Of a DNA stretch of 64,000 bases, positions 1-64,000 are shown in pieces. Within the stretch, counting starts at the first letter, position 1; each line of letters begins with the position of its first letter. The stretch covers positions 7,750,931-7,814,930 of the forward strand of contig CM055101.1 of assembly GCA_029204225.1 (NCBI GenBank), read 5' to 3'. The translations under genes and the position numbers were made by a program. The notes beneath the pieces were generated by a model. The model saw only the letters and a program-made list of their open reading frames with translations. It had not been told where the DNA came from and searched no databases. This stretch comes from Diphasiastrum complanatum (Eukaryota > Streptophyta > Lycopodiopsida > Lycopodiales > Lycopodiaceae).

Positions 1-440
1 AAAATGAAATGGGTGCGGCAACGAAACTAGTTTTGGCTACAAGTGACGGCTGTGATGTGGAATCTCAGCGCTCTGTCGCACCAGTAACAATAATGTTGCA
101 CATGACACAATGCAAATGTTTAAAGTTTAAACCTTAATGGATTCGATGACAAACAAAGACATCTGACAGGTCACAGGTCACATGACACAAAGTCACAGAC
201 GTTAATAAATTATAATCACTAATTACTCATTAATAATCAAACTTTGGATTGAACTTTGAAGTTTTAGCTTTAGATCAAACAAGAATCGGTTGTTTCTGAA
301 GTAGAAGCATGAGAGTCGTCCCCGATTCCGACAATCCTCAGTGACTCTGGTGCCTGAGTGCAAACAACGATCTTGTAATCCTCGGAGACGTAAAAGATGC
401 GCCCTTATTCAAACGGGGCCACCAACATAAGTACTCCTGT
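1..440. other. no gene recognised
   Basis: AT-rich sequence with no persuasive reading frame or retroelement motif. It ends where an LTR-like repeat begins. Confidence 0.4.
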
Positions 441-653
441 TGCCATGCCCACGATTTACTCTTGGATTGATTGTCCCATAAGAGGTCAGTAGGCCTACCT
501 CTACCCGTAAGTTAATTATGATTATGAGGGGTTTGGGGCCCTCAAGAGCATATAGTCATAATTAATGGTTGGAGGCCTAAACTCATGATGATGGATTATT
601 ATGGGTCTATCAGTGATTCATAGGGGAACTGGATGATGTGGCCCAATCAGGAA
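441..653 (+). repeat. left copy of an LTR-like direct repeat
   Basis: This block is a close match to the first 200 bases of the repeat at 2671. Both share the TGxCATGCCC start, a GGGGTTTGGGGCC segment and a TGGAGGCCTAAACTCATGAT segment. Similarity stops near 653. I read it as a truncated LTR of the gypsy element whose 3' end lies at 2110-3233. Confidence 0.65.
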
Positions 654-2109
654 AATGCTCTCGTAGTAGGAAGGTTGCTGATTACAAGTTCGATCGATTT
701 GTATCAGAACTAGAGAATTCTATTACAAGAAAAGGTTTGTTGAAACATGTTCCTTGTTGGTTGTAATCAGCTCGATCTTAGTGTGGACTGGGATCCGTGA
801 GTTGATGCAAGGAATGAACTTCACTCTGAAAACATATTCTTTTGAAATAATCTCCAGTTGAGAGTTTGGTTATGAAATAGCACTCTCTGAGAAATATTCT
901 CTCTTAGAGTTAATTGGGTTATAGGATTCTCAGTTAAAAAAGTGCTTTACATATCAGGTGAAATCTGTAGAGATATGTTATGTAGTGAATCATTGTATGC
1001 GATTATTATTTCTTTGCGCAAGTTTTTAGTCATGCGGATCTACAATGAGTTCCTTGGACCGAGTTTATAGGCATGCATAATCTAGTCGGTAAAACATAGG
1101 CATATTGATGAGAATTGTATACAATTACTCGCTTGGTAATAGTGATTTCTTGATGAGAATTGCTTATTGACCTAGGATAGATTTAGAATCAGATTGAATG
1201 TGGTGCTTTGAAATTGGGCCCTCACCTAGACATTCGAATATTTTCTAAATCTGTTATAGCTAACTGAGTCAGGAGTGCTACTTTTGTGTTGTTGTTGTTG
1301 GAATCAGCAATATAACCTTAGTTATGGATATTGTTGTTGATATGTATTGCTTATATGTCGCAACCTTTATGAGTCATTTTTGGATTCAGTTAGAGGGTTA
1401 TGTGCGTAGGATACACGGGAACTTTTGGCCTTAATCTTTTTCCCGATTTGAAGAAGATATAATACTATGAGAAAACTCAAGATGGGGTTGGATTGTTGAA
1501 AGCCAAAGTCAAAACTTCTCATAAAGAAGTTCTGGTGAATCTTAAGTTATTCTAGATTAAAACTTAAGAGTATTGGAATCTAGACGTATTCTAGATTGAA
1601 CCTTTACTTTGAAATAACACTGGGTGTCATAACTTGTGTAAGGAAATTTTGTGATTACAATTCTTATATGGGCATATAGATTCTTATATGGGAATTTCTT
1701 ACAAGTTATTCCAATCTATATTGGAATATATGTCTTCTAAGTTCATATGTCTTCTAAGAATAGTGAAAGTTCGGAACTTTCCTTATGGAAAGGACTTTTT
1801 ATAACAACTCACATGTCTTCCAAGAATAGTGATATTCACATTCTCTATGTGTCAAGTATGGAATATAAATCCGATGAGTTATGATTGACAAATCATAGTT
1901 CAGATTCTAGTTTATACTGGACCGTTTAAGAGAGGGTAACGTGCGTGATCAAAAGATCAGATTGCTATGCTGATACATCTTTTGATGGCAATCTCCTTGG
2001 AATGCTAGCTAGTCCTTGAGGGAGATTGCTTGCATCAGTAGTAAGCATTCGGCTACCGGTATAGCCCGCTCATGCTTATGTATGGTTTTGACCCTAGATC
2101 ACCCATTGT
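654..2109. other. decayed, probably internal retroelement sequence
   Basis: No frame longer than about 60 codons looks coding. Short local repeats occur (for example TTCTTATATGGG twice near 1672-1692, and a variant of ATGTCTTCTAAGAATAGTGA twice near 1745-1830). The position between two LTR-like repeats suggests degenerate internal gypsy sequence. Confidence 0.35.
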
Positions 2110-2640
2110 GGTAGAGACTCGAACGATCAAGTTACAAAAGTAATGGATTTCCTGCATGATACGCAAGAAATGCTACAAATAGCACGTGAGAATGTCTAAA
2201 GTTTCCATGATAGGGATAAACAATATGCCCTAATCTGAAACATCGCCTCGAGACTTTCAAGTGGGGGGATTGGGTGTATTTATGAATCCCGAAGGATTCT
2301 AATGTAATGTGTACCGACAAGCATTGCAAATTGTTCCCTAGATATAGGGGGACCATCCCAAATCTTGAAAAAGATTGGATTCCTTGGCTTACCAATTGGA
2401 CCTTCTAAGTCAACTTAAGAAAATTCTATGCGAAGGGGAACATCTTGAACAATTGGACTTGTTGAATGATTCATCGGTTGTGACTCATCCGAACCAAACA
2501 AGATCTTGGATATTAGAGCTAAACGATTGAGACATTGTATAGTTACCAAGCATGTGGTTTCATGGAATGGTCGTACAAACGATGATGATCTAGGAACAAG
2601 AAGGTAGCCCGAAAAGAAACTTCCCCTAACTTTAAGTTCT
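2110..2640 (+). pseudogene. Ty3/gypsy integrase C-terminus plus chromodomain relic
   Basis: Read on the plus strand across several stops and frameshifts, this gives the tail of a gypsy pol. The first part is the integrase C-terminal module, with a VGDWVYL-like stretch and then LFPRYRGP followed by an ILKKIG segment. The second part resembles a chromodomain: ILDIRAKRLRHCIVTKHVV, then SWNGR. In chromoviruses this module is thought to bind modified histones and guide integration. It lies directly before a purine-rich stretch (AAGGGGGGAAAAA) and an LTR-like repeat starting at 2671, the expected order at the 3' end of an element. No complete frame survives, so it cannot be functional. The domain calls rest on motif spacing read by eye. 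Confidence 0.6.
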
Positions 2641-2670
2641 GAGGTTAGAACTTGAATAAGGGGGGAAAAA

Positions 2671-3233
2671 TGTCATGCCCAAGACTGATCTCGGATTGAT
2701 TATCCCGTAAGAGGTCAGTAGACCTATTACTTATGATTACGAGGGGTTTGGGGCCTCAAGAGCAGATAGTCATAATCATGGTTGGAGGCCTAAACTCATG
2801 ATGGTGGATTATTATGGGTCTATCAGTGAGTCATAGGGGAATTGGATGACGGTGGCCAATTAGGCTACAGAGGTGTCTAGTGAGGTGTCACAGTGCACTA
2901 CTAGTGGTGCAAGGGCCTTGGAGGGTATAAGTATACCCATTGGGCTCTCCACTAGTGTATGCTTGATTATGTATGAGTACGCTACATGTTGCTGGTATGA
3001 CACCCTCTATCTATTGTGAGAGATTGATCCATAGCTTGGGGGTAGATCCATTTGATCTAGGTTTGGTTGGGTGGGTTTGTCCACCATCCGATTCCCCTTG
3101 TGTTGCTTTGTTGCAGCCTTGCTTGGCCTAGTGTATCCTTGGTGAGAGTCTTTTATACCCACAATTACTTGGAAGTCCACTTCTTCGGGCCTGACGTGCC
3201 ATAACCTGAATTAAGGGTGACCTAACGTAACAC
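2671..3233 (+). repeat. candidate 3' LTR of gypsy relic
   Basis: It starts with TGTCATGCCC right after a polypurine run and a decayed gypsy integrase/chromodomain. The first 200 bp repeat the block at 441-653. The 3' boundary is uncertain; I place it near a CA before the CA/CT-rich stretch. Confidence 0.5.
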
Positions 3234-3330
3234 ACACTCTCCACTCTCCTCTCAACACACACCATGCACTCCCTCTCTTTCACACACACACCACACGTCA
3301 CTCACTCTCTCTCTCTATCTCTTCTCTCTC

Positions 3331-3363
<33 letters not shown>
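3234..3363. repeat. CA-rich then (CT)n microsatellite
   Basis: Interrupted CACACA runs lead into an imperfect (CT)n tract from about 3302 to 3363. The reading frame across it is low-complexity and not treated as a gene. Confidence 0.85.
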
Positions 3364-3365
<2 letters not shown>

Positions 3366-4433
3366 GTTGAGAACTACACACAATTGATGCAAAGGAAAAT
3401 GATTGGTGACTAGTCGAAACACAAGCTCGATTGAATGTGTCAATAGGCAAAAGGAGGGCTAGAGAGTAGATTGGAGCAGAAGGAAAGTGTGAGCCTATGG
3501 ATGGCATAAATGAGAGGAAAGGGGCTGAAATGCATAGAAAAGTTGTCCCAGGTGGAGGCAAAGTGACAACCCCTCTTTTTCTTGATTGATCAATATGGTG
3601 TTTTTGAAATACGTTCCCTTGCTCCAAGAACATTATTAGGCATCCCCAGTAGGAGATTCAGATAAATGTCATTCCCATGTTTCCTAGTGGGTAGTAACAT
3701 TCCGTGGAAACATTTTTTAAGGGAGTCAAAACATTGAGGAGAGTTAATACTTTATTCTAATAGATTACTAGGTTTAGAATACTAGACACATTCAAACACA
3801 CACACACTCAAGGACCAATCATTCTTTGAGTGGCCCCTGCCATAGTAAGAAAAGAATTTGAATAAATAGAAGAGTCCTAGAGCTCATGCCTTTAGTGAAA
3901 GCTAGCAAGAGCGTACATCTTTATCTGTCATGTGCCTAATCATCCCAATTTCAAGCATAAATGAGATCAACAAACTGTAGCAAGGACTAAAACTACTTTC
4001 ATTCATAAAATCAAGTAAACATTATAAAATGAGCATAACCATCATTTGAGCTCATGAACATGCAGATTCCAAAGCATAGATGAGATCAAATTTTGTATTG
4101 TAGTAAAACCACATTCAAGCATAAGATCAATAAAGGCATTAGATAATTGACGATTAAATCATTGAATCATTGAAATACATTCCCATTTAAGATATAAGGC
4201 CTAGATCTAGAGATTGACGTGCTCTTTTGTGAGGATGAGCACACAAAGCATGTTAGGGCCCTAGTGATGAATTGAACATCACCTCATTGGAACAAGCTGC
4301 TATGAGGTTCATAGGACCAGCAAGAACAATTAGGACAGCTGACGATATAGCCATCGTAAGTTTGTATAGGTTGGGTGTGTCGTTATTTGCACCTTGCGTA
4401 AGGTAGGGCAATTGTTTCCATCAAGCACCTAGT
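3364..4433. other. no gene recognised
   Basis: AT-rich, with a short (CA)n near 3797. The sentence-like repeats AAGCATA/GAGATCAA recur at 3950-4130, but no coding frame or transposon terminus was identified. Confidence 0.4.
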
Positions 4434-5109
4434 TGTCACATCCATAAGCAGTCAAGACCAAGACCTGGGCTAGTTGGCACCACAAGCCAAGGTTGTACAA
4501 TGATCACCAAGGCACAACAAGGCAAAGGGGTGGTTGTTAGCACTACACCTTTCAGGGCGGTTGAAGGATAGGGAGCAGGTAGTGGTTTGGCCAACCACTA
4601 GTGGACTATGTGGCCTAGGATTGAAAAGGTAGGTATAGGGCTTATAAGGGCCTATGGATGAGAGCATCAGTTAGTTTTGGGAGATGATTTTGGGGTTGAG
4701 AGCATCTTCTATCACTTTGCTCTTGTGAAACCCAACCTACATAGGATTTGTGAAATTGTTTGTAACTTCTTTAATACTCAGTATTTTCATATCTGTCAGT
4801 TGCAATAGGCTTCTTGTGGTAGGTCGTTGGTAGGGTAGGGCTTCTTTCCTTTTTGTTTAGTGATTATCCCTTATTCTTTGTTGATTGTCAATTTGAAAAC
4901 CCTAGTCTGCTGATTTTTGAGAAGTATCTATGAGCAGTTACAATTTGGCTGTAGAAGGTCTATTCTATCCAGTTCTCTTAGGAATTTAGGTTACTCTATT
5001 TATATAGTTGGTTTGAGGTGCTGAGAGCTTGTTTTGCTTTCAAGGACTTTAGCTACTTAATTTTGCATAGGTTTGTAATTGTTTTGCTTTTGCTGACTAT
5101 TCTTCTGCT
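4434..5109 (+). repeat. candidate 5' LTR and leader
   Basis: TGTCACATCC start, TATA-like CTTATAAGG near 4640, then an untranslated leader running to the gag ATG at 5110. The LTR/leader boundary and the PBS could not be fixed because no second LTR copy is present in the window. Confidence 0.4.
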
Positions 5110-5960
5110 ATGACATCCACAAGCAATACTAGTCATGATTCTTAGAGGATTGATGCACTTTCTGCTAAAGTTGATGGCATGGAATTGAAGCCTGGTCCTA
5201 CACTTGAAATCAAAGATTTGAATCCCCCATAAGTTCGCAGGAGCAATATCTATGAGTAATACAGATGCTGTGGAAAGTTGGTTACTAAAGTGGGAGAAAG
5301 CATTCTAGATGTGTGGCATTGATAGATGACCTAGTTCCAACCACATGGGAGGCATTTCGGCAAATGTTTATTCAAAATTGGGAGTCAATGGATGAGAAGA
5401 ATAAGGCTATGCAATTATGGACATTTTTGAAACAGTGTAACTTGAGCGTGAAAGATTATGCAGATGAGTACTGAGAGGCTTTATTACACATTTCTCAGGA
5501 AGTTCCTATGTTCATGCAGGTGTTTCATTTTGTGGAGGGACTTCAAGAGACTATATGTCCTTTTGTCAAAAAGGAGCAGTCTCATGATTTACGGGGAGCC
5601 GTGCAGATGGCGTTGTATTATGAAGTAAGCAAGAAGGGCCTAGATCCTAATGCAGTAGTGGTTACTAGAAGCCAGCAACGTTGAGGATGCAAGAGCAAAC
5701 GAAACAAAAAGAGAATGTTTGAAGGTCAAACCAGCCAGTGGCAAGCTTAGGGTGATGAAAAAGGCAAGGTTGTAGGGCCCCCCAAAGGCAAAGGTTTGTA
5801 TGGGCAACCTAATGCTCAAAAGGGTCAATGTCCTTCAATGTTGTTGCCATAGGACCAAGAATGTGCAAAGAGGGAGAACCTTTGTTTAGATGTTTAGGGC
5901 AACGTAGGTGGAAAGAATGTCCACGGAATCAGATGCGAACCACATAGAATCTTCAAGTGG
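5110..5960 (+). pseudogene. gypsy gag with degenerate zinc knuckle
   Basis: The frame opens MTSTSNTSHDS and, after stops, gives a recognisable retrotransposon gag domain around 5350-5640: TWEAFRQMFI, then a KDYADEY segment and HFVEGLQ. At 5880-5935 a CFRCLGQRRWKECP segment sits where a CCHC knuckle is expected but lacks the histidine. Gag normally forms the virus-like particle and packages the RNA. A TGA interrupts the domain after KDYADEY, and more stops occur upstream. Confidence 0.6.
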
Positions 5961-6129
5961 ATCAAATGAACCAAATGGATGACCCTATGATAGTGGAAAA
6001 GATTGAGCAAGAAGCCAATCCAAATGTTCCACGCCTCATGAATGTTTATGTGGTCGAGAGAGTGGACATGGCTCCACCAACACTTTTGTTAAAGTCGGCT
6101 CGCAAAGGGTATTAATTTCCTAACACTTC

Positions 6130-6570
6130 TCTTATTGTTATGCGACGATAGTTGTGTGGTCGAGATGTTCAGGTTCTATTTGACACTGGGTCCTCTCATA
6201 ATGTGTTGGATTTAACTTTGGTATGGAAGTTAAGTGTGACCGCCCAATTATCCCAATACTAGTATACAGTGGGATGGCTAATGGAAAGGGTACAAAGATT
6301 TGGGATAAGAGGGTTGTGAGAATCCCACTAACTGTACAAAGTTACATAGAAGAGTTGAATTTTGAAATAACACGGCTTGCACAGTTTGATGTGGCGCTGG
6401 GCATTTGTTGGCACGCGATCGCGATGCAGAAGCCACACATAGCCTGGGATACTCATGTGTATGAGTTTCATTTTAATGGTGTAACACATTTAATCCGTGG
6501 TGACGGATGTGCCTGCAGGCTCTTGGACCAATTATTTCAACAAGGTAGTTGCATAGAATCCATTGTGAGT
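6130..6570 (+). pseudogene. gypsy aspartic protease
   Basis: The active-site triad appears as FDTGSSHNVL around 6180-6210, preceded by VQVL. The flap and C-terminal part follow in the open frame beginning at 6223, with LGICWH and IAWDTHVYEFHFNG. A frameshift separates the two parts. The domain would cleave the gag-pol polyprotein. Order and spacing to the gag upstream and RT downstream fit a gypsy element. Confidence 0.65.
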
Positions 6571-6639
6571 ACATGTATGTTTGCTTTCTACATGATATGT
6601 CTACTAATACTAGTCAGAGTAGAATGCACTATGTGCAAA

Positions 6640-7410
6640 CCAATATTGTTGCCAATCTGGATCAAGAGATCAGGAGGAAATTTTCAGATGTGTTCATGGA
6701 TGATCTTCCATCTATTTGACCTCCTAAGAGGAATGTTGAACATAGGATACCCAGATGATTTCCTATCAATAGGCATCTTTATAGAATGAATCTTAAGGAG
6801 GAAGAGGAAGTGAGACGGATGGTGATGATTATTTGGCCAAAGGGTAGGTACGACCTAGTTATTCCCCTTTTGCCTCTCCGATCATTCCTGTAAAGGAGGA
6901 GGATGGATCATGGCTTATGTGTGTGGATTATTGAGATTTGAACAAGATAATTGTTAGACATCGATATTCTTTTCCACGTATAGATGATATGGTTGATGCC
7001 TTGTCAGGAGACACAATGTTTAGTAAAATAGTCCTGAAGAGTGGATACTATCAGGTTAGAGTTCGTGATGAGCATGTACACAAGACCTCCTTCAAAATTC
7101 AATTTGGTCAAATGAGTATCTTGTGATGCCATTGGGTTGACGAATGCCCTAGCTACATTCATGATGATGACGAATGATGTGCTTCGACTGTACATGGGTA
7201 AATTTGTCATAAACCTTGTTGGTGACATCTTGACTTACAGTGCAGGTGAGGTCAAGCGTATGATCCACCTTAGAACTATGTTGTCTACTTTGAGAGAGAA
7301 CACTTTATTTGCCAATAAAGAAAATCTTGAATTGTTTGAAAAGGGAGTACAATTTCTTGGTCATATAGTGTCTTCTAATGGAGTAAGACTAGATCCTAAG
7401 AATAGCTGAT
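6640..7410 (+). pseudogene. gypsy reverse transcriptase
   Basis: RT blocks are visible in three frames. The fingers/palm segment is RHRYSFPRIDDMVDAL with SGYYQVRV (6950-7070). It is followed by MPLGLTNALATF (7120-7160) and the thumb-side segment FLGHIVSSNGVRLDPKN (7350-7405). The catalytic YxDD position reads NLVGDI, so the first aspartate of the pair is lost. Several frameshifts and stops also occur. The enzyme is certainly inactive. Confidence 0.7.
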
Positions 7411-7499
7411 TGATAGCACTCCATTCTTTTCTTGGATTGGCAATATGGTATAGAATGTTAAGAAATACTCCTATACAACAACACCTTTGACTGATTTAA

Positions 7500-8000
7500 C
7501 TCAAAAGAACAAATTTGGTGAGTGGATTGAACTGCAACAGGCAAGCTATCGCTAAATGCGTTACTCTATAGATTGTAGACCCCAACAACCCTATGTTCTA
7601 GATACAGATGCGAGTGACATTGTTGTGGGAGCAGTGTTGATGCAAGAGGGAAGGCATGTAGCCTTTGAGAGCAAGAAACTCAACTCGGCACATCTTAACT
7701 ATCCAACTCATGAAAAGGAGTTGTATGCCATTGTTCATGCATTAAAGGCATGGAGGGATTATCTATATGGATCAAAATTTGAGGTATTTATTGTTCATGA
7801 TACCTTGAGATAGTTTTGTTAGCAAGCAACCTTAGAGGCCAGCAAGCCAGATGGTCTAAGCTTGTGCATGAATTCTTAATGGAGATTCAGTACAAGAAAA
7901 GTGCCAAGAGTTGTGTGGCAAATGCAATATCTCATGTAATGTATCAAATGTCATTTTTATTCATTGAAAATGACTTACTGATAAGAAAGTCTCAGCAAGA
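7500..8000 (+). pseudogene. gypsy RNase H
   Basis: YVLDTDASDIVVGAVLMQ (from about 7590) carries the first catalytic aspartate region. It continues through HLNYPTHEKELYAIVHALKA to a segment with the AKSCVANAISH end motif near 7900-7930. A TAG at about 7813 breaks the frame. This domain removes RNA from the RNA-DNA hybrid during reverse transcription. Confidence 0.7.
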
Positions 8001-8039
8001 AGATCTTCACTGTAAGAAAGTGGAACATGAGGTTAGTCA

Positions 8040-9360
8040 TGGCCATTCAGGATTTCAAGAGGAGAACTCTTCTACCTTGGTTTGCACTTATGTTAAGTGT
8101 TCCATAGAAGATGGAATAGTGATGAGAAATGGTAAGGCTCTTATTCTAGCTTGTGAGGTGTTGTGAAAGAGAATCTTACATCTTTGTGATGATAACCCTA
8201 CTAGTGATCATCCTAGTGCGGATAGGTCCTATGAGTTGGTTCAACGCAACTTTTGGTGGACTAAACTTAAGAAAGAAGTAAACCATTATGTGACACATTG
8301 TTTTAAATCTCAAGGTAATAAGGCTAAAAGGATTAAAGTCCCTGTTACCCATACCTAAGGGGAGATGGAAGAGTACTTCTATGGACTTTATGACATGTTT
8401 ACCACGAACGCACCAACAACATAATGCTATCTTAGTTGCGATTGACAAACTCACTAAAATGGCTCATTTTATCCCAACACATAATAAGATTGATGCCTTG
8501 GTACTAATTTGTTTATGCAGTATGTATTCAGACTTCATGGATTACCTAGGTCCATTGTGTCTGACAGAGATTCATTTTGGACTGAAGTATTTGAGAGGAT
8601 AGAGGTGCAGTTGGGAATGAGTAGCACTGATCATCCTGAAATGGATGGACAAACAAAGAGAGTCAATCAGTCTTTGTTAGACATGCTTAGGGTGAATGTG
8701 AGTGAAAAGCAAATGAAATGAAAGCGTTACTTGCCATTGTTAGATTTTGCTTTATAGTGATAAAAAGCAAAGATCAGTCCTTTCGAGCTAGATTATGGTT
8801 TTGGAATAGCCGGTCCAGTTACTATAGGTATGCCTCACAAGACACCTAGTGCTATGGAATTTCTAGCTCACATGCAACAAATGCTGGAGTTAGTGAAGGA
8901 AAATGTGAGAGCGTTGATGACTCGGGCAAAGACTTATGCTGATTGGATCTTACGCCAAGAGAGTTTGAGGAAGGAGACATGGTGTTTCTTAGGATTCCAA
9001 AGGACTCAAAAACCCTTAAGACAGGGAAGTGTTATAAGTTTTCACCTAGATACTATGGACATTGGAAATTGTTAAGAAAATGAATATTGTTGCTTATGAA
9101 TTGGATTTGTTTGTTGATTGTAAGGTCCATCTTGCTTTCATGTTTCATGGTTAAAGAAGGTTTTACATGACGGTTATGTATTGGTTCAGGAGCATGGGGT
9201 GGTGATGCATGGACCGGTGAGAGTATTGGACCGGAGGCAAAGACAATTGTAAAACCATTTGCTCCGTGAGTACTTGGTTGTATGGCATGGACAACCAACG
9301 ACCTTTGTTGATGATTTTACAAGGAAATTTGGGTTTATTGTTTGAAACAAATAGGTCGAG
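8040..9360 (+). pseudogene. gypsy integrase and chromodomain-like tail
   Basis: The remains of the zinc-binding N-terminus and linker are at 8180-8350, followed by parts of the catalytic core. HGLPRSIVSDRDSFWTEVF supplies the central acidic region, and STDHPEMDGQTKRVNQSL supplies the segment before the glutamate. A GP-Y/F-like RYYG stretch lies near 9045. At 9205-9330 a frame with VLDRRQRQL, LLREYLVVWHGQP resembles a chromodomain. Stops and frameshifts separate these blocks, so this is a relic. Confidence 0.65.
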
Positions 9361-9517
9361 CAATGAAGGTCTTCAAGAGACCTAAGTCCCTAGTTGAAAC
9401 CCAAACATGATAACACAATAGACTGCAAGCATATTTCCACACCATATGATGTAAAACATAGTATATATAATTGGTTGATAGCCTAATCTAATTGATGACT
9501 GCATGTCCAAATATTTC

Positions 9518-9779
9518 ATATGCAATGGGTGTTATTAGCCAGTTTATGAGGAATCGCTTTGGAGGCAGCAAAGGGAACACTGAGGTCCATCAAAGGTGCT
9601 TATAGCTATGGAATACGATAAAATGATATGGAGAACTCGAGCTTGGAGGCTTTATATATGCTTATTGGGTTGGTGATGCAAATGATTGAAGATCAACGCT
9701 TTTAACAAAAGGGCTTTTCAAAGAAAATTATAAAAAGTTTAGAAATCTAGTAGACAACAAAATATACCTTAAGGGGGGT
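9518..9779 (+). pseudogene. Ty1/copia RNase H relic with polypurine tract
   Basis: YAMGVISQFMRN, then a frameshifted WEAAKGTLRSIKG and LELGGFIYAYWVGDAN, match in order the end of copia RT and the start of RNase H. The relic ends in AAGGGGGGT immediately before TGTTAGAATATAATG. That arrangement is a polypurine tract followed by the start of a 3' LTR at 9780. Only about 260 bp of the element is left here. Confidence 0.6.
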
Positions 9780-11934
9780 TGTTAGAATATAATGTTTATC
9801 GCACACCGTGTACAACCAACCACTTAATCTATACAGGGAACAAGTCTTCTCCATCCAGTTTTATTACACTCTTTAGCTTTAACATTGGATGAAAAATGTT
9901 TTTATCCAAGTTGGTCTCAAATTAAGTGGTAAATAGTGAACTTTTGGTTCCCATTCCATTGTTCACATGTTATTTCTCTGTGATTTTCCTCTACAGTTCC
10001 CTTTATCATTGCAATCATCTTATCAATTATCATTACTTTTAAGTTTCTACATACAGATTGATGGATTCTCTTGATGTGCATTTGGTTGGTTGGTTCATAC
10101 AGTGAAAGTGATCAAATTCTTATATGACATTTCTGTGTTATGAGTATTTGACAACTATGTGCCTATTTCTGGTTTTATTGAATTACTGATTTCTGACTCT
10201 TGGCACAGGCTGATAGCCTATTAGAAGCAGATGCAGAATCTCAAAAAGAAGATACCTATACAGAGTGGGAAGGTCATCTTATGGCCATCTTGCACCAAAA
10301 CATTGCGCAGATTGGGGCACATTTTGCTACAATTTTTCCTAAGCTGAGAGCCTTTTGAGTACTGAGATGACTAGACGAGGCCAATCCCCTCTGATCCACT
10401 CAGTGGTGCCAGTCTGAAAACTTGTTGATACGATCCCCCATTTCAAGGTTTCATGAAGATTAATTTTTAGTGATGATTCTCTAAGCATCTAAGCAGGCTC
10501 AAGAGTAATTTGGGGTGAAAATATTCTATAGTGCTGCCAATGGGCTTCTGAGAACTCGGAAATCAATTATTTGTAAAATAGAAAATGGAGCTGAAATCTG
10601 CTGATTCAGACGAGCTAACAGAGAGCCATCAGATTTGGTGGCGTACCAAACAAATTATTCCAGTTACCTTTGTGGCCAATGTAACATATTTGAACTCATT
10701 GTAAGTCTTTGAGGCTACTCATGTTTTATATTATCTTCATGTTGCATATTTCATTATCTGGACAATGGCAGTCAAATCAAACAAGCATGTTGAAAGCTTC
10801 TCATTTGTGGACAAGTTTTTTGTCACAACTTACTTCAGCAAGTTCCAGTCTGCAAAAGGAAAACCTCATTTTTGGAATTATATGCAAGATCTCCATGAAT
10901 GTTAAAAAAGAAGGAACAATTTTATGACCCAATAAGCTGTAGCAGAACTATCAATTTTTAGAAAAGGATTACCAGTATCTTGGCTGGCTAGTTAATATAA
11001 AAAGATACTGTACCTTCCTTAGAAAGTCTTTTCAACACACAATCTTTTCAATAAACATGCTATATGTGTCTTGATGCAACTGACAAGCTGAAGAAGTCTT
11101 CGTGTGATCATCGTACAAAAGGTTGAAGCTAGTTGGTCTGATCATGAAATAAGTCATATAAGTATTCAAAACCACATTTTAGGTACCTACATGCTTAAAT
11201 ACTTTTTATATGGTTATGGCTTTTGGAAGCAGTGACACCTGCAACAGCTATAGTTTGTAGTTCAGTTCAGCATCTCCTAATAATTCAACAAAGTAGATAC
11301 TGTCAAACTAGCAAACTGCATAAAACCATATGATGTGGAAAATCTTGGCACAATTGTGACCTAAAGAGCAAGGACTTTGAAGGAAGTTCGCTTTGTTGTA
11401 CAAAGCTAAGGCTCGTAAGCAAAAGTTCAAGGTTTAAAGTGACCTAGAAAAGTTAAAGTTTGACTAAAGGGAGTTTGTACATTAGAGACATTAGACCTAC
11501 ATCCCTATGACACCCTTGTGAATACTATTCATCTTAGTTGTTAGCATGATATCCTACTGATAGATTTCACTAGCTAATCATGTTTCTCATTCCTCCATTT
11601 CATCCCCCTTTTGTTTTCATTTCTTCCTCTTTTAATCTTGAAGTTGGACAAATTGGCTAAAAACCCTAGGTTAGTCAAAACTTTAGGCCATAGTTGCAAC
11701 AACTCGCAAAAATCTTATTCTTTTATTTTACTTAGAAAAATTTTTGGACCTGAAAACTTCTGGAATTGGGCCTGAAACTTCTGGAAATCCATTTACTCTT
11801 AATCTTCTATGTTTTCTCTTTCTACTGAACCATTTTGAATGGCTGAGCTAGAAGCTCCTAGAATAGAACTACTGACAAATATCTTGATAATGAATATTTA
11901 TATTGGAGAGTTCTTCCATCTTACTATTGAAAAT
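9780..11934. other. LTR remnant and otherwise gene-poor sequence
   Basis: The first 150-200 bp after 9780 is probably the start of a copia LTR. The rest is AT-rich and lacks long frames, apart from a possible small exon at 10209. Confidence 0.4.
10209..10358 (+). CDS. possible terminal exon of an unrecognised gene
   Basis: A 50-codon frame (49 residues plus TGA) starts directly after a good plant acceptor (pyrimidine-rich stretch ending TTGGCACAG). It encodes an acidic start (SLLEADAESQKEDTY) and an amphipathic end (HQNIAQIGAHFATIFPKL). The composition looks more protein-like than its surroundings. I do not recognise the family and found no convincing upstream exon. It could be a captured gene fragment, a relic or chance. 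Confidence 0.25.
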   Translation, partial: ADSLLEADAESQKEDTYTEWEGHLMAILHQNIAQIGAHFATIFPKLRAF

Positions 11935-12143
11935 GCAATAATAAATGTTAGAAATGATGGAGATAGCACCTTGAATGGATCCGATTGAGATCCTGTATAA
12001 AAAACACCAATCAATTTAGTGTTTCCTAGCTTCACCCTGGCTTGAACTCTACTTTAAGGCTCTTGCAATATCCTTCACACATGTGAAAGTACGGACTGCC
12101 ACAGGCAGAGTACAGTACCTTAACTTGCTAATCAATTCCACAA
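11935..12143 (-). repeat. truncated 3' LTR
   Basis: About 210 bp near-identical to 15788-16022, ending at CTAATCAATTCCACAA in both. The left copy is truncated there and fused to RT sequence. Confidence 0.75.
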
Positions 12144-12590
12144 TAATTGCAAAGCAATCTTGCTTCAAGCCATAGATGCTTCTTTGTAAATGACAAACCT
12201 TGTCCTCCAACCCAAGCTTGATGAATCCTTGGGGTTGCTCCATGAAAATGTCTTCTTCCAAGAACCCATTAAAAAATGCATTTGAAACATCCATTTGACA
12301 AAGTATCCATCCAAAATGAGAGGCAAGAGCAAGAATTAGCCTTATTGTGAGCATCTTGGCCACGGGTGCAAAGGTCTCCACATAATCTATGCCCTTTACA
12401 TGGGCATATCCCTTGGCAACTAGCCTTGCCTTGTGTTTACTTATGCTTCCTTCTGAATTTAGTTGAGTTTGAACACCCATTTACATCTTATCACATTCTT
12501 AGAAGGTCTACCAACAAAGATCCAAGTGCCATTATCCATCAAAGCATTATACTCATCTAGCATGGGTTGGTAGTACCATTCTTTTGAACT
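12144..12590 (-). pseudogene. copia reverse transcriptase, N-terminal part only
   Basis: The frame gives [27 protein letters not shown], then [19 protein letters not shown] and SIYGLKQ. These are the canonical first blocks of copia RT. After SIYGLKQ the sequence switches to LTR at about 12143, so the YVDD catalytic block and RNase H are gone. The residues read through the junction have no RT similarity. Confidence 0.8.
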
Positions 12591-12723
12591 CAAAGCATCT
12601 TCTACTCTTGAAGGTTCATCAAAACTTGACATAAGAGCAAAAGAAGTGGATGGATTAACCTCGGCTAGCTTTCGCTTTGCTTTGATATGTGAGCCTTGTT
12701 GGCTCCATTCTTACCCTTGATGA

Positions 12724-13610
12724 TCATCTAGGTGTTGTAGGTTGACTTGGTTCAAGCTCCTCCTTAGGCTCCTCCTCAAAATCAAGATCATCTTGATTCT
12801 CGGCCACTATCCTCTTGATTGTTGGGATGGTTGATCCATCATTAAGCTTGTGCATTTTGTACTCATCAAAGATTACATCTCTAGATACCACAAACTTATC
12901 CAAGGATGGTAGATATACCTTGTATCCCTTACTTAAGTTGCCATACCCGAGCATGACCCCCTTTGTTGATGATGAATCTTCCTTTGTCCTTGTCTCCAAA
13001 GGTTCATGCACATAACAAGTGCATCCAAATACTTTCAAGTGCTTAAGGTTAGGCTTTCTTCCATAAAAAACTTCATAAGGAGTTTTACCATCTGAAATAG
13101 ATTTACATGAAACTCTATTGATCAAATAATTGGCACAAGTGAGTGACTCACCCCAAAATGACCTTGGCAGGCATGCATCTAATATCAAGGCTTTAAACAT
13201 TCACATAATGTTCTATTTCTCCTCTCAGCCATCCCATTTTGTTGAAGGGTGTAGGGACAAGACAACTCCTTCTTGATTCCCTCTTCCTCACAAAGATCTT
13301 TGAACTTATCTCCTCCATTATCACTTCTAAAGATCTTTATGCTTTGATTATGATTCTCAACAAAATTTTTGAATTTGGCAAAGGTTTCAAATACTTGAGC
13401 CTTGAAAGAAAGTAAGAAAACCCAACAATATCTTGAAAAGTCATCTATGAATGTTACAAACACTGAAGCTCCACCATTTGACTTAGTGCTAGCAAAGTGA
13501 AAATCCGAATGTATTAGCTCAAGAGGATGAGATGTTTTAGTGATAGAAAAGCCTTCTTATGTGTCTTGGATAGTGCACATGCTTCACAAAACTTTTCCTC
13601 CTTTGTAAAG
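12724..13610 (-). pseudogene. copia integrase
   Basis: GAG-pre-integrase residues precede the catalytic core at 13463-13185: FIDDFSRYCWVF contains the first aspartate region, IFRSDNGGDKF the second, and YTLQQNGMAERRNRT the glutamate region. A stop or frameshift near 13190 separates this from the C-terminal part at 13200-12724 (GKTPYEVFYGRKPNLKHLKV, FGCTCYVH). The protein would insert cDNA into the genome. The domain is nearly complete but broken. Confidence 0.8.
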
Positions 13611-14505
13611 GACCTTGGAAGGACTAAAGCAAGCTCCTCCTTGCACATAGCCTCGATGGAACTTGGATTGATGTGTCCAAGTCTTTTGTGCCAAAAATAA
13701 AAACTTTATACTAAAGTAGTTTAAGCATATCCAGTAGGATATATAATCAGGTCGTAGATCGAAACTGTCAGTTGGTTGTAATATGCCCTTTAGCAATAAC
13801 CTTGCCTTTCTTCTTTATGTAACAATCATTAGAAGTGAATTCCACACAAAAGCCATTATCAACCATTTGCCCAACACTAAGTAGATGCTTAGTGATGCTA
13901 GGAATAAACAAGACTCCATCAACATTGAACATTTTTTAGGATCTTAAGCACAAGGGGATATAAACTACTTCTTCTATCTCACAAACATCATCATTTGCTG
14001 TAAAAATAGACTTGATAGGCCCTTCATAAGACAAAAGAATTGAAAATTAATCCCTCTTGCTTATCATGTGGGAACTTACCCCACTATCCATCCACCATGG
14101 ATCTTTTCCCTTGAAACTTGATGAAGAGAAGTTTGAAATCATTAGTGAGTTCTCATGTGGACTCTCTTTCTCCTCTTGTGCCTGCTTCTTCTTGAAGCAT
14201 TCCAAGGCATAGTGCCCCATTTGATCTTGGACTTGTCCTTATTGGTCTTGCTTGTAGTTGAACTTGAAGATCCATCTTGATCATCAATCTTTGCTTGGTT
14301 CTTCTTATGTAGCTCCCTTGTTTTTTGTCTTGCCCTTGATCTTGATGAAGAGTTCTTGATCATCTCCATCATGGATAAAAAGTGTATCCATCCTTGCATT
14401 GAAGTGTTGTCTCCTATTCTCCTCGGGCATGAGGACACCTTGGAGGTCTTCAAGTGATGAGGACTTTAATTCTTTATGATTATCTATGATTTGTATCTCC
14501 ATTAT
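13611..14505 (-). pseudogene. copia gag C-terminus and protease
   Basis: Starting at MEIQIIDNHKELKS (14502), the gag C-terminal half runs through a Lys/Ser-rich linker to a frameshifted CCHC knuckle near 14190-14240. The protease follows, with MDSGVSSHM replacing the usual DSGAS and VLFIPSITKHLLSVGQMV. The gag half is missing its N-terminus here because that part lies inverted at 15192-15690. Confidence 0.65.
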
Positions 14506-15191
14506 TGATCAGATTGAGTTCTTGTAGGATCGAATCAAAAGGTGTTTAGGCTTCTAAAACCAGGTTCAAGTCATTTCTTATCTACAAGATCAAACTAGCA
14601 AGTTTTGCTTGCTTTCTCACATTTGATTCAAGGCGAGTTTTGGAGACAATCTCGAGGAGTAGCATTCAAGCATTGAAGAGGTAGATGGATCAAACTTTTT
14701 GGAGATGATTTAGGCTATTATCAGGTGTATGAGAGACCTCCTAAGAGTGATTTAGGTTCAGTCCAAAGCATTTTGCATTTACTCATCATTAAGATCAATT
14801 TTTTGTCAAAATTGTGATCTTTGTAGCTCGTGCTTGGAAAGTAGATTGTTTTAATTCTTATGTAAAGGTTCACCCTGATCTTATAAGAGTGATTTAGAGT
14901 GGAATTTATGTGCAATTAGATCATCTTTTTCCAGGTTGATTGGATCTTTATAAACGTTGTGAAGTTTAGATCAAAGGAGGAGTCAATTTGGGTCATTTTT
15001 CTACATCAAGCAAGCTAGTTTCATTTTGTATATTTTTCAATAGAATTGATTGAGCTCAAGATCAAATAGCATCTTGTTGAGAATTTATTTGTTGATCATT
15101 CTCAGGTCCCTAGATAGTGGGATAGCTAGTACTTGCATCCTTTCTATTGTGTATCCATTCTTATAAGAATCAACCTCTTGTTTAGAGGAAG

Positions 15192-15690
15192 ATGGCATCC
15201 ATGAATGCTTATCTTTTGGATTCTAGTGATAGGTTGAACAAATCAAACTATTCTTTTTAAAAACTAAGAATGGAATCATCAATCCTTGTAATGCAAGATT
15301 TGATGGACATAGTGAGTGGGGAGGAGGATGAGTCTATTCACCCTCAAAAGTCCACTAAATACAAGAAGAAGTGCAAACTAGTCCTTCATTGTATTAAAAT
15401 AAATGTAGCCAATGAACTCCTAAAGGAAGCAAGAGAGTGTACCTCGGAACAAGAGGCTTGGGAGTCCCTTCAAAAGATTTATGAGTCAAATAACACTACA
15501 AGGTTGCTTGCCTTGAAGCATCAAATCTTTCAAAGCTACCAGAAGAAGGGAGAGAGTGCTCATTCATATTTTCTTAGGGTCAAGGAGTTAAACAAAGAAC
15601 TTTCCTTTATAGGAGAATCTATAAAGGAGGATGAGATTTTACAACTAATCTAGAATGGCCTTTGTGTAGATTTATCTAACTTGGTAAAAG
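15192..15690 (+). pseudogene. inverted 5' half of copia gag
   Basis: An ATG in GGAAGATGGCATCC opens MASMNAYLLDSSDRLNKSNY. After one stop the frame gives a copia gag (UBN2/DUF4219-like) with KLVLHCIKINVANELLKEA and EAWESLQKIYES. It lies on the plus strand, opposite to the rest of the element. The upstream 14520-15190 looks like the matching untranslated leader, also inverted. Confidence 0.7.
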
Positions 15691-15775
15691 GGTATGCCAT
15701 AATGAGCTTTGAATTGATCAAAATCTATGATGTTAGTGAATCAAATTGCAAGAATTTAGCTCATTTCATAACAAG

Positions 15776-15787
15776 GCTCTGATACCA
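15776..15787 (-). other. primer binding site (initiator-Met tRNA type)
   Basis: On the minus strand, TGGTATCAGAGC lies immediately after the CA end of the LTR. It is complementary to the 3' end of plant initiator methionine tRNA. Confidence 0.85.
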
Positions 15788-16364
15788 TGTTGAAAATGTA
15801 GCAAAAAGACTCTAATAAATGTTAGAAATGATGAGAAATCACCTTGAATGGATCCAATTGAGATCCTATAGCAAAAACACCAACCAATTTAGTGTTTCCT
15901 AGCTTCACCTTGGCTTGAACTCCACTTTCAGGCTAAAATTCTTGCAATATCCTTCACACGTGTGAAAATACAGACTACCACAGGTAGAGTATAGTACCTT
16001 AACTTGCTAATCAATTCCACAAGTGCAAAGAAATCAACACAAATAGCAAAGATCAAACATATGGATCACCAACAACATTGGTAGATGGAAAATTAGATTT
16101 TTACTCATAAGTTTGATGGAGAAACAATCATATATTTATACATTATTAGCTCGGATCTGAGCATTTTAGGGATTCTTTAAACTTATCATAACCTAACCCT
16201 AACGTCCAACCTAATTGATCATTTGATCCACTAGGGGTCTTGATCTCAAGATTCAAAAACAATAAAAAACATGCTATTTTAGGTCCTATTTTCTCTCTAC
16301 CCTATCTAAGCACTTTTTGGACTTATTTCAAAGGTGCCTTTAAAAAGCTAAAAGTGTGCTATCA
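15788..16364 (-). repeat. 5' LTR of the minus-strand copia element
   Basis: Minus-strand end is ...TTTTCAACA next to the PBS. The outer boundary is estimated at a TGATAGCACAC start (minus strand, 16364). The left 235 bp is duplicated at 11935-12143. Confidence 0.6.
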
Positions 16365-16919
16365 TATTGGCTGAATATAGAACCATATACAATCACAAGA
16401 GAACCACTACATTACATCGGGTTCGAGGTGTTGGAAATCGATGCTTAGTCTCAAATCCATTTGTTAATGGCATCCTGAAAAACTTTACAAAAAATCCAGA
16501 GAAAAACCAGAAGGCTCAAGTTTTGGGAGATCGAAAAATTCAGGATTGAATTTTTCCGACCCAATGTCAATCCCATCAATGAAGGATCTGAAGAAACAAA
16601 ATGTTTCTAACTACAAAGCCTTGCTAGCTTTCAGCCCTCCACCTGACACGAAATACGAAGATGAATAGTTTGCGAACGCGAAAGTCAAAGGAAACGAAGA
16701 CGAACAGTTCACGAACACGAAAGATTCACAAACGAGAATCTTTTGCAGTCTGGCACGAGAATATTTTGTGGTCCAATACGAGAGAAAGGCAGACGAGCAA
16801 AACGAAACCAACGATGGAAACGGAACCAATGATGTGAAACCTTCTCCTGCCCTTGACGCTCCAAAGAGTACTAGCGAGATCATGCAAGTACCTGGAAGTA
16901 CAGATGTCTGATCTGATGG
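16365..16919. other. unassigned, possibly retroelement relic
   Basis: Acidic and lysine-rich residues appear if 16610-16920 is read on the plus strand (repeated AACGAAGACGAA-like triplets), but stops are frequent. No domain recognised. Confidence 0.35.
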
Positions 16920-17554
16920 CATGACATCAGTAGATACACTTTACGTCGTGGCTAATCTGCCACTCTTGTAATTTCCTGATTAGTTGTAGATGTTTAATCA
17001 CTCTAATCTAAAAGTACATAGAGCGACTATATACTTACTGGATGATACTTGACACCAGAGATAGAATACACATACAGCAACAATCAAGACAAAATTGCAG
17101 AATACGTGTCCACCTGCGTGCGAAGACAATTTTTTCTAGGATTTGTAGATCCAATTGTCCGCTAATAAAGTGAGACGATTACTCGTGAGAGAACCGTGTT
17201 TCTCCCACGCCAACGCACTGCGTGGATTTGCATGCAGTGCTTGAAGAATCAAAGAAAGATCAATATGGATGATTTTCTTGTTGTGTCTGATCTCGAATGC
17301 AAATGTGTCTGCTGTCATTCGTGTGTCTGAGTTCTCTTGTTCATTGTAATTCTGCACCTTGGTTGAAACTATGTTGAATGCTGCATTAATTTTATAAACG
17401 TAGATCAGTAGTGCTTGACTACATTCTGAAGGACTGTAGGAGTGATACAGCCGGCAGTGTCCAGCGATCGCATCTGAACTCCATCCGAGTCGCAAGAGGA
17501 TCGTGGTTGTCGTGACTATTTCACAATTTCTTCTTCTTCTTCAACCGATTCTCA
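16920..17554 (+). repeat. candidate 5' LTR of a second copia element
   Basis: It ends just before a PBS at 17559 and contains an ACTATATACTTA TATA-like box near 17026. The left boundary is a guess at a TG in CTGATCTGATGGCATG. No partner LTR was found. Confidence 0.45.
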
Positions 17555-17558
17555 TCGG

Positions 17559-17570
17559 TGGTATCAGAGC
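17559..17570 (+). other. primer binding site (initiator-Met tRNA type)
   Basis: TGGTATCAGAGC, complementary to the initiator methionine tRNA 3' end, located between the candidate LTR and the gag start. Confidence 0.85.
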
Positions 17571-17674
17571 CTACTTGTCTTATCATAATCTGACATAGCC
17601 AAGAAGCTATCAAATCCAGCAGGCCAAGCATTCAGACAAATACCCATCAACAAGGGAATAGACTCCAAGGAGCA

Positions 17675-18464
17675 ATGGCTTCAATCAACAACATACAGGG
17701 CAGGATCTGCACAATTCTTGATTCTTTAGGATCTAAATTTCTAGCCTGGAAAGTTAAGACATCACTCATACTCAAGGGCGAAGGATTATTCCCCTAGGTG
17801 GATGGCATAGAAGAAATGCCTACGACATCAGACAAGGAGCTATGCGAATGGAGGGAGAAAAATGACAAGGCAGTAGCCTTGCTATCATCTTCCATCGAAG
17901 ATAGTCTCACACTTGACCTAGCAATACTCTCCAAAGCTAAGGAGATGTGGGATGCATTGCTCACCAGATTTCAGACGAAATCAAGAAGTCAAATCATGAT
18001 GCTGGAAGACAAGTTGTCGAATCTGTAGTGGGATGGAAAAGATCTCACTTCTTTCGTAAGTAAGATGAAGGACCTGTTTCTATCACTACATAACTCTGGA
18101 GCAGAGAACGCTGTGTCAGTTGAGAAGTAGCTCACATACCTGTTGAGAGCCTTACCCAGATCATTCCAAACAACGAGGACCCTGATCGTGAAAGATCCTA
18201 CCATGAACATTGAAAAGGTGATTGTCGAGAGGAATTCGAGGCCAGAGAACATCTTGATTACAAAGATGGTTCTGACCAGGCTCTCTACGACAACAAAGAA
18301 AAATCCAAGAAGCAATATAAGCCTAAGAGGGAGTCGCATCAGAGGCAGGATCGTGATCAGCAAGCATAGGGGAGCAAGAGCAATTGGAAGACCAAAGGGA
18401 GGTCGAAGCAACAACAAGGTGCAGACAAGAAGACTTGCGTGAGATGCAGAAGAGACGGGCATAC
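17675..18464 (+). pseudogene. copia gag truncated in its zinc knuckle
   Basis: The frame opens MASINNIQGRICTILDSLGS with a tryptophan-containing copia gag start (FLAWKVKTSLILKG). It runs through ELCEWREKNDKAVALL and AKEMWDALLTRFQTKS to a basic linker and TCVRCRRDGHTV, the first half of a CCHC knuckle. At 18465 the knuckle is cut by the start of another LTR. At least four in-frame TAG codons occur (after GLFP, after DKLSNL, after SVEK, and in the linker). Several lie where glutamine would fit, suggesting CAG-to-TAG decay. A short frameshifted stretch occurs near 18220. Confidence 0.75.
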
Positions 18465-18936
18465 TGTTATGGCCATATTCGGTTAAGGACCTGGAATAGT
18501 CCTAATATGGTAGACCGGTACTCGAGATTATTGGTCACGCCGAGATTTAATTCCATGTTGAGGCCTGTTTGTGATTAATTACTTTGAGAGGACCCAGACA
18601 CTCTATTTGAGACTTTTGGAGCATTGCATGTCAGTGTGACGGATATAGGCAGGAGGACTGCATGAAGAGGTGTGAACTATTTATAGTTGACCTGCCGCGG
18701 GGATTGCATGGTTACATGCACATGACTCTACTCTCTATATAAGGAGGTGGGGATTCTCCCATCGACATATTGGGTTAGGTTACCAGTTTCTCTCTTCTCC
18801 TCTTGCTTCACATGGCATGGCTTGGGGGCTAGATCCAGGTTTGATCTAGGATTGGTTGGGCGGCTTGGCTCCATAGTCTCTCTTATTGTGTTCTCCTATC
18901 CTTATCTTAGGGGCAATTTTTATGTTGGCCTTAACA
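18465..18936 (+). repeat. LTR inserted in copia gag
   Basis: It begins TGTTATGGCC and ends CCTTAACA, with CTCTATATAAGGAGG as a clear TATA box near 18733. A PBS follows after one base. It interrupts the zinc knuckle of the gag on its left. The element's internal region is lost: about 20 bp after the PBS the sequence becomes the GCGTGGAT repeat region. Confidence 0.75.
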
Positions 18937-18937
18937 T

Positions 18938-18949
18938 TGGTATCAGAGC
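18938..18949 (+). other. primer binding site (initiator-Met tRNA type)
   Basis: TGGTATCAGAGC directly downstream of the LTR ending at 18936. Confidence 0.8.
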
Positions 18950-18969
18950 ACGATTAAGATGCGGTCTTG

Positions 18970-19357
18970 GATACACAAGAATACATATAGCAAATATCCA
19001 TGCACAATACAAAGGAGGACGCGTGGGCAAAAACCAATTTGCATGGATATAGTCGTGGATTGGCGTGGATATACGCGTGGATACAAGCGCGTGGATTATC
19101 CACGCATGGATGTTCCACGCAAATGTCTTTTCCGGCAGCAGATCGGTCGGATGTCGTGAAATTCAAAATGCGTGGATTATCCACGCGTGGATTATCCATG
19201 CCAAGTCCGACTATCGGCAGTCGGACAAACCTCCAACACCCGGAGCCTAAAATAAGAATTCTAATTTTGCGTGGATAATCCATGCCATAGTAAAAATAAA
19301 ATAAAAAAGGCTCGACTTTTGCGTGGATACTGCGTAAATAATTATCCATGTGTGGAT
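18970..19357. repeat. left array of GCGTGGAT/ATCCACGC inverted units
   Basis: More than ten half-sites (GCGTGGAT or ATCCACGC/ATCCATGC) are present, several forming full palindromes such as GCGTGGATTATCCACGC near 19089 and 19171. Apparent long frames on both strands here are produced by the repeat. Confidence 0.8.
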
Positions 19358-20057
19358 TGTGAAGAATTGCCAAAAATTGGCAAATCTAGCTTGATCAAAA
19401 ACCATGTAGAATAGTGTAAATTGTGTACACAAGTGGGTCCCACACATGTGAGCCATGATTCCATGTGGGAAACCCATCCTAATGTAGGTTAGGTCAAGTC
19501 AAGAGAGTTGGTCATGTCTATTTGGTGGTCATCCCTACTTTATAGGACCTACACCTAAGTTTAAGGTGAAAATTTGACCAACTAGCTACCTACCAAGCAT
19601 AACTCTAGGAAATAGACTAGGGTTTCATTTTAGGTCAAGGAGAGTGAGTTAACTTCCTTATTACATGCTGGAAATCCACCTAACTTCAAGAAGGAAGTCG
19701 AATTTGCTATGTATTCCCTCTCTCCATAGTGAGAAGATAGAAAATTTTTGGAGCTCATTGGCAATCTCAAGCTAGTTCACTATGTACATTGAGTTTTTGT
19801 GATCCAAATGAAACCAAATCAATTTTTACTTGTTTCTCAGGTTGAAGGCCGTACTACAGCCTGTAATACACACGTGTGGGCTCGGATTTCAATGTATATC
19901 AATGCTTTTGATTGTTAATGCTTGTTGTTTGTCAAATTGCCAATCTAGATCAACTTTTTTGTGTCTAGTTTTTTGATAGATTGTTGAGCAAGCATCCAAT
20001 CACTCTTGTGGATCTTTTGTAGATCCATTTATGGTCCTAAATTAAAGTACTTTCACA
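19358..20057 (+). repeat. 5' LTR of nested copia
   Basis: 700 bp, TG...CA ends, preceded by the target duplication TGGAT. Confidence 0.92.
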
Positions 20058-20070
20058 TGGTATCAGATCC
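20058..20070 (+). other. primer binding site
   Basis: TGGTATCAGATCC begins at the first base after the LTR. It matches the initiator-Met pattern except near its 3' end (ATCC in place of AGCC). Confidence 0.85.
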
Positions 20071-20862
20071 AAGTACAAGAGCATAAGCCATTGATCTAAT
20101 GCAAATCCATTTTTAGCAAGTTTTGTTGCTAAAAGCTAGTATTGAGAGGGCAAGCTAGAATCTTGATTTTGGTGAGGAGATTTGATCCCAAACTTGGTAG
20201 GGGTCCAAATCCGTACTATCCACATGTGTGGGCACCTCTGAGCCTGCATTTAATGCATGGTATTCATTTGATCCAAAAAAATTCAATTTGTGAGCTATTG
20301 GTGTAATTTTTGGTGGAGATCCTAGGATAATCTACCAAGATCATTTGCCATTGATTAGATTTGAATTTGTTTCATGGAATCTAATTAATCTAGGCTGAGT
20401 TCAAGTCCTATTAAGGTTAAAAACAGGTCTTGAAAGTACACCAAGAAGGAAGAAAGAGATTAAGTCATTTTTTGGTCCAAAAATAGCCAAAATTGGCAAG
20501 ATTTGATTGTAAGTAGATTTCACATCATCTTATCTTCATTCCAACTTTGTGAGGGAGTGCTAGAACTGAGATTATAAGTCCATTTGTTGGATTAGAAATC
20601 TAATTTGAGTGAAAAACTACAAGAGAGAGACCTTAGTGAGTTTCTAGAGACAATCAAATCCATTTCTTGGCAAGATTTGTTTGAAAGTAGTTTTCACTTC
20701 ATCTTATCTTCATTCCAGCTTTGTGAGGGAGTGATAGAACTGTGATTATAAGTCCATTTGTTGGATTAGAAATCAAATTTGAGTGAAACACTGCAAGTGT
20801 GAGACCTTTGTGAGTTTCAAGTCAATCAAATGTATTTCTTGTTTGTAGAAGTCACTAGTAAG

Positions 20863-21888
20863 ATGGGATCTGTTGGAGCATACCTTCTAGAAGCTAGTGA
20901 GAGGTTGAATTCTACAAATTATGCTATTTGGAAGGTTAGAATGGAGTCACTCTTAGTGCTCCAAGACCTTTATGAGTTCTTTATTGAAGATGAAGATGAA
21001 CCTCTAGGTGCACAGGAGTTAGCTAGATACAAGAAGAGATCTAGGCTTGCACTTCATTGTGTGAAGATGAATGTGAGCAATGATTTGTTGAGAGAAGTAT
21101 TAGCTTGTACTAATGCTAAAGAGGATTGGGAGTCTTTCAAATCAATCTATGAGTCTAGCAACACTTCTAGAGTTCTTATGCTTAGAAATCAAATTTTGCA
21201 AAGCATGAGGAGAAGTGAGGAGAGTGCACAAGATTATGTACTCAGAATCAAGTCTCTAAATAAGGAGTTGGCTTCCATTGGAGAGAAGATTCATGATGGA
21301 GAGCTTGTACAAATTGTCCTTAATGGTCTAGGAGATGACTTTGCAAATTTGGTCCAAAGTTTTGCCATCCAAGACACTTTGCCAACTATAGAAAAACTTC
21401 ACAGTGTATTAGTGGCTGAAGAGTGTAGGATGCTCCATGCAAAATCTAGGATGAGTTCCTTGTATTTGCAGGATGGTGATGAGAAAGCCAATTTCTCATT
21501 CAAGGGCAAAAAGAAGACCAATGGAAAGAAGAAGCATCCAAAGGAGGCCAAAGAAGAGGATGATGCATCAAGCTCAAAGGACAAGTCAAAGCAAAAATGC
21601 TTCTTTTGTGGATGGAAGGGGCATTATGCATCTGAATGCTACAAGAGGCTAAGAGCACAAGTGGAGGAGGACAAACAAGGAAACCTTGCAAAGGAGGAGG
21701 AGGAGGATGAAGTAGATGTATTCTTGATGGCATCTACAAACTCACCAACAAGCAATGGCAATTCAAGAGACAATTGGTGGATCGACAGTGGGGCTAGCTC
21801 CCACATGTCTTGTGAAAAGGACTTTTTTTCAACCTTACACTCTTTCAATGTTGCTAAAAAGTTTGTCTTTACTGCAAATGATGAATAG
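20863..21888 (+). CDS. copia Gag-protease, 341 residues, ends at an in-frame TAG
   Basis: The chosen ATG (in AAGATGGGATC) gives MGSVGAYLLEASERLNSTNY, matching the gag starts of related copies here. The copia gag core follows (ALHCVKMNVSNDLLREV; EDWESFKSIYESSNTSR). Next come a Lys-rich linker, a CCHC knuckle CFFCGWKGHYASEC near residue 245, and the protease site WWIDSGASSHM near residue 315. The frame ends at TAG (21886-21888), but protease-like sequence continues in the same frame past it. Gag packages RNA and the protease matures the particle. An upstream in-frame ATG at 20830 would add 11 residues. This is one of the best-preserved frames in the window. Confidence 0.88.
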   Translation: MGSVGAYLLEASERLNSTNYAIWKVRMESLLVLQDLYEFFIEDEDEPLGAQELARYKKRSRLALHCVKMNVSNDLLREVLACTNAKEDWESFKSIYESSNTSRVLMLRNQILQSMRRSEESAQDYVLRIKSLNKELASIGEKIHDGELVQIVLNGLGDDFANLVQSFAIQDTLPTIEKLHSVLVAEECRMLHAKSRMSSLYLQDGDEKANFSFKGKKKTNGKKKHPKEAKEEDDASSSKDKSKQKCFFCGWKGHYASECYKRLRAQVEEDKQGNLAKEEEEDEVDVFLMASTNSPTSNGNSRDNWWIDSGASSHMSCEKDFFSTLHSFNVAKKFVFTANDE

Positions 21889-23210
21889 TGTAGGATAGAT
21901 GGTGTTGGCACCATCTCTTTGTATCTAGAATCCTCAAAATGCATGGATCTAGAAAATGTCCTTTATGTACCATCAATCACCAAGAATATGCTTAGTGTTG
22001 GTCTACTCTTAGAGAGTGGTTTGGATGTCCACTTTAAGCATGGTGTTTGCTTCATCTTGAAGAATGATGTTTGCATTGCAAAGGGATTTAAACATGGAAG
22101 ATTGTTTAATTTGGAAGCTAGTGTTGCTTTTGAAAGAATGAGCTTGGCGAAGGAGGAGATAACTCAAGAGGAGATCTTGGCAAAGTGTGATCTTGCTTGC
22201 ATTGAGGAGGAGCATCAAAAGGAGGAAGATCTTGAGGATCAGCCTCATATGAGAGTTCCAAGGGAGTCCTCAATGACAATGTCTGAGTCATCAAATTGCA
22301 TGCAAATTGTCCATTCAAGTGTGCATCTTGCAAGGGTGGTGAGCATTGGAGAGTCTTCTATCTTTGAATACTTTTTGGAAAGTATTAGTAGACATGAGGT
22401 GACTTGTTTCTTACCTTTAAGATTCATGGTGTTTATTACTTTGTATGACAAGACAATGCTTCTTGGTTTAAGTATAATGCTTCTTGGTATGACAAGACAA
22501 TGAAGTGGGATGCTTTGAAATCTACATTTGTTGTTGATAAAGCAATTTCATTGGATAACTATTTTTGTAATAGTTTGAATAGAGTCATAAAAGATGAAAT
22601 ATCATTTGCTTTGGAAATCTTTGTGTCCACATGCTTTGAGCATGATCATTCCAATGTAAGGACCAAACATTATCCTATTTCAATGATAGGAATAATGGTA
22701 GTGTTTTGCTCTTCAAGTAGAGATTGTAGAATCTACTTGTTTTCAACCAAAGAATCTGTCAATGGTGGAAATGTGATCTTTCAAGAGTGGAAGATTTGTA
22801 AACTTGAAGAGCACCTTTGGAGCAACACATTATTCAATTCATTGATGTTTTGGAGTCAAGTCAAGTGGAGGATCAAGCTCAAGACCCGAGGACTCCAAGA
22901 AGAACCTTGAGTATCAAGATGGAGCCATCTAGGCTCAATCATATGGATCAAGCAAGGCAAGTTGTCTTTGGCAACATTATGTATGCACTTAATATTTTAA
23001 TTGATGTATCTTCAAGTGCACAAAATGCCTTGGAATCCATGGCTTGGCATGATGTTTAGTTTTGAAGTGTGCTACATGTATATAGACACATTTATGGAAC
23101 ATCTTGTAAGGGATCCTCTAAGAGGTGGTGAAAGATCCTTCATGGACATCATTCTCTATTGGAGTCTCAAAAGTTCCTTGTTTGTAGCTGGATTTTTTAG
23201 ACACTTCTAA
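21889..23210 (+). pseudogene. protease tail and internally deleted pol remains
   Basis: In frame with the preceding gag-protease, past its TAG, the sequence reads LENVLYVPSITKNMLSVG and then a pre-integrase-like segment, ending at 22503. Beyond that the residues do not match integrase. At about 23070-23170 a short stretch (YIDTFMEHLVRDP, then GGERSFMDI) resembles the RT C-terminus of the related element at 58117. Integrase, most of RT and RNase H are therefore deleted. Confidence 0.7.
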
Positions 23211-23269
23211 AAGCTTTCATTCATCTATCAAGAGAGTTGTAAATAGATCAAGCTAAATTTGAGAAGGAG

Positions 23270-23969
23270 TGTGAAGAATTGCCAAAAATTGGCAAATCTA
23301 GCTTGATCAAAAACCATGTAGAATAGTGTAAATTGTGTACACAAGTGGGTCCCACACATGTGAGCCATGATTCCATGTGGGAAACCCATCCTAATGTAGG
23401 TTAGGTCAAGTCAAGAGAGTTGGTCATGTCTATTTGGTGGTCATCCCTACTTTATAGGACCTACACCTAAGTTTAAGGTGAAAATTTGACCAACTAGCTA
23501 CCTACCAAGCATAACTCTAGGAAATAGACTAGGGTTTCATTTTAGGTCAAGGAGAGTGAGTTAACTTCCTTATTACATGCTGGAAATCCACCTAACTTCA
23601 AGAAGGAAGTCGAATTTGCTATGTATTCCCTCTCTCCATAGTGAGAAGATAGAAAATTTTTGGAGCTCATTGGCAATCTCAAGCTAGTTCACTATGTACA
23701 TTGAGTTTTTGTGATCCAAATGAAACCAAATCAATTTCTACTTGTTTCTCAGGTTGAAGGCTGTACTACAGCCTGTAGTACACACGTGTGGGCTCGGATT
23801 TCAATGTTTATCAATGCTTTTGATTGTTAATGCTTGTTGTTTGTCAAATTGCCAATCTGGATCAACTTTTTTGTGTCTAGTTTTTTGATAGATTGTTGAG
23901 CAAGCATCCAATCACTCTTGTGGATCTTTTGTAGATCCATTTATGGTCCTAAAGTACAGTACTTTCACA
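23270..23969 (+). repeat. 3' LTR of nested copia
   Basis: 700 bp, preceded by polypurine GAGAAGGAG and followed by the target duplication TGGAT. Confidence 0.92.
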
Positions 23970-24125
23970 TGGATTATCCACGCGAAATTCGCTTTATCCA
24001 CGCAAAATCCAGAGAGTTGAGGCCGTGGATACCGCGTGGATAATTTTTTTTTTTATATCCACGCGGAAAGGTTTCTGAAATTTGCGTGGATTATCCATGC
24101 GTGGATAATCCACGCAAAATTTTTT
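23970..24125. repeat. continuation of the GCGTGGAT palindrome array
   Basis: The array resumes directly after the copia insertion. Full palindromic pairs such as GCGTGGATTATCCATGC and GCGTGGATAATCCACGC lie at 24083-24118. Confidence 0.8.
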
Positions 24126-24563
24126 GTCCAAAAAAAAAACATTTGGCGTGAACCAAAATGTGGTTCGCTCCGAAAATAGAGGTGACTTTCTATTTTTGTG
24201 TTGTGTGAGAGAGAGAAAAAGAGAGTATAGATGGGAGTGAGAATGAGATGAGGATGAATGTGAGTGAGAAGATTGATAGTGTTTAGGATTTTTAGTTCAT
24301 TGATTGATTTTAATAGTATGTGTTTTGTGATCATAAGTTTTAAGATCTTTTTTGTTTGTGATGTAGGTTTGGGTATGAAAAATGAGCTTTCATTGCAAAG
24401 GATTCAAAGATCAAGTGCATGCAAAAGGAAAGCAAAGATCGCAAAACAATGGAGATACAATAATAAAGGTAAATTCACATTTATTTTGATTCATTTGATA
24501 TTCAGTTGTTGAGATTAAACTTACTTGTAAACCACAAAGTAAACAATCACAAAACAATAAAGG

Positions 24564-25421
24564 TTAGTTTACGATTGGAAACAATCCATGGGATTCCATA
24601 AAAGCCTTAAGGTCGGCATATCCATGATTGTAACCTTGCTTGTACTCCGCGGCGGTCATGTGTCTTCCAAAATCACTAAGCTACATTCAACAAAAAAACA
24701 TAGTTTAGCAATAAAAAACATTAACAATCTCACTACAAAAATAGAATCATATTAAAAAATATTGCACTTACAAATTGGGCCTCTAGATTGCCCCTTCCTC
24801 CCGATCCCAAGTGATTTTGGCCATGTTTTAAGAGCTTCTCGGCGGCGGCCCTACAATGTTGTTCATACTTTTGGGGATTGTTTTGCAACAATTCCCCTTT
24901 CACCTTCCTCCAATCCCTTTTGGAGCACCATCCAGGCTTCGTGAGATTCTTGGGATTCCTCACGACTCTTCTCATCAATTGCCTTTTGTTTCGAATCCAA
25001 AAGCACATTGTATTCAAGGCCCAAGTCCTACTAAAAGCATTGGATTGAGAGAATTCAGAATACAAAGTCTCTAATATTTTATTTTTGTCTTCAAGCGATT
25101 GGGAGGACAATCGATCATGTAATCTTTACCAAAATATAAAGCAACTAAATCACACAAACGGGCATGAACTACATTGCCACACGTATTTTTTATAACTCCA
25201 CCATGTGGATTAAGATCATAATACACGATACACGATTCTTGGGAAGGGGCATCTTCGGAAGCTCTTCTCTCGGATGATTTACCCGAAGAAGATAACACAA
25301 GATTTTTGATTCTATCTCTTTGTTGAGGAGAAAGATTCTCAAAACACTCTTGATTATATTCTTCGGGCTCCTCACGAGCTCTTTTCCTAGATGGTCTTCC
25401 ACTTGACCTACCACTTGACAT
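24564..25421 (-). CDS. basic nuclear-type protein with homeodomain-like segment, in the palindrome-bounded element
   Basis: ATG at 25421 opens MSSGRSSGRPSRKRAREE, a likely nuclear localisation signal. A one-base frameshift near 25090 leads into the second part. That frame contains ILETLYSEF and, 18 residues on, WIRNKRQLMRR. The order resembles a homeodomain (L16/F20, then W48, N51, R53), but the gap is about ten residues shorter than normal. A 91-nt GT-AG intron (24771-24681) joins in phase to a last exon reading LSDFGRHMTAAEYKQGYNHG and a TAA at 24564. The conserved splice phase supports a real gene. Function is unknown; DNA binding at the flanking palindromes is an inference. Confidence 0.5.
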
Positions 25422-25746
25422 TGTATCAAAGAAAATCTTTAAAAGTTAGAAAGTAGTGGAAAATGGGAGTGAAAGAGTATTGAAGACTTTTAGATTAGAA
25501 GAGTAAGCAATGAATAGAAAGCAATAGATTAATAGTAAGCAAGAACAAAGAAGATCAATAGAGCAAGCAAAAGCTCACTAGCAATGAAGAGCAACCAAAA
25601 GCAAGCAAGCAAGCAAGCAAGATCTATAGAGCTTAGAAGAGCAATAGCAAGCAAGGGCACTAAACACTTGATTAGAAAACCTATAAAACTTGAAAGCAAA
25701 AAGCAAGAATGCTCGCTGAAATGCCATTTTATTGGCATTCAAGTTT

Positions 25747-25812
25747 CACGTGGATTATCCACGCAAAAGTTATCCATGCATGGATAATCCACGCAATATC
25801 CACGCGTTTTTT
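25747..25812. repeat. right cluster of the GCGTGGAT palindromes
   Basis: CGTGGATTATCCACGC, then TTATCCATGCATGGATAA and ATATCCACGCG, occur within 66 bp, followed by a T run. This is the probable right end of the candidate DNA element. Confidence 0.75.
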
Positions 25813-27088
25813 TTTTCCCTCTCTTGGCACGTGAGAGGGTCCCCACATGGGCTTGCATGCTTCAAATGGCATTCAATATTCTCATAATCTTTTCTAGATT
25901 TTATGAGAATATTTTATTGTAGGATTTTACATAAAATATTTTTTTTTAATATGATGGAATATAAAAAAATCAATTCAAAGATCATTATGGTAGTATTTAA
26001 TTGTTAAAACTAGTTTTATATTGTTATAAATTTTATTTTTCTTGAGATTTGACATACAAGACAAAATCATGAGATAAGAAATAGTACATATTATTATTAA
26101 ACAAGTAATTTGACAAGTTTTTTAAGATTTTATGACATAATATTATGTCAAATCGGTGATGTCATAAAACATTTAGTTTATTAATAATCTAGGTGTCATA
26201 GATCTGATATAATTTGATGACATAATTACATGGTCAAATAATTTTGTTTTGCTTTTGTCATGTGGCCTCTTAAATGGTTGCATGGAGTCATTTAGATTCA
26301 TGATCAAAAGCATTTATGTTATATTGAGGACCTTAGTGATATGTGACCTATATGATAAATCTTTTTAATTGTTGGTGTGTGACCTATATAACCTTATATG
26401 AAATCATAGTAATTAGTTGAAATATCATTTAGCATTGTAATAAAGATGTTGATCAATGGTGTGTTATTTAGTATATGATTTCTTGCATACAAAGCAACCA
26501 TAGATAAAAAGGGCAAATGCATATTGCTCGTCATGAGATACCATGACACACTAGGCCAATCCAAAGAGATTTACCTTGAGATCATCACTCATCTTAGACA
26601 AGAGTTTAAACTGAGAGCTTCGAACATTGACTGCTATGTGGTCTTTAAATTAGTTGAGATAGGCCTGCATGCACTATCTATTGATGTCTAACATTTATCA
26701 ATATGAACCTCATTTTGATTGCTCGTCATGTGTTGCCCCACCCAAGCAATTTTCTTGATAGCAATGTTACTAGAATATTAGTTTACATTAAGCATAAGTA
26801 GAATATACATGGATTAGATGTTGGCATGTCTTTAACAAATTTTATTATATTTGTTCAGAACATATGGTCTCATAATGATTACTTATGATGTGGTATAGAG
26901 TAGCTGGCTACAGTGTGTATATGTCATCGACGATGTCATCATCATCAGATAGCGATTCATCTCATGATTGCAACAACATGTATATATTGTTATTGATATT
27001 GACATCAATTGCACTTTATTTGTTATTTGAATATGAGTGTATAGTTTTTCTTGCAAATTTATTTTTACAATGACATTTGATTGGAATT
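25813..27088. other. AT-rich, gene-free
   Basis: No coding signal. A perfect 18-bp palindrome, TGACATAATATTATGTCA, lies at 26133-26150, and related TGACATAA/GATGTCAT words recur nearby. Confidence 0.45.
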
Positions 27089-27262
27089 ATGAATTCTAGG
27101 GAAATTATCGTACCTCCACGTGATTTAGATAAAGAAAAAAGAATTGAGCTCTATCACAGAAAAAAGGAGCAATCAAGACTAAAGTACAATGAACAACTAT
27201 TGACTGGTTCATCTTGAAGCTCTTCCATCAGTCGACATAGACCGCCTATTGATCCATCACAT
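27089..27262 (+). pseudogene. possible small exon upstream of the CACTA pieces
   Basis: Reads MNSREIIVPPRDLDKEKRIE followed by a basic stretch and, after one TGA, a serine-rich tail. It ends at a canonical donor, ATGTATGT. It may be a first exon of the transposon gene or of the SET-like gene downstream. I do not recognise it. Confidence 0.3.
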
Positions 27263-27477
27263 GTATGTATATTGATTTATGTCATAATTTTTTTATTTGT
27301 AATAGTGATGTAATCCGATTTGCTCTTTGGATATAGTATATTGCTCTTTGGAAAGCCAAGACACCACTCCATCACAAATGAAGGTTGAAAATGCACTAAA
27401 TGTACAAAGACTATTTTGTCAATTTTTGTCACATGTTACAATTCGTCACATGTTAGAATTTGTCAATTTTCACTTGA

Positions 27478-27657
27478 ATGACACTGAAAGAATTTGTGCA
27501 ATTTGCAAATGGATTATTGGACCAGTTTCAACCAGAATATGATGAGAGGATACCATGTACATGCACACAATGCAAAGGCCTTAGGATTTGGACAAGGAGG
27601 ATTGTCAACGATCATATTTGGGCCAATGGAGTGCACACACAGAATCCAAGAATATGA
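27478..27657 (+). pseudogene. CACTA transposase-associated domain fragment
   Basis: A 59-residue frame carries IPCTCTQCKGLRIWTRRIV, then NDHIWANGV. The C-x-C-x2-C spacing followed by a basic segment and an H...NG motif matches the plant transposase-associated domain found at the start of many En/Spm-type proteins. It lies on the same strand and about 3 kb before the Tnp2 pieces, as expected for one element. Confidence 0.55.
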
Positions 27658-27766
27658 GAGGTAAACTCCTTAAAGTGTGAAATGCATTGATCTTTGACCC
27701 TTATGACACTTCAAGTATAGTTTGGCCAATAAATATTGAGCGATAGGATGAGTGCCACGATACTTT

Positions 27767-27931
27767 GAAGTTAATCTCTCACTTGCTTCTAAAAGGAAAA
27801 ATCCAAATAGAATATTTAGATGAAGTTAATCTCTCACTTGCTTCTAAAAGAAAAAATCCAAATAGAATGATTAGATGAAGTTAATCTCTCACTTGCTTCT
27901 AAAAGAAAAAATACAAATAGAATGATTAGAT
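27767..27931 (+). repeat. three tandem 55-bp units
   Basis: Copies start at 27767, 27822 and 27877, each beginning GAAGTTAATCTCTCACTTGC. They differ by three or four bases. Confidence 0.9.
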
Positions 27932-27980
27932 GTAGTTAATCTTGATTTCCATATTCAATCACCCATAATAGACTCATTCA

Positions 27981-28135
<155 letters not shown>

Positions 28136-28375
28136 ATGAAAGAGTTAAAGATAACCAACACTCCCAATTCTAGGAAGGTGTGTAGCCCTTGTTTTCTTCC
28201 GTTAAAGACATGGTTCAAATGCTTTTTGTTGGAAGATGAGTTCCACAAAAAATCCCAAATGCCGCAGCAAGGGAGCATGTGGTGACATTCTGGAGTAGGA
28301 TACAATCGTGTGGTTCGGGAGTTTTGATTAGCACTCTTTAATGTTCTCTCTGTTTTTCTCTTCATGTGTGTTTAG

Positions 28376-28431
28376 GGTCGGTGTGGGTGGGTGTGTGTGT
28401 GCATGTGTGTGTTTGTGTGTGTGTTTCATGC
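28376..28431. repeat. GT-rich imperfect microsatellite
   Basis: Interrupted (GT)n runs such as GTGTGTGTGTG separated by single-base changes. Confidence 0.8.
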
Positions 28432-28474
28432 TACTGGTCTACGGTTTGTGTTATATATTAATTTATGTTTCATG

Positions 28475-28666
<192 letters not shown>

Positions 28667-28696
28667 TGATACATCTAACATTTTCAACTTTTGCAG

Positions 28697-29668
28697 AAGG
28701 ACCATAAGTTGGTATCAAGAAAAAGAGTTGCAAGAGAGATCGAGAATATTATTGATAGGATAAATCACATGAATATTGATTTTGGATCATCATTGGCCCT
28801 AGATGATGCTCTTGTTGATGATGACCCCTTGCATGATATAACTAGTTCATCAATGCCTTGTGATTCAATCCATGTCTCCAAATCTCTAGAACGTTCTTAC
28901 CACCCAATCACACCTATTCTAGATGTTGCACATGAGTCCTCCACCATACTCCACGTGGATTCCACAAACTTGACCACCCCTTTAAAAAAGAGAACACGTC
29001 TTGGACGTATTATGACTAGTTTGAAAGATAATTGCAAATTACTACGCACTGTTGATGTGTCAAAAGACATTCTAGGTCCTTTGTCTGACCTTCCTCTTCT
29101 ACCTAGCTTGCAACCATTAGTAAAAACTTTTATTAGAAGTAGATATTCGTGTTGGCCACTCCAATCACCATTACCTAGTGAACACTTTCCTGAGGCTGGT
29201 TTGGGCCTTTTTGCATTGAGTAGTACTGAGGTCCCTTTAAATAGTGTTGTGACATTGATGCCATATGCAGGACCTCAATACAATTGGGGTGGTTGGCATG
29301 CTTTGTGTCGTCACCATTGGAGGATGCAAGTATATGGCTTGAGTTCAAATGCTTGTTCTTTAGGGGAGCAACACATGCAAGGAGGCAACATCTCAAGGGC
29401 AATTCGTACATACATTGATGGACGTCCAGATGTGCATGGAAACATTGCTGCATATATAAAGAGTTCCATTGGCCACCCTTTATTGACAAACTGTGAATTT
29501 GAAGAACACACCAATGGAAAAGAAGAATATTTTACTAGGAATGTAAAGGGCACTTATGTAATGGTCTATGCCACTATATCTATCAGGTTTGGGGAGGAAT
29601 TGTTCATCAAGTATAGTTTCAACCGTCGTCTAACCAAATGTTTGCAAAAGACAATAAGTCAAATGTGA
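28697..29668 (+). CDS. SET-domain-like protein, long 3' exon
   Basis: The exon starts after a TTTTGCAG acceptor and stays open for 323 codons to TGA. The first half is basic then acidic/serine-rich, with RLGRIMTSL. The second half follows the SET fold: GLGLFAL near residue 168, YIDG near 239, GNIAAYIKSS near 248, NCEFEE near 265, and VYATISIRFGEELFIKYSF near 290. SET proteins transfer methyl groups to lysine, often on histones. The usual NHSC motif at the active site is replaced (KSSI), so catalysis is doubtful. It lies on the same strand between CACTA transposase fragments. It may be a captured host exon, a transposon gene, or a host gene disrupted by insertions. Upstream exons are not certain. 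Confidence 0.6.
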   Translation, partial: KDHKLVSRKRVAREIENIIDRINHMNIDFGSSLALDDALVDDDPLHDITSSSMPCDSIHVSKSLERSYHPITPILDVAHESSTILHVDSTNLTTPLKKRTRLGRIMTSLKDNCKLLRTVDVSKDILGPLSDLPLLPSLQPLVKTFIRSRYSCWPLQSPLPSEHFPEAGLGLFALSSTEVPLNSVVTLMPYAGPQYNWGGWHALCRHHWRMQVYGLSSNACSLGEQHMQGGNISRAIRTYIDGRPDVHGNIAAYIKSSIGHPLLTNCEFEEHTNGKEEYFTRNVKGTYVMVYATISIRFGEELFIKYSFNRRLTKCLQKTISQM

Positions 29669-30009
29669 AGATTTAAATTTTGTTGATATGTAGAGATGTA
29701 TAATCCATGCATCTTGATTGTATTTGGTTTGTGTCATTAAATATGTCAAATGTTAGGAGCATTATTTGTCTTTGAGTTCATTGAATGTTAACAAGTTGAA
29801 AAGACAAATCTGTCTAATAGATACATTCGTATGTTCATACTTTTTAAACTAAGAGGTAATTTATATTCATATGCAACATTTAGATCTATCAAGTATTGGG
29901 AGGAAATGTTTATCAGGCAATGTTTCAACCTACTTCTTGTTATTTTGATATATAGGATTCTTCATCCTCATTTAGTGTTGGAGACAATAATCCTCGTAAT
30001 GGTTGACGT

Positions 30010-31634
<1,625 letters not shown>

Positions 31635-31843
31635 CGATGCAGTTTGAGGCTGAAAGGCCTGCAGGGGCTTGATCGAGTAGTGACTGTATGGAGTTTAGGG
31701 CTTTGCCTTCTCTTCTTGTGAACCTCTCTTAGGGTTAAATGTATAAGAGGGGTATCTTGTGTACATGTCACCGTGAACAAAAGTTATTTTGAGCGAGTTG
31801 CGTGGCCGATGGTTTTTGGTAGCCAGGGGTTTGGAACCTTAGT

Positions 31844-33400
31844 TCAATTGGCAATTTGGTAGTCATTCTCTGGATTCAAGGAAATTTGGTACTTACGACA
31901 ACATTCAAGCACTTTTTCCAAGTGTTCCAGATGGTCTGATTCTAAACTATGGACTCCAAGATCATCCAAATAGATTTCAACACACTCCTTGAAAGCAAAC
32001 TGCATAACTCGTTGAAAAGTACTCAGTGCATTACAAAGTCCAAATGGCATAACTTTATAAGCATAGGTCCCCCATTTTGTTGCAAAAGTCGTTTTATGCT
32101 GGTCAGATGGTGTAATTTTAACTTGGTTGTATCCACTAAATCCATTTAAAAAACTATAAGCTTCCACTCCATCAAGGCGATCCAAATAGCTTTATTTAAT
32201 GCCTTCAGATTACACAAATTCACATCTTATCATTTTTTGTTGGTGAGACAATGATTGGCGAAACTCATTTAGTATGTTCGATTTCAAAAATGAAATTAGC
32301 TTCTAGTAATCTCTACAATTCCTTTTTAATAGGATTTGTAATGTTCAGATTGCATAGATAAAATCTCGTGACTTTTGGAACTGCATCAGGTACCAATGGG
32401 ATAGTATGCTCGACCAAAGAGGTAGGAAGTCCCTTTAGATCTTTGTAAGATGAAACAAAACAAACCTGATACTTGACCAAGAATTTTCTTAACACATTGA
32501 ACTGGTTTGTTGAAAGTTGTGCTCCAACTTGTACTATTTTCTCATCTTCACTTGGTTCAACTAGATGCATAGGTTGCATCCTAGCCGTGGTCCATCATAA
32601 ACTTCTTGTATTTTTGGCACTTGGTTCTCAGGTTCTCGATGAGCTTTTGGCAACATAATCATGACATTATCTAGAGTATAGCTTTTGAAGTGATCCGACA
32701 TGTCATGTTGTATTGCATTTGCTCTCTCTTGTTCAAAGGGATTAACCTTTTTTTTCCATTTAGATTTATTGGGTGATGACTTTCGAGAGTTCTGACTTGA
32801 TGAATCATCTTTGATCTTTCCTTTATCTTTATCCATTAAAGGTGGTACATCAACATGATTACTGGATCAAATATAGAAACTATCTTGTTTGGTGGATTTT
32901 TCCACTTTAGCACTGTGTTATAGTGTTGTTTAGCTTTCTTTTTGGTCATCGATCCTACAGACTTTTCTTCCTTCACAATGGCTGCTTCTGGTGGTTTCAT
33001 TGGCGAGTCATCTGGACTATGTCAGATTCCAAATCTTGTAAGATCCATATGACTTAGGATTTGCTCATTTGTAGGTTTTGCATTCTTGTGATTAGATAAA
33101 GCTCGACTAATGAGAATAAGTCCATCTTCAATTGGATCTGGAACTGGATCGGTTGAAATCCATGCTACATTCATCATATTGACTGAAAATGTGATGGGTG
33201 TATCAAGAGTATGATCTTCCATAGGTATGTCACTCACTTCTGATTTGTCATCACGTGGACACATGTAGCCCTCTGTACGTGCTTGATTCTAGTTAACATT
33301 ATTAGATTGAGAATTATAATGGACTCCCAAAGCTTTTTTCGCTCGGTCACAAGTATGATCCGTTGTGGAAAAATCATCATCCCCCTTCATTAGGGGAAAT
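31844..33400 (-). pseudogene. gypsy fragment: protease-region, RT palm
   Basis: On the minus strand, 33264-32580 gives linker-like frames with acidic and lysine-rich stretches. The RT N-terminus follows at 32340-32180 (RLLEANFIFEIEHTK, VSPIIVSPTKN). The palm at 32185-31844 reads SFLNGFSGYNQVKI, MPFGLCNALSTFQRVM and IYLDDLGVHS, which holds the YxDD motif. Several stops occur. RNase H and integrase are absent. Confidence 0.7.
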
Positions 33401-33614
33401 ATGGGCACAAAATGGGCCCTTTAGGCAAGTTTTTGACTTTAGAGAGAGATTTACATGGAGAGAGAAGAATATCTGGCAACATTTCGTACTTGCGGTTTTG
33501 TATTCGAACTACTATGGGCAGGCACTTCTTATATTATAATTTTTAATTTTGAAGAATTCGTTCATCCTACGTGGCATTTCTTATAGGGCCCTTTTGTACT
33601 CATGAGCTCTTGTA

Positions 33615-34231
33615 ATGCCTTCACCATCAACATCCAAAAAAGTACCATCAATCACATCATCAACATCAAGAATGTTAGATCCAATGTCTACACCACCACT
33701 TGGTGCATTCATGAAGGAGATGGTTCTTCTACATTCTTTTGTGATGAGTCCAAGAAAGTCATTTTTCTATCCAATGTCCACACCACCACTTGGTGCATTC
33801 ATGAAGGAGATGGTTCTTCTACATTCTTTTGTGATGAGTCCAAGAAAGTCATTTTTCCAGCAAGTGGAGTCACATTTCTTCATAAAGAGAGTAGATCAAA
33901 TGGTTCTATCAAGAGACTTGGTGAGGGAGATAGTCACAAGTCAAGAAGAAGAGAAGTATGTGAAGAGTTCAAAGTAGGATGTACTTTGAATGATGTCATT
34001 GTGAATGATAGTGAGGAAGAATCATTATCATATGAGTCATTACCTAAATCATTGAATAGAAGTTCTTGTTTGAAAAATGAGAGTACTTCAATCATCCTTA
34101 TGTTGAAGGTACTAATTATTTTTTTCATGGCTTCTAATGTCTTTGAGGTTTCTACTTCTTATATTAGAGGAGTTTCGAACACCAAAAGGGCCTTTTGTCA
34201 AGATGCTGTTTTTGACTTTTCAACTATTTGA
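33615..34231 (+). pseudogene. unrecognised Ser/Pro/Thr-rich frame with internal duplication
   Basis: Two overlapping frames are open. The more protein-like one starts MPSPSTSKKVPSITSSTSRM and ends at 33977 with an acidic-basic tail. It contains two 30-residue repeats starting MSTPPLGAFMKEMVLL, made by an exact-length 90-bp tandem duplication. No family was recognised. The location just upstream of the C48-like unit may or may not be meaningful. Confidence 0.3.
33681..33860 (+). repeat. 90-bp tandem duplication
   Basis: 33681-33770 and 33771-33860 are nearly identical, both starting CCAATGTC. The period is a multiple of three. Confidence 0.95.
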
Positions 34232-34582
34232 CGTACACTTGGGCCAGTTATATATTTACACCTGTGAAAGACCGTAACATTGTTTGCCGATCGATTTCTT
34301 TTTTGGAACTTTTCGGCCATATTTTTATACAACTCAAAACTCCCGTCGAGCAGGGTCTTGACTTGTGATTGGACCGTAATTGTTGCCCGTGAGTTTCCTA
34401 AGTGCACGAGACCTAACACTCGTGGTTAAAGTAAGTCTATTTTGATCTAACCATACTTAGAGTAGCATATATGATTCATGAAAGACCGCCAACATTTATT
34501 ACAAATTTGGTTTTCTATTTTCATACTGATTCAACTAAATTTTGTTTTAGACTATGTTGTTCATCTTCTTTTAGCTTTGCAA

Positions 34583-35521
34583 TGGCTTCGGGAAGCCGTA
34601 GACCACAAAGCAATATTGTCTCAGTTTATGTTTGTAATGAAAATACTCTGATGGCTCTTGGATACCATGTATCTATAGAAAATTTTACTGGGTTCTCATG
34701 CATCCCTCATCAAGAGGTGTTTTTGGTATAAAGAGAAAATCAAATATGGACTATAGGAATTTTTGGAAAGGTAGAATTTTAGATTTCAAAGTTTCACCCG
34801 GTGGTCGATCCATTTCAAAGGTCTTGATTCAACATGTCTACATGCATAAGGGAATTAGAGTGGAAGGCGTAAGTTCGAATGACAGACTCAAATGCAATTG
34901 TAAGTTTTGGAGAATTCTTTGCTTTGAGATTTGCATCAATCATTTAGACGTGTATCTGAGTATTTAAATGACATATAGTTTTATGAATTTGTGCATATTT
35001 GTATCCATCAAGCATAATTGAATGGCAACCTATACAATCCCTTGTCGGCATCATGGACATTATTCATTTTGATATTGGTCTTCTGCAATACAAGAACCGC
35101 TCCACGAGATCACTTTTGGATTCTTGTATTTCTATGATTCATTGTACACACCATCCAATTTAGGTGGAAAATTAGAGGCGATATCATTACCCTCTTTCTC
35201 AAGCGAAGAATGGATTCCTTTAGATTCCACCATAGCAGAGAGCTTACAATCAAGATTTTTTATGGACATTCAAAACTGTATGAAATGTAGCATAGGTTCA
35301 AAAAACAATAGATGCCTTTTGCAATATTTGTAGATTTTTTTGTTGAATGTAATATTCGTAGAACAATGACAATGTTTATTTGTAGTGATTTAACAGACAA
35401 TATGCTATCAAGCCTCCTTGATGATTATTGGGATAAAAAGAGTATTGGCAATATCGGGTGCATAGTTAATAGATCGTCAATCAAATTTCGATATCTTATA
35501 GAAAAACAAGTTCTTTCTTAA
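34583..35521 (+). pseudogene. possible decayed C48-type peptidase unit
   Basis: ATG at 34583 opens MASGSRRPQSNIVSVYVCNE. After a frameshift a segment reads NFWKGRILDFKVSPGGRSIS and ends at a GTAAGT donor near 34901. Around 35113-35155, DHFWILVF and, one frame over, YDSLYTPSN resemble the His and Asp motifs of Ulp1-type peptidases. At 35300-35440, a Gln and Cys region (VQKTIDAFC, then FFVECNIRR and LLDDYW) fits the distal Gln/Cys part. The blocks lie in different frames and I could not trace clean splicing, so this is tentative. The neighbouring minus-strand gene has a much clearer C48 domain. Confidence 0.35.
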
Positions 35522-36226
35522 CATTTTATTATAGAAGATGGTCCAAAGTTGACAATGGATGGAAAGCATTGGATCAGAATTTTACAGTGAATCATCAAGA
35601 TCAAATAGAAATCCAAGTGAGGCAAAATAATTCTACTGTTACAACAATTGAGGTGGAAGAAGATTGGATACTCGATCACATTCGATCAGAGCTGACCTTG
35701 CTGCAATATGATATTTCTAAACACTTCTGTTTTTGAGTCAACAAGAGATTGGTAGGTGTATGTGTATTTATTTCAGTACACATTTGAAATGACTTTTAAT
35801 GATTTTATCTAAACATGTTTCAGTGTTTTTGGTATTGCAATATTTCATTTAAAATAATCTCAATGTTGATATTGTTTAACAAGTTTCTTTGATGTACAGG
35901 TAAGACCAAGACAAGTAAGTTGCATACAGTGTAAGGACTTAAATAGAAGCGTAGAAATTGTTGAAACCGCATAAACATTGGGATGATAGACGAGCAACAA
36001 CAATGTACTTTAAAAAAAAAAAATACGAAGAAGTCTCAAATGACTTCAAAATTTCATCAAACAATTTGTATTTAGTATTTTAAAAAATGTACATCGTTTT
36101 TAAAATTGATATAATATATTCATGGCATACAGTAATAGCCAACTTTCTATTTGCCTATCTGTTGTTCTATGCGTCATCATGTGATGATATATTTCTATGC
36201 GTCTGTTGGAACTTATGTGACAATAT
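35522..36226. other. no gene recognised
   Basis: AT-rich with a poly-A run at 36010. It separates two converging units (34583 plus, 38088 minus). Confidence 0.4.
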
Positions 36227-37623
36227 TTACATTTCAATCAAAGGTGCTTGAGTCATATCCTCGAGCACTGCAACTTCATCCACAGATCCCCTAACAAGTT
36301 CATCCGAGGCACCTTCATGCTTGTAGGGCCTTGCACACGATAGTAAAATTTCCAACATTTCATGCCAATACTGATGAATCACATTTGTTGATACCTCAGG
36401 ACATTGGAACTACAAGATAAAATATCGAGTGTATGTATGTATTAGCCAATGTTTTAAAAAATATAAATTCACAAAGTTAACAATATATCATCATGATACT
36501 GGAACTTGAGAAAAATACTTCACAGATACTAGCATCTGGAGGTTGCACCATACACCAATCCAAGAACGATTTAACATTCTAGATTGAATACCATCCGCAG
36601 CTAAAAACATCATCTTGTTGCGAAGACTGAGAATCACAGTGAAAAATTGTTAAATTATAATTCAATATAATTTTAAACTCCATGCCATCATGCAAATAAA
36701 ATACGTAAAAAAATTCTTTTTACCTTTGCATCAACAATCTCTATATTGGTATTTACAATCAGCCCATCCGGGGCCTGGGCAATAGCTCCACCATCCTCTT
36801 GTACATGGACTTAACCATGGAATGAGTGGCATGCAAAGAATTCATTGTCATGCACACATGTGTGCAGCTTCCAGTAGAATCCACTTTCATGGATATGACG
36901 TGCACACTCCAATGTTTGCTGCCAGAAAATGACAAGCAATGAATTACTAGAATCTATAAGAGTTTCCAAAAAGCAAATTTTACAGAAAACAAATATTACA
37001 AGAATAAATTATCTTACTTTGAACAGTATGGGATGATGAACATTAATGCCTCCTTGCTACTGTGCCTGAAGAGCCTTCTGGATTTCCTCTCTTTATTCAA
37101 CAGATGCCCAAAAAATGGAGATACGACAAAAATCTCCTTCGTGATTGTATATGTGTATTTATGTACATAATATGCACAAGCGGATTCAACAACTGTGTCT
37201 GAGATATAGGAGGTCTTCTCTTTTAGCTTTCTACAATGCGGGTCTTTGATATGCATTGCAAAATTAATATCGTCTATACAAAACATAAACTCTTCTCCAA
37301 GATCATCTATTTTCTTGGCTATATACATGTCAAAATCAATGTACCTCTCAGAATAATAAAAAAGTGTCTTTAGGTTCATTGGAAAGTCCGATGTGCAACT
37401 CTTTATCAGTTGCATCAACATCAGAAACAATCATGTCCACCATTGTATTTAGGTCATCCGCATGTATAGAAGGAGAATCTTGCAGTTGAAGATCAGGGGT
37501 TAGGGGAGGACTCTCAACCAATAGAATTGCAGACGTACTAGCCAGATCTTTTCTAATGGGAGGAGGTGAGGGTGAAGAGCTAGGAGACCTGGGCTTGGGT
37601 TGCGAATGCTTGGGCTGTGCTTG
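36227..37623 (-). pseudogene. C48 (Ulp1-like) peptidase part of the CENH3-like gene
   Basis: In the same frame as the CENH3-like part, past a TAG, a Pro/Ser-rich linker runs to 37360. One frameshift in a T run then gives a Ulp1-like fold: TSYISDTVVESACAYYVHKY, IFVVSPFFGHLL, MFIIPYCS. Intron 1 (37017-36919) joins in phase to NKHWSVHVIS, with the catalytic-type His, and MNSL, where Asn replaces the usual Asp. Another frameshift near 36800 precedes NTNIEIVDAK. Intron 2 (36723-36627) joins in phase to SSQQDDVFSCGWYSI, with the oxyanion Gln and catalytic Cys at canonical spacing. After a TAG, intron 3 (36518-36410) joins in phase to a last exon ending TAA at 36227. C48 enzymes remove SUMO-like tags. 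This copy looks degraded, but splice sites and core residues persist. Confidence 0.72.
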
Positions 37624-38088
37624 CTATCTCTTTTTTTGGGGTGGGACAGGCCCCCTTTCAAGAGGAACTTGCCTTTGTGTGAAGCTAGACTTAAAAATGC
37701 TGTCATAGGTGTTTCGAAGCCTCATGACAAGAAGCCTGTCCTTGGGCATCAGTGTCACCCTCTTTCCATGAATGAAGCACAACATCGAATCCTCAAACAA
37801 TTTTGTCTGGAAGTCCTTGTATGCAGTATGGAGTGCCTCCAATGTAGTGATATTCCACCTCACTACATAGGGCAAATGAGTGGTCATATCCTGTGTAATC
37901 TCCCTGACAGCCAGGTAGAAGGCTGCTTTCGGGATCAGAAGTTTGGTGCTCCTCTGTAATGCCCTGATGTCCCTCAACCATGGACAGCGAGGTCTTCCGC
38001 GTCTTTGCGGATGTATGGGTTCAGAAGTCTGGGGACGAGACGGTTGAACAAAGTTGGTAAGCCTAGCGGGTTGCTTCGTCCGAGCCAT
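37624..38088 (-). CDS. CENH3-like histone H3 variant, N-terminal part of a fusion
   Basis: ATG at 38088 gives 154 residues beginning MARTKQPARL, the canonical H3 start, then a divergent tail. The histone fold follows: WLRDIRALQRSTKLLI (alpha-N, about 37-52), FYLAVREITQD (alpha-1, 57-67), a long loop 1, TLEALHTAYKDFQTKLFED (alpha-2, 82-100), then CFIHGKRVTLMPKD. By count, the span between QD and LFED is four residues longer than in canonical H3, and loop 1 ends VVRWN. A long loop 1 and this Arg-Trp are CENH3 features, so a centromeric-variant origin is likely. A TAG ends the frame after PPQKKR. The same frame continues into a linker and a C48 peptidase. It lacks introns, unlike typical plant CENH3 genes. 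Confidence 0.72.
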   Translation of the reverse strand: MARTKQPARLTNFVQPSRPQTSEPIHPQRRGRPRCPWLRDIRALQRSTKLLIPKAAFYLAVREITQDMTTHLPYVVRWNITTLEALHTAYKDFQTKLFEDSMLCFIHGKRVTLMPKDRLLVMRLRNTYDSIFKSSFTQRQVPLERGPVPPQKKR

Positions 38089-38149
38089 TGAGACCGGATA
38101 TCTATACCACGTGAGGACAGAGATACAACAGAAGAGAAAGCTAGATTAT

Positions 38150-38337
38150 CTCGCGTGATGGTGACACTGAAAACTCTGAGGGTGATATCGCTACGATGCG
38201 AGAGAGTAGCAAAGTCAGGCGGGGAGAGAAAGAGGCTCGCGTGCTAGCGATACTGGGAGAGTCAGGCTGATATCGCTATGATGCGAGAGGGTGTAAGGAA
38301 CATGCCTAGGGATGAGGTCGCTCGCGTGATGGCGATA
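38150..38337. promoter_or_regulatory. left block of alternating 17-bp motif (five copies)
   Basis: Copies of TATCGCTAYSACGCGAG or its complement lie at 38150 (-), 38186 (+), 38236 (-), 38271 (+) and 38321 (-). Minus-to-plus starts are 35-36 bp apart and plus-to-minus 50 bp. The block lies in the 5' flank of the CENH3-like gene. Orientation strictly alternates. Confidence 0.75.
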
Positions 38338-38459
38338 TCACGAAAGCAAGTTGTATGGAAGCAATCAAACGTGAAAGCAAATTACACGAAAACCTATACA
38401 ATCCCCGAGAATGGACTTATATAGGGAAAAAAAGTTGGCAAGTGTGAATACTTGCGACA

Positions 38460-38825
38460 CATGGCCCAATCAGTAACTGACATGTGGAACCACATGTCTG
38501 TATACACACGTGTGAAACTGCACATCTGGATCAACAGTGCAAGATCCCACATATGGACATGTGGCCGAATGGATCAGCGACATGTATTTTTGCACGTGTG
38601 GGCATGTGGCCCAATCAGTACCTGACGTGTGGAACTACACATCTGTATCCGCACGTGTGAAATTGCATGTACGGGCAACATGTGTGGGACTTGCACGCGT
38701 GACCACATGGTCGAATGGTTTGGTGACGTGTGTTCTAGCATGTATTAGCTTGCACATGTGGGCACGTGGCCAAATGGCAGATTGACGTGTATTGTAGCAT
38801 GTGTGGTCTCGCACATGTGGACGGT
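38460..38825. promoter_or_regulatory. degenerate array rich in CACGTG/CATGTG words
   Basis: About 60-140-bp units recur. CATGTGGCCCAATCAGTA occurs at about 38461 and 38605, and a shorter unit starts near 38703 and 38763. CACGTG or ACATGTG (G-box/E-box-like) words occur more than a dozen times. The array sits midway between two divergent genes. Confidence 0.6.
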
Positions 38826-38897
38826 TATATTACGCGTCATAGATCTGATCCGTTGTTGGATTGATGCACATACGGCTTGGATTTTATTGGTTTTAGC

Positions 38898-38905
38898 TAT
38901 ATAAA
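38898..38905 (+). promoter_or_regulatory. TATA-like box of the plus-strand gene
   Basis: TATATAAA, about 270 bp upstream of the ATG at 39171. The plus-strand transcript would start in or just before the right motif block. Confidence 0.4.
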
Positions 38906-38994
38906 TGTTGTTTGATCAGTTAAAACCTTTTGCTAAGTTTTGGATTTTCACTCCCTGTAGCTCTTGGTGTGTCACCACTACTAGTTCTTTGTAG

Positions 38995-39143
38995 TATCGC
39001 TACCACGCGATAATCTATTTCAGATTCTAGATGATCTTGGATCCCTCGCGTCGTTCCGATATCCGATCATTCACCAATATCGCCATCAGGCAAGGATTGC
39101 TTGATTGTCTTCTAACTCCCTGCCACCCCGCGTCGTAGCGATA
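38995..39143. promoter_or_regulatory. right block of alternating 17-bp motif (four copies)
   Basis: Copies at 38995 (+), 39045 (-), 39078 (+, weaker) and 39127 (-), with spacing 50, 33 and 49 bp. This is the same geometry as the left block. It lies in the 5' flank of the gene starting at 39171. Confidence 0.7.
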
Positions 39144-39170
39144 CTCGGCCCTATTGGTCATGCTTTCAAG

Positions 39171-40717
39171 ATGGCTGCCTCATCTTCTAATAATTTTGAT
39201 TCTGCATTGCACACCTTCCTCGTTGAATCTGGTGTTGGTAACCACATAGGTCACTATAAGACGTATTTCAATATGTCTTTTGATATTGAGAGGTCTGGAT
39301 CAGTATGTAAATCCTATTTTCCAGCATTGTATAAATAGTATTATGATAGTCTGAATCAGTCTATGTTGATAATAGATAATCTACGATTCATCCATTTCCA
39401 TGACCTGGTACTTGCCCAACCATTTTCAAAGCAAAGCCACAACCAACGATTCACGAAAATAGTGAGTGATTTTAAACGTGTGGTCCATTGTGACCAGCAC
39501 AATCGATGATGTCGCTTTTTGTAGGAAGGCATGGGCTTTGTGTTTTATCTTTCTGCTCTTGTTCTTGAGGAGGTAGAAACTTCGAGGCTAAGCATTGAGG
39601 GTGTCTCATCATCAACTAATTCTATGATATCAGAGTCAGCTATTGTTGATGACGCCTTGGGTGCTGACGAGGAGGCAAGATTGGCAGCAATGTACGACCT
39701 AGCCGAGTCTCGTGCATTGTCCATTTCTTCCTTATCTGACGTGAATCCATATGACAAAACCAGGACTCTCCTCGATTTGTCGGTGCATTACATTAATAGT
39801 GTCGCATGACTCTCCCTGAATGATGTTGGATGTGTTCTTAATCTGAGGGAGGACAAAATATTATCAATTTTGTCTAATTTCATCAAAGAATTTGGGGACT
39901 TCATAGATCTCGATGGTGTGATGATCTACGTGCTTCTATTGATTACAAAGACGAAGATGAATGGCTGGATGAGACTAAAGCCCTGCAGTCAATCATGTCT
40001 GAAAGTAGGGCATACCAGACAAATTTGCCCTATGAGGAGGATTTTTTGAGAATCCGAAGTATATATGTGTCACAGTCTTCGGAAACTAATCCATCCACTG
40101 CTTGTTGCGGGTCATGATCCACATACTGCTGCACTTATTCAAGCTGATGAGCATGATCTGGTACGTAAATTAGGTTTTATTTGAATGAGTTTTTTATTCA
40201 AATATGGTTATTTTATTTTTTAAGATATGTGACCTTTGTTCGTATTTTACAGACTGTTGTGGAGGTGGATGCCTTTGCAACAAGGCATGGATATTTGAGG
40301 GAAGGCCAGAGATCACGACAAAGGGATTCATCCCTGTCCAATTATTTGAAGTGCTTTGTAAATAAAAAGATTTGCATTCATCATAGCAAATTTTCTTCAG
40401 ATGTTGCGACAATAATAATGGCAATTAAAGCGTTATCCTATTTCTCGAACGGGCGTAAATACCCTCCGAATACATATAAAATTATTTTTGCGAAGAGAGA
40501 CATTGTCATAAAATTATTTGGCTATGTAGCTGAGGAAGTTCCGAAAAGGTCTTCCTCCTTAGCTATTTTCTCTGGATACATTGACTTGAGCAAAAGAAGA
40601 TCCATTGATTTTCTAGATCCATATGATAGAATTTTTTTTTTTCATGACCACACAACAAAGCTGATCATTAAATACAAAGAGAAACAATCATTTTGCCTTG
40701 CATTGTACTTGAAATGA
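39171..40717 (+). CDS. unknown three-exon gene diverging from the CENH3-like gene
   Basis: Exon 1 (39171-39302) encodes MAASSSNNFDSALHTFLVES and ends at the donor GTATGTAA. Intron 1 (39303-39524) joins in phase to EGMGFVFYLSALVLEEVE. Exon 2 has an acidic Ser-rich stretch, a TGA at 39807 and at least two frameshifts before HDPHTAALIQADEHDL. Intron 2 (40161-40252, GTACGT...TTTTACAG) joins in phase to a 155-codon last exon: TVVEVDAFATRHGYLREGQ, a basic middle and a long Phe/Ile/Lys-rich end. No family was recognised. In-phase splicing argues that it once coded for protein. The shared motif blocks suggest co-regulation with, or mobilisation beside, the CENH3-like gene. Confidence 0.5.
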
Positions 40718-41709
40718 TGCGATATAATACATATATTTTTTTCGTCTAATATCATGAAAATTACTATGGGTTGAGTCTTGCATCAATATTATTTTTGTCT
40801 GTAAATTTGCACGTCTTTATAAATTTCTGATAATTTGTTGATCTAGTTTTATATCGGATTTGAATACGCCTGTAGAACCATTGAAATAGCTGGATGATGT
40901 AACTATTTTTTTGAGATGTTCCACCGTGTTGTGTATTTCGATGAAATGCTGCTCTGGCTTGCCAATGCGATTTCTCCATTCCTTGTAATGACACAGTTCC
41001 TAAAGCTTGAGCATTCTTTCCCCCTGTTATCTTTCACATAATTACTTCTTATCATTTGTGCGAATACGCTCTGTATGATCTGTGATTGATTGTGATACTG
41101 TTCTGTTTGCGTCACACACATTTCTTACGTTATATAGAATTTCAGTTACTCTAAAATGGATTTTCAGGCGACACCAGCAAGTAACAATTCTGACTAATAT
41201 GTGCAGGGAATTAGCTGAAGTTGTTAAGCATAACCTTTAGCAAAACTTCCTTTAAACTCTAAATGAGCTATGTGTTCAGATAATGAGATTGTTTGATGTT
41301 TCAATTTGTTTGCTTTCTATGATAAGAACTAATCCTCTGTGTTTGATTAAGAAGAATCCTTAGCCAATGTGATTCTGCTTCATGAATCTATTTGCTAGTT
41401 GCGTTCTGACTGTTTACCTGATGTCTGAAGAGCCTGGAAGATAAAGTAATCTTTACAATTGCGACCTTGACCAAATGTTTCATCTTTGGTGTTCCTAGAT
41501 GCCAATTTACCCAAATATCTTTGGATAACCAGTTATGTCTCTATAGTATTCATTGTGAATTTTATGCATTCTAGTCTGTTTACCATCATACATATATTTA
41601 CCATGCAAAGGATGAGATTATTCTCTCTCTTGGGGAACGATCAAATTTTTTATGCTATGTAATTCATCGCTTTTGTGGAAATCCATAACAACTAGGCCAT
41701 CACATAATT
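40718..41709. other. gene-free; probably includes a gypsy 5' LTR
   Basis: AT-rich, with no frames of note. The PBS at 41710 implies that an LTR occupies the right part, but no second copy is available to define it. Confidence 0.4.
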
Positions 41710-41727
41710 TGACGCCGTTGCCGGGGA
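41710..41727 (+). other. primer binding site, Athila/Tat-like
   Basis: TGACGCCGTTGCCGGGGA, closely matching the TGGCGCCGTTGCCGGGGA site common in plant gypsy elements. Confidence 0.7.
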
Positions 41728-41937
41728 GATGAATTTCACCTTTTGCGATATTTTTAAGTGTATTACATCTACGAATCTTTCTCATGTAATGCATGCCAAG
41801 AACATACCCTCAAGCAACTATTGAACAGAAACGATTAGAAGTCTAGGAAGTCTAGAGCATGCACAACGATTAGAAGCATATAGGAAGTCTAGAGATTTGT
41901 ATTTGCAGAATTTGCAAAACTCACCAGTTAGAGCAGA

Positions 41938-42430
41938 TTGACTCCTAAAGCATTTAATGATATTCTAAATGCTACTACAACATTTGTAGATTCATTTGAA
42001 GAAAGATGCGTTGAAACACCAACTTCTACAAATTCACCTGAATCAGATTCGTCTGATTCTAATTCTGAACCAAGTTCAGAATGTTTGTTTGAGCGAAGTT
42101 TAGATTTGGATCTTCCAAGTTCATCTAGTTCACCACCATTTGTCAATATGGCTAATCCAGCGCCACCCACATCTACAAAAATCAGATACGATTTCTTTAA
42201 GGGATCATCATCTGAAGATGCAGATAGTTATTTGTCGCAATTTGAAGCAGACGGACGAGGATAAAGTTAGAATTTTTCTAGGTCTTCTTCGAAAGCAGGC
42301 TAGGATTTGGTAAAGTCAATTAGTACCAAAAACAGTTAATACTTGGACTGCTTTAAAAGTAGCATTCCTTAAACATTTTAGAGAAATAGCCACTAGAAGA
42401 AGAAGAAGATTACCTTCAGAGACCAGATGG
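41938..42430 (+). pseudogene. gypsy gag fragment
   Basis: A Ser/Glu-rich start (VETPTSTNSPESDSSDS) leads to IRYDFFKGSSSEDADSYLSQ. In another frame, DKVRIFLGLLRKQARIW and WTALKVAFLKHF follow; these are the usual plant gypsy gag core words. Stops and frameshifts break it. Confidence 0.55.
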
Positions 42431-42549
42431 AGACAACGACAAGAAAAAGTCATAAAAGAATTTCCATATCATGGGAAAAAGATAAGTACAAAGGTGAGAC
42501 ACCTACATCTTCCTCGAGCTATACTTCGGAGAAAGAAGGGCTTCAGTCA

Positions 42550-43400
42550 GTAGGGACTGAGGAAGGGGAGAGGTTAGTTACACTAAGTATACCTGCATAC
42601 AGTAATAGAGTAGAATATGTAGATAGAGGAGATTGTGGAGTTCCAGAAATTAGTGCGATCATAGGAGATCAGACCATAGATAGAATACTAATAGACTCAG
42701 AATCCAGTATCAACTTAGTAACAAAAACAATGGTTAAAGAATTATGATTAAAAAACCAAATATAGCCTATCACTTATCACAAAATTTATTTAGCAGATGC
42801 GACTAAATGTATACCAGTAGGTGAGCTAAAAGGTATTAACATAGTTATAGAGACAGAGACGTTTGTTATGAATTTCCTTGTCATAAATCCAATAGATACA
42901 CCACCTTATTCAATATTATTTGGAAGACCATGGTTATATCAAACAAATGCCATTATAAATTGGTCTAGCAAAAAAATATTTTTTCCAGGTATTCTCACAA
43001 CCAGTCCAATAGGGGGTCACCTTTTGAGATGGGGTGAGGAGTTAGCTAGACCTGCTGAATCATGGATCAATTTCATAGAATGCTATGAGATTGACGAGGA
43101 AGAAGAAATATCGACAACATCTGAGTCAAGAGAAGTTCTGGGTGGAACTAGAGCAAGTCTAATCGAGGGGATGGTAGATAAGACAGATTATGTAGAAATA
43201 GAAATTAATAAAGGTAAGACTTTGAATCTATATAAACACCAATCGGACCAGGATCGTGAAGAGTATATATTGCTTCTTCAAAAATACCAAAACGTGTTTG
43301 CTTGGTCGATGGATGATTTAATAGGAATACCGATTAAATGGGACGAACATAGGATAGATCTTATTCAGGGAACAATACTGTTAGACAACGTCAATATAGA
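42550..43400 (+). pseudogene. gypsy protease and RT leader
   Basis: RILIDSESSINLVTK holds the active-site Asp, with Glu in place of the usual Gly. After a stop, LADATKCIPVGELKGI and SILFGRPWLYQTNAI follow, then a linker ending with YILLLQKYQNVFAWSMDDL and a stop at 43402. The latter matches the segment before RT in plant gypsy pol proteins. Confidence 0.7.
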
Positions 43401-43419
43401 TTGAATCCAAAGTACTCCT

Positions 43420-44200
43420 TATAAGTAAAAGATGAATTAGATAGATGTCTTAGAGCGGGTATTATATTTCCTAAGCAGTGAGTGGGTGTCACCAATAGTT
43501 ATAGTACTTAAGAAGAAGACGGGCAAGATTAGAGTTTGTCAAGATTTTAGGAAACTAAATGCTGCTACAACAAAGAATTATCATCCTCTGCCGTATACAG
43601 ATACCATTCTTGACCAGGTAGCTGGACATGCACGTTATAGCTTTTTAGATGGATTCTTAGGTTATAACCATTATAAAAGAGGAAGATAGACCGAAAACTA
43701 CTTTCACTACTGATTGGGAGACGTACGCGTATATGTGAATGCCCCTTTGGTCTTTGTAATGCACTTGCCACATTCCAATGTATGATGACAAATATTTTTC
43801 AAAATTTTTTAAGAAAGGTTTTAGAAATTTTCATGGATGACTTTTGTGTCTATTCATCAACTAAAAACCATTTAGATGCATTAGAGAAAACATTGAGAAG
43901 ATGTCAAGAGATATCTCTTAAACTGCATCCAGCTAAGTGTTACTTTGGGATGAGGGAAGGCATCCTTTTAGGGCATAAAATTTCGAAGGATGGTATACAA
44001 GCCGACATCGAAAAAATAAAAACGATTTTAGAATGATTAGAACCAAGCAATCTAAGAGAGCTTAGAGGTTTTCTAGGACATGTAGGTTACTATCGGAGGA
44101 TAATTAAAGATTATGCTATAATAGTAACTTCTTTAACAAGTTTACTAAAAAACATCTGTTGAGTACCATTGGACACAAGACCATCAACAAGCTTTTGATC
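43420..44200 (+). pseudogene. gypsy reverse transcriptase
   Basis: SPIVIVLKKKTGKIRVCQDF, RKLNAATTKNYHPLPYTD and RYSFLDGFLGYNHY are RT blocks. After a frameshift come FGLCNALATFQ, IFMDDFCVYSS with the catalytic pair, and LRELRGFLGHVGYYRR. Only a few frameshifts and stops interrupt it. Confidence 0.8.
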
Positions 44201-44202
44201 AA

Positions 44203-44763
44203 TTGAAACAGTCATTAGCAGAAGCCACTGGGGTTAGACCTCCAAATTGGGCTAAAAAATTCCATGTATATGTAGACACATCATCGTTTGTGATAGGTGT
44301 AGTGCTTAGTCAGAAAGATGACCAGAATATAGATTATCCAATTTACTATGTGGGAAGGCAACTCACTGCATCAGAAAAGAATTATTCCGCTACAAAGCGA
44401 GAAGCACTAGGGATGATTTATTCAGTAACGAAATTTAGACATTACCTTTTAGGATACCCTTTTGTTTTTCACGTAGATCACTATGCATTAAAACATTTAC
44501 CGAATAAACCTGATCTTCCGGGTAGAATAGCTAGATGGGTATTATTATTAAATGAGTTTAATCATGAAGTAGAATTAAGAAGAGACAAGGATCATCAAAA
44601 TGCTGATTATATATCCCGCCTCCAAACAAAAAATCAATTAGAACCCATTTCTGATGAATTTCCAGATGAACATATAATGCGTATTCAATCAAAAATATCA
44701 ATTTATATGGATGTTATTAATTTCTTACAGGACCAGATATATCCTGAACATTTTAATAAATAG
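44203..44763 (+). pseudogene. gypsy RNase H, near intact
   Basis: The open frame reads LAEATGVRPPNWAKKFHVYV, DTSSFVIGVVLSQ, ASEKNYSATKREALGMIYSV and VFHVDHYALKHL, ending HQNADYISRLQ and a post-RNase H segment. This is a complete gypsy RNase H in one frame. Integrase should follow but is absent. Confidence 0.8.
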
Positions 44764-45400
44764 CAAAAAAAAAAAAAGAAAAGAAAAGAATAACTAAGCA
44801 AAGATTGATGAGCAAAAGTCAGAGGAGTCATTAGCATGGAAAAAAAGGATGGACAGTATTTTTGATGAAAAATGACTTAGAAAATCAATGTTTGGGTCAG
44901 ATTTGGCCTATACAGTATCAGAAACCTTCGCTGAGTCTCCAAACTGTACATCCACTTCAGATTTATCTAATTTGAGTTGGGCGAAGGTCCCTGTCCAAGA
45001 AAAATCCAGTTTTTGAGTCAGGCGAAGGATCAGTAATATGCCATTTTGGGAACCTTCGCCGAGCACCTTACCTTCATTATGAACCTTTGCTGACCTGCTA
45101 GATGGTCTTAAAATGTCAAAATTGGATTGGTCATAGCCTCAGATCTTGGAAAAATGCATTTATGACAGTACCTGGACGAAGGACTCTCTTGGGCGAAGGT
45201 TCATCCTTCGCCAGCCCTGGAAAATGTTCTCTTGATAGGTTCAGATCCCCAGAGACCTTCGTCGAGATTTTTATAGCTTATTTTCACAGTATTGTACATG
45301 CCTGCAAATTTTGGTTCCGAATGATCAGCCAAACTAGTATTCAGTGTAATGGACCCACCAAATACTTAGAATTGGCTTTGCACAGGAACACAGATCATGC
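44764..45400. other. A-rich run and CCTTCGC/GGCGAAGG motif cluster
   Basis: After an A-rich stretch, eight or more copies of CCTTCGC or its complement lie between about 44926 and 45263, for example GGCGAAGGTTCATCCTTCGC at 45193. No protein frame is supported. Confidence 0.6.
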
Positions 45401-45500
45401 TACACAGTAACACAGACAGAAAATCACTCTCCTCAGCAAGCTCACATAGCAACTATATTTCTCAAAATGAAATTACACTGTACATATAGTTGTTCACTCA

Positions 45501-45570
45501 GGCAACCCATGCATGACCCAGGTTGCCGTTGGCGGGACGCGTGTCCCGTTGACTTGCCTCGTGGCGAGGC
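45501..45570. repeat. three consecutive GC-rich inverted repeats
   Basis: GGCAACC...GGTTGCC (45501-45527), CGGGAC-GCGT-GTCCCG (45533-45548) and GCCTCG-TGG-CGAGGC (45556-45570) abut one another in otherwise AT-rich sequence. They lie just beyond the 3' end of the copia RNase H, possibly inside its LTR. Confidence 0.8.
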
Positions 45571-45692
45571 CAGCTGATCCTTATCCATTGATAGGACCCA
45601 CAGTACAGTAACACAGTGATTCTAACTTTAATTCTAAATCTCTCCCTTAAAGTAGAGTCACTTTTTATACAGTCATATACATAGCTTTAAAG

Positions 45693-46755
45693 TCAACAAA
45701 CTTTAAATACAGAAAGTTTTGATCTAAATTTATCAAACTTTTCTCCAGTAAGTGGCTTAGTGAAAATATCAGCTAGTTGTTCTTCTGTGCTACAATGAAC
45801 AACATGAATTTCACGACTCAGCAGCCTCTCACGTATGAAGTGATATTGAATCTCAATGTGTTTAGTTCTCGCATGGAACACTGGATTCTTTGCTAGCTGA
45901 ATGCCACTCTGACTGTCACTATGTAAAGTCGTGGGATTTTTTTGCTGTATGCCAATTTCTTCCAAGATTTGTCTCAACCATATAGCTTCTTGTGCAGCAC
46001 TACACATTGCCTTATACTCTGCTTCTGTGGTGGAAAGAGCAATTGTACTTTGCTTCTTACTAGACCAGGAAAAGCAATTACCACAAAACTGGAATATATA
46101 TATCCTGTGGTGGATCTATGATCATCATAGTCACCTCCCCAGTCCGCATCCACACAGCCACACAACTCAGGTAAACCATCATGCTTCCTGTAAATCAAGC
46201 CATACTCTAAAGTGCCTTTCACATAATGCAAAATGAGTTTAGCTACTTTCCAATGCGTTTCCGTAGGTGCTGCCATAAACTGACTTACAATGCCAACAAC
46301 ATACCATATATTTGGTCTAGTTGTGGTAAGGTAAATCAAGCTCCCTACTAGCTGTCTATATAGCGTAGCATCAAATGACTGTGAAAGCTTTTTACCTGGT
46401 TCAATAGGAGTGTTTACTGGTTTGCAATCCTGCAACCTAAACCTGTGCAACAACTCTTTGACATACTTCACCTGTGTTAAACCCACTTCATGTCCTTTTT
46501 GCCACACTTCTACTCCAAGGCAGTAATGCATCAGGCTGAGATCCGTCATCTCAAATTGTTCCATGAGGTCTTTCTTGATCATGTCTATCATCTCTTGATT
46601 ATTTCCCGTAATAATCAAGTCATCAACATAAAGAGCAATCAAAGCAACCATACCATCAAAGCATAAGACATATAGATTTGGATCAGAATGTGTTCTCACC
46701 ATCCCTTTTGAATGAAAGTAGGCATCAATCCTGCTATACCACGCACGTGGTGCTC
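45693..46755 (-). pseudogene. copia RT C-terminus and RNase H
   Basis: From AWYSRIDAYFHSKGMV (46755) the frame runs through ALYVDDLIITGNN, with the catalytic DD pair, LGVEVWQKGHEVGL, LVGSLIYLTTTRP and CVDADWGGDYDDHRSTTGYI. A frameshift near 46045 leads to the RNase H end: MCSAAQEAIWLRQIL, ARTKHIEIQYHFIRERL and EQLADIFTKPL. The 5' part of pol is missing; similarity ends at 46756. Confidence 0.85.
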
Positions 46756-46777
46756 ACCTCTGCTTCCACACAGGGAT

Positions 46778-47576
46778 AGTCTATGACCATTGGGGCTATC
46801 ATTCCCATCACAACTGCCTAGGCCACCTCACCCCCACACACCGAAGCTACTTCACCAAACACTTAGTATCTCATGGATATGTTCGATGATTTTGACCCCC
46901 TTGGGGTACCTGAAATTTTTGAAATGCCCTAGAGCCCTGCGCTCTTTGGACTCCAATCCCCTGGAAGAGAATTCGAACACATCTATGATACTACTGTTGG
47001 TATTGAAGACTCCAGCCAGCAATTGCAAGATGAAGAAGTCCCAACCACACTTCGGGTTGACCAAGCTGTGAAATCAATGAAGCAGTTCAACGCCACTGTG
47101 CTTGAGGGTTTTGAGGAAGAAGACATTTTTGAAGAAGAAGAAGTATCGACATCTATTTCACGCCAACCAAGGATAGTACCATCAGGTCCTCCTACTGCTA
47201 CCGCCTCCACAACAATAGAGTATGGTGATACTCTCGGTTTGGTCTCAAGCCTTGCGCAAGTGCTCCAGTCTATGCTGGAGAAGAAAAAAAAAATGGAACA
47301 GAGAATTTCATACCTGGAATCAGAAAACATGCTCATGAGCCAGAAGGTTGTCCAGCTGGATCAAGACTTGAAGATTGCCAAACAACACGAAGACAAATCT
47401 GAAACTGAAAAGAAGATGGCCGAACAACAGGTTGATCGCCTGGAAGGATACGTCAGCTCCCTGCAAAACGCCCTAACAACTGCACAAAATTAGATGGACA
47501 AGGCCATGCAGGATGCAAAGCAACAAGTGCAACTGCTAAAGGGTCAATTGCAGATGGTGGTGCAGGATCTGCAAAT
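46778..47576 (+). pseudogene. coiled-coil protein pseudogene with only TAG stops
   Basis: One frame is readable for about 270 codons. It has a Pro/Thr-rich start (MTIGAIIPITTA), an acidic middle (FEEEDIFEEEEVSTS), then a long coiled coil from about 47220 (KKKKMEQRISYLESENMLMS and DKSETEKKMAEQQVDRLE). All four internal stops are TAG (near 46817, 46856, 46930 and 47491). No enzyme motif was seen. It may be an accessory retroelement ORF or a captured gene fragment. It is cut by the 5S-derived repeat at 47579. Confidence 0.45.
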
Positions 47577-47578
47577 AA

Positions 47579-48205
47579 ACGGATGGCAGGTGTGTTGGTT
47601 TATACATGCTTAGTTAAGCATGCCAAGCCAGTGTAAAAACTGGGATATGTGACCCAATGGTGGGGAAGGCCTCCACTTCTCCGACATGCCAGAACTTCGC
47701 CAAGTATTTTCTGATGTGACGTGTTGTACTGACCCGTGGAGTGACCTCCAGTGTCTCGGAGCCTAGGTGAGTGTGGGTGTGTGTGTGTATTTTAAAACCT
47801 TTGTGATGACCAATGAGAAAAAACAAATTATATCAGTATGATATAAGACCAAGCCATAAGTCCATTAGACCATTGTGGCAGGTACACCAAATCTGAGGTA
47901 CGTTAAACTCCCAAGGGTGGTTTGGCCGCCAACCCTGTCAATACATTATATAACAAGGTTAATACTTGAAGTTTTTCCCAACGGATGGCAGGTGTGTTGG
48001 TTTATACATGCTTAGTTAAGCATGCCAAGCCAGTGTAAAAACTGGGATGGGTGACCCAATGGTGGGGAAAGCCTTCACCTTTTCAACGTGGCAAAACTTC
48101 GCCAAGTATTTTCTATGGGATGTGACATGTTGTATAGACCCGTGGAGTGACCTTAAATGTCATTCTCCAGTGTCTCGGAGACTATGCGAGTGTTGGTGTG
48201 TGTGA
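47579..48205 (+). mobile_element. Cassandra-like TRIM with 5S rRNA-derived repeats
   Basis: Two direct repeats (47579-47790 and 47980-48205) start ACGGATGGCAGG and flank about 190 bp, for a total of 627 bp. Each contains a 5S rRNA-like stretch: GTTAAGCATGC, then 19 bases, then GGATGGGTGACC (the first copy has GATATGTGACC). These match the internal Pol III control regions of plant 5S rRNA with the same spacing. Cassandra TRIM elements carry 5S sequence in both LTRs and are of this size. No PBS was recognised, so a tandem 5S-derived repeat is the alternative. Confidence 0.55.
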
Positions 48206-48210
48206 GACAA

Positions 48211-48856
48211 TGTGAAAAATTTTAGATCCGTAAAGATCCTAATCTATAAAATGATCTTGGATTAGAAGAACAACATATCACCAATCTTGCCAATGTAGAA
48301 AAATCAGCATCTACACAACAAATGAGATGCAAACTCTAATAGAACTTGATCAAACATGAATCAAAACATAAAAAGAAGTTGTTGTCTGTACAAAACCAAC
48401 AAGCTATTGTATTTCACATGTGTCGATCTATAAATAACAAATATTGATCATTCTACACATAGAATTGCAAGATATCACAAGTATAGTGCACCAATGGATA
48501 GTAGAACCCAAGAGAACCATGTATAAGCATGAAATGAGATAGAGAAGAGAGAATATTCTCTCTATCCACGAGTTACATCCTTTTATAACAGGTTCAAACC
48601 TAAATTGCCACTTGGTTTCCCTCCAATATGAGAAACCTACTATTTTTAGGACTAGATTCAATGTACCCAACATTCAAATTTGAATCTACTCAAACTCGAC
48701 TTCTAATCTTTTCCACACTTTTCAGAAGTGTTTATTCAATGCATTTAGACTAATATAACTTTGAGAAGTCAAACTCTAAGTCTAATATAAAGTTGGCCTC
48801 AATTTGTCAAATATAGAAATGTAGCAAATATGACTAAACTAGTTGAATCTTTCACA
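48211..48856 (-). repeat. 3' LTR of a minus-strand copia element
   Basis: TGTGAAAAATTTT at the left and TCTTTCACA at the right give TG...CA ends. It follows copia 3' pol sequence on the minus strand and resembles the LTR family at 54987-55606 around its 5' end. Confidence 0.6.
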
Positions 48857-49790
48857 CACTCTCTTCAGCTAGTTTCAGCATGGACTTCGATAACAGTCCA
48901 AGTGATGTCCTATGCTTCATGAACAAGTCTTTTTACGATGCTTTGGTGAAGATATCAGCTACACATTCCTGTGAGGACACATGTTGAAGCTCCACTTCCT
49001 TTGCAATGACTTGCTGCCTCACAAAATGTTGACATATCATTTCAATATGACATGAAGAATCACATAGAATGTAAATGAGATGATTTCTCCATTTTATCAG
49101 CTTTGAAATCTCTAGAAAAATACAGCAAACAAACAATAAATGTGAGTGATCAACATTTGCTTGCATGTCTCATCCTTCTTTGTCCTTTGTTGCCATGTAT
49201 CCACCATGATACTCCATGAATGAGCCTCCATCTCCATCTTGCCACAAGATGTCATCATCACTTGATGACTTGATCATGAATGAGTGATATAATGAGCCTC
49301 CAATAGTTTCATTTCCATCAACAAAGCCAACCAAGAATGCTAGTACAACTCCAACATCAAAATGATGCTCACCAACGTATCTAGTTTTACCATATCTTGA
49401 CAATTTGCACACATCCACATGAAATAGCTCAACATTAAATAGAACAAGTAAAGTAAACTTGAACAAAACTTCCTTGCTGGTTCTTTGACCTTACTTGAGT
49501 CTTCAATAACTTGCAAAAATAGATTCATAACATCTTTTCCAATTGACTCTCCTTTGATGATGGAAATAACTTTGGTTGTGCATCTCTTCTATCCCACTTC
49601 TTTTGTTCTTCTGAAGATGCAGAAAAAGATGATGATGATGGTCCAAGAGGTGTAGTAGGAGCCAAAGAAGGAGGCCTTTCCTCATCACCATTGACCAAAT
49701 CTTGTAGCCCTTTGGCTATGAGAAGAATCTTCATCATGTAACTCCACAAGGAGTAGTTTGTGCCATCCAACCGATTTTGAACATTTGATT
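48857..49790 (-). pseudogene. non-autonomous copia interior: RNase H tail and gag start
   Basis: At 49090-48933 the minus strand reads HIEMICQHFVRQQVIAKEVE and ECVADIFTKAS, the copia RNase H end. At 49790-49525 it reads RLDGTNYSLWSYMMKILLIA and a Ser/Pro-rich gag start. The part between (49470-49170) contains SFMIKSSSDDDILWQDGDGG, homologous to 55990-55850. Integrase and most of RT are absent, so it is an internally deleted copy, truncated at about 49790. Confidence 0.6.
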
Positions 49791-49948
49791 TGTTGGAAAG
49801 ATAAGTTAAATGATGAGGACACCTGGGAGAAGGAGGATGATTTAAGATTTAGATTCCCTAGTTTTTTTTACAAAGAAGGAAGCTTTTATGGGTGGGGGGG
49901 AATGTTATATACCATAACGGTACGCCCCTCAGTGACGGCCTCGCAAGG

Positions 49949-50787
49949 AGCATGATGCAAGACTGGAGTTTTCAACATGTTTCGGTGCCACGCATCACCA
50001 TCCTAGGTGGTCACATGTCGCCGGCAAAACTGTGCTTGAAGGGACCCACTGTGCTATGCCTATATAGTGGTGGGGTTTCTCGTGCATGAGCTGGGATGCA
50101 TCTTTAGGCTAGGAGATGTGTGCTAGGGAGAGTAGAGTGCGTATGGGATGCCAGTTATCGTAGGAGGCTTGACCGGACATGATTATGTCGATTGCTCCAG
50201 TGCATGGGGGTGGGTCGGTTGTGACCCTATAGATGGGCAGTTACGGTGCATCGTCACTGGTATGGGGTATGTGGAACCTTTAAGGCAGTCGATGATCCTA
50301 GGGAGTTGTAACATATTCCCAATCATTATTCTTGTTAATACATTATGAATATGCACGTGAATTAGACATTGGCCATTGAGTTGAAGAGAATCCATAGGAA
50401 TAAGAGTCGCGAGTAGAGGCCACTTCAAGCTCTTGTGAAATGGATCCATGAGGCATTGAACAAGATTGGTATGAGTTGGATTTCTATGGCATAATGAAAT
50501 CTCTTCATTGCTAGTAGTATCCATGTTGAATACCTCATTTCCATTAGATTGTTGTCAAAAATAAAATCATTCACTGAAGCTCCCAAATCAAACTGAAATG
50601 GTTCGCATATCGATGCCTTTAGCTCGTAGTGATGAAATTAAATTCTTTTTTGTAATTAATAAATTATATTGTTCATGCTCTTTTTGATTGAAAGACACTT
50701 AACGAATTAACTTATCATTTTGGCTTGTAAAACTTTGTGCCTGTTCAGATATATTCTAAGCAAAATACTGACACAATGGTAATACTA
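49949..50787 (+). repeat. long direct repeat, copy 1
   Basis: 49949-50608 matches 52382-53101, and 50609-50787 matches 54071-54245. It contains TATA-like CTATATAGTGG near 50065. A minus-strand frame over 50524-50183 is also partly open in copy 2, but no protein family was recognised. Confidence 0.85.
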
Positions 50788-52381
50788 CGAGGGAGCCATA
50801 GTAAAGGCCACGAGCAATTTAGATAGAGTAATCACAATTACTATTTCCTCTACCAAGTAAATTGTAGACCTCAATTATCTTGCCTTTCAAGAATATAAAC
50901 AACGATAAAAGATTTTCTATTTTTTCAGTTAATTTGATGCCATGTTACTCCTCAATATCCAGCTAGTAAAGAATCTTGCGATAGTCATTCTAGAGGTGCA
51001 ACTAGTGAAGAATCACTCAACAAAATTTCCTTACTGCAGAAATGAGTTTTGTCCTTCCCACAACTATGTCATCAAAAAGATCACGTACGATGCACACCAA
51101 ACTTTCCAAACCTTCAAAGTATTCACTGTATTTATCTTCCTATTTTGTGTATACCATCCATAGTAATGGATAATAAAAATCAACTAGTAGCTCTATTCAA
51201 CTTTTCTATGAGTATTTTTGGACATTCAACATCTTATCATTGGATGTTACAAGAAACCTTAAGTAATGATCTGTTTTGAAGGTTTGGCTGCAATTATTTT
51301 CAATGGCCGGATCCTTTTCTCTCAAATATTCTAAAGCGATATCATGTGAAGTCTTTCATTTATTACCACATATTAGATTCCACTTTTAACCTCACAATTG
51401 ACATCCAAAACTGCGGATAACTCAATGGTCACAAAGATATCAGTTACGAGTTCAACTGAATGAATTCAAACCAGGACATCAATAACCAGTATTAAGCAAT
51501 TATTTATAGGGATTACCAAAATCCTAACTGCAAAATACATTTCCTGATACTACTTACTACCATCTGATGTCCACTCTTCTTCCTTCCTTAGAATTTTCAG
51601 TTCTCTGGAAATCTATTTCAGCTAAGGTACCAAAAAGATGTAATGACAGTAGTAAATGTTTAAAAATCAGTTACAATAGGAAAAAGTCCAAAACAATTTC
51701 TGTTATATCAAAAATCATTTACTAGTATGTGAAACCGTACTAGTCTGATCTTTTGAATATAATTCACCATAGGATTTTACTGGAAATGAAATCAGTTATG
51801 TAATTTCTAATACGACAAATTTTCCAATCAAATTGGACTGTGTTTCCTTTTTATTGAATGGTTTGGCATTACTTCGTTAATATTGATAAAACCTATCCAA
51901 ACACAGAATATAAAATTACATGAATGGAAATCCCACCAATAGAATTTCAATAATTCTTGAATCATATGCTGTCAGATTTACTGTCTAGATAAAGAATACC
52001 ATTCCCACTCATTCAATCTGATCATTTCATATTGTTTGATGATTTTAATAAAATTTAACGAGTATCTTGCACAAACATTTCTTTGACTGATAGAATTCTA
52101 GCGATCAACATCAATTAGAAAACTATTAGACAAGTAACTTTCAAATTTTTACCAAATTCAAATTCAACAACAAAGAAAAAAAATTCAAATTTTAACTTTC
52201 AATCTGGGAGTTCCCAACTCCAAAAGTAAAAAGAATGACAATAAAATAAACCTGTCCGCAATTTCATTGCGGTTCCTCTTGTCAATTTTAACTTATCTAT
52301 CACCACAAAGTAATTTAGACTTAGTGAAAACACTGTGACCAATTCTGAGTGATAAACTCAATTTAATGAATTCACTAAAGG
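50788..52381. other. AT-rich, gene-free
   Basis: Short frames only. No transposon domain or terminal repeat was recognised between the two copies of the direct repeat. Confidence 0.45.
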
Positions 52382-54245
52382 AGCATGATGCAAGACTGGA
52401 GTTTTCAACATGTTTGGGTGCCACGCATCACCATCCTAGGTGGTCACGTGTCGCCGACAAGACCGTGCTTGAAGGGACCCACTGTGCTATGCCTATATAG
52501 TGGTGGGGTTTCTCTCTTTCCATTCACTCAATCTACCCAGGAGTTCGTGGATGGAGAGCACGTGCATGACCCGGGATGCATCTTTAGGCTAGGAGATGTG
52601 TGCTAGGGAGCGTAGAGTGCGTATGGGATGCCAGTTATCGTAGGAGGCTTGACCGGGCATGATTATGTCGATTGCTCCAGTGCATGGGGGTGGGTCGGTT
52701 GTGACCCTACGGATGGGCAGCTACGGTGCATCGTCACTTGTATGGGGTCTACGGAACCTTTAAGGCAGTCAATGATCCTAGGGAGTTGTAACATATTCCC
52801 AATCATTATTCTTGTTAATACATTCTGAATATGCACGTGAATTAGATATTGGCCATTGAGTTGAAGAGAATCCATAGGAATAAGAGTCTCCAATAGAAGC
52901 CACTTTAAGCTCTTGTGAAATGGATTCATGAGGCATTGAACAAGAATCCGAGTAATGATATGAGTTGGATTTCTATGCAATAATGAAATCTCTTCATTGC
53001 TAGTAGTATCCATGTTGAATACCTCATACTCCATTAGATTGTTGTCAAAAATAAAATCATTCACTAAAGCTCCCAAATCAAACTGAAATGGTTCGCATAT
53101 CGGGTTCTTAAAATAGCCACTCAATTTCAAGCCATGGAATATTGGTGCTGTATAGTCCTCATTCTGAAAGTCTGGTGAATGTCTTGATCGACTTTCTTTG
53201 AGCATAACACTATTCTCAATTTGAAGACCAAAAAAGCTCTTCATGTGATCAAGATGAATGTGACAAATTGAACTTCTCAAGGAAGTTGGTAAGTGCACTA
53301 CATCTAGTAAGGCTTGGGAATCTCTAAAGAAGGTTTATGAGTCCAAGTTTACATCAAGGGTTCTAACCCTTAGGAGTCAAATCTTTTCAAGTTTTTAAAA
53401 TAAGGATGAAAGTGCTTATGCTTTTGTTTTGAGGGTTAAAGCATTCAATGATGAGTTAGCATGTATTGATGAAAGACTTAAGGAGATAGCACTTGTTCAA
53501 GTAGTTTTCAATGGCTTGTTGGATGATCATGCTAATCTTGCTCAAAGTTTTGTTATTCAAAAGACATTGCCAAGTATTGTGGACATGCAAGAAATCTTGG
53601 TGAATAAGGAGTTTAGGCTTCTATCAAGAGGAGGATCCACTTCCACATCTCAACCTGGAAAGGAGGAGGCTATGTTCTCAAAGGGCAAGTTCAAGGGCAA
53701 CAACAAAGTCAAGTGATCTAAAGGACAATCTCAAGGTGAGTCTTCTACTTTTGTTGGCAAGAAGAAAGATAAATCTAAGCTTAAATGCTTCTATTGTGGA
53801 GTCAAAACATGGCAAGGTTGCCATCGATGGGACCAAGTCCCGACATTTGTGACATTGTGTAGCACATATATGACATAGTGTACATATGACAAGGATGTGT
53901 GTACATTGTAAAAATTGAAAAGTACTGTATTGATAGATTTCTGCCATCGTAGGACACTTAAGATTTCAATTCCAACAGTTTGTCCTTTCATGAATTGTAT
54001 TCCCAAGGGATCAATCACAAATTTGAGTTTATTGAACTTCTGCCTTAAACAATTGCAATTGATGATCATATGCCTATAGCTCGTAGTGATGAAATTAATT
54101 TTTTTTTTGTAATTAATAAATTATATTGTTCATGCTCTTTTTGATTGAAAGACACTTAACGAATTAAGTTCTCTTTTTGGCTTGTAAAACTTTGTGCCCG
54201 TTCAGATATATTCTAAGCAAAATGCTGACGCAATGGTAATACTAC
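52382..54245 (+). repeat. long direct repeat, copy 2, with 970-bp extra segment
   Basis: The left 720 bp and right 175 bp match copy 1. The segment 53102-54070 is absent from copy 1. It carries a copia gag fragment and, on the minus strand, frames that extend the shared one (ALVNDFIFDNNLMEYEVF, and QKFNKLKFVIDPLGIQF near 54040). These might be exons of an unrecognised gene. Confidence 0.8.
53250..53805 (+). pseudogene. copia gag fragment
   Basis: MNVTN, then after a base insertion ELLKEVGKCTTSSKAWESL, KVYESKFTSRVLTL, LRVKAFNDELACIDERL and a Lys-rich linker reach KCFYCG, the first half of a CCHC knuckle, where similarity stops. It lacks both gag N-terminus and protease. It lies inside the extra segment of repeat copy 2. 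Confidence 0.75.
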
Positions 54246-54249
54246 AAAG

Positions 54250-54974
54250 AACTGATAGCTTCTGATTCTTTAGCCATTACCTCCAACATAATTTCAGCTT
54301 GTAGTAGATAGAAAAGAGAGCCTTTCCAAAACAAAATCTACTCAAAAATTTCCAACAATTAATGATTTGAAATTAGGAGCACAATTTGTCTTCCAATCTG
54401 CAATCAAAGTGCCCAAAAGATAATGGATAGATGGCTGTTTTTCTGCACAAAAAAAACGAGCTTCTTGAAAATTAGGTTAGCTTCGATTGAAGCCTATATT
54501 GAAAGCCAATTAGGAAGCCAAATACTGGGATCAACACACACTTCAATAGGGCTGTTGAAAGCGCCCTACTGCTTGCTGAAAATCTGCAATTTTCCAGCCA
54601 CAAATTTGCCCTAACCCAAAATAGGGTTTGCTTAATTTTGGATGCCCTCCTCCAAAACTACAAACCTGACTAATCAACAAAGTAAGAAGGTTCCAAAACC
54701 CAAATTAGAAGCAAATTTTTGGGCACCCTCCTCAAGACAAGACTTGCTGAAAATTGGTTGCAACAAAATAAGATTTGAGATGCTGATTTTTGGGCGCCAA
54801 AAATTGCTCCTCCAAGATCCATGATGGGCATCCTTTTTCAACCTGAAAAGAGACAAAAAAGCTGATCCAAACTCCACTTGGAAAAATCAGCAGGATATTG
54901 AATTTTCAGATCACAAAGTAGAGTAGCTCCTCTTTTGGTAGGGCGCTACATACAAGCTTGCTGCAGATCCGGTT
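54250..54974 (-). other. copia untranslated leader with repeated GGGCGCC/CCCAAAAAT words
   Basis: Lies just inside the PBS at 54975-54986. Words such as TTTTTGGGCACCCTCCTC and TTTTTGGGCGCC recur about every 80 bp (54635-54810). No gag follows on the minus strand, so the interior is truncated. Confidence 0.5.
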
Positions 54975-54986
54975 GCTCTGATACCA
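54975..54986 (-). other. primer binding site (initiator-Met tRNA type)
   Basis: TGGTATCAGAGC on the minus strand, directly adjacent to the LTR ending GTTTTCTACA. Confidence 0.85.
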
Positions 54987-55606
54987 TGTAGAAAACAAGA
55001 GCCAAGGCACCAAGATCTAACTATCAAACAATTTCCACAAGACAAATGAGGGAAGAGGATAGGCGCCGTCAAGAAGAGAGAGAAAGCAGAAATGCAGGCA
55101 GAAAAATGGAGAGCAATGACAAATGTAAAAATGGTATACACAGTGAGCATACAAGTACTCAACCTGGATGTGGCCAAGTGCCAACAAACCCTAAGCTTAA
55201 CCACTTACTAATTGTAGGGCATCTCCAAAAGTCAAGATAGGGCCCGTAAGGACCGATGAGTCACTACATGACCAAAATTGGGTCCAATGTTATTTATAGT
55301 TGAAAGTGATGACTCTCTTCCACTCTCTAGAGTTATTTGGCCTCCATATCCAAAACTTGTCCAAAATTAGTCATAATGGCCAAAATTGCCAAGTACAACC
55401 AAAATTGTCAAGTACAAAAAAATAAACTTTTGCATGACTAAGTGACTAAGTGAGTTGGAATCAACTTAAAGTTTGGTCATGTACCCTAATTTCACACATT
55501 TGAGAAAACCATGTAAAGTTTATTTGCTAATTTGGCCTCATATAGGCTCAAATTGCCAAACTAACTAGAAATCTAGAAACTAGAAAACTAGTTGACAATT
55601 TTCACA
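54987..55606 (-). repeat. 620-bp copia LTR
   Basis: On the minus strand it starts TGTGAAAATTGTC after an AACAAGGAG polypurine tract and ends TTTTCTACA next to a PBS. Because pol-derived 3' sequence lies upstream and a leader downstream, this LTR is shared by two interiors, as after LTR-LTR recombination or tandem insertion. Confidence 0.8.
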
Positions 55607-56160
55607 CTCCTTGTTCAACTAGTTTTAGCATAGATTTAGAACATAATCCAAGATGTGATCTATGCTTAATGAATAAGTCTTTTCCTTTGATTATTTATAA
55701 ATATGAAATGGAAAAACTTCATTATTGATATAGAGAATAATGTCATATTGGATGCTTCACTATTTCTTACATCTACTTCCACCTATGATATATCTAGAAA
55801 ACAGTAGCAAACAAGTGATAAATTTGAGTGAACAACAAACGCTTGCATGCCTCCTCCATATTTCCCTTCATGTGAAGTGTATGTGTCCAAAACTCCCATA
55901 TATGAGCCTCCATTACCATCTTTCCATAAAGAACCATCAACCCTTGAAAATCCATGAGTAAAAGGGTACAACAATGATGCTAATCCAGCTCCACATGACT
56001 CTATATAACTAGAAATTAGCATTAGTCCATCTTCAAGATTCATTCGGTACCAAAATATGAACATAGATTCACCAAAATATGACAATTTCTTACTGAAGTT
56101 GGAATGACCTAATGTTGCTCTCATGAGATTGTTGCTATAAATATTGTGCTTTAGAGACAA
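55607..56160 (-). pseudogene. copia 3' interior remnant
   Basis: Homologous in order to 48857-49470. SLWKDGNGGSYMGVLDTYTS and MQAFVVHSNLSLVCYCFLDI parallel the frames there. It ends at the LTR's polypurine tract. The shared non-pol segment suggests one non-autonomous subfamily. Confidence 0.55.
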
Positions 56161-56849
56161 AGTCCAGGGAATATAAATGAAAGATCAAGACCTTTAGTTA
56201 TCTCAAAGGTTGCCAAATAATTGCTACAAACAGGGGAAAGTCAATCTGAAATCTAGATCGAATCTTGTAACACAAAATTAACAACAAAAATTCATGAATA
56301 GAAGACATCTGAAATAGGCAATATGATCACATTCTCAAAAGAGTATATTGGATCAGGTGATAGGAGTCCTGATGGTAGGAGTCCCAACTTTATTGACTAA
56401 TTGGACATTTAGGCCCTGCGACATTAAAAGTCCCACAAAAAGGCCTAAAGTCCTTTTATTGACTTTCTAATCATCAAATAACTATGTGATCATCGGGCTA
56501 CCAAATCCCTTTCACTTACTAACTAGGGTTAGGGTTGCCTTAGGATCCGCAAACCCTCCAACAGTATCCCCCACCAAAATTGGTGGCGGTCCCATGACAC
56601 CTCTCAAGATTATTCATTTTGGGCTCTAGTCCTGTTCACGGCATACCTCGTACCTTGATGAGATGGTACTGCACCTTCTCCATGAATTTCAGACGCTCCT
56701 TATTGAAGTCGTGTTTGTGCAGAAAAAAACACTTATTGGCTCTGGCAATCCAATTGGAAGTTATCCAGGCCACAAACCTTGATTCCCAAAAACCACCCAA
56801 CATGGCTACACGATAGTGTAGTCTGGCAATCGGCAGTTGATCTTGGAAT
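56161..56849. other. unassigned, probable LTR or relic
   Basis: A minus-strand frame at 56870-56640 is partly open (IARLHYRVAMLGGFWESRFV), but no family was recognised. A GTAGGAGTCC/TAGGAGTCCT repeat lies near 56361-56386. Confidence 0.35.
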
Positions 56850-58138
56850 TTATCTAACGCCATGGGAAGTATGAGTAGCAAAAGCACTATCACAAGAATT
56901 AGCATACTCGTTGGGATCAAGCTTGTAGATTCCACCATATCTAGACCCAAATGCAAGGATCTCATCATGCTTCTTGATTGTACATGTATCAACATTGAAA
57001 TTCACATCTAGTCCACTATCAAACAATTGTCCAACACTAATAAGATTTTTTGTTAACTTGGGAACAAAAAGTACATTAGACAAAGAAAGAACTTTTGATG
57101 AAGAAAGCTTTAAGGGAATGGTCCCTATGCCTTCAATAGCACACTCATGATCATTTGCTGTGTAAATGGACTTCTTGGCTCCTTCATAAGGTGACATGGA
57201 TGAAAAAGAATACTTGGACCTACACATTTGTGAGGAAGCTCCACTGTCGATATACCATGAACTATCCTTCTTGAAAGGTGATGAAGAAAAACTCGAGACC
57301 ATAAGAGATCCCTCTTCATCACTTGCATGAGCATCTTCCTTCTCTTCATTAGAAATGTTGGCTTGCTTGAATTGACTCTTCTTCTTGAAACAATTGGTGG
57401 CATAATGCCCCTTCTTGCCACAAAAGAAACACTTGATGTGTTTCTTCTTCTTTTTGGATGTGGAAGCTTGAGAGGACTCATCCTCATCTCCTTTCTCCTT
57501 GGAAATAAGATTGTTCTTGCTTGAAGAGGATTGGTGTTGATTCTTACTTCTTGTTTTGTGCTTGTCTTTGGTAAAGAGAGCTTTACCATCAATGTTGAGA
57601 GACAGTCTCTCCATTTTCAAGAGTTTATACTCTTGTCTTGATTCTTCAAAAATGAGCACACTTTGGAGTGCTTCCAAACTTGGTAGCTCCTCCTTAATGG
57701 CATAACTCTAAACAAGGTTGTCATATTCCTCCTTTAACCCATTAAGTATGACTTGAACAAGTTCATTTTGGTTGATGGAGTCTCCTATGCATGACAATTC
57801 TCTATGGAGGTCTTTAACTCTCATTACATAAGCTGAAGCACATTCATCACTTCTTTGTACACTTTGAAAAATTTGGTTCTTAGTGTTAGAGGTCTAGAAG
57901 TATTTTTTGCCTCATAGATAGACTTGAGAGTATCCCAAGCATCTTTGGCATTAGTACAAGCACCAATTTCTCTTAAGATGTCATTTGAGACATTCATCTT
58001 AATATAATGCAGAGCCATCCTGGCTCTCTTTTTGTACTTTGGAATTTCTTGAGAAATTTGTGGTTCTTCTTCAATGCCAAGTACAATATCCATCACATCT
58101 TGTCCAAATTGAGTAATTGGAGGTTGATAATCTTTCAC
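56850..58138 (-). pseudogene. copia gag and protease, minus strand
   Basis: From 58138, gag reads MALHYIKMNVSNDILREIG and AWDTLKSIYEAKNTSR. Frameshifts near 57830-57680 follow. The long frame 57677-56850 then gives a Lys-rich linker, CFFCGKKGHYATNC (CCHC knuckle), YIDSGASSQMCRSKYSF (protease site, Gln replacing the usual His) and LSNVLFVPKLTKNLISVGQL. It belongs to the same lineage as the gag at 20863. It ends without integrase and begins abruptly at 58138, where a plus-strand RT starts. Confidence 0.82.
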
Positions 58139-59151
58139 TTGCTTCTAATAGAAAGACACCCATTGAAGTCATAAAGAATGATGGAAATAAAAAAAAATGG
58201 ATGAAAGAATTGCTTTTCTTCAAGCTAGTTGATGAAACTAAGCTAGCACTTGGATGTGAGTTTAAAATGCAAGATCTAGGAGAGATACATTACATCCTAG
58301 GCCTAAAAATTGATTTTTATGAAAATCATGTCTTTATATGCCAATCTAGATATGCTCACTCTATGTTGAAAAAATTCCATATGGAAAATTCTAAGAGCAT
58401 AGATACTCCAATGGAGCAAATTGTAAAACATCCTAATAAAGGTGATGAAAGATCCTTTGAGGACATCACGCTTTTTAGGAGTCTTGTAGGCTCCTTGATT
58501 TGGCTTACCATTACTAGGCCCGATCTAAGTTTTTGTGTGCACAAATTGAGTCAATTTATGCAAGATCCTAAGATCCATCATTGGAAGATGGCCAAGAGGA
58601 TTCTAAGATATGTATCTTCATCTTGTGATTATGGCCTACTTTATAAAAGTGAAGATCTAGAGATTGTTGGCTACTCGGATTCGGACTTTGCAAGTGACAA
58701 GATGGATCGAAAGTCTATTAGTGCATACACTATCTTTCTTGGAGGCAGTCTAATATCTTGGATTTCCAAAAAGCAAGATACTATATCTCTCTCTTCATGT
58801 GAGGCCGAGTACAAAGCACTCACTACAACTACCAAAGAGGTGCTTTGGATCAAGAGGTTATTAATGGAGCTAAAGTGCATCAAGGAAGATGATCTACCAA
58901 TGATCAAGTGTGATAACATCTCGGCCCAAGCTCTTGCCAATAATCTCATATTTCATGCAAGAAGCAAGCACATAGAAGTGGCACACCATTTTGTGAGAGA
59001 AAAGCTTATTGGAGGAGAAATCTATTTGGAGCATGTCACCTCATCCTCTTGTATTGTCGATCTACTCACCAAGCCTTTGAGCAAAAGTGCTTTCATCAAG
59101 CATAGATCTAATCTTGGAGTTATATCAAGATCAATGCTTAAATCTTCATAG
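58117..59151 (+). CDS. copia RT C-terminus and RNase H, open frame
   Basis: The frame is open for 344 codons. Recognisable RT sequence starts near 58195 (LALGCEFKMQDLGEIHYILG) and continues through NSKSIDTPMEQ and LVGSLIWLTITRPDLSF. Complete RNase H follows: IVGYSDSDFASDKMDRKSIS, SSCEAEYKAL, ARSKHIEVAHHFVREKL and CIVDLLTKPL. The first 25 codons look unrelated. Integrase and the RT fingers/palm, including YVDD, are missing, so the polypeptide cannot polymerise DNA. A polypurine tract TTTTTTAGGAG and an LTR follow directly. Confidence 0.85.
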   Translation: MEVDNLSLASNRKTPIEVIKNDGNKKKWMKELLFFKLVDETKLALGCEFKMQDLGEIHYILGLKIDFYENHVFICQSRYAHSMLKKFHMENSKSIDTPMEQIVKHPNKGDERSFEDITLFRSLVGSLIWLTITRPDLSFCVHKLSQFMQDPKIHHWKMAKRILRYVSSSCDYGLLYKSEDLEIVGYSDSDFASDKMDRKSISAYTIFLGGSLISWISKKQDTISLSSCEAEYKALTTTTKEVLWIKRLLMELKCIKEDDLPMIKCDNISAQALANNLIFHARSKHIEVAHHFVREKLIGGEIYLEHVTSSSCIVDLLTKPLSKSAFIKHRSNLGVISRSMLKSS

Positions 59152-59166
59152 ATAATTTTTTAGGAG

Positions 59167-59890
59167 TGTGAAGAATTGAAAAAGACTATCTATGTTAGAT
59201 ATAGGGGTCTTATGTTTTTACATCAAGTATCTAGGTGTAGGATGTTGATAGGAACAAATTTGGCATAGATGGCAAATTATGCATTTCCACTTGTAATGCC
59301 ACTATTGAGCCAAAATTGAGTAAGAGGCTAAACTTGTGCCAATTAGAGTGTAGACAAGTGTAATGCCTTTGTTTGATGAATTCTAAGAGGTCCAACAGGA
59401 TTTAGAGGTGGAACCATGTGTGGTCCAATAGGAATTTGAGGTGTGCTTGAATATAGTCCAATAGAATTAAGAGGTGCATGGATCAATGGTCCAATAGGAT
59501 TTGGAGGTGAAAAAGTGTGGTCCAATCATAGTTAAGCATAGTGGTAGCTTGTGGATCTACTAGTATCATTGTACTCCTCATTTTGGATCTAATTGATTTG
59601 GTGATTATGTGGATTTTGAGTGTTATTGGATTTTTAGCTCTCTCTCTCTCTCTATCCGAGAGCTCATGATGGTTTTTCTCTCTCTATATGAGGAGAGCAG
59701 CTTGTTTTTACTTAGAATAATTTTTGAATACTTCCCACACGTGTGAGTGAGAGTTGGAAGTGATTGAATGCATGTAGTAGTGTGTTTTTGCCATAGGATC
59801 TATGATTGATCTTGAATCTCAATCTAGTCTTGATCTTGGTGCATCTACACACCTTAGGAGATCACAAGTACATGTAGTGGTCAATCCACA
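59167..59890 (+). repeat. 3' LTR with internal 33-bp minisatellite
   Basis: Starts TGTGAAGAATTG like the LTR at 19358, after a polypurine tract. The 3' boundary is estimated at a CA near 59890. Four degenerate 33-bp units beginning GGTCCAAYAGGA lie at 59389-59530. Confidence 0.7.
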
Positions 59891-60319
59891 CATGTGAAAT
59901 CAACAATATTTACACAAACAACAGTTGGAACACATTGTGGAGGTTGCTTGACAATCGTAGGACAAAGACACCAAGAAGAAATACTAGAAGCATCGACAAC
60001 ATCACATACGAAGTAGTTCATCAGACTCGGACTCGGACTCAGACACATGATTAGAGTTTGATAGTTCCACGGAATTGGATGACGATTCATCTTCATATGA
60101 TGGAAAGAGATCCAAAAAGCATAAGAAGAAAGTTAAGGCTAAAGAGCAAGTACCTTTTCAGAATAATGATGTGGTTACCACATAATTTCAACAGAAAAAT
60201 GTTAAATTCTATGGAAATCGCAATCAAGACATGCATACATCAATGAATGTCCCAATGGATCATGGTATTGCATGATCTATAATATGTATAATCATTGGAT
60301 GAATGAATGTCGGAGATTA

Positions 60320-60620
60320 TAGGCCGTAAGGACTACATGAGCCTTTGCAGTGCAGATGCAACAATAGCAACAACCACAACCTCACTTGCAACATCCACAA
60401 GGGCAGTATCAGCAACCTCATCAAATGCCACCATAGATACAGCAATACCCAGCACCGTATCAGCAAGGGAACCAGATGGCACCACGGCCATTTCAAAAGC
60501 AAGTGTGTTACCGACCGGATTTACTAGAAGATGTCTGCAATTTTTGCAGTCAAAGGGGTCATCAGTATTTCAATTGTGTTTTATATCATCGATAGTGTGT
60601 CAGAAATTTAGAGAGAGGTC
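60320..60620 (+). pseudogene. gypsy gag C-terminus with CCHC knuckle
   Basis: A Gln/Pro-rich stretch (QQPHQMPP, QQYPAPYQQGNQMAP) is followed by CNFCSQRGHQYFNC, a C-x2-C-x4-H-x4-C zinc knuckle that binds element RNA. One TAG lies in the Gln/Pro-rich part, again where Gln would fit. Confidence 0.65.
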
Positions 60621-61129
60621 TTCCACCACCATGGTTGAATAACCATTTTAATGACCATAACGCAGTGCAAAATTCACCACAAAATCATGGCGGGATGAAT
60701 GGTCATGAACAACAAGCACCCGTATAGGTAATTACGGTGGAGGAACCACCGTTAACTGATGTGCAAGCGGTTACTCGCCATAAAGACAAAGGGAAGGCAG
60801 TAAGGCAAGATGCCTATGAGGATGATGGCTAACACATACGTCAATCAGATGGCTAGGGTCACACAAGAGATGCTGACTCAACTACATTAGTCTTAGGGAC
60901 CTAATTCCTCTAGGAAATTAGTGACATTGTTGTTGATAAAATTGCCAATTTTGTTAGCAATTATAAATTTCATGTGACAATTTTGGGACAATTGCCCAGA
61001 TTGCACCATATTTGACGGAATCTATCCTTGCCAAGCTGTCTGGGTGTAAGTTACCAGTAAGACTACCATCAGCAACGGTTAACACCATTGTGCAATCCAC
61101 GGAATAGGACATTGTTCCGACTTTGGAGA

Positions 61130-61720
61130 TTAACATGGCAGGGCATGGATATTCGAGGCATCCAAATCGATGGAGGAGCGAGTGTCAATATCATTTTTGA
61201 GGACACGTACAAGAGATTGAACCATATACCTTAACAAAAAGGTCAATTAGTCATTTGAATGGCTAATCACACAAGGGATTCTCCAATAGGAGAAATCCAA
61301 AAGGTACAACTCCATATTAAAGGATTGTAATGTTTGCTAAATTTTGTTGTTCTGTTATGACCACCAAGAGCGGATGTATACCCAGTCTTATTGGGAAGGC
61401 CCTAGCTAAGAGTTGCCAAGGCAATACATGACTGGTCAATAGGGGTCATGATGATTCTGGTTGAGGGAAAGAAAATTCGATTATAGACACACCATGGAAG
61501 GTTTGATTTGGCATTACGACCAGTAGGTGTGAAAACAGTTGAAGAATTACTATTTCAACCAATGATGGAGGAGTTTGAAGAGGATTTACATCTAACAAGC
61601 TTGTTTCCGAACTACATACCGATGGGAGAAGCCCATTTGTCTACTGTGATTAATTTATTTACTGTTGAAGGGGTTGATGTTACTCCAATTGAATCAGATC
61701 AGAAAGACGATAGACATTAG
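61130..61720 (+). pseudogene. gypsy protease
   Basis: IDGGASVNIIFEDTYKRL holds a modified active site (D-G-G-A), then YPVLLGRP and VAKAIHDWSIGVMMI. An open acidic frame (61508-61720) leads toward RT. Stops interrupt the domain. Confidence 0.6.
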
Positions 61721-62049
61721 CCGAAGATGCGAATAGAGAGAAATATCCGCGAAGTTTCTTAGAGAGTATTGAGGAATCTAGGACCTTGAAGGAGGAACCC
61801 ACACGATTGCATCTTACTCAGGTTTCTAGAGAAAACCTAATCAAAATTAATCTGGGGACAGAAGAACAACCAAAATTTGTGTCTATTGGAGCTAACAATG
61901 AGCCAATATTCATTACGCATGCAACGAAGTTTTCAAGAAGTACAAAGCTGTTTTCACCTAGCCCTACGATGAATTGCAGGGTGTGCCAAAGGAAATCTAT
62001 CAACACACCATCAATGTGACCATTGATGTGCAACCAATTTGTCAACAGC

Positions 62050-62640
62050 GTAATAGGATGAATCCAAAGCATGACGAAAGAGTCAAAGCTGAGATTGAAA
62101 AACTCGTAAAGTAGGTTTTATATATGCTATTGACTACATGCCATGGTTGAGTCCCATTGTGATTGTACCAAAGAAAAATGGTAATTTACAAATTTGCGTG
62201 GATTATCGTAAGCTAAAATCGTTTATGGTGAAGCATCATTTCCCGTTCCGTTAATCGAACAAATTTTGGACGAAGTCGCGAGACATGAGCTATATAGTTT
62301 CCTTGATGGGTTCAGTAGATACAATCAAATACAAATAGACGAGAAGGATCGGGAGAAAACCATTTTTATCATTGAATGGGGAGCATATGCCTATAAGGTG
62401 ATGCCATTCGGGTTGAAGAATTCACTACTAGTCTTTTAAAAGGTGATGACTAAGGCATTTTATGACTATCTGGATAGATTTATAAAAATCTTTGTAGATG
62501 ATTTTTGCCTATATGGCGATGCTGATGATTACTTGGATTACTTGGTGAAATTCTTCCAGAGGTGTTATGAGTTTGGCATTAGTCTAAATCCAAAGAAGTG
62601 TACCTTTTATGTGCGGTGAGGGGTCTTGTTGGGGCTAGAT
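62050..62640 (+). pseudogene. gypsy reverse transcriptase
   Basis: NPKHDERVKAEIEKLVK, WLSPIVIVPKKNGNLQICVD, then across frames SFLDGFSRYNQIQIDEKD, MPFGLKN and FVDDFCLYGDADDYLDYL, with the catalytic DD pair. It ends at LNPKKCTFYV. Multiple frameshifts. Confidence 0.75.
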
Positions 62641-63340
62641 CATTTCAAAGGAAGGACTATCAATTGATCCGAAAAAAAATAGAGGTCATCAAGAGCATGC
62701 GGTTTTCGAAAACTGCAAAGGAGATGCAAACATTTCTAGGCATGACGACGGGCTACCATCGCCGATATATTTATGTGTATGCGTACATAACTCATATTCT
62801 GTATGAGGTTCTTAAGAAGGAGGCAGTTTACAAAGTACACATTCGGCGATATAAGACATTATGGGATTTAATAGATGCCTTGGTTAATGCACCAATTTTG
62901 CGACTGCCGAATTGGAGTAAGCCATTCCATGTACATGCAGACGCATATGCAACCAGATGAAGAAAGGGGGTATGATCACCTGGTTTATTATGCGAGTAAG
63001 ATGCTCATGCCTGTGGAAAAGAACTATTCAACTATAGAATGGGAAGCATTGAGCTTAATATTTGCTCTTCGCAAGTTTAATCATTTTTTGCTAGATAATA
63101 GATTTGTCGTGTACATGGTTCATCAGCCGCTATTATATTTGATTCATAAACCAACGATTGCTGGTAGGATAGCACGTTGGCTAGTATTGTTCCAAGAATT
63201 TGAATTAGATGTTTGAATCCGACTGGGCAGAGTGCATACCATGGCTGATCAATTATCTTGTATTGAGACGGGGAAAGGCATTGACGAAATGCCAGATGCC
63301 CAACTTTTTAGTTTGAAACTACTGTATAATACCTGGTATA
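62641..63340 (+). pseudogene. gypsy RNase H
   Basis: MQTFLGMTTGYHRRYI ends the RT connection. APILRLPNWSKPFHVHADAY and, one frame over, LVYYASKMLMPVEKNYSTIE, IFALRKFNHFLLDNRFVVY and IAGRIARWLVLFQEFELDV make up RNase H. A Cys/Glu-rich tail (DEMPDAQLFSL) follows and then similarity ends. Confidence 0.75.
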
Positions 63341-63349
63341 CTAATTTAT

Positions 63350-64000
63350 AGGGTAGCACAAGAAGATTAGCAAGATAAAATAAAAATTTCATTAAAGTCA
63401 AATTCAACTTATAGGTGAGAGACTTCAAAAATGGGCATGAAAATGACTCTGGATGTCACTACCCAAATGAGAAGGTCGTGTAGTCTTCAATCGCTTTTTA
63501 GCTACATCTCATTGTTGCTTAAATCGATCTGATTGTCTTGGTGTACTTTCCTCGCAAATTTTCAGTCTTATTTCTGCACGTGAGGCAGCCTAGATCTACC
63601 AGTTTTACCGCATCTCGGATCACCGATTTGTAGTGGCTCATCATGCCTCTCATGGGGCTCAACGTCCATTTTTTTATCAAATTGCATATCATGGGAGGGG
63701 ATTGGAAACTCTTGAGAGTGTAACTAGGATCTAAATGGGAGGGACCATGGTGCCATGGAGTTCCCATAGGATAAATGAAGTCTAGGGCAGGGGGTGGATG
63801 CCAAAGAGGGAAAAATGTGAGAAGTGAGTATGGGGGTGCTACAGATGTAGGAGTCACAATATCTTGTACATGTGTCGTGCGCGCTGCCTCATGAATAAGA
63901 TTTTCTTGAAGTAAAAAATTCCTATGACGAGGCCTGCAAGAAATAATTTCAAATAAATGAGTTTAGTTCAATAACAAATAAAAAAAATTTATTGGCTCCA
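63350..64000. other. no gene recognised
   Basis: Pro/His-rich residues appear on the minus strand at 63857-63519, but no family or splice structure supports a gene. The window ends inside this stretch. Confidence 0.35.

Follow-up and report, generated by a model that had tools for sequence, protein, structure and literature searches.

A clubmoss transposon carries a gene that joins an H3-like histone fold to a C48-like domain and may encode an anti-silencing factor

RESULTS

A decayed four-exon gene copy on the minus strand

The window analyzed here is a 64,000-nucleotide stretch of the 1.745-Gb Diphasiastrum complanatum genome (C10:7750931-7814930). On its minus strand lies a decayed copy of a gene whose parts are as follows.

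38088-36227, minus strand: decayed four-exon gene copy, in the order H3-like histone fold, Pro/Ser-rich linker, Ulp1/C48-like domain
37696-38088, minus strand: H3-like histone, tail (ARTKQ..., non-Lys at position 9) and fold, from Pfam, PDB, AF2, and Foldseek
37624-37626, minus strand: in-frame TAG of the window copy, which L022 and L025 (open copies) lack
37362-37695, minus strand: linker, basic and then Pro/Ser-rich and acidic, up to the T-run where the frame changes
37018-37361, minus strand: N-terminal part of the C48-like domain, at the end of exon 1 (89% identity to L022 residues 241-357)
36919-37017, minus strand: intron 1, 99 nt, GT-AG
36724-36918, minus strand: exon 2, which holds KHWSVHV with the His and MNSL with Asn where Asp is expected, internally frame-broken in the window copy
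36627-36723, minus strand: intron 2, 97 nt, GT-AG
36519-36626, minus strand: exon 3, with QQDDVFSCGW (Gln, Cys) and one stop in the window copy
36410-36518, minus strand: intron 3, 109 nt, GT-AG
36227-36409, minus strand: exon 4, C-terminal tail to the stop

Translation from the ATG at 38088 yields 154 amino acids and ends at the TAG. The same frame continues past this codon through the linker, and the frame changes at the T-run near 37361. A preliminary description of the locus had named the TAG, the in-frame linker, and the frame change, and all three are present; the lengths and GT-AG borders that it gave for the introns are exact, and other copies splice at the same places. It had also judged the copy decayed. 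The decay is real, but the damage was understated, as exon 2 has a frame break and exon 3 has an extra stop. Exon 2 is 195 nt long in the window copy versus 193 nt in L022 and L025, so that its two halves lie in different frames.

Elsewhere in the window, a 325-amino-acid open frame at 28691-29668 (plus strand) has a weak SET-domain match (PF00856; E 3.7e-4, 21.3 bits, below the cutoff of 22.4). Copia-type retroelement pieces (gag, RVT_2, and Pol_BBD) lie at 20830-22503 (plus), 45974-46702 (minus), 56850-57677 (minus), and 58117-59151 (plus).

The two domains are linked across copies and families

The H3 part is repeated in the genome, with at least 150 copies scored at 73 to 100% identity out of 6,824 candidates. 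Among 26 distinct family 1 loci (31 entries minus five repeats, taken as the best-scoring copies and thus a nonrandom draw), the N-terminal part of the C48-like domain lay after the H3 part, in the same orientation, in every case, and the HW exon and the Cys exon were each found in 23. Nine more diverged loci were drawn from the H3-like frames found by a genome search with Arabidopsis CENH3 and were mostly chosen for long open frames, so that they too are a nonrandom sample; 13 matches at 59% in this search we take for host H3 genes. The C48-like domain followed H3 in seven of the nine, which are all seven of the loci in families 1b (L044) and 2 (L043 and L047 to L051), each in the order H3 fold, linker, C48. 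No C48 was found within the approximately 2 kb read at the other two loci, L045 and L046. These two form a third H3-like group (family 3) marked by KWLQ(D/N)IR, to which several matches at C15:31.0-31.9 Mb may also belong; similar-looking frames cluster locally on C15.

The preliminary description had proposed one fused gene and had called for intact relatives. When L022 was spliced at the sites that it gave, the result was a protein of 517 amino acids with no stop and with all introns GT-AG; L025, spliced likewise, is open over 512 amino acids. These two are the only open rows, and stops were present in the other 17 of the 19 spliced rows. Between families, intron 1 lies between an IPYxxK stretch and an xHW codon, and the QQ motif follows the end of intron 2. 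The GT and AG of both introns are retained in L048, L049, L051, and L044 where read, and the first donor is lost in L047 and L050. This architecture is kept between families at identities of about 48% in the H3 part and about 27 to 30% in the C48 part. Hence, the H3-type histone fold and the C48-type domain are encoded together in a single gene, and the linkage across loci rules out a pair of unlinked genes or a chance frame. A protein database search with the L022 protein returned two proteins, both histone bearing and neither with C48. The nearest database protein, P0002, is from D. complanatum itself.

The N-terminal part is an H3-type histone fold that is equally identical to H3 and to the CENH3s compared

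The frame starting MARTKQ had been described as containing an H3 fold, and this was borne out. The window histone part matched Pfam Histone (PF00125) with an E value of 4.6e-20 (72.5 bits; cutoff, 26.4) and histones H3 in the PDB with an E value of 1e-19. An AF2 model of this part had a mean pLDDT of 77 and helices alphaN, 1, 2, 3, and C, and the 50 matches listed in a Foldseek search with the model were chains of nucleosome or histone-octamer structures. The N-terminal part of the element protein is an H3-type histone fold. K4 of the tail was retained in 22/22 copies, and position 9 was Leu or Phe in all of them. C110 and H113 were retained in 22/22 copies and R116, D123, and R83 in 21/22; we take these five residues to be H3-H3' tetramer and DNA contacts.

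The preliminary description went further and called the fold a centromeric-histone mimic with a longer loop 1. There are likenesses to CENH3/CENP-A, namely, the H3-type fold, the MARTK start, and CENH3-like residues within the fold (LLIP, RW, DSMLC, and RVTLM). However, the element histone is 0.45 identical to each of H3.3, Arabidopsis CENH3, and a Setaria protein that we take for a CENH3 (97 aligned columns). Relative to H3, loop 1 is longer by four residues in family 1 and by one in family 2 and is of equal length in family 1b; the corresponding gains are two residues for Arabidopsis CENH3 and one for the Setaria protein. The long loop is thus clear in family 1 only, so that loop length does not establish a centromeric origin. 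The clubmoss histone also differs from CENH3/CENP-A in being element borne and fused to C48.

Two trees were compared, both with few reference CENH3s. In tree A, the family 1 element histones form one group (100/97), and P0005, P0019, and P0028, which are CENH3-like by eye, side with the element histones (99/77), a placement that favors the preliminary reading. In tree B, these three proteins have no placement on the element-histone side; the element histones, family 3, and a flea H3-like protein stand together on long branches, separate from both H3 and CENH3 (91/87). Neither tree joins the element histones to Arabidopsis CENH3 or to the Setaria protein. Tree B joins families 1 and 2 weakly (58/75), so that it is the architecture and the splice places that argue for one origin of the fusion. 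The cat flea protein P0003, annotated as histone H3.3-like, has WLREI and an LLIPKAAF signature in common with the element histones and joins them on a long branch in tree A (99/88).

Scored copies were evenly spread along the chromosomes (Kolmogorov-Smirnov [KS] P of 0.65 for 74 thinned copies; the test took 92 of the 150 listed copies, on 14 contigs of known length, less 18 dropped as likely segmental duplicates). With the equal identities, the trees, and the variable loop 1, this lack of chromosomal bias led us to drop centromeric identity as an established property. The spread also bears on a targeting function, in which the histone fold would steer the integration complex to particular chromatin (e.g., centromeric) and the C48-like part would trim SUMO from the integration machinery or from the target chromatin. 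The CENH3-like residues, the long loop 1 of family 1, and the position of P0005, P0019, and P0028 on the element-histone side in one tree (99/77) would fit such a function. The even distribution does not, although it is one of surviving copies and so says little on fresh insertions; we regard targeting as rather improbable.

The second domain is C48-like, with Asn at the place of the expected catalytic Asp

The second domain had been described as a C48 peptidase, a claim that stands through its relatives and not through the window copy. Pfam Peptidase_C48 was not matched by the window copy, L022, or L025; a five-row family 1 profile had no C48 match in the PDB, and HH-suite with two templates gave family 1 a probability of 0.5%. 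After splicing, however, the C48 parts of L049 and L044 matched PF02902 with 31.7 and 33.1 bits, respectively (cutoff, 20.7); the E values for diverged relatives were 6.5e-8 and 1.7e-7. When families 1, 1b, and 2 were combined in one profile, it matched Ulp1/SENP proteins alone in the PDB (10/10 at E ≤ 10; best, 2.6e-5), and in a single test, L022 gave a collinear match to a profile of Ulp1, SENP1, and ESD4 (E 4e-5). The motif chain HW...(N/D)S(L/M)...QxxxxxCG, which was defined after the motifs had been seen, occurred in 0/200,000 shuffles of a majority-like domain row. An exon-by-exon search of the whole genome with the Pfam C48 model gave three matches, none within the element (150/520 candidates scored). 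The decayed copy alone fails the C48 model, and its assignment therefore comes from its relatives.

In family 1, the His and the Gln were each retained in 19/22 rows and the Cys in 16/22 (gaps included). The expected catalytic Asp is Asn in 19/20 readable rows and Lys in the remaining one, and the family 1b and family 2 rows likewise have Asn there, so that the domain departs from the His-Asp-Cys triad plus Gln of C48 enzymes at this one place. This substitution makes the predicted catalysis uncertain, and we file the domain as C48-like (Ulp1/SENP), with a putative activity. The term deSUMOylase, used in the preliminary description, is plausible for such a protein, but it has to be read with the Asn in mind. 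Asn is the third catalytic residue in papain-type enzymes, and cleavage is thus possible.

Asn at this place in three families could also mark a pseudo-protease scaffold, in which a noncleaving C48-like part would hold SUMO or SUMO-modified host proteins while the histone fold served as the chromatin anchor. We think this unlikely, given how often the His, Gln, and Cys are retained and given the papain-type precedent for Asn in a cleaving enzyme.

The fusion gene is carried by a DNA transposon whose transposase-like protein has a predicted RAG1/Transib-type fold

The H3 copies belong to a repeat family; 20 neighborhoods of 10 kb have a common unit around the H3 part. Comparison with a long copy (L018 plus L031) gave an element of about 9.98 kb with terminal inverted repeats, CATTATAGGAGTTCCAAGGCCCAAAAGGGC at the left end and CATTAGAGGAGTTTTGAGCACCAAAAGGGCC at the right. 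The parts of this element in the window are the following.

34163-41021, minus strand: transposon copy, with the 3' terminal inverted repeat at approximately 34163-34200 and lacking the 5' (left) part upstream of the last transposase exon piece
approximately 40830-41021, minus strand: what is left of the final transposase exon, including the SSQG(I/M)EKSH region and its presumed catalytic Glu; found by tblastn of the TnpE piece
approximately 39064-40200, plus strand: opposite-strand gene of the element (401-amino-acid open frame in L016; no Pfam match above the cutoff)

The window copy is 89% identical to L018 from 40992 to 34163, and its last transposase piece begins at about 41021, 2933 bases upstream of the ATG of the fusion gene. 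The upstream transposase core was found in 11/21 loci and its last exon in 14/21, where the upstream sequence read was often about 5 kb or less. Opposite-strand frames occur in L018 at approximately +2271 to +2954 and in L016 at -796 to -1998, both counted from the H3 start on the minus strand, with no above-cutoff Pfam match where scanned.

L052, of family 1b, has the transposase, the opposite-strand gene, and the H3-C48 gene in the same order as family 1. At L031, a related transposase (core 76 to 78% identical) and an opposite-strand gene lie at 2470-5764, and the L018 element starts approximately 3 kb downstream. Within the 10 kb read at L031, there was no H3 or C48 match better than an E value of 0.09, which suggests that the H3-C48 cargo may not belong to every relative of the element.

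The transposase-like protein is predicted to have a RAG1/Transib-type fold, the type found in the transposases of Transib and ProtoRAG. It matched no Pfam family, and an alignment of it found no relative among viral contigs. Neither MULE nor hAT models were listed in the Pfam scans of the element pieces or of 15 homologs (first 25 of 35 families). The preliminary description had pointed to Mutator-like elements as carriers of C48 enzymes; the carrier here is another element.

No target-site duplication of 2 to 10 bp was found in any of the four copies that retain both ends (L018, L014, L020, and L030), which excludes from them the 5-bp duplication of Transib/ProtoRAG. The absence of a duplication is unusual for an element with such ends. 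CACTA or CACWATG ends are typical of RAG1/Transib/CACTA-type elements; the clubmoss element differs from them in its ends (CATTAGAGG), in its lack of a target-site duplication, and in having no Pfam family. It thus has neither the CACTA ends nor the 2- to 3-bp duplication of CACTA (EnSpm) elements, and, among the families listed, no hAT domain; the 8-bp duplication of hAT elements is likewise absent.

The fusion is constrained and evolves faster than the transposase

Variants were compared among 22 copies, after exclusion of L011, L012, L026, and L029 (near-duplicate or truncated) and of L001 to L004 and L008 (repeats of other loci). For variants shared by two or more copies, the nonsynonymous-to-synonymous rate ratio was 0.47 (fold, 0.41; C48, 0.43), versus 0.86 for private variants (Fisher P of 4e-4); without CpG-like sites, the ratios were 0.36 and 0.84. 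The variants common to copies are under purifying selection, and the lower ratio indicates that the protein was constrained during the spread of the element and free to decay after insertion.

Comparison of L052 with family 1 gave 82% identity in the transposase core (dN 0.096, dS 1.2), 70% in the H3 fold (dN 0.22, dS beyond computing), and 47% in the C48 N-terminal part (dN 0.47, dS 2.7). Between L022 and L044, dN/dS was 0.10 overall (0.06 for the fold and 0.31 for the linker), with dS beyond computing in two of five stretches, the C48 part alone among them. The fusion evolves faster than the transposase, yet it looks constrained.

These data bear on whether the gene is a passenger, that is, two captured sequences, a histone exon of the host and a C48 gene, that were amplified without a function for the element. 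Capture with mostly inactivated copies is known from H3 sequences in hAT elements of Dothideomycetes (PMC6710886), and most clubmoss copies are broken too. The depletion of amino acid changes among shared relative to private variants, the persistence of open frames, and the persistence of architecture and splice places between families as distant as these (approximately 48% in H3 and 27 to 30% in C48) speak against a passenger, and we consider that explanation very doubtful.

DISCUSSION

We interpret the locus in the window as a decayed copy of a transposon-carried fusion gene, H3-like and C48-like, whose product is a likely anti-silencing factor for the element, a reading that we hold with no more than middling confidence. 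H3K9 methylation is a main transposon-silencing mark of plants. In the mechanism that we propose, the histone fold would pair with H4 and enter or dock onto nucleosomes, a step suggested by the retention of C110, H113, R116, D123, and R83 in 21 to 22 of the 22 copies. Entry into nucleosomes is not assured, since the histone part is just 45% identical to H3. Nucleosomes with a tail that has K4 and a non-Lys residue at position 9 could not bear H3K9 methylation. Loss of K9 is usual in CENH3 tails too, and it need not be an adaptation. The C48-like part would remove SUMO from chromatin silencing factors at the element, or would bind SUMO if Asn in place of Asp kills catalysis; in this way, the transposase gene would stay expressed.

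A stronger form of this proposal is a selfish histone, in which the element's own H3 variant would replace H3 on the element copies, could not be methylated at position 9, and would bring a SUMO protease with it, the result being an "unsilenceable" nucleosome. If this were true, the fast divergence of the H3 and C48 parts (70 and 47%, versus 82% in the transposase core) would record an arms race between element and host. We put it forward tentatively, as a possibility with the balance against it.

The nearest working analogy for an anti-silencing role of the clubmoss fusion would be that of VANC and the KIU elements. Ulp1-carrying Mutator-like elements of flowering plants (Kaonashi/KIU, and VANDAL with VANC) have C48 as an accessory coding sequence (PMC13317346), and VANC proteins of VANDAL elements counter silencing (PMC13317346 and PMC10398659). 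They and the clubmoss element alike are plant DNA transposons with an accessory C48 domain. Unlike the clubmoss element, they are not mentioned as having a histone fold in the available part of PMC13317346. The clubmoss transposase matches no MULE model and is predicted to be RAG1/Transib-type, and the inverted-repeat ends are of the CATTAGAGGAG type.

For the histone part, the comparison is with hAT elements of Dothideomycetes (Pseudocercospora fijiensis and relatives), which have amplified H3-like sequences, with 784 copies in P. fijiensis; in that species, truncation affects 90% of the H3 copies and RIP inactivates copies, and in Pyrenophora tritici-repentis, many amplified H3 copies are said to be transcribed (all from the available part of PMC6710886). 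As in the clubmoss, a DNA transposon has amplified H3-like sequences to hundreds of copies. The carrier in the fungi is a hAT element, and that part of the source mentions no fusion to another domain, whereas in the clubmoss, the H3-like sequence has diverged, is fused to C48, and is subject to purifying selection.

The preliminary description knew of no protein with this pairing, and our literature survey agrees with it: in the open-access literature surveyed, no transposon-borne histone-C48 pairing was found, the fungal hAT-H3 elements being the nearest case. Transposons with chromatin genes are already known, and it is the conserved fusion of a histone and a SUMO protease for which the survey found no precedent. 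The predicted fold of the transposase suggests, in addition, that a land plant harbors an element whose transposase is RAG1/Transib-like in fold. If the proposed mechanism is true, the fusion would give a mobile element a direct way to alter its own nucleosome, and, in a clubmoss, it would link the removal of SUMO with evasion of silencing.
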